Position numbers and translations under genes: made by a program. DNA of 64,000 nucleotides from Paracoccaceae bacterium. GTDB taxonomy: Bacteria; Pseudomonadota; Alphaproteobacteria; Rhodobacterales; Rhodobacteraceae. The number at the start of each line of letters is the position of its first letter. Within the stretch, counting starts at the first letter, position 1. The notes beneath the pieces are model-generated. The model did no database searches. It had not been told where the DNA came from and saw nothing but the letters and a program-made list of their open reading frames with translations. Shown here piece by piece: positions 1 to 64,000 of this stretch. The DNA is taken from positions 124,001 to 188,000 of the forward strand of contig SDAL01000001.1 in NCBI GenBank assembly GCA_004153385.1. Reading direction: 5' to 3'.

Positions 1-1
1 A

Positions 2-199
2 GAGTTGAGCCTTGATCTGGACGCAGCGCCTTCGCCTGCGCGCCCCGTGACCCATGCGCAAATGATGAACACCGGTCACGCTACCGCGCCAGATGCGCCG
101 CGCCCGCAAAACCCAAGCGCCAAGGACGAGGGCGCGTTGCAGGCAGATCTGGCGGCCGCGCGCACGGCTGGCGCGACCAAGAACCACCAAGGCGGCTAA
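2..199 (+). CDS. 3' end of an unidentified protein (5' end outside window)
   Basis: The reading frame is open from the left edge and ends with TAA at 197-199, so this is probably the C-terminal tail of a gene that starts upstream. The visible part, about 65 residues, is rich in Ala, Pro and Gln and has no recognisable motif. It looks like a low-complexity tail rather than a folded domain. A TTG at position 5 could in principle start a short ORF, but there is no ribosome binding site visible to support that. No function can be assigned. Confidence 0.4.
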   Translation, partial: ELSLDLDAAPSPARPVTHAQMMNTGHATAPDAPRPQNPSAKDEGALQADLAAARTAGATKNHQGG

Positions 200-265
200 C
201 GGTTATGTGCTGAAGGCGCGTGCTCGGGGCGCGCCTTGAGCGCGGGTGGGATAAGGGGGGGGTAC

Positions 266-300
266 AAAAATGGCCCGGATCGGGGATACCGAACCGGGCC
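266..300 (-). terminator. Rho-independent terminator of purA
   Basis: The arms GGCCCGG (272-278) and CCGGGCC (294-300) form a hairpin. Read on the minus strand it is followed directly by five T residues (complement of A266-270). It lies about 55 bp past the purA stop codon. Confidence 0.8.
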
Positions 301-353
301 GTATTTACGCATAACAACTGACCGGTGCGCGCACCGGTCGGCCGATCAGGCGA

Positions 354-1646
354 TCAATCCGCGAAGGGATCGGTGACAAGGATCGTGTCTTCACGCTCAG
401 GGCTGGTGGATAGCATGGCCACAGGGCAATCGATCAGCTCTTCGATGTGGCGCACGTATTTCACCGCATTGGCAGGCAGATCATTCCAGCTGCGCGCGCC
501 TTCGGTCGATTCCGACCAGCCTTCTACTTCTTCATAAATCGGGGTGCAGCGGGCCTGCTCGTCCGATGCGGTGGGAAGATAGTCCAGCCGCTTGCCATCC
601 AGATCGTAGGCCACACAGATTTTGATCGTATCGAAACCGTCAAGCACGTCGAGCTTGGTCAGCGCGATGCCGTTCACCCCCGAGACCGAGCAGGTCTGGC
701 GCACAAGCGTTGCATCGAACCAGCCGCAGCGGCGCTTGCGCCCTGTGACCACGCCAAATTCACGCCCCCGTTCGCCCAGACGTTCGCCGTCATCGTCGTG
801 CAATTCGGTCGGGAAGGGGCCTTCACCCACACGCGTGGTATACGCTTTGACGATCCCCAGCACGAAATCAATCGATCCCGGACCAATGCCGACACCGGTG
901 GCGGCCTGACCTGCAATCACGTTCGAGGAGGTGACAAAAGGATATGTGCCGAAGTCGATATCCAGGAGCGAGCCCTGCGCGCCCTCGAACAAGATCCGTT
1001 TGCCGGCTTTGCGCTTTTCGGCCAGAACCTTCCACACAGGTGCGGCGTATTGCAGAATTTCCGGCGCGATTTCACGCAACTGGGCGATGATCACATCGCG
1101 GTCGATCGGCTCCAGCCCCAGACCGAGGCGCAGGGCATTGTGGTGCACCAATGCGCGATCCACACGCAGCTCCAGCGTTGCGGGATCGGCAAGATCGGCC
1201 ACACGGATGACCCGACGCCCGACCTTATCTTCATAAGCGGGACCGATACCACGACCGGTCGTGCCGATTTTGGCGACCGAGTTCTGTGCTTCGCGTGCGC
1301 GGTCCAGTTCCCCGTGGAAGGGCAGGATCAGCGGCGTATTCTCTGCGATCATCAGCGTCTCTGGGGTGATGGTCACACCCTGTTCGCGGATTTTGGCGAT
1401 TTCGCCCACAAGATGCCAAGGGTCCAGCACGACACCATTGCCGATCACCGACAACTTGCCGCCGCGCACAACACCCGAAGGCAATGCGTTCAGCTTGTAG
1501 ACTTGTCCATCAATCACCAGAGTGTGTCCGGCGTTATGGCCTCCTTGGAAACGGGCGATGACGTCGGCTCTCTCCGACAGCCAATCAACAATCTTGCCCT
1601 TTCCCTCGTCACCCCACTGGGCACCGACGACGACGACATTGGCCAT
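354..1646 (-). CDS. purA: Adenylosuccinate synthetase
   Basis: Catalyses the GTP-dependent ligation of IMP and aspartate to adenylosuccinate, the first committed step from IMP to AMP, in the cytoplasm. The 430-residue protein matches the usual family length of about 430. The N-terminal phosphate-binding loop GDEGKGK is at residues 12-18 with the catalytic Asp13, and His41 lies in the GGHNAGH segment. The open frame extends 37 codons further upstream, but I chose ATG at 1646 because the family begins at this point ([10 protein letters not shown]) and a GAGGAGA ribosome binding site precedes it. It stands alone on the minus strand, divergent from secG, with its own terminator. Confidence 0.97.
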
Positions 1647-1977
1647 GACACTCTCCTCAGGCGCTTGGAAAAACCTTGCGCGGTATAGCGAAGGCCGGCG
1701 CGCGGGGAAACCGGTTTCTTGCATCGCGGACCTGATTCTATTCATTTGCGCTGCCAAAAGCCTCCCCTTTTGGATTTCTGCGATGCCCGATAGGGTGTGG
1801 CCTGCGGGCAGGGTATGGCATCTGCATAGGCTTGTCGCCTTGGGCCAGTGATTGCGCTGTCTGGCAATCGCGCGCCATTTGACGATTTCCTGACGGCGCG
1901 GTGCGGGCTAGGGGTTGCGTGACAGAACCTATCCGCCTAGATAGTCGCGTCGACTGGCAAGAAGGTTTCGTGTCCGC
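1647..1977. other. Intergenic region between divergent purA and secG
   Basis: No convincing gene here; the minus ORF that crosses it is antisense to secG. It must hold the promoters of both genes. On the plus strand TTGACG at 1879-1884 is a plausible -35 box for secG, but the matching -10 is weak, so I do not call a promoter. Confidence 0.5.
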
Positions 1978-2364
1978 ATGCAAAACATCATCCTTACCGT
2001 TCACCTGATCCTCGCACTGCTGATGATCGGCGTGGTGCTTTTGCAGCGCTCCGAAGGCGGCGGCCTTGGTATGGGCAGTTCCGGCGGCGCTGGTGGTGGC
2101 GGTGGCGTCATGACAGGCCGTCAAGCGGCCAATGCGCTGTCCAAAGCGACCTGGGTGCTTGGGGCAGGGTTCCTGCTTACTTCGATCACACTGACAGTTC
2201 TGGCCGCACGTGATGCGGGCGAAAGCTCTGTTCTGGACCGTTTGGGCGTTGGCAACCAGCCCGCGCAATCACAAACGCAGGACAACTCGGATCTTCCCAG
2301 CGTTGATCTGACCCCTCCGCCCGCGCAAAACGATGCGCCGATGACACCGCCCGCTGCGGAATAA
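1978..2364 (+). CDS. secG: Preprotein translocase subunit SecG
   Basis: Small inner-membrane subunit of the SecYEG channel that supports SecA-driven export. The 128-residue protein has the family layout: transmembrane helix at about residues 3-21, a Gly-rich cytoplasmic loop (28-44), and a second helix at about 57-76. The tail after residue 80 is a Pro/Gln/Asp-rich extension, which is common in alphaproteobacteria and makes it longer than the E. coli protein (110). GAAGG precedes the ATG. pyrG follows 177 bp downstream, so the two may be expressed separately. Confidence 0.93.
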   Translation: MQNIILTVHLILALLMIGVVLLQRSEGGGLGMGSSGGAGGGGGVMTGRQAANALSKATWVLGAGFLLTSITLTVLAARDAGESSVLDRLGVGNQPAQSQTQDNSDLPSVDLTPPPAQNDAPMTPPAAE

Positions 2365-2410
2365 TCCCACAGTTCCTAGCGTGTCGCGCATATTCTAACG
2401 CAACTGCTTG

Positions 2411-2432
2411 CGGTCCGATTGCGGGCGGACCG
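2411..2432 (+). repeat. Inverted repeat in secG-pyrG gap
   Basis: CGGTCCG (2411-2417) and CGGACCG (2426-2432) form a perfect 7-bp stem with an 8-base loop. There is no T tract after it, so it is at best a weak or Rho-dependent terminator of secG. Confidence 0.4.
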
Positions 2433-2459
2433 CGAATCATGTAAGCATTAAATCCCGTG

Positions 2460-2500
2460 ATCCCGAAGTTTTTCGCTTCGGGGATGATTATAATTTTTTG
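2460..2500 (+). promoter_or_regulatory. Hairpin overlapping a candidate pyrG promoter
   Basis: ATCCCGAAG (2460-2468) pairs with CTTCGGGGAT (2476-2485) with one bulged G and is followed by an AT-rich stretch ending in TTTTTT (2494-2499). This would serve as a terminator for secG. The same stretch contains a perfect TATAAT (2489-2494) about 50 bp before pyrG, a good -10 box, though no clear -35 box is present. Which role applies cannot be decided from sequence alone. Confidence 0.45.
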
Positions 2501-2541
2501 CGATTGCCGCGATCAAGGCAGGCAATATCACGGGGGCTTTC

Positions 2542-4185
2542 ATGGCACGTTACGTCTTCATCACCGGCGGTGTGGTTTCATCGCTCGGCAAGGGGCTGGC
2601 ATCGGCGGCACTGGGAGCTTTGCTGCAAGCACGCGGCTTCTCTGTGCGCTTACGAAAGCTGGATCCCTATCTCAACGTTGATCCGGGCACGATGAGCCCG
2701 TTTGAACATGGCGAGGTTTTCGTGACCGATGACGGCGCGGAGACCGACCTGGACTTGGGCCATTACGAACGCTTTACCGGCGTGCCGGCCCGCAAAACGG
2801 ATTCGGTCTCGTCGGGGCGTATCTACTCCAACGTTCTGGAAAAAGAACGTCGCGGTGAATATCTGGGCAAGACCATTCAGGTGGTGCCGCATGTAACCAA
2901 TGGCATCAAGGACTGGATCTCTGTCGGGGATGACGAGGTCGATTTCATGCTGTGTGAAATTGGCGGCACTGTCGGTGACATCGAGGGCCTGCCGTTTTTC
3001 GAGGCAATCCGGCAATTCGCCCAAGAGCGTCCGCGCGGCCAATGTGTGTTCATGCACCTGACCCTGCTGCCCTATCTTGCGGCGAGTGGTGAGTTGAAAA
3101 CGAAACCCACCCAGCACTCGGTCAAGGAGTTGCGCTCTATCGGGTTGCAGCCCGATGTGCTTGTGTGCCGCTCCGAGCAGCCTATTCCGGAAAAAGAACG
3201 CGCCAAGATCGCGCTGTTTTGTAATGTGCGCCCCGATGCGGTGATCCCGGCCTATGATCTGAAAACCATCTATGAAGCGCCCATGGCCTATCACCGGATG
3301 GGACTGGATCAGGCGGTTCTGGATGCGTTCGGCATAGCGCCCGCGCCAAAACCGGATTTGGCACGCTGGGAAGACGTAATGGACCGTATGGTTCATGCCG
3401 AAGGGATTGTGAAAATCGCGATTGTCGGCAAGTATGTCCAGCTTGAGGATGCCTACAAATCCATCGCCGAGGCCCTGACCCATGGCGGGATGGCCAATCG
3501 CGTTCGGGTCAAGGCCGAGTGGATTGATGCCGAGATTTTCGAACATGAAGATCCGTCACCGTATCTGGAAGGCTATGATGCGATCCTTGTGCCCGGTGGT
3601 TTTGGCGAGCGTGGCACGGAGGGCAAAATCCGTGCGGCCCAGTTTGCGCGTGAAAAGAAGATCCCCTATCTGGGGATCTGTCTGGGCATGCAGATGGCCG
3701 TGATCGAAGCGGCGCGCAATCTGGCAGGCATTACCGATGCCGGGTCCGAGGAATTCGACCACGAGGCCGGCAAGAAGCGGTTCGAGCCGGTTGTATATCA
3801 CCTGAAAGAATGGGTGCAGGGCAACCACCGAGTCGAGCGCAAGCTGGATGACGATAAAGGCGGCACCATGCGCCTTGGCGCTTATACGGCGATCCTCAAA
3901 GAGGGGTCGAACGTTGCCAGCATCTATGGCGCGACGGAAATCGAGGAACGCCACCGTCACCGCTTCGAGGTGGACGGGCGCTACCGCGACAAACTTGAAG
4001 CGTGCGGTCTGGTGTTTTCGGGGATGTCTCCCGATAACCGCCTGCCGGAAATCGTGGAGCATGCCGATCACCCGTGGTTCATCGGTGTCCAGTTCCATCC
4101 GGAGCTGAAATCGAAGCCTTTCGCCCCGCATCCGTTGTTTGCGGGTTTCGTCGAGGCTGCCAAGAAGCAAAGCCGGCTGGTGTGA
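2542..4185 (+). CDS. pyrG: CTP synthase (glutamine hydrolysing)
   Basis: Converts UTP to CTP using ATP and glutamine, the last step of de novo pyrimidine nucleotide synthesis. The 547 residues hold the N-terminal amidoligase domain (about 1-268; begins [18 protein letters not shown]) and a C-terminal class I glutamine amidotransferase domain (about 290-540). The amidotransferase triad is visible: Cys380 in GICLGMQ, and His519 and Glu521 in QFHPE, one to four residues off the E. coli numbering. The start is the family start. A perfect hairpin terminator follows at 4249-4279. Confidence 0.98.
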
Positions 4186-4248
4186 ACGATCTGCCCTTTT
4201 TGCAGGGCGTGATCTGAACCCGATTTATCCACTCCCGAAACGGGGTCG

Positions 4249-4279
4249 AAAACAGGCGGGCATCGAGCCCGCCTGTTTT
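4249..4279 (+). terminator. Rho-independent terminator of pyrG
   Basis: AAAACAGGCGGGC (4249-4261) and GCCCGCCTGTTTT (4267-4279) form a perfect stem that ends in four T residues. The A-rich left arm means it could also act on the opposite strand, toward the convergent ferredoxin gene. Confidence 0.85.
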
Positions 4280-4348
4280 CGGTCGGGGGCCAAGCCCCCT
4301 CCGGCCCGCGCATGATCTGTAATGTGTGCTCGCGCCATCAGATGACAT

Positions 4349-4374
4349 GAAAATGGCCCCGAAAACGGGGCCAT
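4349..4374 (-). terminator. Rho-independent terminator of the ferredoxin gene
   Basis: ATGGCCCCG (4353-4361) and CGGGGCCAT (4366-4374) form a perfect 9-bp stem with an AAAA loop. On the minus strand it ends in TTTT (complement of A4350-4353), 65 bp past the ferredoxin stop. Confidence 0.75.
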
Positions 4375-4438
4375 GACGGTTATGGTCGATATGTGTGTGA
4401 CTGGCCGCGGGGTGTTGGCCCGGGCGCCTGCGTCAACT

Positions 4439-4855
<417 letters not shown>

Positions 4856-4920
4856 TCAGCGGGGGATGAAACTTGCTAGTGTCGAGGCGTCAGACCGCAG
4901 GACAACTATAAGGAAGAAAC

Positions 4921-5457
4921 ATGGCAGCGCGCATCCTAACGCATTTGGGCACGGTCCTCATCGCATCTGTGGCCCTCGGTGGGTGCCAGACTGCGTCTGT
5001 TCCAAGCGGGCCATCGCCAAGTCTGGCGCAGGAATGGCGCGATACCGCCCCCGACCCGGACGCCGGGTGTTTTGCCAAACGCGAGGAACCTTCCGCGCTC
5101 GAGACAGTGACATCGCAAGTTCTGGTCACGCCGGAGGTGCGCGATCCAAAAACAGGCAAGATCACCACCCCAGCGCAATACCGCCAGGAGACCCGCCATC
5201 AGCTTGTGCCCGGGCGGGGCACGATCTGGTTTCCCACGTTATGTGCGGCAGAACTGACGCCCGATCTGGTCTCGGCCTTGCAGCGATCGTTGACGGCCAG
5301 GGGTCTGTATTCAGGCGCTGTGACTGGAACCATCAATGCCGAGACTTCCAAAGCCGTGCGGGCCTATCAGCGTCCGCGCGGTTTGGACAGCGCGACATTG
5401 TCCACGCGCGCCGCTCAGCAGATGGGCTTGATTGTGTGGACCGATACAGGCACCTGA
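4921..5457 (+). CDS. Lipoprotein with peptidoglycan-binding domain
   Basis: Predicted outer-membrane or periplasmic lipoprotein of 178 residues. A signal peptide ends in the lipobox VALGGC, so the mature protein would start at Cys22. Residues about 115-170 look like a PG_binding_1 (three-helix) repeat: LTPDLVSALQRSLTARGLYSG followed by TSKAVRAYQ. The middle (about 45-110) contains an SQVLVTPEVRDPKTGKIT-type segment seen in many Rhodobacterales cell-wall lipoproteins, but I cannot name it. AAGGAAG ribosome binding site seven bases before the ATG. The specific role is unknown; attachment to the sacculus is the likely property. Confidence 0.75.
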   Translation: MAARILTHLGTVLIASVALGGCQTASVPSGPSPSLAQEWRDTAPDPDAGCFAKREEPSALETVTSQVLVTPEVRDPKTGKITTPAQYRQETRHQLVPGRGTIWFPTLCAAELTPDLVSALQRSLTARGLYSGAVTGTINAETSKAVRAYQRPRGLDSATLSTRAAQQMGLIVWTDTGT

Positions 5458-5510
5458 TCACAAAACGTGTCCGGCGCGGTCTTTGCAGTTTGTGACGAAA
5501 GGCAATGGCT

Positions 5511-5960
5511 ATGAACGCCCCTGTCATTCGTACGATTGATCGCGAAGACCACCCGCAATGGCAAGAGCTGTGGGCCGGATACAACCGGTTCTACGCGCGA
5601 CAGGTCGAAGAACGGGTCACACACCGGCTGTGGACTTGCGCTATGCTGCGCCACAGGCGCGGGCCGCAGGGCGTTGTGGCGTAAGCCTCAGGGTGGTTGG
5701 TCGGGGTCGCGCATGACCACTTTGTCGCGTCGACATCCGACTGGGCGCCGCGATGCTATATGCAGGATCTTTATGTTGACACGTCTGCGCGCGGCACGGG
5801 GGGTAGGGCGTAAGCTGATCGAGGCCGTCTATCACGCCGCCGATGCAGAAGGGGCCGCGCAAACCTGCCGGCTGACGCAAGACAACAACATCGTGGCCCG
5901 AAAGCTTTATGATCGTGTGGCGCGGCAAAGCGGTTTTATAAAATATATGCGCCAGACCCC
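5511..5960 (+). pseudogene. Decayed GNAT-family acetyltransferase
   Basis: Three collinear pieces together read as one GNAT N-acetyltransferase of about 150 residues. The first starts at ATG 5511 (AAGG upstream) and reads MNAPVIRTIDREDHPQWQEL until an in-frame TAA at 5682-5684. The same frame then continues with ASGWLVGVAHDHF and the core strand YMQDLYVDTSARGTG. After that the reading frame must shift. The run of six G at 5798-5803 carries one G too many; removing it restores GTGVGRKLIEAVYHAAD, the acetyl-CoA loop. The third piece ends near SGFIKYMR. One nonsense codon plus one frameshift make this a pseudogene, barring sequencing errors. There is no obvious original stop codon, and the extended frame runs into the 3' end of the Do protease gene. 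Confidence 0.8.
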
Positions 5961-5970
5961 ATGCGCATTG

Positions 5971-6000
5971 AAAAGGGCGCCCTCGTCAACAAGGGCGCCC
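5971..6000 (-). terminator. Rho-independent terminator of the Do protease gene
   Basis: GGGCGCCC (5975-5982) and GGGCGCCC (5993-6000) pair with each other because each arm is self-complementary. On the minus strand the hairpin is followed by TTTT (complement of A5971-5974), 29 bp after the stop. Confidence 0.7.
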
Positions 6001-6028
6001 GATCCTGTATCTTTGTGCAAGAGGGTCG

Positions 6029-7501
6029 TTACTCTACCGGCAACGCAAGGAAGCGTGGTTCCCCTTGACGGTGGATCAGCAAAAGCACGGATTTGCGGCC
6101 CGCGTCTTTAGCAGCCTGAAGGCGTGCCTCCATATCAGCGGTGCTTTCCACGGCCTCTTGGCCTGCTTCCACGATCAGATCTCCGGCCCGCAGCCCTTTT
6201 TCATACGCGGTGCTGTTCTCGTCGATCTCGCGGATCACAAGGCCACGTGCATCGCCATCCAGTTCAAGCTGGTCACGAAGCTGATCGTCGAGCGGTGCAA
6301 GCGACATACCCAGAATGCTGCTGTCATCTTGGGTCTGTTGCTGTGTATCGGAGGATTGCTCATCGCCTTCTGCATTTTCGCGGCGGCCAAGCGTCACAGT
6401 TAATGTTTCGCGTTTGCTATCGCGCAAAACCACCAGTTGAACCTTTTCACCGATAGGGGCATCGGCCACACGGCGCACCAGATCACGGGTGTTTTTGACA
6501 TCACCGCCGTCAAAGCTGACAATCACATCACCCGACTGGATGCCCGCGTCGCGTGCGGGGCCTTCGGGCACGTCCGAGACCATCGCGCCTTTAGGTTCAT
6601 CAAGACCCAGCGCATCGGCCATATCATCGGTCACGTCCTGAATGCGCACACCCAACCAGCCACGGCGTGTTTCGCCATAGTCCTTCAGCTGGCCCACAAC
6701 ATCAGACACAACATTGGATGCCATCGAGAACCCGATACCGATAGAGCCACCGTTGGGGGACAAAATCGCCGTATTCACGCCGATCACCTGACCGTCCATG
6801 TCAAACAGCGGACCGCCGGAGTTGCCACGGTTGATTGCCGCATCTGTCTGGATGTAGTCGTCATACGTGCCCGACAATTCGCGATTGCGTGCCGACACGA
6901 TGCCCGATGAGGCAGAAAAACCCTGACCCAGCGGGTTGCCCATCGCCATGACCCAGTCGCCCACGCGCATTTTGTCGGAATCACCAAGTTTTACGAAGGG
7001 CAGGGGTTTGTCGCTTTCGACCTTCAGCAGGGCGATGTCGGTTTTCGGATCGGTGCCAACCAGGGTGGCATCCAGTTTCTTGCCGTTGAAGAACTCGATC
7101 GAGATTTCGTCGGCCCCGTCGATCACGTGGTTATTGGTGACGATGTAACCGTCTTCGGAGATGACGAAACCTGAGCCTAGCGCGTTTGAACGATGCGGTT
7201 GCGCGGGGCCTTGATCGGGCATGCCCGGCAGGCCGAAATCGCGGAACAGGTCTTCGAAGGGGCTGCCTTCAGGAAACATCGGGCCGGATCGTGCCGGTGT
7301 TGAAACCGTCATCGATGTGGTGATCATAACCACCGACGGCGAAACCTGCTCGGCCAAATCGGCAAAGCTATCGGGGGCGGCGCGTGCATATCCCGGTGCT
7401 GCGGTCATTGGCGAAAGCGCCATTGCGACGGCAACTGCTGCTGCGCCGACTGCACCACGAACACGCTTTGCGGAAATGTAGGGGAGTGTCTGGTTTGTCA
7501 T
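6029..7501 (-). CDS. degP: Do-like periplasmic serine protease (DegP/HtrA family)
   Basis: Envelope protease/chaperone that degrades misfolded periplasmic and outer-membrane proteins. The 490-residue precursor has an N-terminal export signal (hydrophobic about 16-34, cleavage near PGYARA), a trypsin-like domain, and two PDZ domains (about 285-375 and 390-485). The catalytic triad is visible: His125 (TNNHVID), Asp155 (DPKTDIALL) and Ser228 (RGNSGGPLF). A Gln/Ser/Asp-rich linker separates the PDZ domains. It lies downstream of hflKC on the same strand but has its own leader and follows a terminator. Whether it is orthologous to DegP or DegQ cannot be settled here. Confidence 0.93.
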   Translation of the reverse strand: MTNQTLPYISAKRVRGAVGAAAVAVAMALSPMTAAPGYARAAPDSFADLAEQVSPSVVMITTSMTVSTPARSGPMFPEGSPFEDLFRDFGLPGMPDQGPAQPHRSNALGSGFVISEDGYIVTNNHVIDGADEISIEFFNGKKLDATLVGTDPKTDIALLKVESDKPLPFVKLGDSDKMRVGDWVMAMGNPLGQGFSASSGIVSARNRELSGTYDDYIQTDAAINRGNSGGPLFDMDGQVIGVNTAILSPNGGSIGIGFSMASNVVSDVVGQLKDYGETRRGWLGVRIQDVTDDMADALGLDEPKGAMVSDVPEGPARDAGIQSGDVIVSFDGGDVKNTRDLVRRVADAPIGEKVQLVVLRDSKRETLTVTLGRRENAEGDEQSSDTQQQTQDDSSILGMSLAPLDDQLRDQLELDGDARGLVIREIDENSTAYEKGLRAGDLIVEAGQEAVESTADMEARLQAAKDAGRKSVLLLIHRQGEPRFLALPVE

Positions 7502-7849
7502 GCTCTCTCTTGCTCCGAAGGTGCGTTGGATCAGATGCGGTGAACCCGGATCCGACCGTGCCTGAATTAAAAGCGTATGTGAGGCAGATCACAAATGAAA
7601 GCCCATCGCGCTCAGACAATTAGGCGTGAAATGCAAGTGACATTCACGTGGTGGCCCATTGTTCGGCATGGGTCCGCCGAAATTCCGGGGGCATGGGACG
7701 CGAAATACCATCGCCATCGGGGATGAATTCGCAAGGAGAGATCTGGCAGGGGGAGATCTCGGGCCAATGCAAATTAAGACCGCTTCAAAAAACTGCGGGG
7801 CCAGCACGCTGTGCCAGCCCCGTTTTTATGCCACAAGATACAGCCGGAT
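7502..7849. other. Gene-free region between the Do protease and hflC
   Basis: 348 bp on which no ORF looks real. It contains the hflKC terminator (7785-7827) and must carry the protease promoter on the minus strand; I could not identify a confident heat-shock or sigma-E type promoter. The purine-rich stretch GCAAGGAGAGATC (7731-7743) is not followed by a start codon of any usable ORF. Confidence 0.5.
7785..7827 (-). terminator. Bidirectional terminator after hflC
   Basis: CGGGGC (7796-7801) pairs with GCCCCG (7817-7822). TTTTT follows on the plus strand (7823-7827), and on the minus strand the hairpin is followed by CAGTTTTTTG. It lies 28 bp beyond the hflC stop and so ends the hflK-hflC transcript. 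Confidence 0.75.
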
Positions 7850-8875
7850 TTAGTTTTGCTGGATCGTATCGCTTTGCGTGGCGTCCGTTTGCGGAGTGCT
7901 TTCAGGGGCCACGGGCGCGGTATCGGTTGCCTCTGATGTGTCAGGCGCACCGGTGGCGCTGTTACCGGCCTGTGCGGCGGGGTCCGCCCGCGTGCCGTCA
8001 GCCTCGCCGATCGATTGCAAGAAGCGGTTGTAATCGAAATACAGGCTGTCGGGTTGCGTGATCAGGCGCGATGTTTTGGTCGACAGGGCGCGGGTGTAGA
8101 AATCAAGCTGCCGTGTGAAGGCAAAGAAATCCGCATCCTGCCCATAGGCTTCGGCATAGGCTTTGTTGGCCTCTGCCTGCGCCTGACCCCGAACGATTTC
8201 CGCCTGACGCTGGGCGTCGGATGTCAGCTCGGTCCGGGTCCGGTCCGCACTTGCGCGGATCCGTTGAGCGGCCTCGTTACCGCGGGCGATCTCGTCTGCG
8301 GCTTCGCGTTCACGCTCCGCACGCATCCGGCCATAGGTGGCCTCGAGGTTCTGCTCGGGCAGGTCGGTGCGCGTAAGACGCACGTCGATCACCTCGACGC
8401 CAAGCGCCAAGGCCTCGTCACGGGCCTGATCGCGGATCTTCACCATCAACGGTGTGCGGTCATCCGACAGCACGGCCGTAGAGGGCACAGCACCCAGTGT
8501 TTCACGGATCTGCGCGGTGATGATGTTATCCAGACGCTGGCTTGCATTACGCTCGCCACCGCGGCCCACGGCCTCGCGGAAGCGCACCACATCGGAAATC
8601 CGCCAGCGTGCAAACGCATCCACAACCAGACGACGGTCGTCCAGCGGCGTTACCTCGAGCGGGCGCGTCGTCAGCGACAGGATACGGTCTTCATAGGTCA
8701 CCACATTCTGGATCAGCGGGAGTTTGAACCCCAGACCCGGATCGGTTTTCACATGTTTGACCAGACCGAACTGCACCACAAGCGCCTGCTCGCGTTCGTC
8801 CACAACAAAGACCGAACTCAGCGCGCCGGCAATGGCAATCGCGACTACGGGGATAGCAATAGCTGCCTTTTTCAT
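7850..8875 (-). CDS. hflC: HflC, SPFH-domain subunit of the FtsH modulator complex
   Basis: With HflK forms a membrane complex in the periplasm that encloses and modulates the FtsH protease. The 341-residue protein has an N-terminal signal anchor (about 5-24), the SPFH/band 7 domain (about 25-190), a long charged helix (REREAADEIARGNEAAQ, about 190-250) and an acidic, Thr/Pro/Ala-rich C-terminal tail after 290, which is longer than in E. coli. Its ATG overlaps the hflK stop as ATGA (8872-8875), indicating translational coupling. Confidence 0.95.
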   Translation of the reverse strand: MKKAAIAIPVVAIAIAGALSSVFVVDEREQALVVQFGLVKHVKTDPGLGFKLPLIQNVVTYEDRILSLTTRPLEVTPLDDRRLVVDAFARWRISDVVRFREAVGRGGERNASQRLDNIITAQIRETLGAVPSTAVLSDDRTPLMVKIRDQARDEALALGVEVIDVRLTRTDLPEQNLEATYGRMRAEREREAADEIARGNEAAQRIRASADRTRTELTSDAQRQAEIVRGQAQAEANKAYAEAYGQDADFFAFTRQLDFYTRALSTKTSRLITQPDSLYFDYNRFLQSIGEADGTRADPAAQAGNSATGAPDTSEATDTAPVAPESTPQTDATQSDTIQQN

Positions 8876-10038
8876 CGGTTCGACCCTCCCTGCGCTGAAG
8901 ATGTTTCGTCATCATCCGTGCTGCGTTGCAACTCCGGCAGGGGCAGATAGGGCACAACACCCTGACCGCCGTCTTTCTGGTCGATCACAACCTTGTCGAG
9001 CCCCCCCAGAACGCCCTCCATGGTTTGCAGGAACATCCGGCGTTTGGTGACATCGGGCGCATTGACATATTCGGTATAGACGGAGGTAAAGCGTGCGGCC
9101 TCACCCTCTGCCTCGTTGACCACACGGGCGCGGTAGGCTTCCGCCTCCTCGCGCAGCTGGGCTGCCTGACCACGGGCCGCAGCGGTCACACGGTTGGCAT
9201 AGGCATCCGCCTCGTTTTCCAGCCGGTCGCGTTGTTGTTGTGCGGCTTGCACTTCACGGAAGCTGTCGATCACTTCACTCGGCGGGTCGGCCTTGTTGAA
9301 GTTGACACGGATCACGTTGATCCCCGCGTTATAGCTGTCCAGCGTGCCTTGCACCGCCCCGCGTAATTCCGAGGCAATCATGCCGCGGTCACGGTTGAGG
9401 ATCGGCGCCAGTTGCGAACGGGCGATGATATCGCGCATCGCGGATTCGGACACCGCACGGATGGATTCCTGCGGATCGGCAAGGTTGAACAGATACTGTG
9501 CCGGATCGGAGATATTCCACACCACCTGAAACTCGATATCGACGATATTCTGGTCGCCGGTCAGCATCAGGCCGGTGTCGTCGCTGCCCAAGGTGCCCAT
9601 GCCGATATCGACCGTCTGTTCACGGGTGACCGGCACGATCTCGTGGGTCACAACAGGCCAAGGCGCGAAGTTCAGGCCCGGCATGCCGGTGGAGCTGTAT
9701 TTGCCGAATGTCAGCTCGACGGAGCGTTCATCCTGCTGAACGGTGTAGAAAGATGACCACACCCATAAAATTGCAGCGCCCGCCACGGCCAGACCAGCGA
9801 TCAGACCAACGCCGGGGCCATTGCCGCCGCCTGCTGGTCCACCCGGTCCGGTGGGACGCTTGCCACCACGCCCGCCCATAAGCACGCGCAATTGTTCAGA
9901 GCCCTTCTTCATGAACTCTTCGATCTCGGGGATACCCTGCTCGTTGCCGGGGCCACGTTGTCCGGGACGCTTGTCGGACCCGCGCGGCTTGTCGCCGTCG
10001 TCGTCACCGCCCGTTCCCCAGGGACCTGAATTGCTCAT
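8872..10038 (-). CDS. hflK: HflK, SPFH-domain subunit of the FtsH modulator complex
   Basis: Partner of HflC in regulating FtsH. The 388-residue protein starts with a Gly/Asp/Pro-rich cytoplasmic segment (1-75, beginning MSNSGPWGTGGDDDGD), then a transmembrane helix (about 76-97) and an SPFH domain with YTVQQDERSVELTFGKY at its start, then an Ala/Glu/Arg-rich coiled coil and a polar tail. The open frame reaches 29 codons further upstream, but ATG 10038 has a GTGAGGAGATCA ribosome binding site and the family start. First gene of the hflK-hflC operon. Confidence 0.95.
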   Translation of the reverse strand: MSNSGPWGTGGDDDGDKPRGSDKRPGQRGPGNEQGIPEIEEFMKKGSEQLRVLMGGRGGKRPTGPGGPAGGGNGPGVGLIAGLAVAGAAILWVWSSFYTVQQDERSVELTFGKYSSTGMPGLNFAPWPVVTHEIVPVTREQTVDIGMGTLGSDDTGLMLTGDQNIVDIEFQVVWNISDPAQYLFNLADPQESIRAVSESAMRDIIARSQLAPILNRDRGMIASELRGAVQGTLDSYNAGINVIRVNFNKADPPSEVIDSFREVQAAQQQRDRLENEADAYANRVTAAARGQAAQLREEAEAYRARVVNEAEGEAARFTSVYTEYVNAPDVTKRRMFLQTMEGVLGGLDKVVIDQKDGGQGVVPYLPLPELQRSTDDDETSSAQGGSNR

Positions 10039-10137
10039 TGATCTCCTCACCTTTATTTGAAGCTTTAATGGGACTTGGGCAGGGAACCCGCGTTTTTCAA
10101 CCCGCGTTACCTCCCGTTTCGCCATTCTTTGGAAAAA

Positions 10138-11493
10138 TCACTCTGTTCGAACCGGTGCCTTCATCGTTACCAGTTCTTCGGCCATCGTCGGATGGACCGC
10201 GCAGGTCGCATCGAACTGCGCCTTGGTGGCCCCCATCTTCATCGCGATCGCGACCATCTGGATCATTTCGCCCGCATCGGGCCCTACGATATGGCAGCCC
10301 TTGACGATCTGTGTCGCCTTGTCGACGACCAGTTTGAAAAATACCGGATCGGGATTGCCCGCAAAGGCCGATTTCATCGGTTTGAAGCTGGAGACATAGA
10401 CCTCAACAGGGCCTTCGGCGCGGGCCTCGTCCTCGGTCTGGCCGCAGGTGCCGAACTCCGGCTGGGTGAAAACGGCCGAGGCAACCATCGTGTGATCCAT
10501 CGTCCACGGCTTGTTGCCAAACACCGTATCCGCGAAAGCGTTGCCCTCGCGGATGGCCACAGGTGTCAGCTGGATGCGGTCGGTCACATCGCCCACTGCA
10601 TAGATGGAGGGGATGTTGGTTTGCGACCAGTCATCCACCTCGATCTCGCCGCGCAGGCCCAGCTTGACCCCCGCCGCCTCAAGGCCCAGACCATCGGTTG
10701 TGGGCACACGACCTGTGGCATAAAGCACTTTGTCATAGACCTCGTCGCGCAGGTCAGACGCATGGATGTGGTAGCTGTCGCCCTGACGGTCGATTTTATC
10801 GATCACGATGCCGGTGCGGATCTTGATACCGGCGCGCTGCATCTGTTCCACGATCACATCGCGGGCATCGGTATCAAAACTGCGCAGCAATTCGGAGCGG
10901 TTGAAGATTGTGACATCCACCCCCAGACCGTTCATGATGCAGGCGAATTCGCACGCGATATAGCCGCCGCCCACGATCAGCATCCGCTTGGGCAGGGTCT
11001 CAAGGTGGAAGATGTCGTTGGAGGTCAGCACATGTTCGCAGCCCTCGAAATCGGGCACGAAGGGCTTGCCGCCCACAGCCACCAGAATGTGTTTGGCCGA
11101 TTTGACAGTGCCATCGGCCAGTTTGACCTCGTGGGGGCCGGCCACGGTCGCGCGACAATCGTGGATTTCAACACCCGCGCTGGTCTGGCCCTTGCGATAA
11201 AGCCCTTCGAGCCGGTCGAGTTCGGCCTCAAGCCGTGTGCGAAACGCGGTCCAGTCAAAGCGGCCGACTTCGCCATCCCATCCGTAGGCACGTGCCTCCT
11301 CCATCGCGGCAGGAAACCCCGAGGCGTAGACCATCAGCTTTTTAGGCACGCAGCCGCGAATGACACAGGTCCCGCCCATACGGTATTCTTCGGCCAGTGC
11401 GACCTTGGCACCATGACCGGCTGCGATACGCGCGGCGCGCACACCGCCCGACCCGCCGCCGATAACAAAGAGGTCGTAATCGAATGCACTCAT
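10138..11493 (-). CDS. gor: Glutathione-disulfide reductase
   Basis: FAD-dependent NADPH:glutathione-disulfide oxidoreductase that keeps cytoplasmic glutathione reduced. The 451-residue protein has the FAD fingerprint IGGGSGG near residues 11-17, the redox-active disulfide Cys43/Cys48 in GGTCVIRGCVPKK, an NADPH Rossmann motif VGGGYIACEFA and the C-terminal HPTMAEEL with the catalytic His-Glu pair. I chose ATG 11493, 46 codons inside the longer open frame, because GGAGACG precedes it and the family begins here. It follows rpiA on the same strand, with a GC-rich hairpin in between. Confidence 0.95.
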   Translation of the reverse strand: MSAFDYDLFVIGGGSGGVRAARIAAGHGAKVALAEEYRMGGTCVIRGCVPKKLMVYASGFPAAMEEARAYGWDGEVGRFDWTAFRTRLEAELDRLEGLYRKGQTSAGVEIHDCRATVAGPHEVKLADGTVKSAKHILVAVGGKPFVPDFEGCEHVLTSNDIFHLETLPKRMLIVGGGYIACEFACIMNGLGVDVTIFNRSELLRSFDTDARDVIVEQMQRAGIKIRTGIVIDKIDRQGDSYHIHASDLRDEVYDKVLYATGRVPTTDGLGLEAAGVKLGLRGEIEVDDWSQTNIPSIYAVGDVTDRIQLTPVAIREGNAFADTVFGNKPWTMDHTMVASAVFTQPEFGTCGQTEDEARAEGPVEVYVSSFKPMKSAFAGNPDPVFFKLVVDKATQIVKGCHIVGPDAGEMIQMVAIAMKMGATKAQFDATCAVHPTMAEELVTMKAPVRTE

Positions 11494-11582
11494 AATCGTC
11501 TCCGTCTGTCTCGCGCGGGTAAGGATAGACCATACCTTGCGGGCATTGGCCAGAGCCGGCCGAAGGTTGCGGCGCGCCCGCG

Positions 11583-11621
11583 AAAAGGGGCGCGCGCGCC
11601 CCGACCGGTGCGGCGCGCGCG
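11583..11621 (-). terminator. GC-rich hairpin/terminator between rpiA and gor
   Basis: CGCGCGCGCC (11591-11600) pairs with GGCGCGCGCG (11612-11621). Alternatively the segment 11587-11602 is itself a palindrome (GGGGCGCGCGCGCCCC) followed on the minus strand by TTTT. It may attenuate transcription from rpiA into gor. Confidence 0.5.
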
Positions 11622-11631
11622 TGTCTTGCAT

Positions 11632-12417
11632 TTAGCCCAAGGGCGTGAACACTGCGGTGTCGCCGCTGAAATCCAGTTGCTCGCGGGTTACACGTCCATC
11701 ATTGCCGTCGCGAATTTCGATCTTGCCGTTTACGTCACCGATCACGACCGTATCGCAGATATCGATGAACAGGCCGTTTTCAACCACCCCTGCGATCTGG
11801 TTGAGTGCGATGGCCAGCGCCCGCGCATCACCGATTTTATTGAGGTGGCAGTCCACGATAAAATTGCCCTCATCGGTGCGGTAGGCCACATCATCTTGCA
11901 TCCGCAGCGTTGTCTGGCGGCCCAACACATCCATCCCGCCCAGCAATTCCTCGATCTGGTTGCGGCTTGACTGCCAACCGAAAGGGATCACCTCGACAGG
12001 CAGCGGAAATGTGCCCAAGTGGCTCACCTCTTTGGCCGCATCCGTAATCACCACCATCCGGTTCGAAGCGGTGGCAACGATCTTTTCTTGCAAAAGCGCG
12101 CCGCCGCCCCCCTTGATCAGATTGAGATCGGCATCGAATTCATCTGCCCCGTCAATTGTCAGATCCAGAAATTTCGCCTCTTCGAGCGTGATCAGCGGAA
12201 TATCGAGGCTGCGCGCCAGATCGGCGGTGCGGGTGGATGTGGGCACACCCACGACCGTGATCCCCTCGCGCCGGATACGTTCGCCCAGACAGCGCACCAT
12301 CCACGCGGCGGTGGAGCCGGTGCCAAGGCCGACCCGCATCCCGTCTTCAATGAAATCAACGGCGCGACGCGCGGCGGCGAATTTGGCTTTTTCAATTGGG
12401 GAAAGCTCGGCGGACAT
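11632..12417 (-). CDS. rpiA: Ribose-5-phosphate isomerase A
   Basis: Interconverts ribose 5-phosphate and ribulose 5-phosphate in the pentose phosphate pathway. The 261-residue protein carries the RpiA signature segments GTGSTAAW (32-39), DGADEFD (89-95) and KGGGGA (102-107), followed by the catalytic Glu of LLQEK at 111. The C-terminal 20 residues (QLDFSGDTAVFTPLG) extend beyond the E. coli protein (219). AGGAGCG lies before the start. Probably first gene of an rpiA-gor unit. Confidence 0.95.
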   Translation of the reverse strand: MSAELSPIEKAKFAAARRAVDFIEDGMRVGLGTGSTAAWMVRCLGERIRREGITVVGVPTSTRTADLARSLDIPLITLEEAKFLDLTIDGADEFDADLNLIKGGGGALLQEKIVATASNRMVVITDAAKEVSHLGTFPLPVEVIPFGWQSSRNQIEELLGGMDVLGRQTTLRMQDDVAYRTDEGNFIVDCHLNKIGDARALAIALNQIAGVVENGLFIDICDTVVIGDVNGKIEIRDGNDGRVTREQLDFSGDTAVFTPLG

Positions 12418-12894
12418 CAGGGCGCTCCTGTCAGGTCAATTCGGTTTTCTTATATCAAAGCCCCGTCTGCTGGCGAGCGGAAAAGCCCCCGGACGTGCCG
12501 GTGTATGGGGGCAAACCACCAGATCCCGTGCGCACGGACAAAGACGGTTGCTGCCACGACACAAAGGCAGGCCGGTGCGCCTGTTGTGGCGCGGCACTGC
12601 CGGCGTTGTGCACCACACGCCCCGATTGGGGCGGACACCGGACGTGTCGGCAAAGACCATGTCGGCAAAGACCATGCAGAAGGAAAGGCGGGCAGGGCCG
12701 CTGATTGCGATGCCGCGGGCCTTGCCTTGGGAGGCCAAGGGACCCGCGTGTTCGGGCGGGCCCCTTGGTAAGACGATCGCACGCGACGCTTGAGACATGT
12801 GCACATGGCGCGCCCGCCCGCACCGCCATACAAACGCGGACAGGGCCGGACAGGGCGCCTGCCACGGCGTAAACGTCGGCCCGCGCGCTGGGAT
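12418..12894. other. 477-bp gap with overlapping non-coding ORFs and a 15-bp tandem repeat
   Basis: Several ORFs overlap here on both strands, but none has a ribosome binding site, a domain or a plausible composition, so I regard them as products of the high GC content. A perfect tandem duplication of GTCGGCAAAGACCAT lies at 12646-12660 and 12661-12675. The rpiA promoter must lie near the left side. Confidence 0.5.
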
Positions 12895-14157
12895 TTAAAG
12901 GGCGCGCCAGCCGATATCGGTCCGCCAAAACCCCTCGGGCCAGTCGATCTGCTCGATCATTGCATAGGCCCTGTCATGGGCCTCTTGCAAGCTCGCGCCC
13001 CGTGCCGTCACGTTCAAAACGCGCCCGCCGGTCGCGGTGATCTGCCCGTCTTTGGCTGTGGTGCCGGCGTGAAACACCACTTGCTGGCTGTTTTCCTCGA
13101 TCATATCCAGCCCGCCGATAACGGTGCCCTTTTCATAGCTTCCGGGATATCCTTTGGCTGCCATGACCACACTGATCGCATGATCGTCCGCCCATTGCGG
13201 TTGCACATCGCCAAGACGTCCCTCGGCACAGGCCATAAGCAGATCGAGTACTTGCGCGCCCAGCCGCAGCATCAGCGCCTGACATTCCGGATCACCAAAG
13301 CGCACATTGTATTCCACCAGCCGCGGCTGGCCGTTCTGGATCATCAGCCCGGCATAAAGTACGCCTTGGAACGGGGTGCCACGGCGGGCCATTTCCGCAA
13401 TCGTCGGGCGGACGATTTCATCAAGCGCCTTTTGCTCGACCTGCGCATTCAGGATGGGGGCGGGTGAATAGGCCCCCATGCCGCCGGTGTTGGGGCCGGT
13501 ATCCCCATTGCCCACACGTTTATGATCCTGCGCGCCGCCGATCACGGCGATATCGGTGCCATCGGACAGGATAAAGAGCGAGGCTTCCTCGCCCTCCATA
13601 AACTCTTCGATCACGACTTCCGCGCCCGCCGCGCCAAAGGCGCCCGCGAAAATCTCGTCAAGCCCGTCAAGCGCCTCTTGCAAGGTCAGTGCCACAATCA
13701 CGCCTTTGCCTGCGGCCAGACCATCGGCCTTGATCACGATGGGCGCGCCTTGGGCGGTCACGTAATCGCGTGCAGGACCGGCTTGGGTAAAGCGGGCATA
13801 GGCGGCAGTGGGCGCATCACACGCATCGCATACCGCCTTGGTGAACGCTTTCGAGGCTTCGAGCTGGGCGGCCTGCGCGGAGGGGCCGAAGGTCAGATAT
13901 CCTTGCGCGCGCAGGGCATCGGCAACGCCAGCGGCCAAAGGGGCTTCGGGGCCGATCACCACGAAATCGATCGCCTGCTGCTGACACAGTTCCAAAACCG
14001 CATGTTTGTCACATGGATCAATGGCTGCGCATTCCGCAATCGCGGCAATCCCCGCATTGCCCGGGGCTACAATCAACCGGTCGCATTTCGGGTTTTGTTT
14101 GATCGCCCAAGCCAACGCATGTTCGCGCCCGCCGCTGCCCAGCACCAGAATGTTCAT
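12895..14157 (-). CDS. purD: Phosphoribosylamine-glycine ligase (GAR synthetase)
   Basis: Second step of de novo purine synthesis: ATP-dependent joining of glycine to 5-phosphoribosylamine. The 420 residues match the family length (about 425). The N-terminal PreATP-grasp motif MNILVLGSGGREHALAW is at the start, the ATP-grasp core includes IKADGLAAGKGVIVA and EEFMEGEEAS, and MGAYSPAP and YNVRFGDPECQ are family signatures. The frame is open far upstream to 15450, but ATG 14157 has AAGGAGCGGCT and is the conserved start. Divergent from xseA. Confidence 0.97.
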   Translation of the reverse strand: MNILVLGSGGREHALAWAIKQNPKCDRLIVAPGNAGIAAIAECAAIDPCDKHAVLELCQQQAIDFVVIGPEAPLAAGVADALRAQGYLTFGPSAQAAQLEASKAFTKAVCDACDAPTAAYARFTQAGPARDYVTAQGAPIVIKADGLAAGKGVIVALTLQEALDGLDEIFAGAFGAAGAEVVIEEFMEGEEASLFILSDGTDIAVIGGAQDHKRVGNGDTGPNTGGMGAYSPAPILNAQVEQKALDEIVRPTIAEMARRGTPFQGVLYAGLMIQNGQPRLVEYNVRFGDPECQALMLRLGAQVLDLLMACAEGRLGDVQPQWADDHAISVVMAAKGYPGSYEKGTVIGGLDMIEENSQQVVFHAGTTAKDGQITATGGRVLNVTARGASLQEAHDRAYAMIEQIDWPEGFWRTDIGWRAL

Positions 14158-14523
14158 AGCCGCTCCTTTTGGCCCCGCATTTGCGCGTTCTTCTACGGGC
14201 TCGGCATGGGTCTGGCAAGTCGGGCAACCGTCTATGGCACACGATGCCTCGGGCGGTGTGATGCAAACGGGTGTGATCATCGGGCAGGGCAAGGGGGCCG
14301 GTTTTACGGGGCGGGCGTCCCTGAGCGGCGGCGGGCCCAGCTTGTGCGCAGCGATCGGGCGATCGGGCGATCGGCATAGGGCCGCACCCTGAGGATGTGC
14401 CAACGCGATTGCAGGCGCGACCGGCCTGTCCGCCCGTGCCAGTTCCGGCGTCGAACACATGAAGCGGGCCTCCCGAACGGTTCGGGGATTGCACACGCGC
14501 GCCAGATCGCGGAATGTGGCGGC
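14158..14523. other. Divergent purD-xseA intergenic region
   Basis: 366 bp without a supported gene. It contains a short tandem of the 8-mer GATCGGGC (14353-14374, two full copies and a partial third). It should hold both promoters; none is clear to me. Confidence 0.45.
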
Positions 14524-16116
14524 ATGGATTTGTTTGAAGATGATGGCCCCGCGCAGGGCGGCAATGCGCATGATTATACCGTCTCGGAGCTTTCCGGCGC
14601 GGTCAAACGCGTGGTCGAAGGCGAGTTCGGCCGGATCCGTGTGCGCGGCGAGGTGGGGCGCGTCTCCATGCCGCGCTCGGGGCATCTGTATTTCGATCTG
14701 AAAGACGACCGTTCCGTTGTATCGGCGATCAGCTGGAAGGGGCAGGTTTCGCGCATGCAGATCCGTCCCGAAGAGGGGATGGAAGTTATCGCCACCGGCA
14801 AGATGACCACGTTTCCGGGGCAATCGAAATACCAGCTGATTGTGGATCATGTGGAGCCTGCGGGCGCGGGCGCGCTGATGGCAATGCTTGAGGCCCGCCG
14901 CAAGGCGCTGGAGGCAGAGGGGCTGTTTGCCCCCGAGCGCAAGCAGCCGCTGCCGTGGTTGCCGCAGGTGATCGGTGTGATCACATCGCCATCGGGGGCG
15001 GTCATCCGCGATATCCTGCACCGGCTCCGCGACCGTTTCCCGCGCCATGTGCTGATCTGGCCCGTGGCCGTTCAGGGGCAGGCGTGCGCCCCCGATGTGG
15101 CCCGCGCCATTCGCGGGTTTAACGCCCTTGGCCCGAACGGGCCTGTGCCGCGCCCCGATCTGTTGATTGTGGCGCGGGGTGGTGGCTCGATCGAGGATCT
15201 GTGGGGGTTCAACGAGGAGGCGGTCGTACGCGCCGCCGCCGAAAGCCGGATTCCGCTGATCTCGGCTGTGGGCCATGAAACGGACACGACATTGATCGAT
15301 CACGCCGCCGACAGACGTGCGCCCACGCCCACGGCTGCGGCGGAAATGGCGGTGCCTGTGCGCGCCGAACTGGCCATCTGGCTGCGCGAATCCGCCGCCC
15401 GCATGGACCGCGCCAGCCGCGCGCGCCTGGAACAACACCGCGTGCGCCATGCCGATCTGAGCCGCGCCTTGGGCCGGCCCGAGGCCATTCTGGCCCCCGC
15501 GCGCCAGCGGTTCGATCTGTGGGCCGAACGTCTTGATCCCGCGCTGCGCGGGGTCACCTTGCGCAATCGCGCCGATTTTGCGCGGCTTGAAGCGCGCCTG
15601 TCGCCCGGCCTTTTACGGCGCGCGATCGCCGAGCAGGTCCGGCGGCTTGAGGGCTTGGGCGCGCGCCTTGATGCCGCGCGAACACGCAATGTGGATGCCG
15701 CGCGCCGCCGCAATGCAGAAGGGCGCACACAGCTGTCCGCCCTTGGCGTGCGTATGACAGAGGCGCAAACGCGGCGCATGGCGCAGCTGGCCGAACGGCT
15801 GGAGCGGATGGACCGTATGCGCCAGACACTGGGGTATAAGGAAACACTGCGCCGTGGCTATGTTGTGGTGCGCGACGGCGATGGTGTGGTGACGCGTGCG
15901 GCACAGGCGACATCGGCCACCGCGCTGGAGGTGGAATTCCACGATGGCCGGATTTCCGTGACACCCGACGGGCGCACCCCGCAGGGCGGGCCGTCAGGGG
16001 GTGCCGACGGCCGCACGGCGACCAAGGCAAAAACGGCTGCAAAACCCCGCCCCGCGAAGGCAGGTAAATCAGATCCGGCGTCCAAAGACGGCCCCGTTCA
16101 GGGCAGCCTGTTCTGA
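14524..16116 (+). CDS. xseA: Exodeoxyribonuclease VII large subunit
   Basis: Catalytic subunit of the single-strand-specific exonuclease VII used in DNA repair. The 530-residue protein has the N-terminal OB-fold (about 10-110; YTVSELSGAVKRVVEG, then RGEVGR and GHLYFDLKD), the nuclease core with VITSPSGAVIRDI and ARGGGSIEDLWGFNEE, and a long Arg/Ala-rich helical region (about 270-450). The C-terminal 45 residues are Lys/Ala/Pro-rich. ATG 14524 was preferred over the more upstream GTG/ATG candidates because homology begins at MDLFEDD. The small subunit XseB is not in the window. Confidence 0.95.
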   Translation: MDLFEDDGPAQGGNAHDYTVSELSGAVKRVVEGEFGRIRVRGEVGRVSMPRSGHLYFDLKDDRSVVSAISWKGQVSRMQIRPEEGMEVIATGKMTTFPGQSKYQLIVDHVEPAGAGALMAMLEARRKALEAEGLFAPERKQPLPWLPQVIGVITSPSGAVIRDILHRLRDRFPRHVLIWPVAVQGQACAPDVARAIRGFNALGPNGPVPRPDLLIVARGGGSIEDLWGFNEEAVVRAAAESRIPLISAVGHETDTTLIDHAADRRAPTPTAAAEMAVPVRAELAIWLRESAARMDRASRARLEQHRVRHADLSRALGRPEAILAPARQRFDLWAERLDPALRGVTLRNRADFARLEARLSPGLLRRAIAEQVRRLEGLGARLDAARTRNVDAARRRNAEGRTQLSALGVRMTEAQTRRMAQLAERLERMDRMRQTLGYKETLRRGYVVVRDGDGVVTRAAQATSATALEVEFHDGRISVTPDGRTPQGGPSGGADGRTATKAKTAAKPRPAKAGKSDPASKDGPVQGSLF

Positions 16117-16124
16117 ACGGGGCC
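16090..16124 (+). terminator. 12-bp inverted repeat spanning the xseA stop codon
   Basis: GGCCCCGTTCAG (16090-16101) and CTGAACGGGGCC (16113-16124) are perfectly complementary with an 11-base loop, and the stop TGA (16114-16116) lies in the right arm. No T run follows, so termination efficiency is uncertain; a role in 3'-end stability is equally possible. Confidence 0.5.
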
Positions 16125-16259
16125 ACCTCGGTGTGGGGCGTCCGCACCCGATCATACGGACGCTTCGCACGGGTCGGGCACCGGGTCAGGAGGGCCAGAT
16201 AACAGCCCTATGCACCGGATATACCGCCTGTCGTGCATGGCGCCTTGAGAGGGCGGTCA

Positions 16260-16727
16260 TCACACGCCGACCTCGGGGCCCGGGCACAGCAGCGGCTCTG
16301 GGCTTTCTTGCAGCGAAATCAGAGGCGGGCCGCCGCTGCCGTCCATAAACTGCGCTTTGAGCCCTGCGGGCGTGTCGTAGAATTTCCAGCATTGCAGGCC
16401 ATTTTCATCCCTGTAGTCAAAGCAGATCTGCTCGCCTTTTGCGAACCATTTGCCTTCCTTGCACGCGCCTTCGGCAAAGGCCCACAAGACCCGCCGCCCC
16501 GGCAGATACTGCTCAACCCCGTAAGGCCGCCCGCCTGCGGAATAGGTGATGGTCTGGCCGGTTGTGCGGGCCGCGAACCCTTCTGCATCAAGAGGCGTGG
16601 CCGCCGGTGTCGATTGCGGGGCAGGCGGAACGGGGGACATGTCCTGATCGGCTGGGCGGTCTTCGGCCTGCGCCACAGCGGCGCACAGGCCGAAAGCACA
16701 GGCGAAGACAACAGATTTCAGATGCAT
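16260..16727 (-). CDS. Exported protein of unknown function, 155 aa
   Basis: Small periplasmic protein. A clear signal peptide (MHLKSVVFACAFGLCAAVAQA, cleavage after about residue 21) is followed by a Pro/Ala-rich spacer and a domain (about 55-140) with GQTITYSAGGRPYGVEQYLPG, then GKWFAKGEQICFDYRD and CWKFYD. The pattern of a low-complexity spacer followed by a small Trp/Cys-containing beta domain recalls DUF995-type proteins, but I cannot confirm membership. ATG 16727 has a strong CGGAGG ribosome binding site and defines the signal peptide. Convergent with xseA. Confidence 0.75.
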   Translation of the reverse strand: MHLKSVVFACAFGLCAAVAQAEDRPADQDMSPVPPAPQSTPAATPLDAEGFAARTTGQTITYSAGGRPYGVEQYLPGRRVLWAFAEGACKEGKWFAKGEQICFDYRDENGLQCWKFYDTPAGLKAQFMDGSGGPPLISLQESPEPLLCPGPEVGV

Positions 16728-17093
16728 GGAAGAACCTCCGCTGGATGGGACGCGGTCCGGGTTATGCGGGCCGCTCTTTCTTCTACCAAAGGACAGTTTG
16801 TCCGGTGCCGCAATAGGGCAATCGGCAATGGCGGTGTGCTCTGACGTGAATAGGCTCCATATCACGCCCGTAGGCATACGGGTGCGCGCACAAGCACATT
16901 GCCGCTCGGGGAAAGGGGCGGGCAATAGTAAGGGGCTTTGGCAGGTGTATGTGGTGCCCAAGCCAGTCATTTCTGGCGTCCGGCACGGCTATCGGCCCGA
17001 TGGCAGGTGAAAAACGCGCGGCTACAGCCATGCGAGGCTCTTCCATCATCGGTCCGGATTGATTAGGTGGAGTATAAGCAAAAAGGGATCGAT
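16728..17093. other. Divergent intergenic region upstream of ftsY
   Basis: 366 bp without a supported gene. Two small perfect hairpins are visible: GGACA/TGTCC at 16791-16803 and CCCGTA/TACGGG at 16867-16882. Promoters for the exported protein and ftsY should lie here but are not obvious. Confidence 0.45.
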
Positions 17094-18389
17094 ATGTCGT
17101 TTTTCAAAAAGCTCAAAGCCCGTATGACGCGGTCGTCTTCGAAGCTCGAAGAGGGGCTGGAGGATCTGGTCGCCGAAGGGGCAGACCGCGCCGCTTCTGC
17201 ACAACCCGATCCAGCGCCAGACACGATCCCGGCGCCGCATGACGCGACCGAGGCCCCGCGCGAGGAGGCCACACCATCGTCGGACACGGACGACATGCCC
17301 GCGGTTCCCGAGGTCGAGCAGCCCCCTGCGGTGGAACCCGAGCCCGAACCTTTGGCACCTCCTGCGCCGAAAACCGCGCCTGATCCTGCGCCACGGCCCG
17401 AGGCATCAACCACGCCGGAAATCGCACCCGAGCCGGAGCCCGCGCCACACTCCGCGCCAGCCGCAAAGATCGTGCCGGAACCGGAGGAGGCTCCCGCCCG
17501 TCCGGGATTTTTCGGGCGTCTGATCGGTGGCGGACTGCGCGACGACAGCCCCCGCCGCGTGCTGGATGACGCGTTCCTTGAAAGCCTTGAGGAGCTGCTG
17601 ATTGCCTCTGATATGGGGGTCGAGACATCTTTGCGCGTGTCCGCCAACCTCGCCGAAGGACGCATGGGGCGCAAATTGTCCGTCAACCAGATCAAATCGG
17701 CCTTGGCCGAGGAGGTTGCGCGGATCATGGAGCCGGTGGCAAAGCCGATGCCGATCTATAGCAAGCGTCCGCAGGTCGTGCTTGTTGTGGGGGTGAACGG
17801 TTCTGGCAAAACCACCACCATCGGTAAGCTTGCCTCGCAGTTCAAGGCGGCAGGTAAAACGGTGATCGTGGCGGCGGGTGATACCTTCCGTGCCGCAGCG
17901 GTGGAGCAGCTGAAGGTGTGGGGCGAGCGGGCAGATGTGCCGGTTCTGACCGCGCCAGAAGGGTCCGATCCGGCCAGCCTTGCCTTCGATGCGATGACCC
18001 GTGCCGAGGCCGAAGGCGCCGATCTGTTGATGATCGACACCGCAGGGCGTTTGCAAAACCGCGCCGATCTGATGGAGGAACTGGCCAAGATCGTCAGGGT
18101 CATTCGTAAAAAAGACCCGGAGGCCCCCCATAATACGCTGCTGGTGCTGGATGCGACGACGGGTCAGAATGCCCTCAATCAGGTTGAAACTTTCCAGAAG
18201 CTGGCAAATGTTACGGGTCTGGTTATGACCAAACTGGATGGCACGGCCAAGGGTGGGGTGCTTGTGGCACTGGCCGACCGTTTCGGCCTGCCGATCCATG
18301 CAATCGGTGTGGGTGAACAGATCGACGATCTGGCCCCCTTCGATCCGCAGGATTTTGCCCGTGCGCTTGTGGGGCTGGAGGATCGCTAA
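17094..18389 (+). CDS. ftsY: Signal recognition particle receptor FtsY
   Basis: GTPase that docks SRP-ribosome complexes at the membrane for co-translational insertion. The 431-residue protein has an acidic, Pro/Glu/Ala-rich N-terminal region (about 15-140), then the NG domain: N helices from about 150, G1 GVNGSGKTTT (about 233-242), DTAGR (about 315-319) and TKLDG (379-383). The start MSFFKKLKARM is the family-typical basic N terminus, 9 codons inside the longest frame, with AAGGGATC upstream. The gene heads a plus-strand run with the DMT permease and yciB. Confidence 0.96.
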   Translation: MSFFKKLKARMTRSSSKLEEGLEDLVAEGADRAASAQPDPAPDTIPAPHDATEAPREEATPSSDTDDMPAVPEVEQPPAVEPEPEPLAPPAPKTAPDPAPRPEASTTPEIAPEPEPAPHSAPAAKIVPEPEEAPARPGFFGRLIGGGLRDDSPRRVLDDAFLESLEELLIASDMGVETSLRVSANLAEGRMGRKLSVNQIKSALAEEVARIMEPVAKPMPIYSKRPQVVLVVGVNGSGKTTTIGKLASQFKAAGKTVIVAAGDTFRAAAVEQLKVWGERADVPVLTAPEGSDPASLAFDAMTRAEAEGADLLMIDTAGRLQNRADLMEELAKIVRVIRKKDPEAPHNTLLVLDATTGQNALNQVETFQKLANVTGLVMTKLDGTAKGGVLVALADRFGLPIHAIGVGEQIDDLAPFDPQDFARALVGLEDR

Positions 18390-18677
18390 GCCGCTTTGCG
18401 GTGGTTGGGGGCGGGGCACCAGGCCACCCAGCAAAAAACATGTGTTCCATCCCCGCGCTTTTGCGAAGGGTTTTGGGCGCAGGTTTCCTTTATGTCCGAT
18501 CAGCGGGCCACGACGCGGCGGGGCCGTGCAAGACATCTGGATCAATCTGCGCACCAGCACCGCTTCGTAATTTTGGGGCCCGTTCTTGTTCGGCTTGAGC
18601 TTTTGGATCTGTGCGTCTCGATCCTGTGAGAGGGGCTGCCGCCCCGCCCGATTGACCCTTTTCAGGAGCTGCTCGCG

Positions 18678-19580
18678 ATGAGCCACTATCTTGTATCGCT
18701 GGAGGGCACAGAGCTTGGCGGCACCGTTGCAATGGGGCTGGCCTTGTTGGCGGCGCTGTTGCATGCGCTTTTCGGCGCGCTGCAAAAGGGCCGACACGAT
18801 CCGTGGATCAGCCGCGCTGCGATTGACGGATGTTATGGTGTGATCGCCTTGCCGTTTGTGGTCTTTGTCGTGCCGTTCCCCGAGCCGCATATGTGGCCCA
18901 TTTTCGCTGGCGCGTTTTTCATTCACGCGGGCTATAAAATCGCACAGGCCATGACCTATACCCGGGGGGCCTATACGGTGGTCTATCCGGTCGTGCGCGG
19001 CACGGGGCCGTTTTTTGCGGTGATTGCAGCCGGCTTCATCTTTGGCGAGCGGTTCAGCTTGGGACAGTGGATGGGTGTTGCGGTGCTTTTGTCGGGCATC
19101 TACGGGCTTGCGATTTATAACTTGCGCACAATTACCCTGAACAGGGATACCATGGTACCTGCGCTGGCGATGGCGGTGCTGACGGGGGGCTTTGTCGCGG
19201 CCTACACAACCTATGACGCCTATGGCATTCGCGCCACCGCTGACCCTTTCACATTTCTGGCGTGGTTCTTTCTGATCGATGCGTGGCTGATGCCGGTGCT
19301 GACCGTCAGGCGCTGGACACAGCTGCCCAAAGCAGAGGTGCGGCCCCTTCTTATGCGGGGGGTGCTCGGTGCGGTGGTGGCGTTTTTCTCGTTCGGGGCG
19401 GTTATGCTGGCCACGCGGATCGACAAGGTGGGCGAGGCCGCGGTTTTGCGCGAAACCTCCACGGTTTTTGCGGCCCTGATCGGCTGGCTGGTTCTGGGCG
19501 AAAAGGTCGGCTGGTGGCGCGGCGCGCTGATGGCGCTGATCGCGCTCGGGGCCGTGATCGTGGAATTTGCCGGACGCTGA
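18678..19580 (+). CDS. DMT/EamA-family permease
   Basis: Predicted inner-membrane transporter of the drug/metabolite superfamily. The 300 residues contain about ten hydrophobic segments arranged as two EamA repeats (about 18-140 and 158-298). The end of each repeat shows the typical FGERFSLGQWMGVAVLLSGI and LGEKVGWWRGALMALIALGA patterns. CAGGAG ribosome binding site before ATG. The substrate cannot be predicted. It lies between ftsY and yciB, an arrangement I recall from other Rhodobacterales. Confidence 0.85.
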   Translation: MSHYLVSLEGTELGGTVAMGLALLAALLHALFGALQKGRHDPWISRAAIDGCYGVIALPFVVFVVPFPEPHMWPIFAGAFFIHAGYKIAQAMTYTRGAYTVVYPVVRGTGPFFAVIAAGFIFGERFSLGQWMGVAVLLSGIYGLAIYNLRTITLNRDTMVPALAMAVLTGGFVAAYTTYDAYGIRATADPFTFLAWFFLIDAWLMPVLTVRRWTQLPKAEVRPLLMRGVLGAVVAFFSFGAVMLATRIDKVGEAAVLRETSTVFAALIGWLVLGEKVGWWRGALMALIALGAVIVEFAGR

Positions 19581-19686
19581 CACGCCTGACGTTGACACAG
19601 CCGTGAGAGCGGGGATGCACGCCAAGGCGTGACTTTACCTTCCATCTGCGGCACAAGAACATGCACACCAAGTCATGAGGATAGCT

Positions 19687-20307
19687 ATGGCGGAACGTAA
19701 AATCAGCCCGGCATTGAAATTCGGTCTCGAATTCGGGCCGGTTTTGGCGTTTTTCATCGCCTATATCAAACTCAAGGATCAAACCTATCTGATCCACGGG
19801 ACGGAATACGGCGGATTTGTTCTGGCCACAGCCGGGTTTATCCCGCTTCTGGTCATCACCACGCTTATCTTGTGGCGACTGACGGGGCGATTGGCGCCGA
19901 TGCAGATCGCAACGCTGGTTTTGGTGGTGGTGTTTGGCGGCCTGTCGGTCTGGCTGAATGATCCACGGTTTTTCAAAATGAAAGTCACGCTGATTTATCT
20001 GCTGTTTGCAGGTATACTTGGGTTGGGGCTGGCGCTTGGCAAACCGTGGCTGCAGCTGGTGCTGGCAGAAAACCTGCCGATGCGCCATGAGGGATGGGTG
20101 ATCCTGACCAAGCGGCTGGCTTTGTTCTTTCTGGCGCTGGCGGTCGCAAACGAGGTGGTCTGGCGGACAATGTCCGAACAGACATGGGTCAATTTCAAGA
20201 CCTTCGGACTGACGATTTTGATGTTTGTGTTCCTGATGGCGCAAAGCGGATTGTTCAAACGCTACGGGATCGATCAGACACCCGAACCTGAAGATCGTGC
20301 CGACTGA
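19687..20307 (+). CDS. yciB: Inner membrane-spanning protein YciB (septation protein A)
   Basis: Integral membrane protein of the YciB/IspZ/IspA family, linked in enterobacteria to cell-envelope synthesis and division. The 206 residues have five or six hydrophobic segments. Signatures are KFGLEFGPVLAFFIAY near the start, NDPRFFKMKVTLIYLLFA in the middle, and AVANEVVWRTMSEQTWVNFK near the end. I chose ATG 19687 over ATG 19675 because TGAGGATAGCT places a ribosome binding site at proper distance. The molecular activity of the family is not established. Confidence 0.9.
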   Translation: MAERKISPALKFGLEFGPVLAFFIAYIKLKDQTYLIHGTEYGGFVLATAGFIPLLVITTLILWRLTGRLAPMQIATLVLVVVFGGLSVWLNDPRFFKMKVTLIYLLFAGILGLGLALGKPWLQLVLAENLPMRHEGWVILTKRLALFFLALAVANEVVWRTMSEQTWVNFKTFGLTILMFVFLMAQSGLFKRYGIDQTPEPEDRAD

Positions 20308-20439
20308 TCGCCCACGTCGCCTGTGCCCTTGGCCATGCGAGCAAACCTCCGGCCCATTGACCGGATGACGGGGGGGCGTTATCGCAGTGCTGCCGGGGCC
20401 GTACGCGGCCTTGCAGGATTGCCACCGCAGGAGGGAAGA

Positions 20440-21624
20440 ATGGCTGACGAATGGAATACCCGCACGAAGCTTGTCCATGAAGGCATCCGTCGCAGCCAGT
20501 ATGGCGAAATGGCAGAGGCGCTGTTTCTGACACAAGGGTTTGTGTATCCGTCAGCAGAAACCGCCGAACAACGCTTTGTGCAAAGCGGTCCGGACGAGTT
20601 TATTTATGCCCGTTACGGCAACCCCACCACGCGGATGTTCGAAGACCGGATCGCAGCGATCGAGGGCACGCAAGATGCCTTTGCCTGTGCATCTGGTATG
20701 GCGGCAATCAATGCGGCACTCAGCTGTCAGCTGAAGGCTGGTGACCATGTTATCGCCGCGCGCCAGATGTTCGGTTCGTGCCTTTATGTGCTGCAGATCC
20801 TGCAAGGTTTCGGGGTCGAGGTCACCCTGATCGACGGGACTATTCTGGACGAATGGCAGGGCGCGTTACAGCCCAACACCAAGCTGTGTTTCTTTGAATC
20901 GGTCTCCAACCCCGGGCTGGAAGTGATTGACGTCAAGGGCGTGGCGGATATCGCCCATGCCGCGGGCGCGAAGCTGGTTGTCGATAATGTCTTTGCCTCG
21001 CCGATCTTTTCCAAGGCGGTGGAGCTGGGGGCGGATATCATCGTTTATTCGACCACCAAACATATCGATGGCGGGGGGCGTGCCTTGGGCGGTGTGGTTT
21101 GCGGGGATCGCGACTTTATCCGTGGCCCGCTTGAAAGCTATGTAAAACACACCGGCGGCGCGATGAGCCCGTATCACGCATGGATCATGTTGTCGGGGAT
21201 GCAAACGCTGGACCTGCGGGTGCGTGCGCAGGCCGAGAATGCGGCCAAAGTGGCCCGCGCTGTTGAAGGCCATCCCGCTTTGTCGCGCACCACGTACCCC
21301 GGCTTGCCGAGCCATCCGCAGCATGATCTGGCGATGGCGCAGATGGGGTCGGGCGGCACAATGGTGGCGCTGGAGCTTCAGGGTGGCAAAGATTCTGCAT
21401 TCAAATTCCTGAATGCACTTGAAATTATCAAGATTTCGAACAACTTGGGCGACGCTAAATCTATCGCCACGCATCCGGCCACGACAACGCATAAAAGCCT
21501 GACCGAAGACGAGCGCGCCCTGATCAAGATCACACCCGGTATGGTGCGTGTGTCGATGGGGATCGAGGACGGTGACGATCTGGTTGCGGATATCATGCGC
21601 GGATTGGATGCAGCACGCGGCTGA
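20440..21624 (+). CDS. metZ: O-succinylhomoserine sulfhydrylase
   Basis: PLP enzyme that makes homocysteine directly from an acylated homoserine and sulfide in methionine synthesis. The 394-residue protein is a Cys/Met metabolism PLP-dependent family member; the Schiff-base lysine is Lys207 in YSTTKHIDGGG, with YARYGNPT (57-64) and the FFESVSNPGLEV cofactor segment. The sequence resembles MetZ more than cystathionine gamma-synthase, but acyl-group preference (succinyl or acetyl) is inferred only. Start fixed by CAGGAGGGAAGA just before ATG. Confidence 0.88.
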   Translation: MADEWNTRTKLVHEGIRRSQYGEMAEALFLTQGFVYPSAETAEQRFVQSGPDEFIYARYGNPTTRMFEDRIAAIEGTQDAFACASGMAAINAALSCQLKAGDHVIAARQMFGSCLYVLQILQGFGVEVTLIDGTILDEWQGALQPNTKLCFFESVSNPGLEVIDVKGVADIAHAAGAKLVVDNVFASPIFSKAVELGADIIVYSTTKHIDGGGRALGGVVCGDRDFIRGPLESYVKHTGGAMSPYHAWIMLSGMQTLDLRVRAQAENAAKVARAVEGHPALSRTTYPGLPSHPQHDLAMAQMGSGGTMVALELQGGKDSAFKFLNALEIIKISNNLGDAKSIATHPATTTHKSLTEDERALIKITPGMVRVSMGIEDGDDLVADIMRGLDAARG

Positions 21625-21699
21625 GGGGTGTTGAGCGCCTCTATATTTGAACAACACGCCTCCAGCTAAATGTCGGCGTTCAGTGGAAAGGAACCTTCT

Positions 21700-22791
21700 A
21701 TGAACGTGAACCGTCGGATTGACGCCAATATCGAAGATGCACGCGCAGCTTTGCAAACCCTGCAAGACTGGGCGCGCACGGTTACGCCAGAGGAAGTTGC
21801 CGCCCTTGATCCCGCGATTGCGAGGCTTCTGCCAGAGCGGGACCTGCCCAACTATCCCGATATGGCCCGCCAGTATGATGCCGATTTCAAACCGGACGCG
21901 GCCTACAAAGCCACCATGCCGGATTTGCAAAATGGTCCGTCTTCGCTGATCGTCGGGGCCAAGACACGCATCGGCCATGTCGGGATTTCGAATTTCCGCC
22001 TGCCGATCCGGTTTCGGAGCCAAGACGGTGGTACGCAGGATCTTGAAGCGTCGATCACAGGCACCGTCAGCCTTGAGGCAGAGCAAAAAGGCATCAACAT
22101 GAGCCGCATCATGCGGTCTTTCTATCGCCATGCGGAAACGGCGTTTTCGTTTGAGGTGATGGAAGGTGTGTTGGATGATTACAAAGCCGATCTGGGCAGT
22201 CTGGACGCCCGTCTGGCAATGTCGTTTTCCTATCCGGTCAAGCGGGAGTCGTTGCGCTCCGGCCTGATGGGATGGCAATATTATGACCTGACGCTTGAGA
22301 TGATCGAACATCAGGAACAGCGTCTGAAGATTGTCCATCTTGATTATGTCTACAGTTCGACCTGCCCGTGCTCGCTTGAATTGTCCGAACATGCCCGCAG
22401 CCAACGTGGACGCCTTGCAACACCGCATTCGCAGCGCTCAGTGGCGCGTATTTCCGTGGTCACGCAGGGCGATGACGTGCTGTGGTTCGAGGATCTTCTA
22501 AACATCGCACGCAAACAGATCGTGACGGAAACCCAAGTGATGGTGAAACGCGAGGACGAACAAGCGTTTGCCGAACTTAACGCGGCCAATCCGATTTTTG
22601 TAGAAGATGCTGTGCGCGCCCTTGCCAAGGGCCTGCAAGACGAACCCCGCATCGGGGATTACAGGGTGGTTGCCAGCCACCAAGAAAGCCTTCACAGCCA
22701 TGATGCAGTGGCGATTTTGCACGAGGGCAAAACCTTTGCCAGCGAGAGTTTGGACCCCGGGCTTTTTGCTAGCCTGATCCATCGCGGCTAG
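21700..22791 (+). CDS. folE2: GTP cyclohydrolase FolE2 (type IB)
   Basis: First step of tetrahydrofolate synthesis: GTP to 7,8-dihydroneopterin triphosphate. The 363-residue protein belongs to the COG1469 family, which replaces the zinc enzyme FolE. The active-site segment SSTCPCSLELSEHARSQ holds Cys222, Cys224 and His231. ATG 21700 has GGAAAGGAA upstream; ATG 21670 has none. In other bacteria folE2 is often induced by Zur on zinc limitation, but I do not see a convincing Zur box here. A strong terminator follows. Confidence 0.93.
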   Translation: MNVNRRIDANIEDARAALQTLQDWARTVTPEEVAALDPAIARLLPERDLPNYPDMARQYDADFKPDAAYKATMPDLQNGPSSLIVGAKTRIGHVGISNFRLPIRFRSQDGGTQDLEASITGTVSLEAEQKGINMSRIMRSFYRHAETAFSFEVMEGVLDDYKADLGSLDARLAMSFSYPVKRESLRSGLMGWQYYDLTLEMIEHQEQRLKIVHLDYVYSSTCPCSLELSEHARSQRGRLATPHSQRSVARISVVTQGDDVLWFEDLLNIARKQIVTETQVMVKREDEQAFAELNAANPIFVEDAVRALAKGLQDEPRIGDYRVVASHQESLHSHDAVAILHEGKTFASESLDPGLFASLIHRG

Positions 22792-22823
22792 GTCCTACCG
22801 TTGCAGGATAATTGCAAGATGAC

Positions 22824-22855
22824 GGGGGCACTGTTCGGCAGTGCCCCCCTTTTTT
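22824..22855 (+). terminator. Rho-independent terminator of folE2
   Basis: GGGGGCACTG (22824-22833) and CAGTGCCCCC (22839-22848) form a perfect 10-bp stem with a TTCGG loop and a T-rich tail to 22855. Confidence 0.9.
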
Positions 22856-22937
22856 CTATGTTTGATATCTGCTAAATAAAGAACATCTGTGGAACATCTT
22901 GCCTGTGTGGGCCGGATGTGATGGGCGAGGAAATGGC

Positions 22938-25361
22938 ATGACCGGTTTTGATGAAGATGACGCTTTTGAAGGGGCTGTCAGCCTTTCGCATCAGGCCATG
23001 GCAGCCCGCCCGACGCCGTATCTGGACGGCTTGAATCCGTCGCAGCGCGAAGCGGTCGAGGCGCTTGACGGCCCTGTGTTGATGCTGGCCGGTGCTGGTA
23101 CCGGCAAAACCAAGGCCCTGACGTGTCGAATCGCGCATTTGATGAACACAAATCGCGCGCGTCCGAACGAGATTTTGTCGGTGACCTTTACCAACAAAGC
23201 AGCCCGCGAGATGAAAAACCGCATCGGCACGCTGTTGGGCGGGGCGATTGAGGGGATGCCGTGGCTTGGCACGTTCCATTCGGTCTGCGTGAAGCTGCTG
23301 CGCCGCCATGCCGAGCTGGTCGGTCTGAAATCCAGCTTCACCATTCTGGATACAGATGATCAGATCCGTTTGCTCAAACAGCTGATCGTGGCTGCAAATA
23401 TGGATGAAAAGCGCTGGCCCGCGCGGCAGCTGGCGGGGTTGATCGACGGCTGGAAAAATAAGGCCCTGACGCCTGAGAAGGTCAGCGGCGGAGATACGGC
23501 TGCGTTCGACAATCGTGGCAGTGAATTATACGCCCAGTACCAGGCCCGCCTGCGCGCCCTTAACGCCGTCGATTTCGGTGATCTGCTGCTGCATATGGTT
23601 ACGATTTTCCAGACCCATCCCGATGTGTTGTCCCAATATCAGCGCTGGTTCAAATATATTTTGGTGGACGAATATCAAGATACCAACGTGGCCCAATATA
23701 TGTGGCTGCGCCTTCTGGCCCAAGGCCATCGCAATATCTGCTGTGTGGGCGATGATGATCAGTCCATCTACGGCTGGCGCGGGGCCGAGGTGGGCAATAT
23801 CTTGCGTTTCGAGCGTGATTTTCCCGGCGCGAAAGTCGTGCGGCTGGAGCAGAACTATCGCTCGACCGAGCATATCCTTGCCGCAGCATCGGGCCTGATC
23901 CAAGGCAACGAGGGGCGGCTGGGCAAAACGCTGTGGACGGCGGTCGAGGGCGGTGAAAAGCTGCGCCTGATCGGCCATTGGGATGGCGAGGAAGAGGCAC
24001 GCTGGATTGGCGAGGAGATCGAGGCGCTTAGCCGTGGCACCCGCGGGATGAAACCGTTCGATTTGAACGCGCAGGCGATTTTGGTACGCGCAAGCCATCA
24101 GATGCGCGCGTTCGAGGACCGGTTCCTGACCATCGGCATGCCCTACCGTGTCATTGGCGGGCCGCGGTTTTATGAACGTTTGGAGATACGTGACGCCATG
24201 GCCTATTTCCGGCTGGCCATCACGCCGGAAGATGATTTGGCCTTCGAGCGGGTGATCAACCAGCCCAAGCGCGGGCTTGGCAACAAAGCGCAGCAAAACA
24301 TCCAGATCACGGCGCGTGAGAACGGGGTCTGCCTTCTCGACGGGGCGCGTATCTTGCTACAACAGGGCGGAATTTCCGGCAAAGGGGCAGGACAGCTCCG
24401 GCAGTTTGTCGCGAATGTCGACCGCTGGCACGATGTGATCATGGATGCCTCGCCCGCCACGGCGCAAAGCCCGGCGGGTGACGAGGATGATCTGTTCGAA
24501 GTGTTGGAAGATGCCGTGCCGCCCGCACATGATCATGCCCATCTGCGGCTGGCCGAAGAGATTCTGGAGGATTCGGGCTATGTTGCGATGTGGCAAAACG
24601 ACAAGACACCAGAGGCCCCTGGGCGGCTGGAAAACCTCAAGGAGTTGATCAAGGCGTTGGAGCAGTTCGAAAACCTGCAAGGGTTTTTGGAGCATGTTGC
24701 GCTGATTATGGACAACGAATCTAAAGAGGAAGACGCCAAGGTTACCTTGATGACCCTTCATGGTGCTAAGGGGCTGGAATTTCCGGTGGTCTTTTTGCCC
24801 GGATGGGAAGATGGCCTGTTTCCAAGCCAGCGTTCGATGGACGAATCGGGTCTCAAGGGCCTCGAGGAAGAGCGCCGCTTGGGATATGTTGGGATCACCC
24901 GCGCCGAAGATGTCTGCTATGTGTCATTTGCGGGCAACCGGCGGGTGTATGGCCAGTGGCAAAGCCAGTTCCCCTCACGTTTTATCGATGAATTGCCGCC
25001 GTCCCATGTCGAGGTTCTCACCCCGCCCGGGCTGAACGGTGGCGGCTACGGCATGCAAACACTCGGCAGCCAGATCGATGATCGCGTCGCAAAGGCCGAT
25101 GTGTATAATTCCCCTGGCTGGCGGCGTCTGCAATCGCGCGGGACACAGCCACAAACGCCAAAAACACCCAATGGAATCAAACCTGATACGATCGAGTTTG
25201 ACGTGGGTGAGCGGGTTTTCCACAAGAAATTCGGCTATGGCCACGTCGCCGGACAGGACGGCGACAAACTGGTTGTCGATTTTGAAAAGGGCGGCGGGCA
25301 GAAAAAACTGATTGCGGCCTATGTGGTCGCGGCCGAAGAGGCGGGCGATGTGCCGTTCTAG
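22938..25361 (+). CDS. uvrD: ATP-dependent DNA helicase, UvrD/PcrA type
   Basis: Superfamily 1A 3'-5' helicase acting in nucleotide excision and mismatch repair. The 807-residue protein has the Q motif LNPSQREAV, Walker A AGAGTGKT (51-58), motif II DEYQD (244-248), GDDDQSIYGWRGA, motif V TLMTLHGAKGLEF and motif VI YVGITRAE. The C-terminal 60 residues contain the Tudor-like GERVFHKKFGYGHV segment typical of UvrD/PcrA. I start at ATG 22938 (GAGGAAA upstream), 13 codons inside the longest frame. Transcribed after the folE2 terminator, so separately expressed. Confidence 0.94.
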   Translation: MTGFDEDDAFEGAVSLSHQAMAARPTPYLDGLNPSQREAVEALDGPVLMLAGAGTGKTKALTCRIAHLMNTNRARPNEILSVTFTNKAAREMKNRIGTLLGGAIEGMPWLGTFHSVCVKLLRRHAELVGLKSSFTILDTDDQIRLLKQLIVAANMDEKRWPARQLAGLIDGWKNKALTPEKVSGGDTAAFDNRGSELYAQYQARLRALNAVDFGDLLLHMVTIFQTHPDVLSQYQRWFKYILVDEYQDTNVAQYMWLRLLAQGHRNICCVGDDDQSIYGWRGAEVGNILRFERDFPGAKVVRLEQNYRSTEHILAAASGLIQGNEGRLGKTLWTAVEGGEKLRLIGHWDGEEEARWIGEEIEALSRGTRGMKPFDLNAQAILVRASHQMRAFEDRFLTIGMPYRVIGGPRFYERLEIRDAMAYFRLAITPEDDLAFERVINQPKRGLGNKAQQNIQITARENGVCLLDGARILLQQGGISGKGAGQLRQFVANVDRWHDVIMDASPATAQSPAGDEDDLFEVLEDAVPPAHDHAHLRLAEEILEDSGYVAMWQNDKTPEAPGRLENLKELIKALEQFENLQGFLEHVALIMDNESKEEDAKVTLMTLHGAKGLEFPVVFLPGWEDGLFPSQRSMDESGLKGLEEERRLGYVGITRAEDVCYVSFAGNRRVYGQWQSQFPSRFIDELPPSHVEVLTPPGLNGGGYGMQTLGSQIDDRVAKADVYNSPGWRRLQSRGTQPQTPKTPNGIKPDTIEFDVGERVFHKKFGYGHVAGQDGDKLVVDFEKGGGQKKLIAAYVVAAEEAGDVPF

Positions 25362-25378
25362 GCCATTGTGCAAGGTTG

Positions 25379-25406
25379 CCGGGCCGGTGTGATACCAAAG
25401 GCCCGG
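25379..25406. terminator. Inverted repeat between convergent uvrD and rlmJ
   Basis: CCGGGCC (25379-25385) and GGCCCGG (25400-25406) form a 7-bp stem with a 14-base loop. It lies between two convergent stop codons; no T tract on either side, so it is only a weak candidate. Confidence 0.35.
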
Positions 25407-25425
25407 TGCGCGCGTCCTGTTGCGA

Positions 25426-26205
25426 TCAGAGTGATTTGAACAGATCTGTCAGGCGCTTGGCCTCGCCATCAAGCCCCCAGGGCGGGTTGATCACGAACAT
25501 GCCCGATCCGATCATGCCATGGCCTGTGCGTGCCGGCGGGAATCGCACCTCGTGTGACAGGGCTTGTGGAAATGCCCCCATCAGGCGTGCGACCATACCT
25601 GCCTGCGCGCGATTTTCCAAAATCGGATACCACAAAGCGACCACCCCCACATTCCAGCGCGTGCTCAGCTTTTCCAGCAACTTCGGTATCTGCGTGTAGT
25701 CGGTTTTCACTTCCCATGCAGGATCGATCATCATCAATCCGCGGCGCGGGGTTGGAGGCGTCATTGAGATCGCCATCTCCAGCCCGTCATGTTGATGCAG
25801 GCGGGCATGACGCTTCATCAGCGGAAACAGGGCCTCATATTCCTGCGGGTGCAATTCGCAAAGCTGCATACTGTCCATATCGCGCAGAAGGCTGGCGGCA
25901 ATCATCGGCGATCCCGGATATGATTGCGCTCCGTGCGCTGCGCGCGTTTTTGCCAATGCGCGGGCATAAGGATGATCTTCGTCGAACCAGTTGCGCAGGG
26001 TGGCGCGTAAAATGCCTTGGGCGGCTTCACCGGTTTTGGCTGATTCCTCCCCATCAAGGAAATACAATCCTCGCCCTGCGTGGGTTTCAAGGTAACTTAG
26101 CGGCTTATCCTTGCGCGTCAGATAGTCAATCATGACCGACAGCAGCGCATGTTTATGCACATCTGCCAGATTTCCGGCGTGATAGGCGTGTTGATATGAC
26201 AACAT
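25426..26205 (-). CDS. rlmJ: 23S rRNA (adenine(2030)-N6)-methyltransferase RlmJ
   Basis: SAM-dependent methylation of A2030 in 23S rRNA. The 259-residue protein begins MLSYQHAYHAGNLADVHKH, the family hallmark, followed by LSYLETHAGRGLY (SAM-binding). The motif IV position reads DPAWE (Asp161) rather than the DPPY/F usual in enterobacteria; this is the N6-adenine methyltransferase catalytic loop, so the difference is noteworthy although not necessarily inactivating. ATG 26205 has AAGGAGA and the conserved N terminus. Convergent with uvrD. Confidence 0.92.
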   Translation of the reverse strand: MLSYQHAYHAGNLADVHKHALLSVMIDYLTRKDKPLSYLETHAGRGLYFLDGEESAKTGEAAQGILRATLRNWFDEDHPYARALAKTRAAHGAQSYPGSPMIAASLLRDMDSMQLCELHPQEYEALFPLMKRHARLHQHDGLEMAISMTPPTPRRGLMMIDPAWEVKTDYTQIPKLLEKLSTRWNVGVVALWYPILENRAQAGMVARLMGAFPQALSHEVRFPPARTGHGMIGSGMFVINPPWGLDGEAKRLTDLFKSL

Positions 26206-26336
26206 TGGACAGGTCTCCTTTGCAGCCGGTGATGCCGACGCATCCCCTCTGACGCAAGCCCGCAATCGGTCAAGCACCCGCAAGACGCACAGTATCGGCA
26301 AAGTTTTTCAAAAGGCTGGGATTTTGACAATAAAAA

Positions 26337-26409
26337 ACGGCGATGCCCAGGGAGGAGGAGGACATCGCCGTCTTTTTGACGCAGATCCAGGGAGGAGGAG
26401 AGGATCCGC
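26337..26409 (-). ncRNA. Cuckoo/CcsR-type small RNA, unit 5 of the array
   Basis: Two hairpins with CUCCUCCUCCC loops, read on the minus strand. The first is 26409-26381 (stem GCGGATCC/GGATCTGC, one G.U pair). The second is 26371-26337 (perfect 9-bp stem ACGGCGATG/CATCGCCGT) and is followed by six T residues, so it also serves as a strong Rho-independent terminator. As the last unit from the DUF1127 gene it probably ends the whole precursor transcript. Confidence 0.85.
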
Positions 26410-26417
26410 GAAATGTC

Positions 26418-26493
26418 GGCACACCTCGCTTAAGGGAGGAGGAGAAAGGCGCGCCTATAGCCGGTCCCTCAGGGAGGAGGAGAGAGGTCCCGG
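26418..26493 (-). ncRNA. Cuckoo/CcsR-type small RNA, unit 4 of the array
   Basis: First hairpin 26493-26461 has stem CCGGGACCTC/GAGGGACCGG with two central mismatches of G.A type. Second hairpin 26455-26418 has stem GGCGCGCCT/AGGTGTGCC with two G.U pairs. Both loops contain CTCCTCCTCCCT on the minus strand. Confidence 0.8.
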
Positions 26494-26504
26494 TATTCCA
26501 AAAT

Positions 26505-26579
26505 GGCGGCACCCTCAGGGAGGAGGAGAGAGGGCGCCGCCGAAACGATCGGTCCAGGGAGGAGGAGAGGACCTTTCGT
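26505..26579 (-). ncRNA. Cuckoo/CcsR-type small RNA, unit 3 of the array
   Basis: First hairpin 26579-26545 has stem ACGAAAGGTCC/GGACCGATCGT with two internal mismatches. Second hairpin 26541-26505 has a 12-bp stem GGCGGCGCCCTC/GAGGGTGCCGCC with one G.U pair, then ATTTTGG. Loops contain CTCCTCCTCCCT. Confidence 0.82.
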
Positions 26580-26626
26580 AACCTTACATGGGTGTTTGCA
26601 CCCAAATTTCATCCCCCGTCGCAGGG

Positions 26627-26710
26627 AAAAAGTGCGGCGACCCCAGGGAGGAGGAGGGGGCCGCCGACTTTTTGCAACGATGACCTCTGGGAGGAGGAGT
26701 GAGATCACCG
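26627..26710 (-). ncRNA. Cuckoo/CcsR-type small RNA, unit 2 of the array
   Basis: First hairpin 26710-26678 has a fully paired stem CGGTGATCTC/GAGGTCATCG with two G.U pairs; its loop differs by one base (CTCCTCCTCCCA). Second hairpin 26673-26627 is long: AAAAAGT-CGGCGGCCCC pairs with GGGGTCGCCG-C-ACTTTTT, with one bulge and one G.U pair, giving a terminator-like U-rich 3' arm. Confidence 0.83.
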
Positions 26711-26744
26711 TATCGACGTCCGGCAGATTAGGGCCGGTATAATT

Positions 26745-26816
26745 GACGACGTTCCAGGGAGGAGGAGAAACGCCGCCGCATTTCCAAGACTTAGGGAGGA
26801 GGAGAAGTCTTGGAAA
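26745..26816 (-). ncRNA. Cuckoo/CcsR-type small RNA, unit 1 of the array
   Basis: Nearest unit to the DUF1127 gene, 9 bp past its stop codon. First hairpin 26816-26781 has a perfect 12-bp stem (TTTCCAAGACTT/AAGTCTTGGAAA) closing exactly on a 12-base loop CTCCTCCTCCCT. Second hairpin 26777-26745 has stem GGCGGCGTT/AACGTCGTC with two G.U pairs. No strong T run follows, so this unit is probably released by processing. Confidence 0.85.
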
Positions 26817-26824
26817 GTAAACTC

Positions 26825-27025
26825 TTATTTACCGTAGGCGGCTTCTGCAGCCACGCGGGTGATGACCGAGCGGCTCAGGCCGAGGTCGTTCAGTTCGCGG
26901 TTCGACAGCTGGCGCAGCTCGTTCAGCGTTTGGTTGTACACTTTACGGCGCGCGATTGCGTCTTTGATTGCTGCGAAGAAACCATTGCCTTGGCGAGCGA
27001 TTTGAATGTCATGCGTCATAGCCAT
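26825..27025 (-). CDS. ccaF1: DUF1127 small protein (CcaF1 type), first gene of the small-RNA operon
   Basis: Small basic protein of 66 residues. The C-terminal half (QTLNELRQLSNRELNDLGLSRSVITRVAAEAAYGK) is the DUF1127 helical hairpin. In Rhodobacter sphaeroides the corresponding protein, CcaF1, is encoded just upstream of the CcsR small RNAs and has been reported to bind RNA and influence their maturation. The same arrangement here, with five downstream units starting 9 bp after the stop codon, supports the same role. GAAGGATAT ribosome binding site before ATG 27025; a second ATG two codons in is possible. In that organism expression depends on the heat-shock sigma factors RpoHI and RpoHII. 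Confidence 0.88.
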   Translation of the reverse strand: MAMTHDIQIARQGNGFFAAIKDAIARRKVYNQTLNELRQLSNRELNDLGLSRSVITRVAAEAAYGK

Positions 27026-27060
27026 GTCAGATATCCTTCAGTTCGTGCTTTTCATCAGTG

Positions 27061-27118
27061 CGGAGCGTTTTTTCTCCGTCGTTGACGCTAACATGACGTG
27101 TATGCTGCGTTTGCACAA
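27061..27118 (-). promoter_or_regulatory. Candidate promoter and leader of the DUF1127-small RNA operon
   Basis: On the minus strand TTGTGC (27118-27113) and CATGTT (27095-27090) are separated by 17 bp, about 65 bp before the start codon. Between them and the gene is a 5-bp stem hairpin (CGGAG/CTCCG, 27061-27078). The hexamers are compatible with an RpoH-type or sigma-70 promoter but neither match is strong. Confidence 0.3.
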
Positions 27119-27294
27119 CGTCCATGGGAACAAGCCCGACATGCGGAAACTGCATAACATTTATTGACCCATTCTCCCCCGGATTCTGTTCATTTCTTGC
27201 TTGGGCATCGTTATGGTGCGCTCAAACTCGGTTTCTGGGCAATTTTGTGCGACAAATTGGCCACAGAAAATCGGTTTCGACCTTAGGAGGATGC

Positions 27295-28365
27295 ATGAGT
27301 TTAACCAAAGAGACCGTTTTGGACGCCGTAAGTCGGGTCGCGTTGCCCGGTGGTGGCAACGCGGTGGGCCGAAAATTGATTCACGCTTTGGCTGTGGATT
27401 CGGGAATCGTCCGTTTCGTGCTGGAAGGTGCAGACCAATCCGAACTGGAGCAGGCCCGCCCTGCGCTTGAGCAGGCGGTCAACGCGCTCGCAGGGGTGAA
27501 AAGCCTGTCAATCGTCATTCCCTCCGGCCCGCCAAAGGGGATGGGGGCGCCCAAGGCCCCGCAAATCGGCGGCCATCCCAAAAAACAGTCCGGGCCGCTG
27601 CCGGTGCCGGGCGTGAAGCATGTGATCGCCGTGGCGTCTGGCAAGGGAGGGGTCGGCAAGTCTACCGTGGCCACCAATCTGGCCGTGGCGATGGCGCGTG
27701 CTGGCAAATCGGTGGGGCTGCTTGATGCCGATATCCACGGCCCGTCTATTCCCAAAATGATGGGGGTGAGCAAACGCCCTGCCTCACCCGACGGGCAGAC
27801 AATCATTCCATTGCGTGCCCACGGGGTCACCTTGATGTCGATCGGCTTCATGCTGAAAGAAGACGAGGCCGTGATCTGGCGCGGGCCGATGCTGATGGGC
27901 GCTTTGCAGCAGATGCTGGGGCAGGTGAAATGGGATGAATACGGTCCGCTGGATGTGTTGGTGATCGATCTGCCGCCAGGGACCGGTGATGTGCAACTGT
28001 CATTGTGCCAGAAAACCGAACTGGACGGCGCATTGATCGTATCCACCCCGCAGGACGTGGCGTTGATTGATGCACGCAAGGCAATTGATATGTTCGCACG
28101 CCTGAAGGCGCCGGTGCTGGGCCTGATCGAAAACATGTCCACCTATATCTGTCCGCAATGCGGCCATGAGGCGCATCTGTTCGGCAATGGCGGGGTAGAG
28201 GCCGAAGCCACCCGTTTGGGCGCGCCATTCCTTGGTTCGCTGCCGCTCAATCTGGAGGTGCGTCTGGCAGGGGATGGCGGCACGCCGATTGCGGCCCAAG
28301 ACACGCCGGTCGCGGCACCCTATCATGCGCTGGCGGCAGGGGTGATCGCGGCGCATCTGGCCTAG
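27295..28365 (+). CDS. apbC: Mrp/ApbC family iron-sulfur cluster carrier ATPase
   Basis: P-loop ATPase that holds and transfers [4Fe-4S] clusters to target proteins. The 356-residue protein has an N-terminal DUF59/MIP18-like domain (about 5-80), a Gly/Pro/Lys linker, the deviant Walker A SGKGGVGKST (115-124) and the bridging cluster cysteines Cys286 and Cys289 in YICPQCG. I chose ATG 27295, preceded by TTAGGAGGATGC; the 57 extra codons upstream have no homology. Located between the small-RNA operon and the mraZ leader. Confidence 0.94.
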   Translation: MSLTKETVLDAVSRVALPGGGNAVGRKLIHALAVDSGIVRFVLEGADQSELEQARPALEQAVNALAGVKSLSIVIPSGPPKGMGAPKAPQIGGHPKKQSGPLPVPGVKHVIAVASGKGGVGKSTVATNLAVAMARAGKSVGLLDADIHGPSIPKMMGVSKRPASPDGQTIIPLRAHGVTLMSIGFMLKEDEAVIWRGPMLMGALQQMLGQVKWDEYGPLDVLVIDLPPGTGDVQLSLCQKTELDGALIVSTPQDVALIDARKAIDMFARLKAPVLGLIENMSTYICPQCGHEAHLFGNGGVEAEATRLGAPFLGSLPLNLEVRLAGDGGTPIAAQDTPVAAPYHALAAGVIAAHLA

Positions 28366-28409
28366 GGTCACAGGGCGCGCAATCACGACAGTTATAATCG
28401 TTGAATTTA

Positions 28410-28442
28410 TATACGGGCCGGACGGACAGTCCGGCCCGTATA
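28410..28442 (+). terminator. 14-bp inverted repeat after apbC
   Basis: TATACGGGCCGGAC (28410-28423) and GTCCGGCCCGTATA (28429-28442) are perfectly complementary with a 5-base loop (GGACA). No T tract follows, but the stability and position 45 bp after the apbC stop make it a likely terminator or 3' stabiliser. Confidence 0.6.
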
Positions 28443-28927
28443 CAATTGTGGCCCCATGTCGGGCAAAGGCCAGAGCCCACCCCGTAACGGGTCGGCGGTC
28501 TTTTCTGCCGATGATCCGCGCGGGGAGGCGGAATGCGGGGCGTTGGCCGCTGCGTCAACTTGCTCAATGCGTGTTCGATGCGTCACGGTTATGGGATTTT
28601 ACGGGAAAAAGCGCGTTGTGAGACTCGTCAAAGGGAATTGAGGGGAATAAGTCCTGAGACGTTCCATCACGGACGGTCACAGTTTCGTGTATGCCGCGAA
28701 TGCCTGTATTTTAGGGCTGGACTAGTGTCTTTCGCGTCACGTTTTCTTCCCTGCCGTCCGAGTCGCTCGACGCAAATGGAAAAAAACCGCTTATCTATAT
28801 GTAGATGATAGTCTTTAGGAATACTCTATATATTGAGTCTATGTTTTTGGTTTGTTCTTATTTTATGAATGATTGCAGTTTGTTACAGCGACGAGTTAAG
28901 AGAACGTTCACCAAAAATAGGTTGCCT

Positions 28928-28950
28928 CCCGTGAATTCCCGTGGCATCCC
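28928..28950 (-). promoter_or_regulatory. Candidate MraZ operator: three GGGA repeats at 10-bp spacing
   Basis: CCC triplets at 28928-28930, 28938-28940 and 28948-28950 read on the minus strand as GGGAT-N5-GGGAA-N5-GGGAG. MraZ of E. coli binds three TGGGN repeats spaced by five bases upstream of its own gene; here the leading T is absent (A, C, C). The spacing and location 290 bp before mraZ make this a plausible autoregulatory site. Confidence 0.35.
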
Positions 28951-28956
28951 TTAGAC

Positions 28957-29154
28957 ATCGAGAAGGCGGGAACAACGAGGCATAAAGACCTCACGGCGAA
29001 AAGAGCAGTTTCATACAGGCGCCCCCTTCCGAAAAATGAGATCCGGCGCGCGAGCGAGCAGACATCCCCCAGGTGGCGCGCGCAGTCGGACCCCCCAGAG
29101 ATGGGAACGAGGGCGGCGGATCGGGCAGTGGCAGCAGCTCGATCCGCCGTTTTC
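28957..29154 (+). ncRNA. UpsM-like leader small RNA of the dcw cluster (5' end approximate)
   Basis: In Rhodobacter sphaeroides an abundant RNA of about 206 nt, UpsM, is formed from the 5' leader of mraZ by partial termination. Here the mraZ leader contains a strong Rho-independent terminator (29114-29153) 85 bp before mraZ and no gene, matching that architecture. A TTGCCT (28922-28927) with CATCCC (28945-28950) at 17 bp spacing would start transcription near 28957 and give about 200 nt. I infer homology from position and terminator only; the sequence itself was not compared. Confidence 0.45.
29114..29153 (+). terminator. Rho-independent terminator inside the mraZ leader
   Basis: CGGCGGATCG (29114-29123) and CGATCCGCCG (29140-29149) form a perfect 10-bp stem with a 16-base loop, followed by TTTT (29150-29153). 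Its position just before the 16-kb-plus dcw operon means it must allow read-through or be regulated. Confidence 0.85.
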
Positions 29155-29238
29155 ACATTCAGGCCTCGGCCTGAACAGAACTGGGCTCTTACTTCCTGCA
29201 GGCAATGTGGCCTTCGGGACAGATGAAAGGGTTCGCGA

Positions 29239-29730
29239 GTGGCGGGCATGTTCATAGGCGAATACACCTTCAAGGTGGACAGCAAGGGGCGCATGTCGAT
29301 CCCCTCGTTGTTTCGTCAAGAGCTTGCCGACGGCGATGCGCGCCGGCCCAATGCAGACCGTCCGCGGATGGTCATTGTGTATGGTGCCGATAACCAGAAG
29401 ATGCTGCAGGTTTATACACAAGAGGCGTTCGAGGCACTGGCTGCCGATATCGCGGCCCTGCCGCGCGGTTCCAAAAATCGGGTTATCTTGCAACGGCTGG
29501 TTCTTTCCAAATCCCAACCGCTAGAGATCGATCCCGACGGCCGTATGGTCTTGCCCGCCTTCCTGCGCGACAAGATCGGCCTTGAAAAAGAAGCGTATTT
29601 CGCTGGCGTCGGCGAAACATTTGAAATCTGGAAACCCGAGACCTTCCAAGATGCCGATGCCGCATCGGTGGAAGGCTGGGTCGAAGAGCTGGGCGATGAT
29701 TTCGACCCGCTCTCCTTGTTAGGAAACTGA
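29239..29730 (+). CDS. mraZ: Transcriptional regulator MraZ
   Basis: First gene of the division/cell-wall cluster; DNA-binding repressor of its own operon in E. coli. The 163-residue protein has two SpoVT-AbrB-like repeats, with KVDSKGRMSIPS at 12-23 and EIDPDGRMVLPAFLR at about 96-110. Start is GTG 29239 (MAGMFIGEY) with GAAAGG upstream; the ATG three codons in lacks good spacing. rsmH starts 3 bp after the stop. Confidence 0.93.
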   Translation: MAGMFIGEYTFKVDSKGRMSIPSLFRQELADGDARRPNADRPRMVIVYGADNQKMLQVYTQEAFEALAADIAALPRGSKNRVILQRLVLSKSQPLEIDPDGRMVLPAFLRDKIGLEKEAYFAGVGETFEIWKPETFQDADAASVEGWVEELGDDFDPLSLLGN

Positions 29731-29733
29731 ACG

Positions 29734-30747
29734 ATGAGCGCACCGGGCCGCCCACATATTCCTGTGCTGCTGGCACCCTTGCTGCGTGCTGTCGCGCCAG
29801 TGGGCGGCACTTGGATTGACGGTACATTCGGCGCTGGCGGCTATAGTCGCGGGCTTTTGGAGGCAGGCGCCGAGCGTGTGATCGGCATCGACCGCGATCC
29901 GGCGGTGTTCGAGATGGCCGAAGACTGGCGGGGTGACTACGGCGACCGTCTGGAACTGGTCGAGGCCACGTTTGCACAGATGGCCGATTATGCGGGCGAC
30001 GGCGTCGATGGTGTTGTGCTTGATCTTGGTGTCAGCTCCATGCAGCTCGATCAGGCCGAGCGCGGGTTTTCTTTTATGAAAGACGGCCCGCTTGATATGC
30101 GCATGTCGCAAGAAGGCCCCTCTGCCGCCGATCTGGTCAATACGCTGGAAGAAGACGAGATCGCAGATATTTTGTTCCATTACGGCGAAGAACGCGCCTC
30201 GCGCCGGATCGCGCGCAACATTGTGCGCAAACGGGCCGAACAGCCGTTCGAGACTACGCGGGAGCTTGTGGCCGTGATCGAACGTGCCCTGCCACGCCCT
30301 AAACCCGGCCAAAGCCATCCGGCCACGCGCAGCTTTCAAGGCCTGCGGATCGCGGTCAATGACGAATTCGGTCAACTGATCGAGGGGTTGGAGGCGGCCG
30401 AGCGCGCGCTTAAACCCGGCGGGCAGCTGGCTGTGGTCAGCTTCCATTCACTAGAGGATCGTGTGGTCAAACGGTTCTTTCAGGCACGTTCCGGTGGCGG
30501 CGGGCAGGGCTCGCGCTATGCGCCGGTGGTGAAATCCGAAACACCGGGATTTGACAAGCCATCCAAGGCAATCCCGCCCGATCAGGCGGAGCTGGACGAA
30601 AACCCGCGTTCGCGTTCGTCGAAATTACGCGTGGCTGTGCGCACCGATGCGCCCGCCGCCCCCGCCGACCGCCAGATACTGGGCCTTCCCGCACTGGCTC
30701 TTGATACAGATGACACTCAGAAGACGCAGAGACGGAGAAACAGATGA
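29734..30747 (+). CDS. rsmH: 16S rRNA (cytosine(1402)-N4)-methyltransferase
   Basis: SAM-dependent methylation of C1402 in the 16S rRNA decoding centre. The 337-residue protein has the N-terminal [12 protein letters not shown], the SAM motif [18 protein letters not shown], and [20 protein letters not shown], all family signatures. AGGAAACTGAACG precedes ATG. The stop overlaps the ftsL start as ATGA. Confidence 0.97.
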
Positions 30748-31103
30748 GGTCTATGATCTATCTTGCCACGGCCCTGTGTGTGTTGGGCCTTGCCTTTTGG
30801 GCCTACCGCGTGAATTACGACACACAAAGCAAGCGTGATGATCTGCGCACGCTCGAACGCGAGATCGCTTCGTTGCAAGAAGGGTTGGGTGTATTGAAGG
30901 CCGAATGGGCCTATCTCAACCGTCCCGACCGCTTGCGCGAGCTGGTCAATCTGAACTTTACCGATCTGGGATTGATGCCGTTGCAATCGACGCAGTTCGC
31001 GACGCCTGCGCAAATTCCGTTTCCCCCCCCGCCCGGTGTGACCCCGCAGGAGGAGGATGCCGAGCGCGTGGACGTGTTGGCATCCAACGACAGGGGACTG
31101 TAA
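30744..31103 (+). CDS. ftsL: Cell division protein FtsL
   Basis: Bitopic divisome protein that bridges FtsQ/FtsB and the FtsWI synthase. The 119-residue protein has a short cytoplasmic tail, one membrane helix (about 4-22) and a periplasmic coiled coil (about 28-65: [21 protein letters not shown]), then a Pro-rich tail. Position between rsmH and ftsI is diagnostic. Its start overlaps rsmH (ATGA) and its stop overlaps ftsI (TAATG). Confidence 0.9.
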
Positions 31104-32884
31104 TGATCCGCACGCCGCTTCGGCCCTTGGCCCGCATTCTGGATGCCCGCGCCAAAGGCGAGAATCCCGACCAGATCGAGCGCGAGAATATCCGCATTCG
31201 CAGCGAAGCCACGCGCGACCGGCAACGTGCGCGCGCCGAGGGGCGGCTGTTGTTGATGGGGCTGTTGTTTGTGGGGGCGTTCACGGTTGTGGGCCTGCGC
31301 ATGGGCACGCTTGCCGCATCCGAGCCGGTGGAGCCGCGCATGGCCGTGGCCAGCAAGATCCATGCCCAACGCGCCGATATTACAGACCGCGAGGGCCGTG
31401 TTCTGGCAACCAATCTGGTGACGCATGCGCTTTATGCGCAGCCGCCGATGATGGTGGATCCGGTTGGTACCGTGAACAAGCTGATAAAGGTGTTTCCCGA
31501 TCTCGATCACGACCGTCTGATGAAAGATTTCACAGGCGGGCGCAAATTTGTGTGGATCAAGAAAAAGATCAGCCCCGAGCAGATGCAGGCCGTGCATGAT
31601 ATCGGCGAGCCGGGTCTTTTGTTCGGACCACGCGAGATGCGGCTTTATCCCAATGGCAGGCTGGCGGCTCATATCCTGGGGGGCACGCGGTTCGGAGCTG
31701 AAGGGGTGTCTTCCGCCGAGATCCTTGGTGTGGCGGGCGTCGAGAAGCAGTTCGACACTTGGCTGCGCGATCCCGAAAACGAGGGCGCACCGCTCAAACT
31801 CTCGATTGATATGAGTGTTCAGGCTGCGCTGGAGGAAATTCTTGACGGTGGCATGAAGCTGATGAACGCCAAAGGGGCGACGGCGGTGATCATGGAGGCC
31901 CATACCGGCCAGATCGTCGCTATGGCGAGCCTGCCCGATTTCGATCCCAACAAACGCCCTCGTCCGATGGTGACAGGCGATGCCTCCGACAGCCCGCTTT
32001 TCAACCGCGCGGTGCAGGGGCTTTACGAACTGGGCTCGACGTTCAAGATTTTTGCCGTGGCGCAGGCGCTGGAGATGGGGCTGGTCACGCCCACGACGAT
32101 GGTCAACAGCCAAAGCCCGATGCGCGTCGGGCGCTTCCGTATCCGCGACTTCCACAACTACGGGGCGCGGCTGTCGGTGACGGATGTCATCATGCATAGC
32201 TCCAACGTGGGCACGGCCCATATCGTGAACATGTTCGGCCCCGCCGCCCAGAAAGACTTTCTGGGAAAACTCGGTTTTCTCAAGCCCACGTCAGTGGAGT
32301 TGATCGAGGCCGAAACAGGCAAGCCGCAACTGCCACCCCGATGGGGCGATGTCAGTGCGATGACCATCGGTTACGGCCACGGGATCGCGGCAAGCCCGCT
32401 GCATCTGGCCGCGGCCTATGCCACGATTGCCAATGGCGGTGTGCGGGTTGAACCTACGCTTCTGGCGGGGGTGAACAAGGGCAACGGTCCGCGTGTGATG
32501 CGCGATGATGTGGCCCGTAAGGCGCTGGCGATGATGCGTGTGGTCGTAACGCGCGGCACGGCTTCGTTCGGGGATGTGAAGGGCTACGAGGTCGGCGGTA
32601 AAACCGGATCGGCCGATAAGGTCAAGCCCACCGGCGGCTATTACAAAGACAAGGTTATCGCGACATTCGCCGGTGTTTTCCCGATTTCCGACCCGAAATA
32701 TGTGATCGTGCTGACGCTGGACGAGCCATCGGACAATTCGGGCAATATTCCGCGCCGTACAGCCGGCTGGACGGCGGTGCCCGTGGCCGCCGAAGTGATC
32801 CGCCGTACCGCCCCGCTGTTGGGACTGCGTCCGCATGCGCCCGCGATGACGATGGCCGGAATTTCACTGGCAGGTAAGGAATAA
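31103..32884 (+). CDS. ftsI: Peptidoglycan D,D-transpeptidase FtsI (PBP3)
   Basis: Cross-links septal peptidoglycan with FtsW. The 593-residue protein has a cytoplasmic N terminus, a membrane anchor at about 49-68 (LLLMGLLFVGAFTVVGL), a pedestal domain, and the transpeptidase domain with Ser312 of STFK (312-315), SSN (366-368) and KTG (500-502). ATG 31103 shares its A with the ftsL stop. A 212-bp gap without a gene separates it from murE. Confidence 0.96.
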   Translation: MIRTPLRPLARILDARAKGENPDQIERENIRIRSEATRDRQRARAEGRLLLMGLLFVGAFTVVGLRMGTLAASEPVEPRMAVASKIHAQRADITDREGRVLATNLVTHALYAQPPMMVDPVGTVNKLIKVFPDLDHDRLMKDFTGGRKFVWIKKKISPEQMQAVHDIGEPGLLFGPREMRLYPNGRLAAHILGGTRFGAEGVSSAEILGVAGVEKQFDTWLRDPENEGAPLKLSIDMSVQAALEEILDGGMKLMNAKGATAVIMEAHTGQIVAMASLPDFDPNKRPRPMVTGDASDSPLFNRAVQGLYELGSTFKIFAVAQALEMGLVTPTTMVNSQSPMRVGRFRIRDFHNYGARLSVTDVIMHSSNVGTAHIVNMFGPAAQKDFLGKLGFLKPTSVELIEAETGKPQLPPRWGDVSAMTIGYGHGIAASPLHLAAAYATIANGGVRVEPTLLAGVNKGNGPRVMRDDVARKALAMMRVVVTRGTASFGDVKGYEVGGKTGSADKVKPTGGYYKDKVIATFAGVFPISDPKYVIVLTLDEPSDNSGNIPRRTAGWTAVPVAAEVIRRTAPLLGLRPHAPAMTMAGISLAGKE

Positions 32885-33096
32885 TCCTGCGGCGCGGCTG
32901 GGCGTGCGGGGGGAGCGTGTGACGGCGTGCACAGGACGCGCTTGCGTCCACGTCCTATTATGCGGGCCGAATGCGTGGCGGGGCTTTCGCTTGTGGCATT
33001 TGTGTGGCGATTGCTCGCCTGCGACCGCCGCGCTGCGTTGACCTTTTGCCTTGGTGCGCGATAAATGGGCGCGCGACCATAACCGGAGACCGAGAC

Positions 33097-34587
33097 ATGT
33101 CGACATCTGCGCCGGAGATCGCGCTCAGCGCATTGGGACTGACGGCGATGGCCGGTCCGGATATACCGGTTACCGGGCTGTCTGTGGACAGCCGTCAGGT
33201 GCGGCCGGGGCATCTGTTTGCAGCCCTTGGTGGAACCAAGACCCATGGCGCCGAATTTGTGCCTGCCGCTCTTGAGCGCGGCGCAAAAGCCATCCTGACC
33301 GACCGCGATGGCGCGCATTTGTGCCAAAGCGCGGTTGCTAAGGCCGGTGCGGCCCTTGTTGTGGCCGAAGATCCGCGCCAGACGCTGGCCTATGCAGCGG
33401 CGTTGTTTTTTGGCCGGCAACCGGCGTCCGTGGTGGCGGTTACCGGCACCAATGGCAAAACGAGCGTGGCCAGCTTTACCCGCCAGATCTGGCAGGTTCT
33501 GGGGTATGAGGCGGCCAATATTGGCACGACCGGGGTCGAGGGTGCCTATAGCGCGCCATCCAGCCACACCACGCCGGAACCCATCACCTTGCACCGATTG
33601 CTTTGCGATATGGCGCGCGTTGGTGTGACCCATGCTGCGATGGAGGCCTCGTCACACGGGCTGGCGCAGCGGCGTCTGGACGGGGTTCAACTGTCGGCGG
33701 CGGCATTTACCAACTTTACCCAAGACCATCTGGATTATCACGCAAACTTCGCGGAATATTTCGCGGCCAAGGCCGGATTGTTCACCCGTGTTCTGCCCGA
33801 AGACGGTGTGGCTGTGATCAATACCGATGATCCCAAAGGCGCGGAACTGGCGGATTACGTTCTGGCGCGCGGGCAGTCCCTGATCCGTGTGGGCAAGGCC
33901 GAGGGCTGCGATATGCACCTGTTGGGCGAGCGCTTCGATGCCACAGGGCAGGATTTGCGTTTTTCATGGGATGACCGCCCGCACATGGTGCGACTGCCGC
34001 TGATTGGCGGATTTCAGGCGATGAATGTGCTGACGGCGGCGGCGCTTTGTATTGCATGCGGCGCCAATCCGCTTGAGGTTGTGCAGGCTTTGCCACATCT
34101 TTCCACCGTACGTGGACGGATGCAGCTGGCGGCTACACGTGACAACGGGGCCTCGGTCTTTGTGGATTATGCCCACACCCCCGATGCTGTCTCCACCGCG
34201 CTGCAGGCGCTGCGCCCGCATGTGCTGGGGCGGCTTGTGGTCGTGTTGGGCGCAGGCGGGGACCGCGACCGGACCAAACGCCCGTTGATGGGCGAGGCGG
34301 CCCGCAAACATGCCGATGTGGTCTTTGTCACCGATGACAATCCGCGCACCGAAGATCCCGCGGCCATTCGCACCGCCGTACTGGATGGGGCTGGCCCCGA
34401 TGCGATCGAGGTGGGCGACCGGGCCGAGGCGATCTTGCGCGCGATTGACCGGCTGGAGCCGGGAGATGCGCTGTTGATTGCAGGCAAGGGCCATGAAACT
34501 GGCCAGATTATCGGAACCGATGTTTATCCGTTTGATGACGCCGAACAGGCGTCGGTCGCGGTGGCTGCGCTGGATGGGAAAATCTGA
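33097..34587 (+). CDS. murE: UDP-MurNAc-tripeptide synthetase (meso-DAP adding)
   Basis: Adds meso-diaminopimelate to UDP-MurNAc-L-Ala-D-Glu. The 496-residue protein has the P-loop TGTNGKTS (about 116-123) and the DNPR motif (414-417), which marks specificity for meso-DAP rather than lysine. I chose ATG 33097 (GGAG upstream), 42 codons inside the longer frame. The stop overlaps the murF start as TGATG. Confidence 0.96.
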   Translation: MSTSAPEIALSALGLTAMAGPDIPVTGLSVDSRQVRPGHLFAALGGTKTHGAEFVPAALERGAKAILTDRDGAHLCQSAVAKAGAALVVAEDPRQTLAYAAALFFGRQPASVVAVTGTNGKTSVASFTRQIWQVLGYEAANIGTTGVEGAYSAPSSHTTPEPITLHRLLCDMARVGVTHAAMEASSHGLAQRRLDGVQLSAAAFTNFTQDHLDYHANFAEYFAAKAGLFTRVLPEDGVAVINTDDPKGAELADYVLARGQSLIRVGKAEGCDMHLLGERFDATGQDLRFSWDDRPHMVRLPLIGGFQAMNVLTAAALCIACGANPLEVVQALPHLSTVRGRMQLAATRDNGASVFVDYAHTPDAVSTALQALRPHVLGRLVVVLGAGGDRDRTKRPLMGEAARKHADVVFVTDDNPRTEDPAAIRTAVLDGAGPDAIEVGDRAEAILRAIDRLEPGDALLIAGKGHETGQIIGTDVYPFDDAEQASVAVAALDGKI

Positions 34588-36032
34588 TGACGCTTTGGAC
34601 TGCGACAGAGATCGCAAGGATTTGTGATGGCACGGCCCAGCACGAGGCCCTGATCAACGGCATTTCGATCGATACGCGCGCGCTTGCGCAGGGCGATCTT
34701 TTCGTGGCGCTGACCGCGCAGCGTGATGGCCATGATTTTGTGCGCAGCGCGCTGGATGCGGGGGCAGGGGCGGCCCTGGTCTCGCGCGTGCCCGACGGGT
34801 GCGGCCCGCAAGATGCGTTGATTGTGGTTGCTGATGTTCAGGCCGCACTAGAGGCATTGGGCCGTGCAGGGCGGGCGCGCAGCAAGGCGCGTGTGGTGGC
34901 CGTCACCGGTTCTGTTGGCAAAACCTCCACCAAGGAGATGCTGCGCTCGGTTCTGGCGAAACAGGGCAAGGTCCATGCCGCCGAGGCCAGTTTCAACAAT
35001 CACTGGGGGGTGCCGATCACGCTTGCACGCCTGCCCCGGGATGCAGATTTTGCAGTGATCGAGATCGGCATGAACCATCCCGGGGAGATTGCCCCCCTGG
35101 CCCGCATGGCCCGCCCGCATATCGCGTTGATTACCACGGTCGCGCCGGCGCATCTGGAGGCCTTCGACAATCTGGCAGGCATTGCCGATGAGAAGGCTGC
35201 GATCTTTTTGGGGCTCGAGCCGGGCGGCACTGCGGTGGTGCCACTGGGGCTGGATGTCTCGGAGCGGTTGCTGACGGCCGCGCGCCACTCCCCCGCGCAA
35301 GACATCCTGACCTTCGGTCCGGTGGATGGCGCCGACTTCGCCCTGACACGCGCCCTGATCCAGAACGACACCACTGTGGTGGAGGCCCGCACCGGCGGGC
35401 GCGATCTGGTGTTCAAGGTCAATACGCCGGGGCGGCATTTCGGTACCAATGCCTTGGGCGTGTTGGCCGTCACGCAGGCGCTGGGATGCGAGTTGGCGAT
35501 TGTGGCGATGGATCTGGGGCATTGGGCCCCGCCAGAGGGTCGCGGTGCGCGCCAAAGCGTGCAGATGGATATGGTGGATGCCAGCCAGAGCTTTGATCTT
35601 TTTGACGACGCGTTCAATGCCAACCCGACCTCTACGGCTGTCGCGCTCGAGATGCTGGCGGCCCAGACCCCGCATGACGGGGTGGGCCGCGTGAAACGCG
35701 GGCGCAGGGTGGCGATCTTGGGTGACATGCTGGAACTGGGGGTGGATGAATATGCGATGCATGCCGCGCTGGCCGATTTGCCATCCATGAAAGAGGTGGA
35801 CGTGGTCCATCTGGCAGGGCCCAGAATGGCCGCGCTGCGCGATGCGCTCGCGCGTGATAAACGTGGTGAATGGCATGAAAGTGCCAGCGAACTGGCGGCG
35901 CGCGCCCGACATCTGATCGATGCGGGCGATATCGTTTTGGTGAAAGGGTCGAAAGGCTCCAAGGTAAGCCTCGTGGTCGAGGCATTAAAGAAACTCGCCC
36001 AGCCCGGTGCGGCTTCGGCGATGAAGGAATAA
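34587..36032 (+). CDS. murF: UDP-MurNAc-tripeptide-D-alanyl-D-alanine ligase
   Basis: Adds D-Ala-D-Ala to complete the pentapeptide precursor. The 481-residue protein has the Mur-ligase layout: N-terminal UDP-binding domain, P-loop [13 protein letters not shown] (about 105-117), [15 protein letters not shown] and the C-terminal GDMLELG motif. Start overlaps murE. The last 70 residues contain [15 protein letters not shown], typical for MurF. Confidence 0.96.
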
Positions 36033-36036
36033 GACT

Positions 36037-37119
36037 ATGCTCTACTGGCTGACGAACCTTTCTGACGGGGGGGATTTTTTCAATCTTTTCCGCTATATTA
36101 CTTTTCGCGCCGGAGCTGCGTTTTTTACCTCGCTGGTGTTCGGGTTTCTGTTCGGCCCGCCCTTGATCAATGCCTTGCGACGCATTCAGGGCAAGGGCCA
36201 GCCGATCCGTGATGACGGCCCCGAAGGGCATTTGTCTAAGGCGGGCACCCCCACGATGGGCGGTCTGCTGATCCTTGCGTCGATTTTCGTGTCCACGCTG
36301 GCGTGGGCGCGGCTTGATAACGGCTATATCTGGATCGTTTTGATGGTCACTCTGGGGTATGGCTTGATCGGGTTTGCCGATGACTATGCCAAGGTCTCCA
36401 AACAGACCACCGCAGGTGTCAGCGGACGGATGCGCATGACACTGGGGCTTATTCTGGCGGCAATCGCTGGCACTTTGGCGGCATGGATGCATCCGGCAGA
36501 TCTTTCGGGACAGCTTGCGATGCCGATCTTCAAGAATGTGCTTTTGAACCTTGGTATCCTGTTTGTGCCGTTCTCTATGGTGGTCATCGTGGGGGCGGCA
36601 AATGCGGTCAACCTGACCGATGGTCTGGACGGGCTGGCGATTATGCCGGTGATGATTGCAGCCGGCACATTGGGTGCGATTGCCTACATTGTCGGGCGTG
36701 TCGATTTCACCGATTACCTAGAGGTTCACTATGTTCCGGGCACCGGCGAAATTCTTGTATTTACGTCGGCGCTGATCGGGGGCGGTTTGGGATTTTTGTG
36801 GTATAACGCGCCGCCTGCGGCGGTGTTTATGGGCGATACCGGCTCGCTTGCGCTGGGGGGGGCAATCGGTGCGATTGCGGTGTGCACCAAGCACGAAATC
36901 GTTCTGGCGATTGTCGGCGGGTTGTTCGTGGTCGAAGCGATGTCGGTGATCATTCAGGTGGTTTATTTCAAGCAGACCGGCAAGCGTGTATTCCTGATGG
37001 CCCCGATCCATCACCATTTTGAGAAAAAGGGATGGGCGGAATCACAGATTGTCATCCGGTTCTGGATTATCTCGCTGATTTTGGCATTGATCGGTCTGGC
37101 CACACTGAAGCTGCGTTAA
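36037..37119 (+). CDS. mraY: Phospho-N-acetylmuramoyl-pentapeptide transferase
   Basis: Transfers phospho-MurNAc-pentapeptide to undecaprenyl phosphate to make lipid I. The 360-residue membrane protein has about ten hydrophobic segments and the MraY signatures [20 protein letters not shown] (catalytic Asp pair), [20 protein letters not shown] and HHHFEKKGW. It starts 4 bp after murF. Confidence 0.97.
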
Positions 37120-37138
37120 GGCGCGGTGTATCGCGGGC

Positions 37139-37213
37139 GCTGGCCGGTGTGTTGCTGGCCGGTGCGATACAGGCCGGTGTGATACAGGCGGATGTGATGC
37201 TGGCGGATGTCCA
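37139..37213 (+). repeat. Five degenerate 15-bp tandem repeats between mraY and murD
   Basis: Units at 37139, 37154, 37169, 37184 and 37199, consensus near GCTGGCCGGTGTGAT with up to six changes per copy. In one frame they read as pentapeptide-like AGVLL, AGAIQ, AGVIQ, ADVML, ADVQF, but that frame overlaps mraY and lacks a start signal of its own. Confidence 0.7.
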
Positions 37214-37263
37214 GTTTAGAATGCGTCCGGCCGCATATGATATTTGAATGAAAGAGGGTGCAG

Positions 37264-38664
37264 ATGATACCGGTTCAGGGCGTTGAGGGGCAAAAGATCG
37301 CGGTGTTGGGGCTGGGCCGTTCGGGGCTTGCGACAGCGGCCGCCCTGCAGGCAGGCGGCGCACAGCCGCTGTGCTGGGACGATAGCCCGGAGGGGCGTGA
37401 TCGCGCGCACGCGCAGGGCTTTGGTTGCGTCGACCTGATGCAGACGGGCGCGTTCGACGATGTGTCGCTGCTCGTCGTCTCGCCCGGTATTCCGCATCTT
37501 TATCCCAAGCCTAATCCGGTGATTGCACATGCGATGGCCCAAGGCGTGCCTGTGGACAATGATATCGGGCTATTCTTCCGGTCATGGGCCGTGGCCGACT
37601 GGGACCGGTTTGACGCAATGCCCAAAACGATTTGTGTCACCGGCTCTAACGGCAAATCCACCACAACCGCGCTGATCCACCATATCCTGACCCAATGCGG
37701 CAGACCCGCACAGATGGCGGGCAATATCGGGCGTGGCGTACTGGATATCGATCCGCCCGAGGATGGCGAGGTCGTGGTGTTGGAGCTGTCAAGCTATCAG
37801 ACAGATCTGGCGCGTGCGCTGACCCCTGATATCGCGGTATTCACCAATCTTACGGCCGATCATCTGGATCGCCATGCCGGTCAGGGCGGGTATTTCGCGG
37901 CCAAACGCCGGTTGTTTATCGAAGGCGGGCCGGATCGCGCGGTGATTGGCGTGGACGAGGCAGAAGGGGCCTATCTGGCCAACCAGATCGCGGTCGGACG
38001 CGAGGACGACAGGTTGATCCGTGTGTCGGCGGCACGCAAGCTGGGCGACTGGGGCTGGTCTGTTTTCGCACGCAAGGGGTTTTTGGCGGAATGGCGCAAG
38101 GGGCGGCAGGTGGCATCGATTGATCTGCGCGGTATTCAGGGGCTTCCGGGCGCGCATAATCACCAAAATGCATGTGCGGCCTATGGCGCCGTACGTGCGC
38201 TTGGTCTTTCGCCCAAAGATATCGAACGCGCGTTCCACAGCTTTGCAGGCTTGCCACACCGCAGCCAGACGATTGCGGAAAAAGCAGGGGTGCGCTGGGT
38301 CAACGATTCCAAGGCCACCAATGTGGACAGCGCGGCCAAGGCGCTGGTGGCATTTGAAAACATCCGCTGGATTGCGGGTGGGCTTGGCAAGGAGGGGGGC
38401 GTAAGCGCGCTGCGCGACCAGTTGAACCATGTCCGCAAGGCCTATTTCATCGGCCATTCCGCGCGGGATTTCGCGATTGAACTCGCCGGGCTGGACCATG
38501 AGATCTGCGAGACGATGGACGCGGCCGTGGCGGCCTGCGCGCGGGACGCCGCGGCGGGTGATACCGTGCTGTTGGCACCGGCTGCGGCCAGTTTCGATCA
38601 ATATCCGAATTTCGAAAAACGCGGTGATCATTTCGCGGCGCTTGTCGCGGATCTTCCGCAGTAG
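37264..38664 (+). CDS. murD: UDP-MurNAc-L-alanine-D-glutamate ligase
   Basis: Adds D-glutamate in the UDP-MurNAc peptide series. The 466-residue protein begins [21 protein letters not shown] (Rossmann-like), with the P-loop [20 protein letters not shown] and a C-terminal [12 protein letters not shown] motif. ATG 37264 has GAGGG seven bases upstream; a GTG two codons earlier is an alternative. Convergent with the ldh gene. Confidence 0.95.
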
Positions 38665-38693
38665 GGAGATCCGGCAAAGAGGCGGCAGGGGGG

Positions 38694-39635
<942 letters not shown>

Positions 39636-39690
39636 TCACAGCTTCGGGAGCGCAGGTCCAACGCTACGCGAAAATCAAGAGCTTTCCAGC

Positions 39691-39713
39691 GTTTTGCATT
39701 TGAAATGCAAAAC
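39691..39713. promoter_or_regulatory. Perfect 11-bp palindrome upstream of ldh
   Basis: GTTTTGCATTT (39691-39701) and AAATGCAAAAC (39703-39713) are exact inverted repeats around one central G. It lies 68 bp before the ldh start and 108 bp before ftsW. A dimeric repressor or activator site is more likely than a terminator because the loop would be too small and no T tract follows. The regulator is unknown. Confidence 0.6.
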
Positions 39714-39820
39714 ACACGCATTTGCGCCACAGTTTTCCTAGCCTTTGCACGTGAAGTGTTCTACGGTTGGTGCAGACCCGGAAAACGGGCTTTTTTGAGG
39801 CAGTACGGCAGTAACAGCCC

Positions 39821-40990
39821 ATGACAGAAATGGTCTTTGGCACCGCGCCTGCGCGCGCTGGTGAACCTATTCTTCCACGCTGGTGGCGCACATTGGATAA
39901 ATGGGCGTTGTCATGCATTTTAATGCTCTTCGCCATCGGCATGTTGCTGGGGCTGGCCGCATCCGTTCCGTTGGCAGAGAAAAACGGGCTGGAGGCGTTT
40001 TACTACGTCAAACGGCAGCTTTTCTTTGGTGGCACGGGGCTTGTGGTGATGCTTCTGGTGTCCATGATGTCGCCCACACAGGTGCGCCGTCTGGGTGTTT
40101 TGGGATTTTTCATCACATTCGCCGCGATCCTTGCCCTGCCGGTCATCGGGACCGATTTCGGCAAAGGGGCGGTGCGCTGGATCTCGTTCGGCTTTGCCTC
40201 TGTCCAGCCATCTGAATTCCTCAAGCCCACCTTTATCATCATCGTCGGCTGGTTCATGGCCGCCGCACATGAAGTGTCCGGCCCTCCGGGGCGGTTCTAT
40301 TCCTTTGTGCTGGCGGTGATTATCGTCATCCTGCTCGCGTTGCAGCCGGATTTCGGTCAGGCCTCTCTGGTCCTGTTCTCGTGGATGGTGATGTATTTCG
40401 TGGGCGGTGCGCCGATCACTTTGCTGATCTCGATTGCGGGTATGACGGCTTTGGGCGGTTTGACCGCCTATAACACATCAGAGCATTTCGCGCGCCGGAT
40501 CGACGGTTTCCTGTCGGCCGATATCGACCCGCGCACCCAGATCGGATATGCGACCAACGCAATTCAGGAGGGCGGCTTTTTCGGTGTGGGCGTGGGTGAG
40601 GGTACCGTAAAATGGTCGCTGCCCGATGCGCATACCGATTTTATCATCGCTGTCGCGGCAGAGGAATACGGTTTGATCCTCGTTTTGATCATCATCGCGC
40701 TTTATGCGACAGTGGTCATGCGCTCCATGCTGCGCCTGATGCGCGAACGCGATCCGTTCATCCGGCTTGCGGGATGCGGGCTTGCGGCGGCCTTCGGCGT
40801 TCAGGCCTTCATCAACATGGGGGTTGCGGTACGACTTTTGCCAGCCAAAGGCATGACATTGCCTTTCGTCAGCTATGGCGGTTCGTCCATTATCGCGTCC
40901 GGCATTGCAGTGGGGATGCTTCTGGCCCTCACACGGAGCCGTCCGCAGGGGCAAATCTCCGACCTTTTGACACGCCAAAAAAATTCATAA
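39821..40990 (+). CDS. ftsW: Septal peptidoglycan glycosyltransferase FtsW
   Basis: SEDS-family polymerase working with FtsI at the septum. The 389-residue protein has about ten membrane segments and the signatures VQPSEFLKP, LLALQPDFGQ, NAIQEGGFFGVG and LPFVSYGGSS. No strong ribosome binding site precedes ATG 39821 or the ATG three codons later, so the exact start is uncertain. The ldh insertion means it needs its own promoter or read-through from murD. Confidence 0.95.
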   Translation: MTEMVFGTAPARAGEPILPRWWRTLDKWALSCILMLFAIGMLLGLAASVPLAEKNGLEAFYYVKRQLFFGGTGLVVMLLVSMMSPTQVRRLGVLGFFITFAAILALPVIGTDFGKGAVRWISFGFASVQPSEFLKPTFIIIVGWFMAAAHEVSGPPGRFYSFVLAVIIVILLALQPDFGQASLVLFSWMVMYFVGGAPITLLISIAGMTALGGLTAYNTSEHFARRIDGFLSADIDPRTQIGYATNAIQEGGFFGVGVGEGTVKWSLPDAHTDFIIAVAAEEYGLILVLIIIALYATVVMRSMLRLMRERDPFIRLAGCGLAAAFGVQAFINMGVAVRLLPAKGMTLPFVSYGGSSIIASGIAVGMLLALTRSRPQGQISDLLTRQKNS

Positions 40991-40999
40991 AGGGCTGAC

Positions 41000-42103
41000 A
41001 TGTCACATAAATCGGCGCCCCTTCTGTTGATCGCAGCCGGGGGCACAGGCGGGCATATGTTTCCCGCGCAGGCCTTGGCCGAAGAAATGGTCCGTCGCGG
41101 GTGGCGGGTCAAGCTGTCGACGGATGCGCGGGGCGCGCGTTATGCCGGTGGTTTTCCGCATGTCGTCCAGATCGAGCAGGTCAGCTCTGCCACGTTCGCG
41201 CGCGGCGGAGCGATGGCCAAGCTGATGGCCCCTCTCAAGATTTTGGGCGGCATCTCGTCTGCGGTGATGCGCAATATGCGTGATCGCCCGCGCGCAGTGG
41301 TGGGGTTTGGCGGGTATCCGACAATCCCTGCGCTGGCCTCGGCGCTGGTGCTGGGGGTGCCGCGCGCCATTCACGAACAAAACGGTATCATGGGGCGGGT
41401 GAACCGCAAGTTTGCCCACCGCGTTCAGGCATTTGCCTGTGGCACATGGCCCACGGATCTGCCGGCGGGCGTGCAAGGCACCCACACCGGTAATCCGGTG
41501 CGCGCCGCGGTCCTTAGCCGCCATGGCGCTGCCTATAATGTGCCGGGTGACTATCCGATGTCGGTTCTGGTCATGGGCGGATCGCAGGGCGCGCGGATTT
41601 TATCCGATAAGGTGCCGGCGGCGCTGTCCAGCCTGTCTGACGGGTTGCGGCGCAATCTGCGAGTGGCCCATCAGGCCCGACCCGAAGATGTCGAGCGGGT
41701 GAGCGCGGCCTATGAGGCCGCAGGCATTCCCGCAGAGGTCAGGCCGTTTTTCGACGATGTGCCGCGCCGCCTGTGCGAGGCGCAGCTGGTGATATCACGC
41801 GCGGGGGCCTCTTCAGTGGCCGATATCTCGGTTGTGGGGCGTCCCGCGATCCTGATCCCGTTTGCCGCCGCCGCAGGCGATCACCAGAGCGCCAATGCGC
41901 GCGGCCTGTCACAGGCAGGCGGCGCGATTGTTATCCCCGAATCCCAGCTGTCGACCGAAACACTTGCCCGTCAGGTGTCTTTGGTACTGGAAAACCCCGA
42001 CGGCGCGCAGGACATGGCGCGCGCCAGTTTGCAATATGGTGTACCCGACGCGACAGAGCGTCTGGTGGCCATCGTAGAAGATCTGACAGGAGACGCGCAA
42101 TGA
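41000..42103 (+). CDS. murG: Lipid II synthase MurG (GlcNAc transferase)
   Basis: Adds GlcNAc to lipid I at the cytoplasmic face of the membrane. The 367-residue protein has the G loops [15 protein letters not shown] near the N terminus and MGGSQGARI near residue 193, and [13 protein letters not shown] near the end (UDP-GlcNAc binding). It follows ftsW by 9 bp; AAAGGGC upstream. The stop overlaps the murC start as ATGA. Confidence 0.96.
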
Positions 42104-43533
42104 ACGCCACCAAACTTCCCGGCGAGCTTGGCCCGATCCATTTTGTTGGCATGGGCGGCATCGGTATGTCGGGCATCGCCGAGGTGTTACTGACCCAAGG
42201 TTTCGTGGTGCAGGGGTCTGATGCCCGTGCCTCCAAGATCACCGACCGGTTGCAGGAACTGGGGGCCGAATTTTTTGAAGGCCAACGCGCGGAAAATCTG
42301 GGCAATGCCGAGGTTGTGGTGATTTCTTCTGCGATCAAGCCCGGCAATCCGGAACTGGAGGAGGCGCGCCGTAAAGGCCTGCCGGTGGTGCGGCGTGCAG
42401 AGATGCTGGCCGAGTTGATGCGCCTTCGCTCCAACATCGCGATCGGTGGCACACATGGCAAAACCACGACCACAACCATGGTGGCCACGTTGCTTGATCA
42501 CGGCAATTTCGATCCCACTGTGATCAACGGCGGGGTGATCCATGCGTATGGCTCCAACGCGCGTGCGGGCGAGGGCGAATGGATGGTGGTCGAGGCGGAC
42601 GAATCCGACGGGTCGTTCAACCGTCTGCCTGCCACAATCGCCATCGTGACCAATATCGACCCCGAGCATATGGAGCACTGGGGCGACTTCGATGCCCTTC
42701 GCAAAGGGTTTTATGATTTTGTCTCCAACATTCCGTTCTACGGTCTGGCGGTGTGCTGCACCGACCATCCGGAAGTGCAGACCCTTGTGGGCAAGCTGAG
42801 CGACCGGCGGGTGAAAACATTCGGGTTCAACGCGCAAGCCGATGTGCGCGCGGTCAACCTGCATTACGAACGCGGCAACGCGCATTTCGACATCGCGCTG
42901 CAGGGCGAGCTGGACGAGGACGGTCGTCCTGTGATGATCGCCGATTGCACGTTACCGATGCCGGGCGACCATAACGTCTCGAACGCGCTGGCGGCTGTCG
43001 CTGTAGCCCGTCATCTGGGCATGAAGCGCACCGAAATCCGCGAGGCGCTGGCGCAGTTCAGGGGCGTAAACCGCCGCTTTACCAAAGTTGCAGAAGTGCT
43101 GGGCGGCGTCGCGATCATCGACGATTACGGTCACCATCCGGTAGAAATTGCAGCCGTTCTGAAAGCGGCGCGTCAGGCGGTGTCCGGCACGGCTGGGGCG
43201 CGGGTGATCGCGGTGCACCAGCCACACCGGTTCTCGCGGCTGCATTCGTTATTTGATGATTTCTGCACCTGTTTCAACGAGGCCGATGTGGTGGCGATTG
43301 CCGAGGTCTATGGCGCAGGCGAAGACCCGATCGAGGGCGCCTCGCGCGATGATCTGGTGGCCGGTCTGATCCAGCACGGGCACCGTCATGCGCGTGCGAT
43401 CCTGTCGCAGGAGGATCTGGCCCGTCTGGTCAAGGAACAGGCCCGTCCTGGTGATATCGTGGTGTGCTTGGGGGCAGGGACGATCTCGACATGGGCCAAC
43501 GCCTTGCCCGAGCAGCTTGAAAAACTAACCTGA
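42100..43533 (+). CDS. murC: UDP-N-acetylmuramate-L-alanine ligase
   Basis: First amino-acid addition in the UDP-MurNAc series. The 477-residue protein has [15 protein letters not shown] (N-terminal Rossmann-like), the P-loop [18 protein letters not shown] and the YGHHPVEI motif. The correct start is ATG 42100, which overlaps the murG stop; the much longer frame upstream is within murG. Confidence 0.97.
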
Positions 43534-43670
43534 CCACACGACCTCGCCCTTTGGTGGGCTGCATCCATCGCGGTGTGCGTCTATCTGACGGATCTGCCCG
43601 GCGCGTGCGTCACGTCGGGCAGATCGTTATTTGATCGATCCCCTGATGTTCCAGCCTGTGGAGGTGAGCC

Positions 43671-43925
43671 ATGCCCTTTTCTATTTTATGCGCATGTCTG
43701 TGGGCTGTCTGTGCGGTGCTGGCGGCGCTTGGCCCATATCGGTTTCACAATCGCGGTGCGTGGGGGCTGATTTCATGCGGCGTGCCGATACTGGGCTGGG
43801 TCACCTTGGAGAACGGCCCGTTTGCAGGGATTGCGGTACTGGTTGCAGGGGTCGGGGTGCTGCTGTGGCCGGTGCGGCATCTGCTGCGCACGATGCGCGG
43901 GGAACAGCCACAGCCACAGGACTGA
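43671..43925 (+). CDS. DUF2484 family small membrane protein
   Basis: Protein of 84 residues with two to three hydrophobic segments (about 3-22, 31-42 and 48-66) and a charged tail, so probably an inner-membrane protein. I recognise it as DUF2484, a family found at this place, between murC and murB, in many Rhodobacterales. Its function is unknown; the strong GGAGGTGAGCC ribosome binding site and conserved position suggest a role in envelope growth or division. A 137-bp gap separates it from murC. Confidence 0.85.
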   Translation: MPFSILCACLWAVCAVLAALGPYRFHNRGAWGLISCGVPILGWVTLENGPFAGIAVLVAGVGVLLWPVRHLLRTMRGEQPQPQD

Positions 43926-43962
43926 TCTTGCCGCTGTCTGTGCGGCCCGCTAGGAAGAGACC

Positions 43963-44895
43963 ATGACTGACCAACCGCTTTTGACCGATTACACTCCGCG
44001 CGGCACGCTGACCCGCAATCGCGCCCTGTCCGATCTGACATGGCTGCGTGTGGGCGGGCCTGCAGACTGGCTGTTCCAGCCCGCCGATCCCGAAGATCTG
44101 GCTGCATTTCTGGCGGCCCTGCCGCGCGATATCGCCGTTTTTGCCATGGGGGTCGGGTCCAACCTGATCGTGCGCGATGGCGGAGTACGGGCCGTGGTGA
44201 TTCGGCTGGGGCGCGGGTTCAACACGATCACGGTCGATGGGGGGCGTGTGCATGCGGGCGCCGCCGCGCTTGATGCGCATGTGGCACGCCGTGCCGCCCA
44301 GAACGGGGTTGATCTGACGTTTTTACGCACGATCCCGGGCGCGATCGGGGGCGCTGTGCGGATGAACGCGGGGTGTTATGGCAGCTATGTGGCCGACCAT
44401 CTGCAAGAGGTCGAGGTGATCGCCCGTGACGGCGTCCGGCGCACGATCCCCGCCGCCGATCTGAACCTGCGATACCGCCAAAGCGATCTGCCCGAGGGCT
44501 GTGTGATTATCGGGGCGGTTTTTCACGCACAACGCGCCGCGCCAGATGTGCTGGAGGCCAAAATGGCTGATCAGATCGCACGCCGTGATGCCAGCCAGCC
44601 CACCAAGGAGCGCAGCGCCGGCTCTACCTTCCGTAATCCTGCAGGCTTCAGTTCGACCGGTCGCGAAGACGATGTCCATGATTTGAAAGCGTGGAAGGTC
44701 ATTGACGAGGCGGGGATGCGGGGCGCGCGTCTGGGAGGCGCGCAAATGTCTGAAAAACACCCGAATTTCCTGCTTAACGCCAAAGATGCGACCGCTGCCG
44801 ATCTGGAAGGTTTGGGCGAAGAGGTTCGCAAAAAGGTTTTGCACGCGATGGGAATTTCGCTAGAGTGGGAAATCATGCGGATCGGTGAAAAATAA
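43963..44895 (+). CDS. murB: UDP-N-acetylenolpyruvoylglucosamine reductase
   Basis: FAD/NADPH enzyme that forms UDP-MurNAc. The 310-residue protein has [25 protein letters not shown] (FAD binding), [17 protein letters not shown], the catalytic Ser in AGSTFRNP and EKHPNFLLN near the end. AGGAAGAG before ATG 43963. Located between DUF2484 and ddl. Confidence 0.96.
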
Positions 44896-44966
44896 GCCTG
44901 TTGAACAGGTCCAACGCCGGTCGTTTCAAAACAACCAATGAACGGGGTGAACCCCGGCGAGGCAAA

Positions 44967-45890
44967 ATGGCGGGCGAGTCGAGCGGGACACCCCAGCTGG
45001 TGGCAGTTCTTATGGGCGGCCCTTCTGCAGAGCGGGAGGTGTCTTTGTCGTCCGGGCGTGAATGCGCGCAGGCACTGCGGCAGGCAGGATATGATGTGAT
45101 CGAGGTTGATGCTGGCCCCGATCTGTCTGAAGTTCTAACCAAAATGAACCCTGACACGGTCTTCAACGCCTTGCACGGTCGCTGGGGTGAAGACGGCTGC
45201 GTTCAGGGCCTTCTCGAATGGTTGAAGCTGCCCTATACGCATTCCGGTGTGCTGGCCTCCGCGATGGCGATGGATAAGACACGCGCGAAAGCGGCCTTCA
45301 GGGCAGCGGGGCTGCCGGTGGTCGAAAGTCTTCTGGCCGGTCGCGATGCGGTGCGCCGCGCGCATGTGATGCAGGCGCCCTATGTGGTGAAACCCAATAA
45401 CGAAGGGTCTTCTGTGGGCGTGTATATCGTGCATGAAAATGCCAACACGCCACCGCAGTTGTCTGACGAAATGCCCGACGTGGTGATGGTGGAAACCTAC
45501 GCTCCGGGGCGGGAGTTGACCTGTACTGTAATGGGCGAGCGGGCGTTTTGCGTGACAGAAATTATCACCGAAGGGTGGTATGATTACGCTGCGAAATACA
45601 ATGAGGGCGGATCGCGTCATGTGTGCCCCGCCGATGTGCCCGAAGATATCGTGGCGATCTGTCAGGATTACGCACGCCGTGCGCATGATGCGCTGGGATG
45701 TCGGGGCCTGTCGCGCACCGATTTTCGCTGGAACGAGGCGTTGGGCCCTGACGGCGTGATCTTGCTGGAAACCAACACCCAACCCGGCATGACCCCGACC
45801 TCGCTTGCGCCCGAACAGGCGCAGCAGGCCGGCATCAGTTTCCCTGATCTGTGCCGGTGGATGGTGGAGGACGCGTCATGCGACCGCTGA
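44967..45890 (+). CDS. ddl: D-alanine-D-alanine ligase
   Basis: ATP-grasp ligase forming D-Ala-D-Ala for MurF. The 307-residue protein has VAVLMGGPSAEREVSLSSG, FNALHGRWGEDG, VKPNNEGSSVG and LLETNTQPGMTP. ATG 44967 with GAGG upstream gives the usual family length; the frame is open 22 codons further. The last 13 bp overlap the ftsQ start. Confidence 0.96.
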   Translation: MAGESSGTPQLVAVLMGGPSAEREVSLSSGRECAQALRQAGYDVIEVDAGPDLSEVLTKMNPDTVFNALHGRWGEDGCVQGLLEWLKLPYTHSGVLASAMAMDKTRAKAAFRAAGLPVVESLLAGRDAVRRAHVMQAPYVVKPNNEGSSVGVYIVHENANTPPQLSDEMPDVVMVETYAPGRELTCTVMGERAFCVTEIITEGWYDYAAKYNEGGSRHVCPADVPEDIVAICQDYARRAHDALGCRGLSRTDFRWNEALGPDGVILLETNTQPGMTPTSLAPEQAQQAGISFPDLCRWMVEDASCDR

Positions 45891-47005
45891 GCGCGCCACC
45901 GCGCGGCCCCGATGGCAAGCGTTTGAAAAGCGACGCGCCCCGAACGCCGCGGCTGGGTGGAGCCACGTCGACATCCTATCAGGCCAAACAACCGGTGGGC
46001 GCAGGCGGTACAAAGGCGGGGCAGGCGACGGGTGCAGGGAAGGCGGCGCGTGCGGGTAAATCCGCCAGTGGTCCGGCTAAAAAAGGCCCCGTTAAGGGGC
46101 AGGCCAAAGCGGGGGGCGGCTACGGTTTGCAACCCGGACAGCGCTATGTGCGCCGCTCGTCGCGCAGGCGTGATCCGGCCCCCTCGCGTCTGGCTTTCCG
46201 CTTGCAGCGTCTGTGGTTGACGCCGCTGGTGCGCTCGGTCACGCGGATCGGGGTGCCGACCTTTGTCGTTGTGCTGGGATTGGGGGTCTATTTCGGTGAC
46301 GCCGGGCGGCGTGCAGATATGCTGCAGGTCTATGAGGATCTGAAGACACAAATCCAGAACCGCCCCGAGTTCATGGTCAACTCGATGCAGGTCGAAGGCA
46401 CCAGCCCCGAGGTGGAGCGCGCGGTCCGCACCATGCTGCCCACGGGTTTGCCGGTGTCTTCGTTCAATATCGATTTAGAAAAATATCGCGACACGATCCT
46501 GCGTCTGGATGCAGTGGCGGATGCGCGTGTGATGGTCCGTTCGGGCGGAGTGCTCGAGGTGGTCGTCACCGAACGCGAGCCGGTGATTTTGTGGCGCACG
46601 ACCACCGGTCTGGAGATGCTCGACAAGTCGGGTCACAGGGTTGCCACCCTGATCGACCGCCAGACACGCGCGGACCTGCCGCTGATCGCCGGACGCGGTG
46701 CACAGGATGCCGTGCCGGAGGCGCTGGCGCTATTGAAGGCGGCGGGTCCGATCCTGCCACGCACGCGTGGTCTGATCCGTGTGGGCGAGCGTCGCTGGGA
46801 CATTGCGCTTGAAGGGGACCAACGTATCCAGCTGCCCGCGCAACATCCCGTGGCCGCGGTGGAGCGGCTGTTAGCGATGGACACGGCAGAGGATGTTCTT
46901 TCGCGCGATTTTACACGTATCGATCTGCGCAACCAGGATCGTCCGACAATCCGTTTATCTGGTCAGGCACTGGATACCTATAACGAAACCGTTCAGCATT
47001 ATTGA
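45878..47005 (+). CDS. ftsQ: Cell division protein FtsQ
   Basis: Divisome scaffold protein with a periplasmic POTRA domain. The 375-residue protein has an unusually long, basic, Gly/Ala/Lys-rich cytoplasmic N terminus (1-115), one membrane helix (about 122-139), and the periplasmic POTRA and beta domains. ATG 45878 lies inside ddl with GGTGGAGG upstream, so translation is probably coupled. Two other GTG/ATG candidates upstream are within ddl. Confidence 0.93.
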   Translation: MRPLSAPPRGPDGKRLKSDAPRTPRLGGATSTSYQAKQPVGAGGTKAGQATGAGKAARAGKSASGPAKKGPVKGQAKAGGGYGLQPGQRYVRRSSRRRDPAPSRLAFRLQRLWLTPLVRSVTRIGVPTFVVVLGLGVYFGDAGRRADMLQVYEDLKTQIQNRPEFMVNSMQVEGTSPEVERAVRTMLPTGLPVSSFNIDLEKYRDTILRLDAVADARVMVRSGGVLEVVVTEREPVILWRTTTGLEMLDKSGHRVATLIDRQTRADLPLIAGRGAQDAVPEALALLKAAGPILPRTRGLIRVGERRWDIALEGDQRIQLPAQHPVAAVERLLAMDTAEDVLSRDFTRIDLRNQDRPTIRLSGQALDTYNETVQHY

Positions 47006-47017
47006 GGCCCGAACCAT

Positions 47018-48352
47018 ATGACCGACCTGTACCAAGCCCAGCGAGCGATGCGCAACATGCGCAAGGCTGCAATGCAGCGCGGGGTGATTGCGCTATTGGA
47101 TATCGGCTCATCGAAAATTGCCTGTCTGGTGCTGAAATTCGACGGTCCTGTGGATCTTTCCGATATAGAGGGTGCAGGACCGCTTGCCGGTCAGTCGGCG
47201 TTTCGTGTCATCGGGGCGGCAACAACCCGCTCGCGCGGTGTGCGTTTTGGCGAGATTGACGCGATGCCTGAGACCGAGCGGGCCATTCGTACCGCCGTTC
47301 AGGCCGCGCAAAAAATGGCCAACACCCGTGTGGATCATGTCATTGTGGGCTTCGCCGGGGCCAGCCCGCGCAGTTACGGTCTGGCGGGCCAGATCGAAAT
47401 TGCGGGCGATCAGGTCTCCGGTCAGGACGTGGGCCGCGTTCTGGCCGCCTGCGACGTGCCTGATTTCGGGGCCAACCGCGAAGTGCTGCACGCCCATCCG
47501 GTGAACTTTGCGCTGGATCACCGCTCGGGTGTTTCTGATCCACGCGGACATGCCGGACGCAAGCTGGCGGTCGATATGCATTTGCTGACGGTGGACGCAT
47601 TTGCGATCCAGAATATCGTGAATGCCATCCGGCGCTGCGATCTGGAACTGGCCGGTATTGCCAGTTCTGCCTATGTTTCGGGTATCTCCAGCCTTGTGGA
47701 GGACGAGCAGGAACTGGGCGCTGCCTGTATCGATATCGGCGGAGGGGCAAGCGGTCTGTCGATCTTTATGAAAAAGCACATGATTTACGCCGATGCCGTG
47801 CGGATCGGTGGCGATCATATCACCCGTGATGTGGCCGCAGGGCTGCAAGTGCCGCATGCGGTCGCCGAGCGCTTGAAAACCGTTCACGGCGGGGTTCATG
47901 CCACCAGCATGGACGACCGGGAAATGATCGAACTGTCGGGGAATTCGGGCGATTGGGAAAAGGATTCCCGTCAAGTCAGCCGCGCCGAACTGATCGGCAT
48001 CATCCGTCCGCGTGTCGAAGAGATTTTTGAGGAAATCCGTGCCCGCTTGGATGCCGCAGGGTTTGAACATCTGGCCAGCCAGCAGATCGTTTTGACCGGT
48101 GGCACCAGCCAGTTGCCGGGCATCGACGGGATCGCGGCGCGTATTTTGGGCCGTAATGTCCGGCTTGGCCGTCCGCTCAGGGTGCAGGGGCTGCCACAGC
48201 AGGCCACGACCACGGGCTTCAGCTCTGTCGTGGGGCTTGCGCTTTTCGCCGCGCATCCGCAAGACGAATGGTGGGATTTCGAGATCCCGGCAGAGCGCCT
48301 GAACGGCCGTAGTTTGCGCCGTGCGTTCCGGTGGTTTCGCGAGAACTGGTAG
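47018..48352 (+). CDS. ftsA: Cell division protein FtsA
   Basis: Actin-like ATPase that tethers FtsZ to the membrane. The 444-residue protein has the phosphate-1 motif IALLDIGSSKIACLV, a 1C subdomain region (about 90-175), phosphate-2 CIDIGGGASGLSIF, the adenosine motif VLTGGTSQLPG and a C-terminal amphipathic segment SLRRAFRWFRENW that should anchor it. Starts 12 bp after ftsQ. Confidence 0.96.
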   Translation: MTDLYQAQRAMRNMRKAAMQRGVIALLDIGSSKIACLVLKFDGPVDLSDIEGAGPLAGQSAFRVIGAATTRSRGVRFGEIDAMPETERAIRTAVQAAQKMANTRVDHVIVGFAGASPRSYGLAGQIEIAGDQVSGQDVGRVLAACDVPDFGANREVLHAHPVNFALDHRSGVSDPRGHAGRKLAVDMHLLTVDAFAIQNIVNAIRRCDLELAGIASSAYVSGISSLVEDEQELGAACIDIGGGASGLSIFMKKHMIYADAVRIGGDHITRDVAAGLQVPHAVAERLKTVHGGVHATSMDDREMIELSGNSGDWEKDSRQVSRAELIGIIRPRVEEIFEEIRARLDAAGFEHLASQQIVLTGGTSQLPGIDGIAARILGRNVRLGRPLRVQGLPQQATTTGFSSVVGLALFAAHPQDEWWDFEIPAERLNGRSLRRAFRWFRENW

Positions 48353-48459
48353 GGCGCGCCACTGCCTGTGACAGGTCACATGCGCACCTTGAAATGCGTG
48401 TAAAGACCTGTGCGAATCGTTGACCCGCCATCCCGTTCGGGGGGATGCGCGAAATGCCG

Positions 48460-48487
48460 CTGACAATTATTTTTCCTAAGCCATATT
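48460..48487 (+). promoter_or_regulatory. Candidate ftsZ promoter
   Basis: CTGACA (48460-48465) and CATATT (48482-48487) are spaced by 16 bp in the 252-bp ftsA-ftsZ gap, in a locally AT-rich stretch. A GC hairpin (CCGGCC/GGCCGG) follows about 70 bp later before ftsZ. Moderate match only. Confidence 0.35.
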
Positions 48488-48604
48488 TTGTGGGTTAACT
48501 GTGTTTTTCGCGTGACGCTAAGGCGATTCAAAGTTAGAATTGCCTTAAATCTGTAGAAACCGGCCGGGACAGGGCCGGCCCCAGCAAAAAACAGGCGGAC
48601 CTCA

Positions 48605-50395
48605 ATGACACTGAATCTCATGATGACCGATCAACAGGACCTGAAGCCGAGGATCACCGTCTTCGGCGTCGGGGGCGCTGGCGGTAACGCGGTCAACAAC
48701 ATGATCGAGCAGGCGCTTGAGGGCGTCGAGTTTGTCGTCGCAAATACTGATGCGCAGGCCTTGCAACAGTCCAAAAGCCAAGGGCGTGTGCAGATGGGGG
48801 TAAAGGTTACCGAAGGACTGGGCGCGGGTGCGCGTCCTTCCGTCGGGGCCGCTGCCGCCGAAGAAACGATCGAAGAGATTGTGGACCATCTGGCCGGCGC
48901 GCACATGTGCTTCATTACCGCCGGTATGGGCGGTGGCACCGGAACCGGCGCAGCGCCGATCATCGCGCAGGCTGCGCGTGAGCTGGGTGTGCTGACGGTC
49001 GGTGTTGTGACCAAACCCTTCCAGTTCGAGGGCTCCAAGCGGATGCGTCAGGCCGAAGAGGGGCTTGAGGCCCTTCAGAAGGTCGTCGATACGCTGATCA
49101 TCATTCCCAACCAGAACCTGTTCCGTCTGGCCAATGAAAAAACGACCTTTACCGAGGCGTTCTCGATGGCTGATGATGTGCTTTATCAGGGTGTGAAGGG
49201 CGTGACCGATCTTATGGTCCGTCCCGGTTTGATCAACCTCGACTTTGCCGATGTGCGTGCCGTGATGGACGAGATGGGCAAGGCGATGATGGGCACAGGC
49301 GAGGCCTCCGGCGAGGACCGCGCGGTTCAGGCCGCCGAAAAAGCGATAGCGAACCCGCTGCTTGACGAGATTTCGCTCAAAGGTGCCAAAGGTGTGTTGA
49401 TCAACATCACCGGCGGTTACGATCTGACCCTGTTCGAACTGGACGAGGCTGCGAACCGGATCCGTGAAGAAGTCGATCCTGACGCGAACATCATCGTGGG
49501 CTCTACGCTTGATCCTGATATGGATGGCATGATGCGTGTGTCGGTCGTGGCGACCGGTATCGATGCGCTGGCCCCGCCAGCCGAAATGCCGGTACCGCGT
49601 CGTACCCTGGCCGAACCGCTGCGCGACCCGTCGGAGGCCGCTGAAGAAGCGCGCCACGCCGCACCGCAGCCTGAAAGCTATGAGCCGCAGCAGAACTACG
49701 GCCACCAGCAGCCGCAGCGTGCGGGGATGCATGCGCGTGCAGCCCAGCCTGCGCCGCAACCGCAACCTGCCCAGCCGCAATCGCGCTATGGTGCGCCGCA
49801 GACCCGGACGCCGGCTCAGCAGTCGGCACCGGCTGCTCAATCGCGTCCTGCGCCGCAACAGGCCCAGCCGCGTCAGGCAGAGCGGTCGCAATATGCGCCT
49901 CAGCAGCGCCCCGCGCAAACCCGTGCTGATCATCAGACTCCGGCCGAGGATCTGCCGCCGCCAGCCTATCAGCCGCGTCAGGCCCCCGCGCAATCGCTTG
50001 AGGCGCCCGAGGATGCATCGGAATATGTGGCGCCCAATCCGCGTCAGCCGGTACAGCCCGGCCAGCCCACGCCGGAGGCGATGGCACGTCTGCAGGCCGC
50101 CGTGCACCGCCAGCCCAATCCGCGCCAGCCAATGGCCGCCGACCGTGGGGCCGCGCCGCAAGCACCCGCCGACAAGCCGCGTTTTGGCATCAACTCGCTG
50201 ATTAACCGGATGACCGGCCATGGGCACGAGGCCGGACAACAGCCGGCCCAGCAGCCCCAGCCCCAGCAGCGCCCCACGCAACAGGCGCAACCGCAGCATC
50301 AGCCGCGCCAGCGTGCGGAAGAGTATGACCAAGAGCAGGATCCCGAACAGGACCGGATCGAAATTCCGGCGTTCCTGCGGCGTCAGGCAAATTGA
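48605..50395 (+). CDS. ftsZ: Cell division protein FtsZ with extended linker
   Basis: Tubulin-like GTPase that forms the Z ring. The 596-residue protein has the nucleotide loop [14 protein letters not shown] near the N terminus, the signature [10 protein letters not shown] (about 109-118) and the T7 region up to residue about 320. It then carries a linker of some 250 residues that is extremely rich in Gln, Pro and Ala, and ends with the conserved C-terminal peptide [11 protein letters not shown] (586-596) that binds FtsA and other partners. The linker makes it more than 200 residues longer than the E. coli protein. Confidence 0.97.
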
Positions 50396-50461
50396 GATTT
50401 CGCGCTAAAACTGTCTGAAAATTGTCATATTGAAAAATTTTCAGATCACAAAATTCTAAAG

Positions 50462-50493
50462 ATCAGCCGGAAATTTTCCGGCTGATTTTATTT
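50462..50493 (+). terminator. Rho-independent terminator of ftsZ
   Basis: ATCAGCCGGAA (50462-50472) and TTCCGGCTGAT (50476-50486) form an 11-bp stem followed by TTTATTTT. It ends the main dcw transcript 67 bp after ftsZ. Confidence 0.85.
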
Positions 50494-50666
50494 TGAATCA
50501 ACGGCTTATCTTAACTGCGGCGATGTTTCGCCCCCATGTTGCGGCAATGTTTCAATCTGTTGCAAAGAGTGAGTTGAGGAATCCGGTCGACCTTCTTAAC
50601 TGATACTGCGGCGGAACGGTCTCGTGTTTTCAACCGTTGGTCGCAAAGAAGAGAAAGGATTTGATC

Positions 50667-51587
50667 GTGCAGACGAGCCTTGGAAAATCAGTGAGCTTTG
50701 ACGGTGTGGGCCTTCATTCTGGCGCCCCTGTCCACTTGCGCCTGATCCCGGCGCCGGCGGATCATGGTATTGTCTTTCGTCGCACCGACGTGGTGGGGGT
50801 TGAACCTCTGATCGCCGCCCGGTGGGACAATGTGACCAATGCCCGGCTCTGCACCCTGATCGAAAACGCAGATGGCGTTCAGGTCTCCACCATCGAACAT
50901 ATCATGGCCGCACTCGCCGGGTGCGGCGTGCATAACGTTCTGATCGAGATCGACGGCCCCGAAGTGCCGATCCTTGACGGTTCGTCCGCGCCTTTCGTGA
51001 TGGGCATGCGCGACGCCGGTCTGCAAGAGGTTGGCGGTCGTCTGCGTGCGCTGCGTATCCGTAAAACGGTGGAAGTGCGTGACGGTCTTGCATGGGCGCG
51101 TCTGGTGCCTGCCCGCGGCATGGAAATTGATTTCGATATCGACTTCAGCGATGCGGTGATCGGACATCAGCATAAATCCCTTCGCATGGGCAATGGTGCA
51201 TTTGTGCGCGAGCTGATGGACAGCCGGACGTTCTGCCGGCGTGCAGATGTCGAGATGATGCAGCAAAACGGGCTGGCTTTGGGCGGGACCTATGAAAACG
51301 CAGTGGTGGTAGATGGCGATCAGGTTCTAAGCCCTGGCGGCTTGCGCCACAAAGACGAAGCTGTGCGTCATAAGATGCTGGATGCCTTGGGGGATCTGTT
51401 CTTGGCAGGTGGCCCGATCCTTGGCCGTTATATCGGCAATCGCTCCGGCCATGCGATGACGAACAAATTGCTGCGCGCCGTTTTTGCGACCCCCGGGGCG
51501 TGGGAGTGGGTCACCTTGAATGCTGAGGAACTCTACAGCCTGCCCGGTGCGGGCGTGTTCCAGCCGGCGCTTGTCGCAGCACAGTAA
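50667..51587 (+). CDS. lpxC: UDP-3-O-acyl-N-acetylglucosamine deacetylase
   Basis: Zinc amidase, first committed step of lipid A synthesis. The 306-residue protein has VSFDGVGLHSG near the N terminus, the zinc ligands His78 (STIEHIMAAL), His235 and Asp239 (HKMLD), and GGRLRALRI. I chose GTG 50667 (MQTSLGKSV) because AAGGA lies seven bases upstream and family members start MQTTL; the TTG at 50637 has no site. A terminator separates it from ftsZ, so it has its own promoter. Confidence 0.95.
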   Translation: MQTSLGKSVSFDGVGLHSGAPVHLRLIPAPADHGIVFRRTDVVGVEPLIAARWDNVTNARLCTLIENADGVQVSTIEHIMAALAGCGVHNVLIEIDGPEVPILDGSSAPFVMGMRDAGLQEVGGRLRALRIRKTVEVRDGLAWARLVPARGMEIDFDIDFSDAVIGHQHKSLRMGNGAFVRELMDSRTFCRRADVEMMQQNGLALGGTYENAVVVDGDQVLSPGGLRHKDEAVRHKMLDALGDLFLAGGPILGRYIGNRSGHAMTNKLLRAVFATPGAWEWVTLNAEELYSLPGAGVFQPALVAAQ

Positions 51588-51650
51588 TTCAAGAGCTGCC
51601 TCACACAGTCTGTAGGCAGTACAGGGTCTCCCGCTCGAGACATTGTGAAG

Positions 51651-51690
51651 ATACCCCCGTTGGTTTGCCTCGGGGGTATTTGTATTTTTC
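51651..51690 (+). terminator. Rho-independent terminator of lpxC
   Basis: ATACCCCCG (51651-51659) and CGGGGGTAT (51671-51679) form a perfect 9-bp stem followed by TTGTATTTTT. Confidence 0.88.
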
Positions 51691-51858
51691 CAGCGTGGCT
51701 TGTATGTGGCGTATGCTGACCTTAAGACACCTTGAGCGAAAGGCGTTTTGCGCCCCCGATTTTTCTGTGTTAAGCAGCGCAGTAGGCGTTCGCCCGAAGG
51801 CGAACAAAGATGATATCCCGCCCGTTTGGGGGGTGGCACGAACAGGATAGGGCAAGGC

Positions 51859-52707
51859 ATGATGCGCGGTAAATCTGCGGCTTTACGGGTCGGATGTCTT
51901 GTTCTGGTGGCGTCTTTGGCGGCGTGCTCCGGTGAGCGCGACAAGGATGTTCCGCTGGAAAACTTCACAGCAGAACAAATCTACGAGCGTGGCGAGTATG
52001 AGCTCGAGGTCGGCAATCCGCGCCGTCCCACAACCGCCTTGCGTTACTTCCAAGAGGTCGAGCGGCTGTATCCCTATTCGGAATGGTCGAAACGGGCGTT
52101 GATCATGCAGGCATTCGCGCAGCATCGCGCGAAAAACTACGAAGAGGCACGGTCCTCCGCGCAGCGCTATCTTGATACCTATCCGGGATCGGAAGATGCG
52201 CCTTATGCGAAATATCTTCTTGCGCTTAGCTATTACGACCAGATCGACGAAGTCGGCCGCGATCAGGGCCTGACCTATCAGGCGCTTCAGGCGCTGCGCG
52301 AAGTGATCGAGCAATATCCAGACAGCGATTATGCCCGTTCGGCGATCCTGAAATTCGATCTGGCATTCGATCACCTTGCGGCCAAGGAAATGGAAATCGG
52401 TCGGTACTATTTGAAACGGCGCCACTACACGGCTGCGATCAACCGGTTCCGCGTTGTGGTGGAGCAGTTCCAGACAACGACCCACACGCCAGAGGCCCTG
52501 ATGCGTCTGACAGAGGCCTATCTGGCGCTCGGTTTGACCGACGAGGCACAGACTGCCGCGGCCATTTTGGGACATAACTTCCAGTCCTCGCCGTTCTATC
52601 AGGATGCTTATAACCTTTTGGCGGCTCAGGGACTTGTCCCCGAAAGCAAGGGCGATAACTGGCTATCAACGATTTATCGTCAGGTGATCAAGGGGCAATG
52701 GCTCTGA
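51859..52707 (+). CDS. bamD: Outer membrane assembly lipoprotein BamD
   Basis: Lipoprotein of the BAM complex that inserts beta-barrel proteins in the outer membrane. The 282-residue precursor has a signal peptide with lipobox SLAAC (lipidated Cys23) and five TPR-like repeats across about 40-250 (TAEQIYERGEYELE, KNYEEARSSAQRYLDTYPGS, YPDSDYARSAI). ATG 51859 or the next codon, ATG 51862, may be the start; AAGG lies just upstream. Confidence 0.94.
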   Translation: MMRGKSAALRVGCLVLVASLAACSGERDKDVPLENFTAEQIYERGEYELEVGNPRRPTTALRYFQEVERLYPYSEWSKRALIMQAFAQHRAKNYEEARSSAQRYLDTYPGSEDAPYAKYLLALSYYDQIDEVGRDQGLTYQALQALREVIEQYPDSDYARSAILKFDLAFDHLAAKEMEIGRYYLKRRHYTAAINRFRVVVEQFQTTTHTPEALMRLTEAYLALGLTDEAQTAAAILGHNFQSSPFYQDAYNLLAAQGLVPESKGDNWLSTIYRQVIKGQWL

Positions 52708-52731
52708 TCCGTCTTTGTCCGGAGAGCTTTC

Positions 52732-54384
52732 ATGCTGCGCGCGCTAGAAATTCGCGATATTCTGATTGTCGAGCATACAGAGCTTGATTTTACAGCCGGG
52801 TTGAATGTGTTGACCGGTGAAACCGGGGCAGGCAAATCCATTTTGCTGGACTGCCTCGGTTTTGTTCTGGGGTGGCGCGGACGTGCGGAGCTGGTGCGTC
52901 AGGGCGCAGAGCAGGGCGAGGTCACGGCTGTATTCGATCTGCCAGCGGCCCATCCCTCCCGCAGCGTGCTGCAAGAAGCAGGTCTGCCTGCGGGCGAGGA
53001 ACTGATCTTGCGCCGCGTGAACCGCGCAGACGGACGCAAAACAGCTTATGTGAACGACCGCCGTGTATCCGGGGATGTGTTAAGGCGCATTTCCGCATCA
53101 CTGGTTGAATTGCACGGCCAGCAAGACGATGGCGGCCTTCTGAATGAAAAAGGTCACCTGACCTTGCTGGACGCTTTTGCCGAAGCGCCCGATCTGTGCG
53201 CAGATGTGGCGCGCGCGTGGTCGGCACGGTCCATCGCCCGTCGCAGCCTTTCCCAAGCCGAAGAGGCATTGGAGCAGGTGCGCGCCGAGGAGGATTTCCT
53301 GCGCCATTCGGTCGAGGAGCTTGACACACTCGCCCCGACCCCGGGCGAGGAGGCAGAGTTGGACACACGCAGGCGCAGCATGCAGCAGGCCGAAAAGATC
53401 CGCGCTGATGTGGTGCGCGGTCTGCAGGCGCTCGGTCCTGACGGGGCCGAGGGGATGATGCGTGATGCTGACCGCTGGCTGCAAGGGGCCGCCGACCGCG
53501 CCGAAGGGCGGCTTGACCGTCCGCTTGAAATGCTCGAACGCGCCGTGATCGAACTCGCCGAGGCGGCTCAAGGCGTGGAAGAGGCGCTGGATGCCATGAG
53601 TTTCGACCCCCATGCGTTGGAAAGCTGCGAGGAGCGGTTATTCGCGATCCGCGCTCTTGCGCGCAAACACGGGATCGCTGCCGACGATCTGGCCGAATTT
53701 GCCGACAACCTTCGCCTGCGTCTGCAAGCACTCGACGCGGGAGAGGAGCATCTGGCAGAACTGCGCGCCGCACTTTCGGCCACGGATGCCGATTTTATTC
53801 GCAAATCAGAGGCGCTGAGCCGTGTGCGCCAAGACGCGGCAGGGCGTTTGGATCAGGCGATGGCGGCGGAGCTTGCGCCCCTCAAAATGGAGCGGGCCTC
53901 GTTCGAAACCCGGATTTCGCGGGCGACGCCAAGTGCATTGGGCATGGATCAGGTCGCCTTCACCGTGGCCACCAACCCCGGTGCCCCCGCCGGACCGCTC
54001 AATAAAATCGCCTCTGGTGGGGAGCTGTCGCGCTTTCTTCTGGCGCTCAAGGTCGTGTTGTCGAAAGGGGCCGATGCGTTGGTCATAATCTTTGACGAGA
54101 TCGACCGCGGTGTGGGGGGGGCCACTGCAGATGCGGTGGGCCGCCGTCTGGCGCGCCTGTCGGCGGACGCACAGGTGCTGGTCGTGACCCACTCGCCGCA
54201 GGTGGCCGCGCGCGGTGCGCAGCATTTCCGTGTGCAAAAACGCGTGGTGGACGACATGACCCTGTCGGAGGTTGTCGTGCTCGATCAGACCGAGCGGCGC
54301 GACGAAATCGCGCGGATGATTTCGGGTGCCGAGGTAACGGACGCCGCGCGTGCGGCTGCAGCCGAACTGATCGGCACGGCCTGA
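52732..54384 (+). CDS. recN: DNA repair protein RecN
   Basis: SMC-like ATPase for double-strand break repair. The 550-residue protein has Walker A GETGAGKS (29-36), a long central coiled-coil region (about 170-370), the ABC signature IASGGELSRFLLALK, and Walker B LVIIFDEIDRGVGG. GGAGAGCTTTC before ATG. In many bacteria recN belongs to the SOS regulon, but I do not see a clear LexA box in the 24-bp gap after bamD. Confidence 0.95.
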   Translation: MLRALEIRDILIVEHTELDFTAGLNVLTGETGAGKSILLDCLGFVLGWRGRAELVRQGAEQGEVTAVFDLPAAHPSRSVLQEAGLPAGEELILRRVNRADGRKTAYVNDRRVSGDVLRRISASLVELHGQQDDGGLLNEKGHLTLLDAFAEAPDLCADVARAWSARSIARRSLSQAEEALEQVRAEEDFLRHSVEELDTLAPTPGEEAELDTRRRSMQQAEKIRADVVRGLQALGPDGAEGMMRDADRWLQGAADRAEGRLDRPLEMLERAVIELAEAAQGVEEALDAMSFDPHALESCEERLFAIRALARKHGIAADDLAEFADNLRLRLQALDAGEEHLAELRAALSATDADFIRKSEALSRVRQDAAGRLDQAMAAELAPLKMERASFETRISRATPSALGMDQVAFTVATNPGAPAGPLNKIASGGELSRFLLALKVVLSKGADALVIIFDEIDRGVGGATADAVGRRLARLSADAQVLVVTHSPQVAARGAQHFRVQKRVVDDMTLSEVVVLDQTERRDEIARMISGAEVTDAARAAAAELIGTA

Positions 54385-54553
54385 CCCCGCACCATCTGGC
54401 CCTTGCTGGCCAGCGCGCCCTCTACTGGCCGTAATAGGCGCAGCATCGCCGGTCACATCCCGTTCGCGCGGCTGTGAGGGATTGCACCGCAAAGCCGGGC
54501 TTTTCTGTCCCGCGTCAAAGGCTTAGAACGGCGCTTGAGAAGTGGAGAATGAT

Positions 54554-55963
54554 ATGGCTTATGAAGCGGCATTGGCAGCGCTTGCAGCGCGTCTGGGCGA
54601 AGGTTTGAGCACAAGCACGGCAGAGCGCGATCTGCACGGCCAGAACGAAACCTGGTTTGCACATGCGCCGCCCGATGCGGTTGCCTGGCCGCGATCGACC
54701 CAAGACGTGTCCGATATTCTCGCGATCTGTCATGCCCATGATATGCCGGTAACTGCATGGGGGGCAGGGACCTCGCTCGAGGCGCACGCGGTGCCCGTGC
54801 ATGGCGGGCTGACACTCGACATGAGCCGGATGAACAAGATCCTCAATATCCACCAGGAGGATATGCAGGTCACGCTCCAGCCCGGCCTCACGCGGGAGGA
54901 GCTGAATACCGAACTGCGCACGACGGGGCTGTTTTTCCCGGTTGATCCCGGGGCCAATGCGTCCTTGGGCGGAATGGCCTCGACACGCGCCTCGGGCACC
55001 ACGACGGTGGGCTATGGTACAATGCGTGACAATGTGATGGCTCTGGAAGTGGTGTTGGCCGATGGCACGGTGATCCACACCGGTACACGGGCCGCGAAAT
55101 CATCGGCAGGGTATGATCTGACTGCGCTAATGCTGGGGTCCGAGGGGACGCTGGGGATCATCACGCAGATGACGCTGAAACTGCATGGCCAGCCCGAGGC
55201 AGTGTCTTCGGCGGTTTGTGCGTTCGACAGCTTTCACGCGGCCGTCGAAACCGTGCAGATGGTCATCCAGATGGGCATCAACATGGCACGGATCGAGTTT
55301 GTAGATGCCCAGATCGCGCAAATCTTCAACAAGATGAACGCAACAAGCCTGCCCGAAAAGCCGCATTTGATGATCGAGTTCCACGGGACGGATGCTGCCG
55401 TGGCCGAGCAATCCGAACGCTTTGGCGAGGTGGTGGCAGAGATGGGCGGGGCCGATTTCAACTGGGCCACCACGACAGAGGAACGCAACCGTCTGTGGCG
55501 GATGCGCCATGGGGCCTATACCGCCTGTATCGGCTATCGCCCGGGCTGTATGGGGCTGGTGACCGATATCTGTGTGCCGATTTCGCGTCTGGCGCAGGCG
55601 GTTGAGGAAACGCGCGAGGATATCGCCAATGCGGGACTGGTCGGCCCGATCTTGGGCCATGTGGGTGATGGCAATTTCCACGCGATCTTGCTGTTGGATC
55701 GGGATGATCCGGCAGAGCTTGCACGCGCCAAGGAGGTGGCCGCGAAAATGTCCGCCCGCGCGCTTGCAATGGGGGGCACGGTCACCGGTGAACACGGTGT
55801 GGGATTGGGCAAACGCGGCTATATGGCCGCCGAACATGGCGCAGCGTGGCAGGTGATGGGGCAGATCAAGCGTGCCCTTGATCCGAAAAATATCCTTAAT
55901 CCCGGAAAGCTGGTGCCTGACGAGACCGATCGCGTCATGCCGCCCAACGAGGATCATCGATGA
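54554..55963 (+). CDS. FAD-linked oxidase, GlcD/D-lactate dehydrogenase type
   Basis: FAD-dependent 2-hydroxyacid dehydrogenase of 469 residues. The PCMH-type FAD-binding domain (about 35-215) has VTAWGAGTSLEAHAVPVHGG and a Gly-Gly-Met-Ala segment (PGANASLGGMASTRASGT). The C-terminal domain includes HVGDGNFHAILL and LNPGKLVPDE. The best fit is D-lactate dehydrogenase (cytochrome) or a glycolate oxidase GlcD subunit; no GlcE/GlcF neighbours are present, favouring D-lactate. ATG 54554 has TGGAGA upstream. The stop overlaps the next gene as ATGA. Confidence 0.83.
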   Translation: MAYEAALAALAARLGEGLSTSTAERDLHGQNETWFAHAPPDAVAWPRSTQDVSDILAICHAHDMPVTAWGAGTSLEAHAVPVHGGLTLDMSRMNKILNIHQEDMQVTLQPGLTREELNTELRTTGLFFPVDPGANASLGGMASTRASGTTTVGYGTMRDNVMALEVVLADGTVIHTGTRAAKSSAGYDLTALMLGSEGTLGIITQMTLKLHGQPEAVSSAVCAFDSFHAAVETVQMVIQMGINMARIEFVDAQIAQIFNKMNATSLPEKPHLMIEFHGTDAAVAEQSERFGEVVAEMGGADFNWATTTEERNRLWRMRHGAYTACIGYRPGCMGLVTDICVPISRLAQAVEETREDIANAGLVGPILGHVGDGNFHAILLLDRDDPAELARAKEVAAKMSARALAMGGTVTGEHGVGLGKRGYMAAEHGAAWQVMGQIKRALDPKNILNPGKLVPDETDRVMPPNEDHR

Positions 55964-56349
55964 GCTTTCAACGCCCCGACGAACTGCCCCCCAGCTTTGC
56001 CAAAGCATGGGGGGCGCGCGATGTGCGCGCGCTTGCGTCGTTTTTCAGTGAGGATGCGGATTTTCTAAGCCTGACCGGTGGTTGGGCGGAAGGGCCGCAG
56101 CAGATCGCGGAACTGATCGCAGGCGAGATGGCAGGGGCGTTTGCGCGCGCGCGACTGGTCACGGGCAAGATCAAGATCCGTCCGGTCGGGCGCGAGGCCT
56201 GCGTTGTAATGCAGCGGTTCGTATTGTCAGGGATTTTGCACGCTGACGGAACGGCGGCAGGCCGTGTGGGCACCGTTTTCGTGGCGACAATGGGACAGAC
56301 CCCATCGGGCTGGAAAATCGTCTCGGCACAGTTCGTGGTGGAAGCCTGA
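55960..56349 (+). CDS. SnoaL/DUF4440-like small protein
   Basis: Protein of 129 residues with the nuclear-transport-factor-2-like fold pattern: an N-terminal helix (PPSFAKAWGARDVRALASFFSEDADFLSL) followed by strands and GWKIVSAQFVVEA at the end. This matches the SnoaL/SgcJ/DUF4440 ketosteroid-isomerase-like group, which includes many of unknown function. Start overlaps the upstream FAD oxidase, so it is translationally coupled. Substrate unknown. Confidence 0.7.
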   Translation: MSFQRPDELPPSFAKAWGARDVRALASFFSEDADFLSLTGGWAEGPQQIAELIAGEMAGAFARARLVTGKIKIRPVGREACVVMQRFVLSGILHADGTAAGRVGTVFVATMGQTPSGWKIVSAQFVVEA

Positions 56350-56434
56350 CAGGCGGGCTGCCGTTTGGAAGGCCATGCCACCAAACGCGCCGGTTGCTAC
56401 AGGCGCGTCCGTTATTGTGACGAAAAGGCGTTAT

Positions 56435-58240
56435 TCAAAGCGGGGCACAGGCCACCTCGAGCCACGCGCGCGTCTGGGGGCTGACACGCGGTGCAAGGGC
56501 TGCCAGACAACGGCTGTGATAGTCGTTCAGCCACGCAACCTCCGTCGCCGTCAGCAGATCGCGCTCGATGGCGCGTGTGTCGATCGGCGCATAGGTCAGC
56601 GTTTCGAAGGCCAGCATCTCGCGATCGGGATCGCTGTTGGCCAGTTCAGGGGCGCTCACAACCAAAACCAGATTTTCGATCCTGATCCCGAACGCACCGT
56701 CGCGGTAATATCCCGGCTCGTTGGACAGGATCATGCCGGGTAGGATCGGCTGCGTCGAGATGCGCGAAATCCGCGCAGGCCCTTCATGCACGCAAAGCGC
56801 CGCGCCGACGCCGTGGCCGGTGCCATGATCGTAATCCAACCCCGCCTGCCACAAGGGATTGCGTGCCAAAGCGTCCAGATCGCGTCCAGCCAGCCCGTTG
56901 GGCCAGCGCGCTTGCGACAGCGCGATCATCCCCTTGAGAACCCGCGTATAAGGTGCACGCACCTGTTCGGGCGGCGGGCCTATGCACACCGTTCGGGTGA
57001 TATCTGTCGTGCCGTCCTGATATTGTCCACCGCTATCCACCAGCAGCAATTCGCCCGACTGAACGGGGCGGTTGGATTTCTCGGTCACGCGGTAATGCAC
57101 AATGGCCGCATTCGGCCCCGCGCCACAGATCGTGTCAAAGCTGATCTCGGTCAGCGCGCCGGTGGCCTGACGGCAGCTTTCCAGTTTGCTGACCACATCG
57201 ATTTCGCTCAAGTCGCCGTTCGCAGCAGTGTGCTCAAGCCAGCATAAAAACTCTGCCATGGCTGCACCGTCGCGCAGATGGGCCTCGCGCATACCTGCCG
57301 CTTCGGCGGGGGTTTTGCACGCTTTGGGCAGGACGCAAGGGTCCGGCGCCCAATGGGGCTGTGCATCGCCTGCCTCCAGTTCGCCCGCCACAGCGACCGG
57401 TGCGGTGGCGGGATCGACCAGAACACGACCTGTCAATTCGCGCAGGGCAGGCGCGAAGTCGTCCATCGGGCGCAGATGGACCCGTGGCCCCAATGCCGCA
57501 CGTACATCTGCATCGAATTTCGCCTCGTCGGCAAACAGATCGACCTCGCCATGGTCATGCACCAATGCCAGCGACTGTACCAAAGGGTTCCGCTCCACAT
57601 CGCTACCACGGATGTTCAAAAGCCAGCAGATCGAATCGGGTTGTGTCAGAACAGCCGTGTTGAGGGTGTCTGCCGCAAGCGATTGTGCCAATGTCGCGCA
57701 TTTCGTGCCGCGATCCAGTCCGGCCAAGGCCTCGGGATGCAGGCGCACCGGCGCACGGGGCGGGGCGGGGCGATCCGTCCAGATGCAATCGATCTGGTTT
57801 TCAACCGCCACCAGCCGCACGGATGTGCCGATCAGCGCGGTGCGGATCGCCTCTATTTCCTGATGGGTATGCAGCCACGGATCAAACCCAAGCCGCCCTT
57901 CCTCCAGATGCTGGGCGATCCAGGGGCCTGCAGTGTTTCTGGGCCAGTCGACGGGGGTGAAAACGTCCATATCGACTTCGTGGCGCACCTGAACGCGGTA
58001 GCGACCATCGATGAAGACACCTGCCATATCGGGCAGGACCACGCAAAACCCGGCCGAGCCTGTGAACCCCGTTAGCCACGACAGCCGCGCATCGCGGGCC
58101 GCCACATATTCGCCTTGATGAATATCGGCCCGCGGCACGATAAACCCGGCCAGATCGTGCTGCGCCAAGGTCTCACGCAGCATTGCAAGGCGCGCGCGCC
58201 CGTGTTCGGGGTGCGATTTTACGCTGAAATCCTGAAACAT
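56435..58240 (-). CDS. Xaa-Pro aminopeptidase P (M24B)
   Basis: Metalloaminopeptidase that releases N-terminal residues before proline. The 601-residue protein has two creatinase-like N-terminal domains (about 15-300) and the pita-bread catalytic domain (about 310-545), with metal ligands in LLVDSGGQYQDGTTDITRT (two Asp), GTGHGVGAAL (His), LSNEPGYY (Glu) and IRIENLV (Glu). The ATG overlaps the cobT stop as TAATG, indicating co-translation with cobT, an unexpected functional pair. Confidence 0.93.
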   Translation of the reverse strand: MFQDFSVKSHPEHGRARLAMLRETLAQHDLAGFIVPRADIHQGEYVAARDARLSWLTGFTGSAGFCVVLPDMAGVFIDGRYRVQVRHEVDMDVFTPVDWPRNTAGPWIAQHLEEGRLGFDPWLHTHQEIEAIRTALIGTSVRLVAVENQIDCIWTDRPAPPRAPVRLHPEALAGLDRGTKCATLAQSLAADTLNTAVLTQPDSICWLLNIRGSDVERNPLVQSLALVHDHGEVDLFADEAKFDADVRAALGPRVHLRPMDDFAPALRELTGRVLVDPATAPVAVAGELEAGDAQPHWAPDPCVLPKACKTPAEAAGMREAHLRDGAAMAEFLCWLEHTAANGDLSEIDVVSKLESCRQATGALTEISFDTICGAGPNAAIVHYRVTEKSNRPVQSGELLLVDSGGQYQDGTTDITRTVCIGPPPEQVRAPYTRVLKGMIALSQARWPNGLAGRDLDALARNPLWQAGLDYDHGTGHGVGAALCVHEGPARISRISTQPILPGMILSNEPGYYRDGAFGIRIENLVLVVSAPELANSDPDREMLAFETLTYAPIDTRAIERDLLTATEVAWLNDYHSRCLAALAPRVSPQTRAWLEVACAPL

Positions 58241-60111
58241 TATATGACCTTTCGCATGCCCATCACACGCGCGCGTTTACGGGGATCACTGTCGAACAAC
58301 CCTGCCAGCTGTTCGGTCATGGCGCCGGCCAGCTCTTCGGCATCGGTGATCTTGACCGCGCGCTGGTAATATTTGGTGACATCATGGCCGATGCCGATGG
58401 CCAACAGCTCAACCGCTTTGCGTTTCTCGACCATGTTGATGACGTCATGCAGGTGCTTATCAAGGTAATTTGCGGGGTTGACCGACAGTGTGCTGTCATC
58501 GACCGGTGCCCCGTCAGAGATTACCATCAGGATCTTGCGCGCCTCGCTGCGCCGCGTGATACGCCGGTGGGCCCATTCCAGTGCTTCGCCGTCGATGTTT
58601 TCCTTCAGCAGGCCTTCTTTCATCATCAGCCCCAGATTGGGTCGCGCGCGCCGCCAGGGGGTGTCGGCACGTTTGTAGATGATATGGCGCAGATCGTTCA
58701 GCCGGCCCGGCTGTTGCGGGCGGCCCTCGTTCAGCCAGCCCTCACGGCTTTGGCCGCCTTTCCACGCCCGCGTGGTAAAGCCCAGAATTTCGGTTTTCAC
58801 GTTACAGCGTTCAAGTGTGCGCGCCAGAACATCCGCACAAATTGCGGCGATGGATATCGGACGTCCGCGCATCGAGCCGGAATTATCGAGCAACAACGTC
58901 ACCACTGTGTCGCGGAATTCCGTATCATGCTCGATCTTGAACGACAGCGGCATGGTAGGGTTGGCCACCACGCGTGCCAGACGGCCCGCATCCAGCATCC
59001 CTTCCTCGCGGTCGAATTCCCACGAGCGGTTTTGCTGGGCCTGAAGGCGGCGCTGCAATTTGTTGGCCAAACGCGAAACCGCCCCTTTCAGGGGGTCGAG
59101 CTGTTGATCCAGATAGGCCCTCAGACGCTCCAGCTCTGCGGGTTCGGCCAGATCCTCGGCCGCGATTTCCTCGTCGTATTCGGTCGAGAAAACCGTGTAA
59201 TTGGGATCGGCGTCAGAGGCGGGCGCAGGGGGCGGCGGCTCCATCGCGGCGTCGGGATCGGGCATCTCGACCTCGTCGCCATCGGACGGATCGGCCAGAT
59301 CCTCTGTCGCAACCGAAGATTGCTTCTGGTCGTCGCTTTCGTCCTGTGCCTGCTCGGGGGCGGCGTCGGCCTCCTGCTCGTCCTGATCGTCTTTTTCTTC
59401 CATATCGCCGCGATCGTTTTCCGGCGCGGCTTCTTCCTCGTCGCCCTCGTCGCCGTAATCCTGATCGGGATCATCGCCGAGCTGGTCGCCATAGCCCAGA
59501 TCGGTAATCACCTGACGCGCCAGCCGCGCAAAAGCCTGCTGGTCGGCAAGCGTGTCTTGCAGATGGCTCAGATCCACGCCCGATTGCTCGATAAAAGGCC
59601 GCCATAGATCAAGCACGTTATCGGCACCTTCAGGCAATTTGCGCCCTGTGGCCATTTCGCGGATCATGTAGCCTGCCGCGATCGCCAGCGGGGCATCTGC
59701 CTGATTGCGGATCTGGGCATAGCCTTTGCGCTGTGCCTCGTGCTGGATTTTCGCATCGATATTGGTCAGCGTGCCGGGCATATCGCGTGCGCCAAGCGCC
59801 TCGCACCGGGCGCTTTCCATTTCTTCGTAAAGGGACGCGGCCATCTCGCCTGTGGGGCGATAGCGCCCGTGCATGGCCTCGTCATGGTGGCGCATGCGCA
59901 TGGCCATGGCATCGGCGGTGCCGCGTGCCAACAGCACCTCGTCGCGCGTCATCCGGCGCGAGACTTGCGGCAGGCGCATCGCATCCCCCGAGCGTCCGGC
60001 CGGATCGACCGAATAGCTCACGGTCAGTTCCGGATGGTCGGCCATGGTTTTGGTCGCCTCGGCGAGGGCTTTTTTGAACGGATCTGCGGGGTTGTCTGAC
60101 GGCTTGCTCAT
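58240..60111 (-). CDS. cobT: Cobaltochelatase subunit CobT
   Basis: Part of the aerobic ATP-dependent cobalt chelatase (CobN-CobS-CobT) in cobalamin synthesis. The 623-residue protein has an N-terminal domain (about 1-210), a long Asp/Glu/Gln-rich linker (about 215-320) and a C-terminal von Willebrand A-type domain with MIDAS motif DNSGSM. ATG 60111 starts the conserved [16 protein letters not shown]; the upstream 49 codons of open frame have no homology, and the ribosome binding site is weak. The acidic linker is characteristic of the family. CobN is not in the window. Confidence 0.93.
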
Positions 60112-60485
60112 AGCCAAGATAAAGCACCGCAGACCGGTATCTGCAAGAGGGCGTGACAGGTGATTTTGATCCATTTCGAGGGGGCGGACGCCAGTTTTGC
60201 GCCGTGCACCCCGTATGACGGTGCCCTGAACATGCCTACATTGCTCCGTATAAGCCATTTACATGCAGCGGCGTAGATTTAAGCATCCGGTCGATCTATG
60301 GACAAAATCTTGGGAAATCCTGCACATGTGCACGCGCATCGCGCGGCACTGCACCGGAAAACAGCTTGTCTGTGGGCGCTTGAACAGTATCTTGCCCCGA
60401 TGACGCGCCACACCAAACGGAGGTGTGCGCAGCGGATGGGTTGCGATGCAACTTCACAAGACATGAATGAACAGGAGAAGACCCT

Positions 60486-61067
60486 ATGAGCGATACGCTG
60501 AAAATTGGCCTGATTGTAGGGGCGACACGCCAAGGCCGCTTTGCGGACGTGGTTCTGAAGTGGTTCCAGAACAAAACCGCAGACCGCAGCGGGTTCGATT
60601 TCGATGTGATCGACCTTCGCGATTATGACCTGCCGCATTTCGACGAGGAAATGGCACCGGCCTATTCCGAGCCGTCGTCCGGCACGGCCGGTCGCTGGAA
60701 CGACCTTTTGAAAGAATATGACGGTTTCATCGTATTGACGCCGGAATACAACCACTCCATCCCCGGTGTGCTGAAAAACGCTTTTGATTACGCGTTCACC
60801 GGCTGGCGGCGCAAGCCTTTGGGCATCGTGGGCTACGGGCCGTCCGGCGCGATGCGTGCCGCGGAGCATTTGCGCGTCATCGCGATCAATTTCGGCATGG
60901 TACCTGTGCGCGGTGCCGTGCACATCGCAGGTGCCGATTTCTTTGCCAATATGACGGACCGCGATGCGGATGGTTTCCCCGAACATCTTGACCCGACAAT
61001 CGACGAACTGCTGGGCGATATGGAATTCTGGGGCAATCTCACCAAGCCCGCGCTTGCGAACGCATAA
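60486..61067 (+). CDS. NADPH-dependent FMN reductase family protein
   Basis: Flavodoxin-like oxidoreductase of 193 residues. The FMN-binding segment GLIVGATRQGR is at 8-18, and VLTPEYNHSIPGVLKNAFDY is the family signature at the flavin site. Likely reduces FMN or quinones with NAD(P)H; the physiological acceptor is unknown. AGGAGAAGACCCT before ATG. It lies on the opposite strand between cobT and cobS. Its stop is followed immediately by a 23-bp tandem repeat and a terminator. Confidence 0.85.
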   Translation: MSDTLKIGLIVGATRQGRFADVVLKWFQNKTADRSGFDFDVIDLRDYDLPHFDEEMAPAYSEPSSGTAGRWNDLLKEYDGFIVLTPEYNHSIPGVLKNAFDYAFTGWRRKPLGIVGYGPSGAMRAAEHLRVIAINFGMVPVRGAVHIAGADFFANMTDRDADGFPEHLDPTIDELLGDMEFWGNLTKPALANA

Positions 61068-61113
61068 CCGCGAGAGCGTGACATAGTATACCGCGAGAGC
61101 GTGACATAGTATA
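61068..61113 (+). repeat. Perfect 23-bp tandem duplication
   Basis: Two identical, adjacent copies (61068-61090 and 61091-61113) beginning CCGCGAGAGCGTGACATAGT. The first copy starts on the base after the FMN reductase stop codon. Probably a recent replication-slippage duplication. Confidence 0.95.
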
Positions 61114-61119
61114 CTGACA

Positions 61120-61147
61120 GGTCCGGCCCGCAATGGCCGGACCTTTT
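61120..61147 (+). terminator. Rho-independent terminator of the FMN reductase gene
   Basis: GGTCCGGCC (61120-61128) and GGCCGGACC (61135-61143) form a perfect 9-bp stem followed by TTTT. Confidence 0.85.
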
Positions 61148-61167
61148 GCGTTGCGCATCTTGCGCGA

Positions 61168-61443
61168 TCAGGGGGGAAGGCGGTGCTGCAAGATCAACAG
61201 ATCATCGCATTGCTTCACCTTACGGGGCAGGGAGGCCTTGTGGGGCAGTAAAATCGCATGCAGCGATGGTATATGCGGGCTTCGATAGCCCTGCACCGCG
61301 GCTGCAGCGATCACGGCCATTTCGGGTTGATCGTCTTTGATATAAAGCGCGCGACAGCGTTCGATGATGGCCCGCGCAGGGGCAGGCCCTGAACAGGCGG
61401 CACATAGTCCGACACATAGCAAAAGGATCAAACGCATCATCAT
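61168..61443 (-). CDS. Small predicted lipoprotein
   Basis: 91 residues starting MMMRLILLLCVGLCAACSGP: a short signal peptide with lipobox LCAAC, then a small basic domain with two further cysteines (IIERCRALYIKDDQPE and VKQCDDLL), which might form a disulfide. I do not recognise a family. Three consecutive ATG codons make the exact start uncertain and no strong ribosome binding site is visible. Located between cobS and the FMN reductase. Confidence 0.55.
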   Translation of the reverse strand: MMMRLILLLCVGLCAACSGPAPARAIIERCRALYIKDDQPEMAVIAAAAVQGYRSPHIPSLHAILLPHKASLPRKVKQCDDLLILQHRLPP

Positions 61444-61483
61444 AGCCCCGAGCCTGCCATTCAATCCTTTCGGATGCGTAAAG

Positions 61484-61517
61484 AAAAACGGCGGGCCCCG
61501 CAGGATCCCGCCGTTTT
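61484..61517 (-). terminator. Rho-independent terminator of cobS
   Basis: AAAACGGCGGG (61485-61495) and CCCGCCGTTTT (61507-61517) form an 11-bp stem; on the minus strand it continues TTTTTCTTT. It lies 25 bp after the cobS stop. Confidence 0.85.
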
Positions 61518-61541
61518 GTTGGTGTGGGCCAAGGGGGCGGT

Positions 61542-62513
61542 TCAGCGGGCGATTGCCGCCGCACTTTCCGGTAATTCCTCGTCAAAAAGACGCTGGTAGA
61601 ATTCGGCAACTGTCTGGCGCTCCAGCTCGTCGCATTTATTCAGGAACGTCAGGCGGAACGCATAGCCTACATCGTTGAAAATACGTGCATTTTGTGCCCA
61701 TGCAATCACTGTGCGCGGGCTCATGACGGTGGAAAGGTCACCGTTCATGAACGCCGTGCGCGTCAGGTCTGCCACATGCACCATCTGGCCCAGCACCTTG
61801 CGGCCGGCTTCGGTGTTGTAGTTGGGGTTTTTGGACAGAACGATCGCGGTTTCGGCATCATGGCTGAGGTAGTTCAGCGTTGCCACAAGCGACCAACGGT
61901 CCATCTGGCCTTGGTTGATTTGCTGGGTGCCATGATAAAGGCCTGTTGTATCGCCTAGACCCACCGTGTTTGACGTCGCAAACAGCCGGAAGGACGGATT
62001 GGGCGTGATCACCTCGTTCTGGTCGAGGAGCGTCAACTTGCCTTCGGCTTCCAGCACGCGCTGGATGACGAACATCACATCCGCACGGCCTGCATCATAT
62101 TCATCAAAAATAATCGCGGTCGGGTTGCGCAGCGCCCATGGCAGGATGCCTTCGTGAAAAACAGTGACCTGTTTGCCATCCACCAGCTTGATCGCATCCT
62201 TGCCGATCAGATCGATCCGGCTGACGTGACTATCGAGGTTTACGCGCACCGCAGGCCAGTTCAGACGTGCGGCGACCTGTTCGATATGGGTGGATTTGCC
62301 CGTGCCGTGATAGCCCTGGATCATCACCCGCCGATCATAGGCAAAGCCTGCAAGGATCGCCAATGTGGTATCGGGGTCGAATTTATAGGTCGGATCGATC
62401 TCGGGGACCCGCTCGGTGCGTTCAGCGAACCCTTTGATCTTCATGTCGCTGTCAATTCCGAAGACATCGCGGACATTGATCTCTTCAGTGGGTTTCGCGT
62501 TCATGTCGAGCAT
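61542..62513 (-). CDS. cobS: Cobaltochelatase subunit CobS
   Basis: AAA-type ATPase subunit of the aerobic cobaltochelatase. The 323-residue protein has Walker [10 protein letters not shown] (67-75), the ATPase core with [15 protein letters not shown] (Walker B) and [18 protein letters not shown], typical of CobS. ATG 62513 ([10 protein letters not shown]) has AAAGG upstream; the frame is open 172 codons further but without homology. Unlike the usual adjacent cobS-cobT arrangement, two genes lie between them here. Confidence 0.94.
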
Positions 62514-62748
62514 ATGAGGCACCTTTCTTCTTGCCGGGCACAGATGGCGCGCGACGATCTGGGGGATTTGTGGACCATCTGGGGCAGCGCTGCAAGGGTA
62601 TGCTGACGGGTTTTCGATGCAAGAGCGGTTCACCTTGGCCAAATTGCACAGCACTACGGCCATTTTGGTGTGAACCACATGGGCACGCATGCGTTGCGGG
62701 CATGCGCGGCCCGGTTTAAGGTTTGCCCAACAGTGTGAAAGGTTGAAT

Positions 62749-63732
62749 ATGAGCGGTCTCTTAGCGCTTTTGGATGATGTGGCGGGGATCGCCAAGGTGG
62801 CTGCCGCCTCGGTTGATGATGTGGCAGGCCAAGCGGCCAAGGCGGGCGCGAAAGCGGCAGGCGCGGTGATTGATGATGCCGCCGTGACGCCAAAATACGT
62901 GCATGGTTTTGCGCCTGCGCGCGAATTACCGATTGTGGGGAAAATCGCGCTTGGGTCGATCCGCAATAAACTGGTATTTCTGCTGCCGCTTGCATTGCTG
63001 CTGACGGCCTTTGCACCTTGGGCCATCACGCCTTTGCTGATGCTGGGCGGTAGCTATCTGTGCTTTGAGGGGGCTGAAAAGGTCTGGCATCTGTTCGTGC
63101 CCCATGCCGCCCACAAGCCCGAGACGGGGGCCAAGAAACGTTCGGCCGCCCATCTGGAGGAGGCCAAGATCAAAGGCGCGGTCAAGACGGATTTCATCCT
63201 GTCGGCAGAGATCATGACCATCGCGCTGTCCGCGCTTCCGGCCGATGACCCGTTGTGGATTGTCGCGGTGACGCTGGCGCTTGTGGGGATCGGGATCACA
63301 GCTGTGGTTTATGGCGGGGTCGCGCTGATCGTAAAGGCCGACGATGTCGGGCTTTGGCTGGCCGAAAACGCCCATTTTTCTGCCACGCAGGCGCTGGGGC
63401 GCGGTATCGTGTGGTTTATGCCGATTTTCATGAAACTTCTGTTGATCGTGGGCACCGCAGCGATGATCTGGGTGGGTGGTAATATCATGCTGCACGGGAT
63501 CGCGGAACTGGGGCTGAATGGCCCGTATGACTGGATCCACCATCAGGCGCTGACTATGGGCGCGCGGGTGCCTGAACACCTGACCGGCGCTGTCGAATGG
63601 GGCACCACTGCGTTCTTCGACGGGATTTTTGGTCTGGCCTACGGGTTGCTGCTTTTGCCGGTCGTGACTTTCGTTCTAAAGCCGTTGGTTGGTGTGTTTG
63701 CCAAAAAAGACAAAGATACGGTGCCGAAATGA
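62749..63732 (+). CDS. DUF808 inner membrane protein (YedI type)
   Basis: 327 residues with several hydrophobic segments (about 72-100, 170-200, 232-262 and 295-318). The N-terminal [19 protein letters not shown] and [16 protein letters not shown] are the DUF808/YedI signatures. Function unknown. GAAAGGTTGAAT before ATG 62749. The stop overlaps the next gene as ATGA, implying translational coupling with the VOC protein. Confidence 0.88.
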
Positions 63733-64000
63733 ACGGGGATGGCGCGCGTCCTGCACTGAAGGGCATACACCATGTAGCGCTGATTGCGGGAGAGTATGCC
63801 CGTTCGCGCCAGTTCTATACCGAAGTCTTGGGCTTCAGCGTTCTGGCCGAGACGTTCCGGCCCGAGCGTGAAAGCTGGAAGCTGGATCTGGAAGTTCCGG
63901 GCGGCACGCAGCTTGAGGTGTTTTCATTTCCCGACGCGCCTTTGCGACCCAGCTATCCCGAGGCGCGCGGCCTGCGTCATCTGGCTTTTGCAGTGCCGGA
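63729..64000 (+). CDS. VOC superfamily protein, YaeR-like (3' end outside window)
   Basis: The first 90 codons are present. KGIHHVALIAGEYARSRQFY and EVLGFSVL are the first beta-alpha-beta unit of a glyoxalase/VOC module, with a metal-ligand-like His, and ESWKLDLEVPGGTQLEVFSF and GLRHLAFAV follow, all in the order of E. coli YaeR. This is close to lactoylglutathione lyase-like proteins, but the reaction is not established. Starts within the DUF808 stop codon. Confidence 0.8.
   Translation, partial: MNGDGARPALKGIHHVALIAGEYARSRQFYTEVLGFSVLAETFRPERESWKLDLEVPGGTQLEVFSFPDAPLRPSYPEARGLRHLAFAVP

Follow-up and report, generated by a model that had tools for sequence, protein, structure and literature searches.

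Ten anti-Shine-Dalgarno hairpins behind a DUF1127 gene: a CcsR/alpha-r14-type array in a Paracoccaceae bacterium with a conserved, putatively LysR-type double box at its putative promoter

The window analysed here, a 64,000-nucleotide stretch of DNA, carries on its minus strand (27200-26333) a compact locus in which a putative promoter is followed by a short DUF1127 gene and, directly downstream and on the same strand, by ten hairpins (h1 to h10) with anti-Shine-Dalgarno (aSD) loops, the last of which doubles as the terminator. The gene (26825..27025, minus strand) encodes a CcaF1-like small protein of 66 aa matching PF06568 with 45.3 bits (cut-off 23.3), and thus the DUF1127 neighbour named in a preliminary description of this DNA is confirmed; it has a match in 16/16 genomes of the genus and, at E<=0.001, in 223 of 248 family genomes (one genome per genus, the window's own included). 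A further 48 loci with a related DUF1127 gene were collected by name, and we take these names to be those of Rhodobacteraceae or Rhodobacterales, except for Nitratireductor and Chelatococcus. At the Nitratireductor locus (L105, 2700-3600), the DUF1127 gene is flanked by two aSD-motif triplets sharing a near-identical third hairpin region, and a second small ORF, DUF1127-like by eye, is preceded by an exact TGCA-N6-GCAT. Elsewhere in the window (28366-29238), a long gap extends from an Mrp-like gene to mraZ, the head of a cell-division cluster, ahead of which, in Rhodobacter sphaeroides, the sRNA UpsM has been reported as part of a long leader (PMC5089854).

The motif copies listed in the preliminary description, ten in all, proved exact. 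On the minus strand they are ten exact CUCCUCCUCCC loops spanning 26350-26804, each on its own stem and all downstream of the DUF1127 gene; on the plus strand, GGGAGGAGGAG is exact in all 10 copies, with its first base at +1 relative to the 12-mers given earlier. With at most one mismatch allowed, 10 motif matches stand against 0.92 expected, a number reached in 0/100 shuffles, and 10 of the 11 exact 11-mers in the whole 3.77-Mb genome lie inside the array. The eleventh, in CU-rich surroundings and with an ATG 24 nt further on in the strand that carries its CTCCTCCTCCC, was rejected as an extra hairpin RNA on account of this position and of its weak fold (-5.0 kcal/mol). For the minus strand of the array (498 nt), the predicted fold has an energy of -216.6 kcal/mol (z -10.3, with 0/100 shuffles equally low) and leaves 10/10 motifs unpaired, in loops; motif and fold together bear out the minus-strand hairpins with aSD-like loops proposed before. 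Energies of the ten own-arm pairs sum to -167.1, compared to a mean of -95.3 when the arms are re-dealt (0/10000 permutations as low), consistent with the earlier view that each hairpin has a stem unlike the others. The weakest own-arm energy among the 10 is that of h8, and the own 3' arm is the single best partner in just 5/10 rows, because GGCGGC-type arms fit one another. What lies on the minus strand is, in short, a set of constant loops on differing stems.

The motif and predicted folds place h1 (26781..26816, loop motif 26794-26804), h2 (26745..26777, loop motif 26757-26767), h5 (26545..26579, loop motif 26557-26567), h6 (26505..26541, loop motif 26518-26528), h7 (26457..26496, loop motif 26472-26482) and h9 (26380..26410, loop motif 26390-26400), all on the minus strand like the rest; h3 (26675..26713, loop motif 26689-26699), h4 (26627..26673, loop motif 26646-26656) and h8 (26418..26455, loop motif 26434-26444) are placed by the motif and a predicted fold, and h10 (26333..26375, loop motif 26350-26360) by a predicted fold. 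The latter is also a predicted intrinsic terminator, with an A-run, a 16-bp stem and a U-run, and a U-rich run lies 3' of h10 in the other genus rows too. An A-run and a U-run make h4 terminator-like in this species; its U-run was not seen in other genus rows of an alignment read by eye, and a conserved internal terminator at h4 was rejected on this ground. The motif distances in transcript order (37, 68, 43, 89, 39, 46, 38, 44 and 40 bp) are correct as first described and include two long linkers only, after h2 and after h4, giving a 2+2+6 grouping by spacing that is found in 15 ten-hairpin genus arrays. Both long linkers are occupied by a small hairpin without the aSD loop: one between h2 and h3 (26720..26737, minus strand) in predicted folds of this array, the other directly before h5 (26589..26604, minus strand) in those of the genus, where, as read from the folds, it is predicted in 15/16 rows, with L013 as the exception, and where both its stem halves co-vary.

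A covariance-model search, which the preliminary description had proposed as a check on its cuckoo/CcsR family assignment, gave a match above the cut-off, and both the assignment and the finding itself survived. Rfam RF02344 (ar14), a model of three hairpins, matches h8-h10 (26333..26462, minus strand) with 64.8 bits (gathering 58.8, E 2e-9); this is the one above cut-off among three matches in the array, those over h5-h7 (57.0 bits) and h2-h4 (50.8 bits) falling below it. At E<=0.001, the model was matched in 205/248 family genomes (31 over the cut-off) and in 0/14 controls, and the family counts are lower bounds, obtained with at most 13 candidates scored per genome under stricter filters. 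A single-hairpin model built here, with one window hairpin (h9) in its training set, was searched against the 64 kb at E<=1; it recovered 8/10 array hairpins, missing h5 and h8, and gave no match outside the array. In R. sphaeroides, the DUF1127 gene ccaF1 is co-transcribed with CcsR1-4 from an RpoHI/HII promoter to a terminator and the transcript is processed by RNase E (PMC10253847), with CcaF1 also involved in CcsR processing (PMC10253847, PMC8625941), and ccaF1-CcsR-like pairs, the CIN1 locus, are common in alphaproteobacteria (PMC10253847). In the alpha-r14 RNAs, three hairpins share one loop sequence on differing stems and are redundant for silencing (PMC10746234). Family membership is clear for the features that can be judged from sequence, unit size excepted, and the locus is a well-kept member of this known kind, CcaF1-CcsR, cuckoo or alpha-r14 (RF02344).

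Array size varies among relatives. Ten loops occur in 15/16 genus arrays and nine in the remaining one (L013), which has nine hairpins and is without one of h3/h4. The family loci near the gene, taken as the 29 best DUF1127 matches apart from the window, have 3 to 14 loops in 28 cases and none in L045, and the 48 named loci have 0 to 13. Counted over whole genomes on one strand, exact CTCCTCCTCCCT is present at least 10 times in 15/248 genomes, and 9 times in the window's own. At a DUF1127 locus of another genus (L058; G180:C1:333900-337000), 26 loops lie within about 1.2 kb, mostly in three-hairpin blocks that are nearly identical and about 140 bp long, as if this system had recently expanded there in tandem. 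Ten hairpins are upper-range, not exceptional, and 'enlarged', the trait by which the array had been set apart, was rejected as a distinguishing one given the genus counts and the array of 26. A 6.8-Mb genome (G254) has eleven RF02344 matches; the listed ones are spread over two contigs and both strands, so that arrays may be dispersed.

The putative promoter combines a sigma-factor core with two copies of one box, all on the minus strand. The core consists of the TTG of an RpoH-type -35 (27116..27118) and of CATGTTA, matching an RpoH-type -10 with A-12 and T-9 (27089..27095); this TTG-N20-CATGTTA fits, as a sequence match, the description of RpoHI/RpoHII promoters (TTG at -36 to -34, A-12 and T-9; PMC3441632) and would put the transcription start near 27082. 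Box 1, TGCA-N6-GCAT, at 27141..27154, is a putative LysR (LsrB/VtlR)-type site, and box 2, a second TGCA-N6-GCAT (27102..27115), abuts the -35 TTG. Exactly 15 nt before box 1 is a GGTCA element (27165..27169), found at this distance (once as GGTTCA) in 24/38 array promoters, the L011-L057 upstreams included. In an alignment of 15 genus upstreams and L029, the conserved blocks are TTG-N20-CATNTT and the two boxes. Exact TGCA-N6-GCAT, box 2 copies included, is present in 26/30 family upstreams versus 0.79 after shuffling (maximum 3 in 200), and with up to one mismatch in 30/30 versus 9.8 (maximum 18).

A wider survey started from 93 loci, most of them found through similarity to the window's DUF1127 protein; an anchor TTG-N18-22-CAWNTT was present in 53, 52 of which had at least two loops, and L025 was left out of the scoring. 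As raw counts with up to one mismatch, box 1 takes position -36 or -37 relative to the TTG in 49/52 of these array loci (31 exact) and box 2 is present in 46/52 (36 exact), fractions that lie apart from the 40 anchorless loci (loop arrays L037, L050, L052, L056 and L058 among them) and come from loci that are not independent, because the 52 contain near-duplicates (L018-L022; L039/L067; L053/L073). The boxes are favoured a little by the procedure, since the anchor with the fewest box mismatches was taken where several fitted and box 1 was sought over about 50 positions, box 2 over 5. The N20 spacer occurs in 47/52 scorable loci, and the distance between the boxes is 39 or 40 bp in 45/45 loci having both. 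The strict double box is single in the window genome; across the genus, 10/16 genomes give one hit, always at the array promoter, as against none in the reversed control of the 16. In the six genomes without it, a mismatch falls in box 1 or box 2 for L012, L015, L017, L024 and L026, and L025 is unscored.

With the A at -12 (PMC3441632), box 1 would start at about -72. At nfeR1, the LysR-type activator LsrB is reported to have its site in TGCA-N6-GCAT at -72 to -60, and LsrB is described as indispensable to NfeR1 when the cells are free-living (PMC10746234). The gene for such regulators, vtlR/lsrB, adjoins trxB in alphaproteobacteria (PMC7486931), and the Nitratireductor genome of L105 has a LysR gene directly after trxB, encoding a Rhizobiales LsrB/VtlR-like protein. 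Pairwise comparison of this protein with 30 proteins from among the 36 LysR-type matches of the window genome gave one clear best match, 44% identical over 289 residues (28% for the next by score) and 45/60 identical (75%) in the first 60 residues, the DNA-binding part. This candidate is matched at E<=1e-40 in 242/248 family genomes, which shows presence, not orthology by tree. In the window genome, the interval from trxB to the next long ORF yielded no LysR gene, and a regulator beside trxB was rejected there; the best candidate lies elsewhere, near genes that look by eye like murI and purL.

The boxes might instead serve some other factor, or box 2 might be part of the RpoH promoter, with LysR unrelated to either. 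Box 2 does abut the -35 element, the VtlR box as printed for Brucella and Agrobacterium (GCAT-N3-TG-N3-T) matches 0/8 promoters, the window's included, and the GGTCA element suggests additional factors. Box 1, however, lies outside the core promoter and has the T-N11-A form, the two boxes are 39 or 40 bp apart in every locus having both, box 1 would occupy the position reported for LsrB at nfeR1 (PMC10746234), and the genome encodes a LysR protein with the close resemblance in its DNA-binding part described above. We give this alternative real weight while leaning against it. The new part of the system is the double LysR-type box, conserved like the candidate regulator that goes with it: LysR control of such arrays was not found in the literature searched, to which the key cuckoo, CcaF1 and CcsR papers did not belong. 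That an LsrB/VtlR-type LysR protein of the Rhodobacteraceae has the DUF1127/aSD-RNA array as its main and perhaps only strong target with a double site, and forms a two-input switch with RpoH, is in our judgement evenly poised between true and false. If true, LysR control of aSD RNAs would predate the split of Rhizobiales and Rhodobacterales, and the array would be a dosage amplifier in which hairpin number evolves and the seed stays fixed.

We consider it likely that the locus as a whole is an operon of the CcaF1-CcsR type, under RpoH and probably LsrB-like activation, whose precursor would be cut to RNAs that silence mRNAs with strong Shine-Dalgarno (SD) sites. The analysis itself establishes sequence, predicted structure, conservation and promoter layout; by analogy with the known systems, transcription, processing, the role of the DUF1127 protein and silencing would be as follows. 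One RpoH-type promoter would drive a transcript of about 750 nt comprising the DUF1127 RNA-binding protein and the ten aSD hairpins, with an LsrB/VtlR-like LysR regulator on the two TGCA-N6-GCAT boxes as probable co-activator. With the DUF1127 protein involved, RNase E would cut this transcript into short RNAs, and their shared CUCCUCCUCCC seed would pair with GGAGG-type ribosome-binding sites and block translation. The targets of NfeR1 are silenced by three redundant aSD loops (PMC10746234); identical seeds would likewise make the hairpins functionally redundant, so that copy number would set the dose. For the DUF1127 protein 'helper' is too simple a word, since surplus CcaF1 interferes with CcsR maturation (PMC8307010). 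Three parts of this scheme are suggested by the present analysis alone: control by an LsrB-like protein, dosage, and a target set rich in transporters.

As to targets, strong SD sites (GGAGGAG-N3-9-ATG) number 75 in the genome, two pairs of them overlapping, versus 9 in the reversed control. The 30 examined, taken in contig order, lead to 25 different ORFs with a length of 60 aa or more, and 22 of these have a Pfam match at 1e-5; three of the 22 (L160, L165 and L173) look like internal starts, leaving 19 usable genes. Transport components account for 8/19, two of them adjacent (L176 and L177), and the other genes include those for P-II, acetyl-CoA synthetase, glucose-6-phosphate dehydrogenase and PhaC. 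This resembles the candidate targets of NfeR1, which are rich in ABC transporters (PMC10746234). No enrichment is claimed, because the baseline, transport in 0/39 long window ORFs (32 with a Pfam match, part of them at a threshold of 1e-10), is biased by the cell-division cluster that the window holds, and a strong SD site may be just a sign that a transporter is well expressed.

The aSD loops could also act as a sponge or decoy, titrating a partner common to them all, whether the DUF1127 protein, Hfq, RNase E or free SD sites, in which case output would depend on total loop number and not on specific targets. Such a role would suit loops that are nearly invariant on varying stems and whose number ranges as widely as seen here, from 3 to 14 at 28/29 family loci and 0 to 13 at the 48 named ones to 26 in G180. 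It would also suit the other genomic 11-mer, which, on the seed-pairing strand, is not followed by a start codon in the next 40 nt, so that it provides no full-length seed match at a start site, and the report that CcaF1 alters CcsR levels in R. sphaeroides (PMC10253847, PMC8307010). NfeR1 and CcsR nevertheless have reported mRNA targets (PMC10746234, PMC8307010), and titration as the array's function seems to us rather unlikely; it is compatible with SD silencing, and the two are not exclusive.

How the array is divided bears on another proposal, that it comprises five distinct RNAs with divergent targets and takes its specificity from stems or linkers. The five two-hairpin units of the preliminary description agree with an alternation in the stems: GGCGGCG (at least 6/7) is found in the 5' arm of h2, h4, h6 and h10 in 86-93% of 14 parsed genus arrays (of 16), compared to 0% for odd hairpins, with h8 (14%) as the exception. 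This alternation fits duplication of a two-hairpin unit. The spacing, being 2+2+6, and the RF02344 matches, being to triplets, did not reproduce such units; short RNAs of two hairpins each are most likely, by analogy. Covariation was assessed in 44 of 69 listed hairpins from genus and family, with other loop registers and near copies left out and the loop register chosen identically in data and shuffled control. Pairing was seen in 431/484 cells versus 309.7 after shuffling (maximum 342 in 2000) and double-sided changes in 141 cells versus 63.1 (maximum 89), the number of pair types, 53, being less decisive (matched by 25/2000 shuffles). Under a single fixed register the paired share of cells is 64.7%, lower than after a slide of -1 (67.6%), because two loop registers are then mixed. 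Genus loops are exact in 148/159 cases, with one change in seven and two in four. Nearly constant loops and compensating stem changes indicate that the stems are constrained in their structure and the loop in its sequence, which argues against divergent seeds and is expected if stems merely hold the seed.

Five RNAs with divergent targets could draw support from stems that can be aligned position by position between species of the genus and from odd hairpins unlike even ones. Against them, the ten loops are identical here, on which ground divergent seeds were rejected, stem changes are largely compensating, and the stems are paired in the predicted fold and so are not free to pair with targets; the divergent targets of the preliminary description are thus not borne out, and we regard them as improbable. 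A chance or repeat-expansion artefact devoid of RNA function, for which it can be said that tandem GGA repeats are simple sequence, was rejected as next to impossible in view of the motif excess, arm matching, covariation beyond shuffles, array fold z and RF02344 matches across the family.

Taken by itself, the array is a further member of a studied family of stress RNAs and settles little. The double LysR-type box would connect the CcsR system of Rhodobacter with the LsrB/VtlR circuit of rhizobia, Agrobacterium and Brucella, and the candidate regulator gene offers a concrete handle on double-box control. Moreover, varying hairpin number with a nearly invariant seed amounts to a natural dosage series for setting specific pairing against titration.

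Among known systems, the LsrB/VtlR regulon is one point of comparison, and the small proteins whose genes VtlR activates in Agrobacterium and Brucella are presumably DUF1127 proteins. Such activation of small-protein genes by VtlR is described for both in PMC7486931, in which the term DUF1127 does not occur. The likeness to AbcR1/AbcR2 in the same regulon would be LysR-type control of sRNAs, proposed here for the array (PMC7486931); these RNAs belong to another family, and their printed VtlR box was not found here. Another is alpha-r14/NfeR1 of Sinorhizobium meliloti, with the same CCUCCUCCC loops, unlike stems and TGCA-N6-GCAT box near -72 (PMC10746234). NfeR1 is one RNA of three hairpins with its own sigma70 promoter, whereas the array here has ten hairpins behind a DUF1127 gene and a putative RpoH-type core. 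R. sphaeroides has four CcsR RNAs, of two hairpins each, compared to ten hairpins here, with a loop sequence that we take to be the same. The double TGCA-N6-GCAT box is present here, and no mention of one was met for R. sphaeroides in the partial literature drawn upon. The layout of its CcaF1-CcsR1-4 locus (cuckoo, CIN1) is one in which, as here, a DUF1127 gene is followed by tandem aSD hairpin RNAs, with an RpoH-type promoter at one end and a terminator at the other, both assigned here by sequence match (PMC10253847, PMC8625941).
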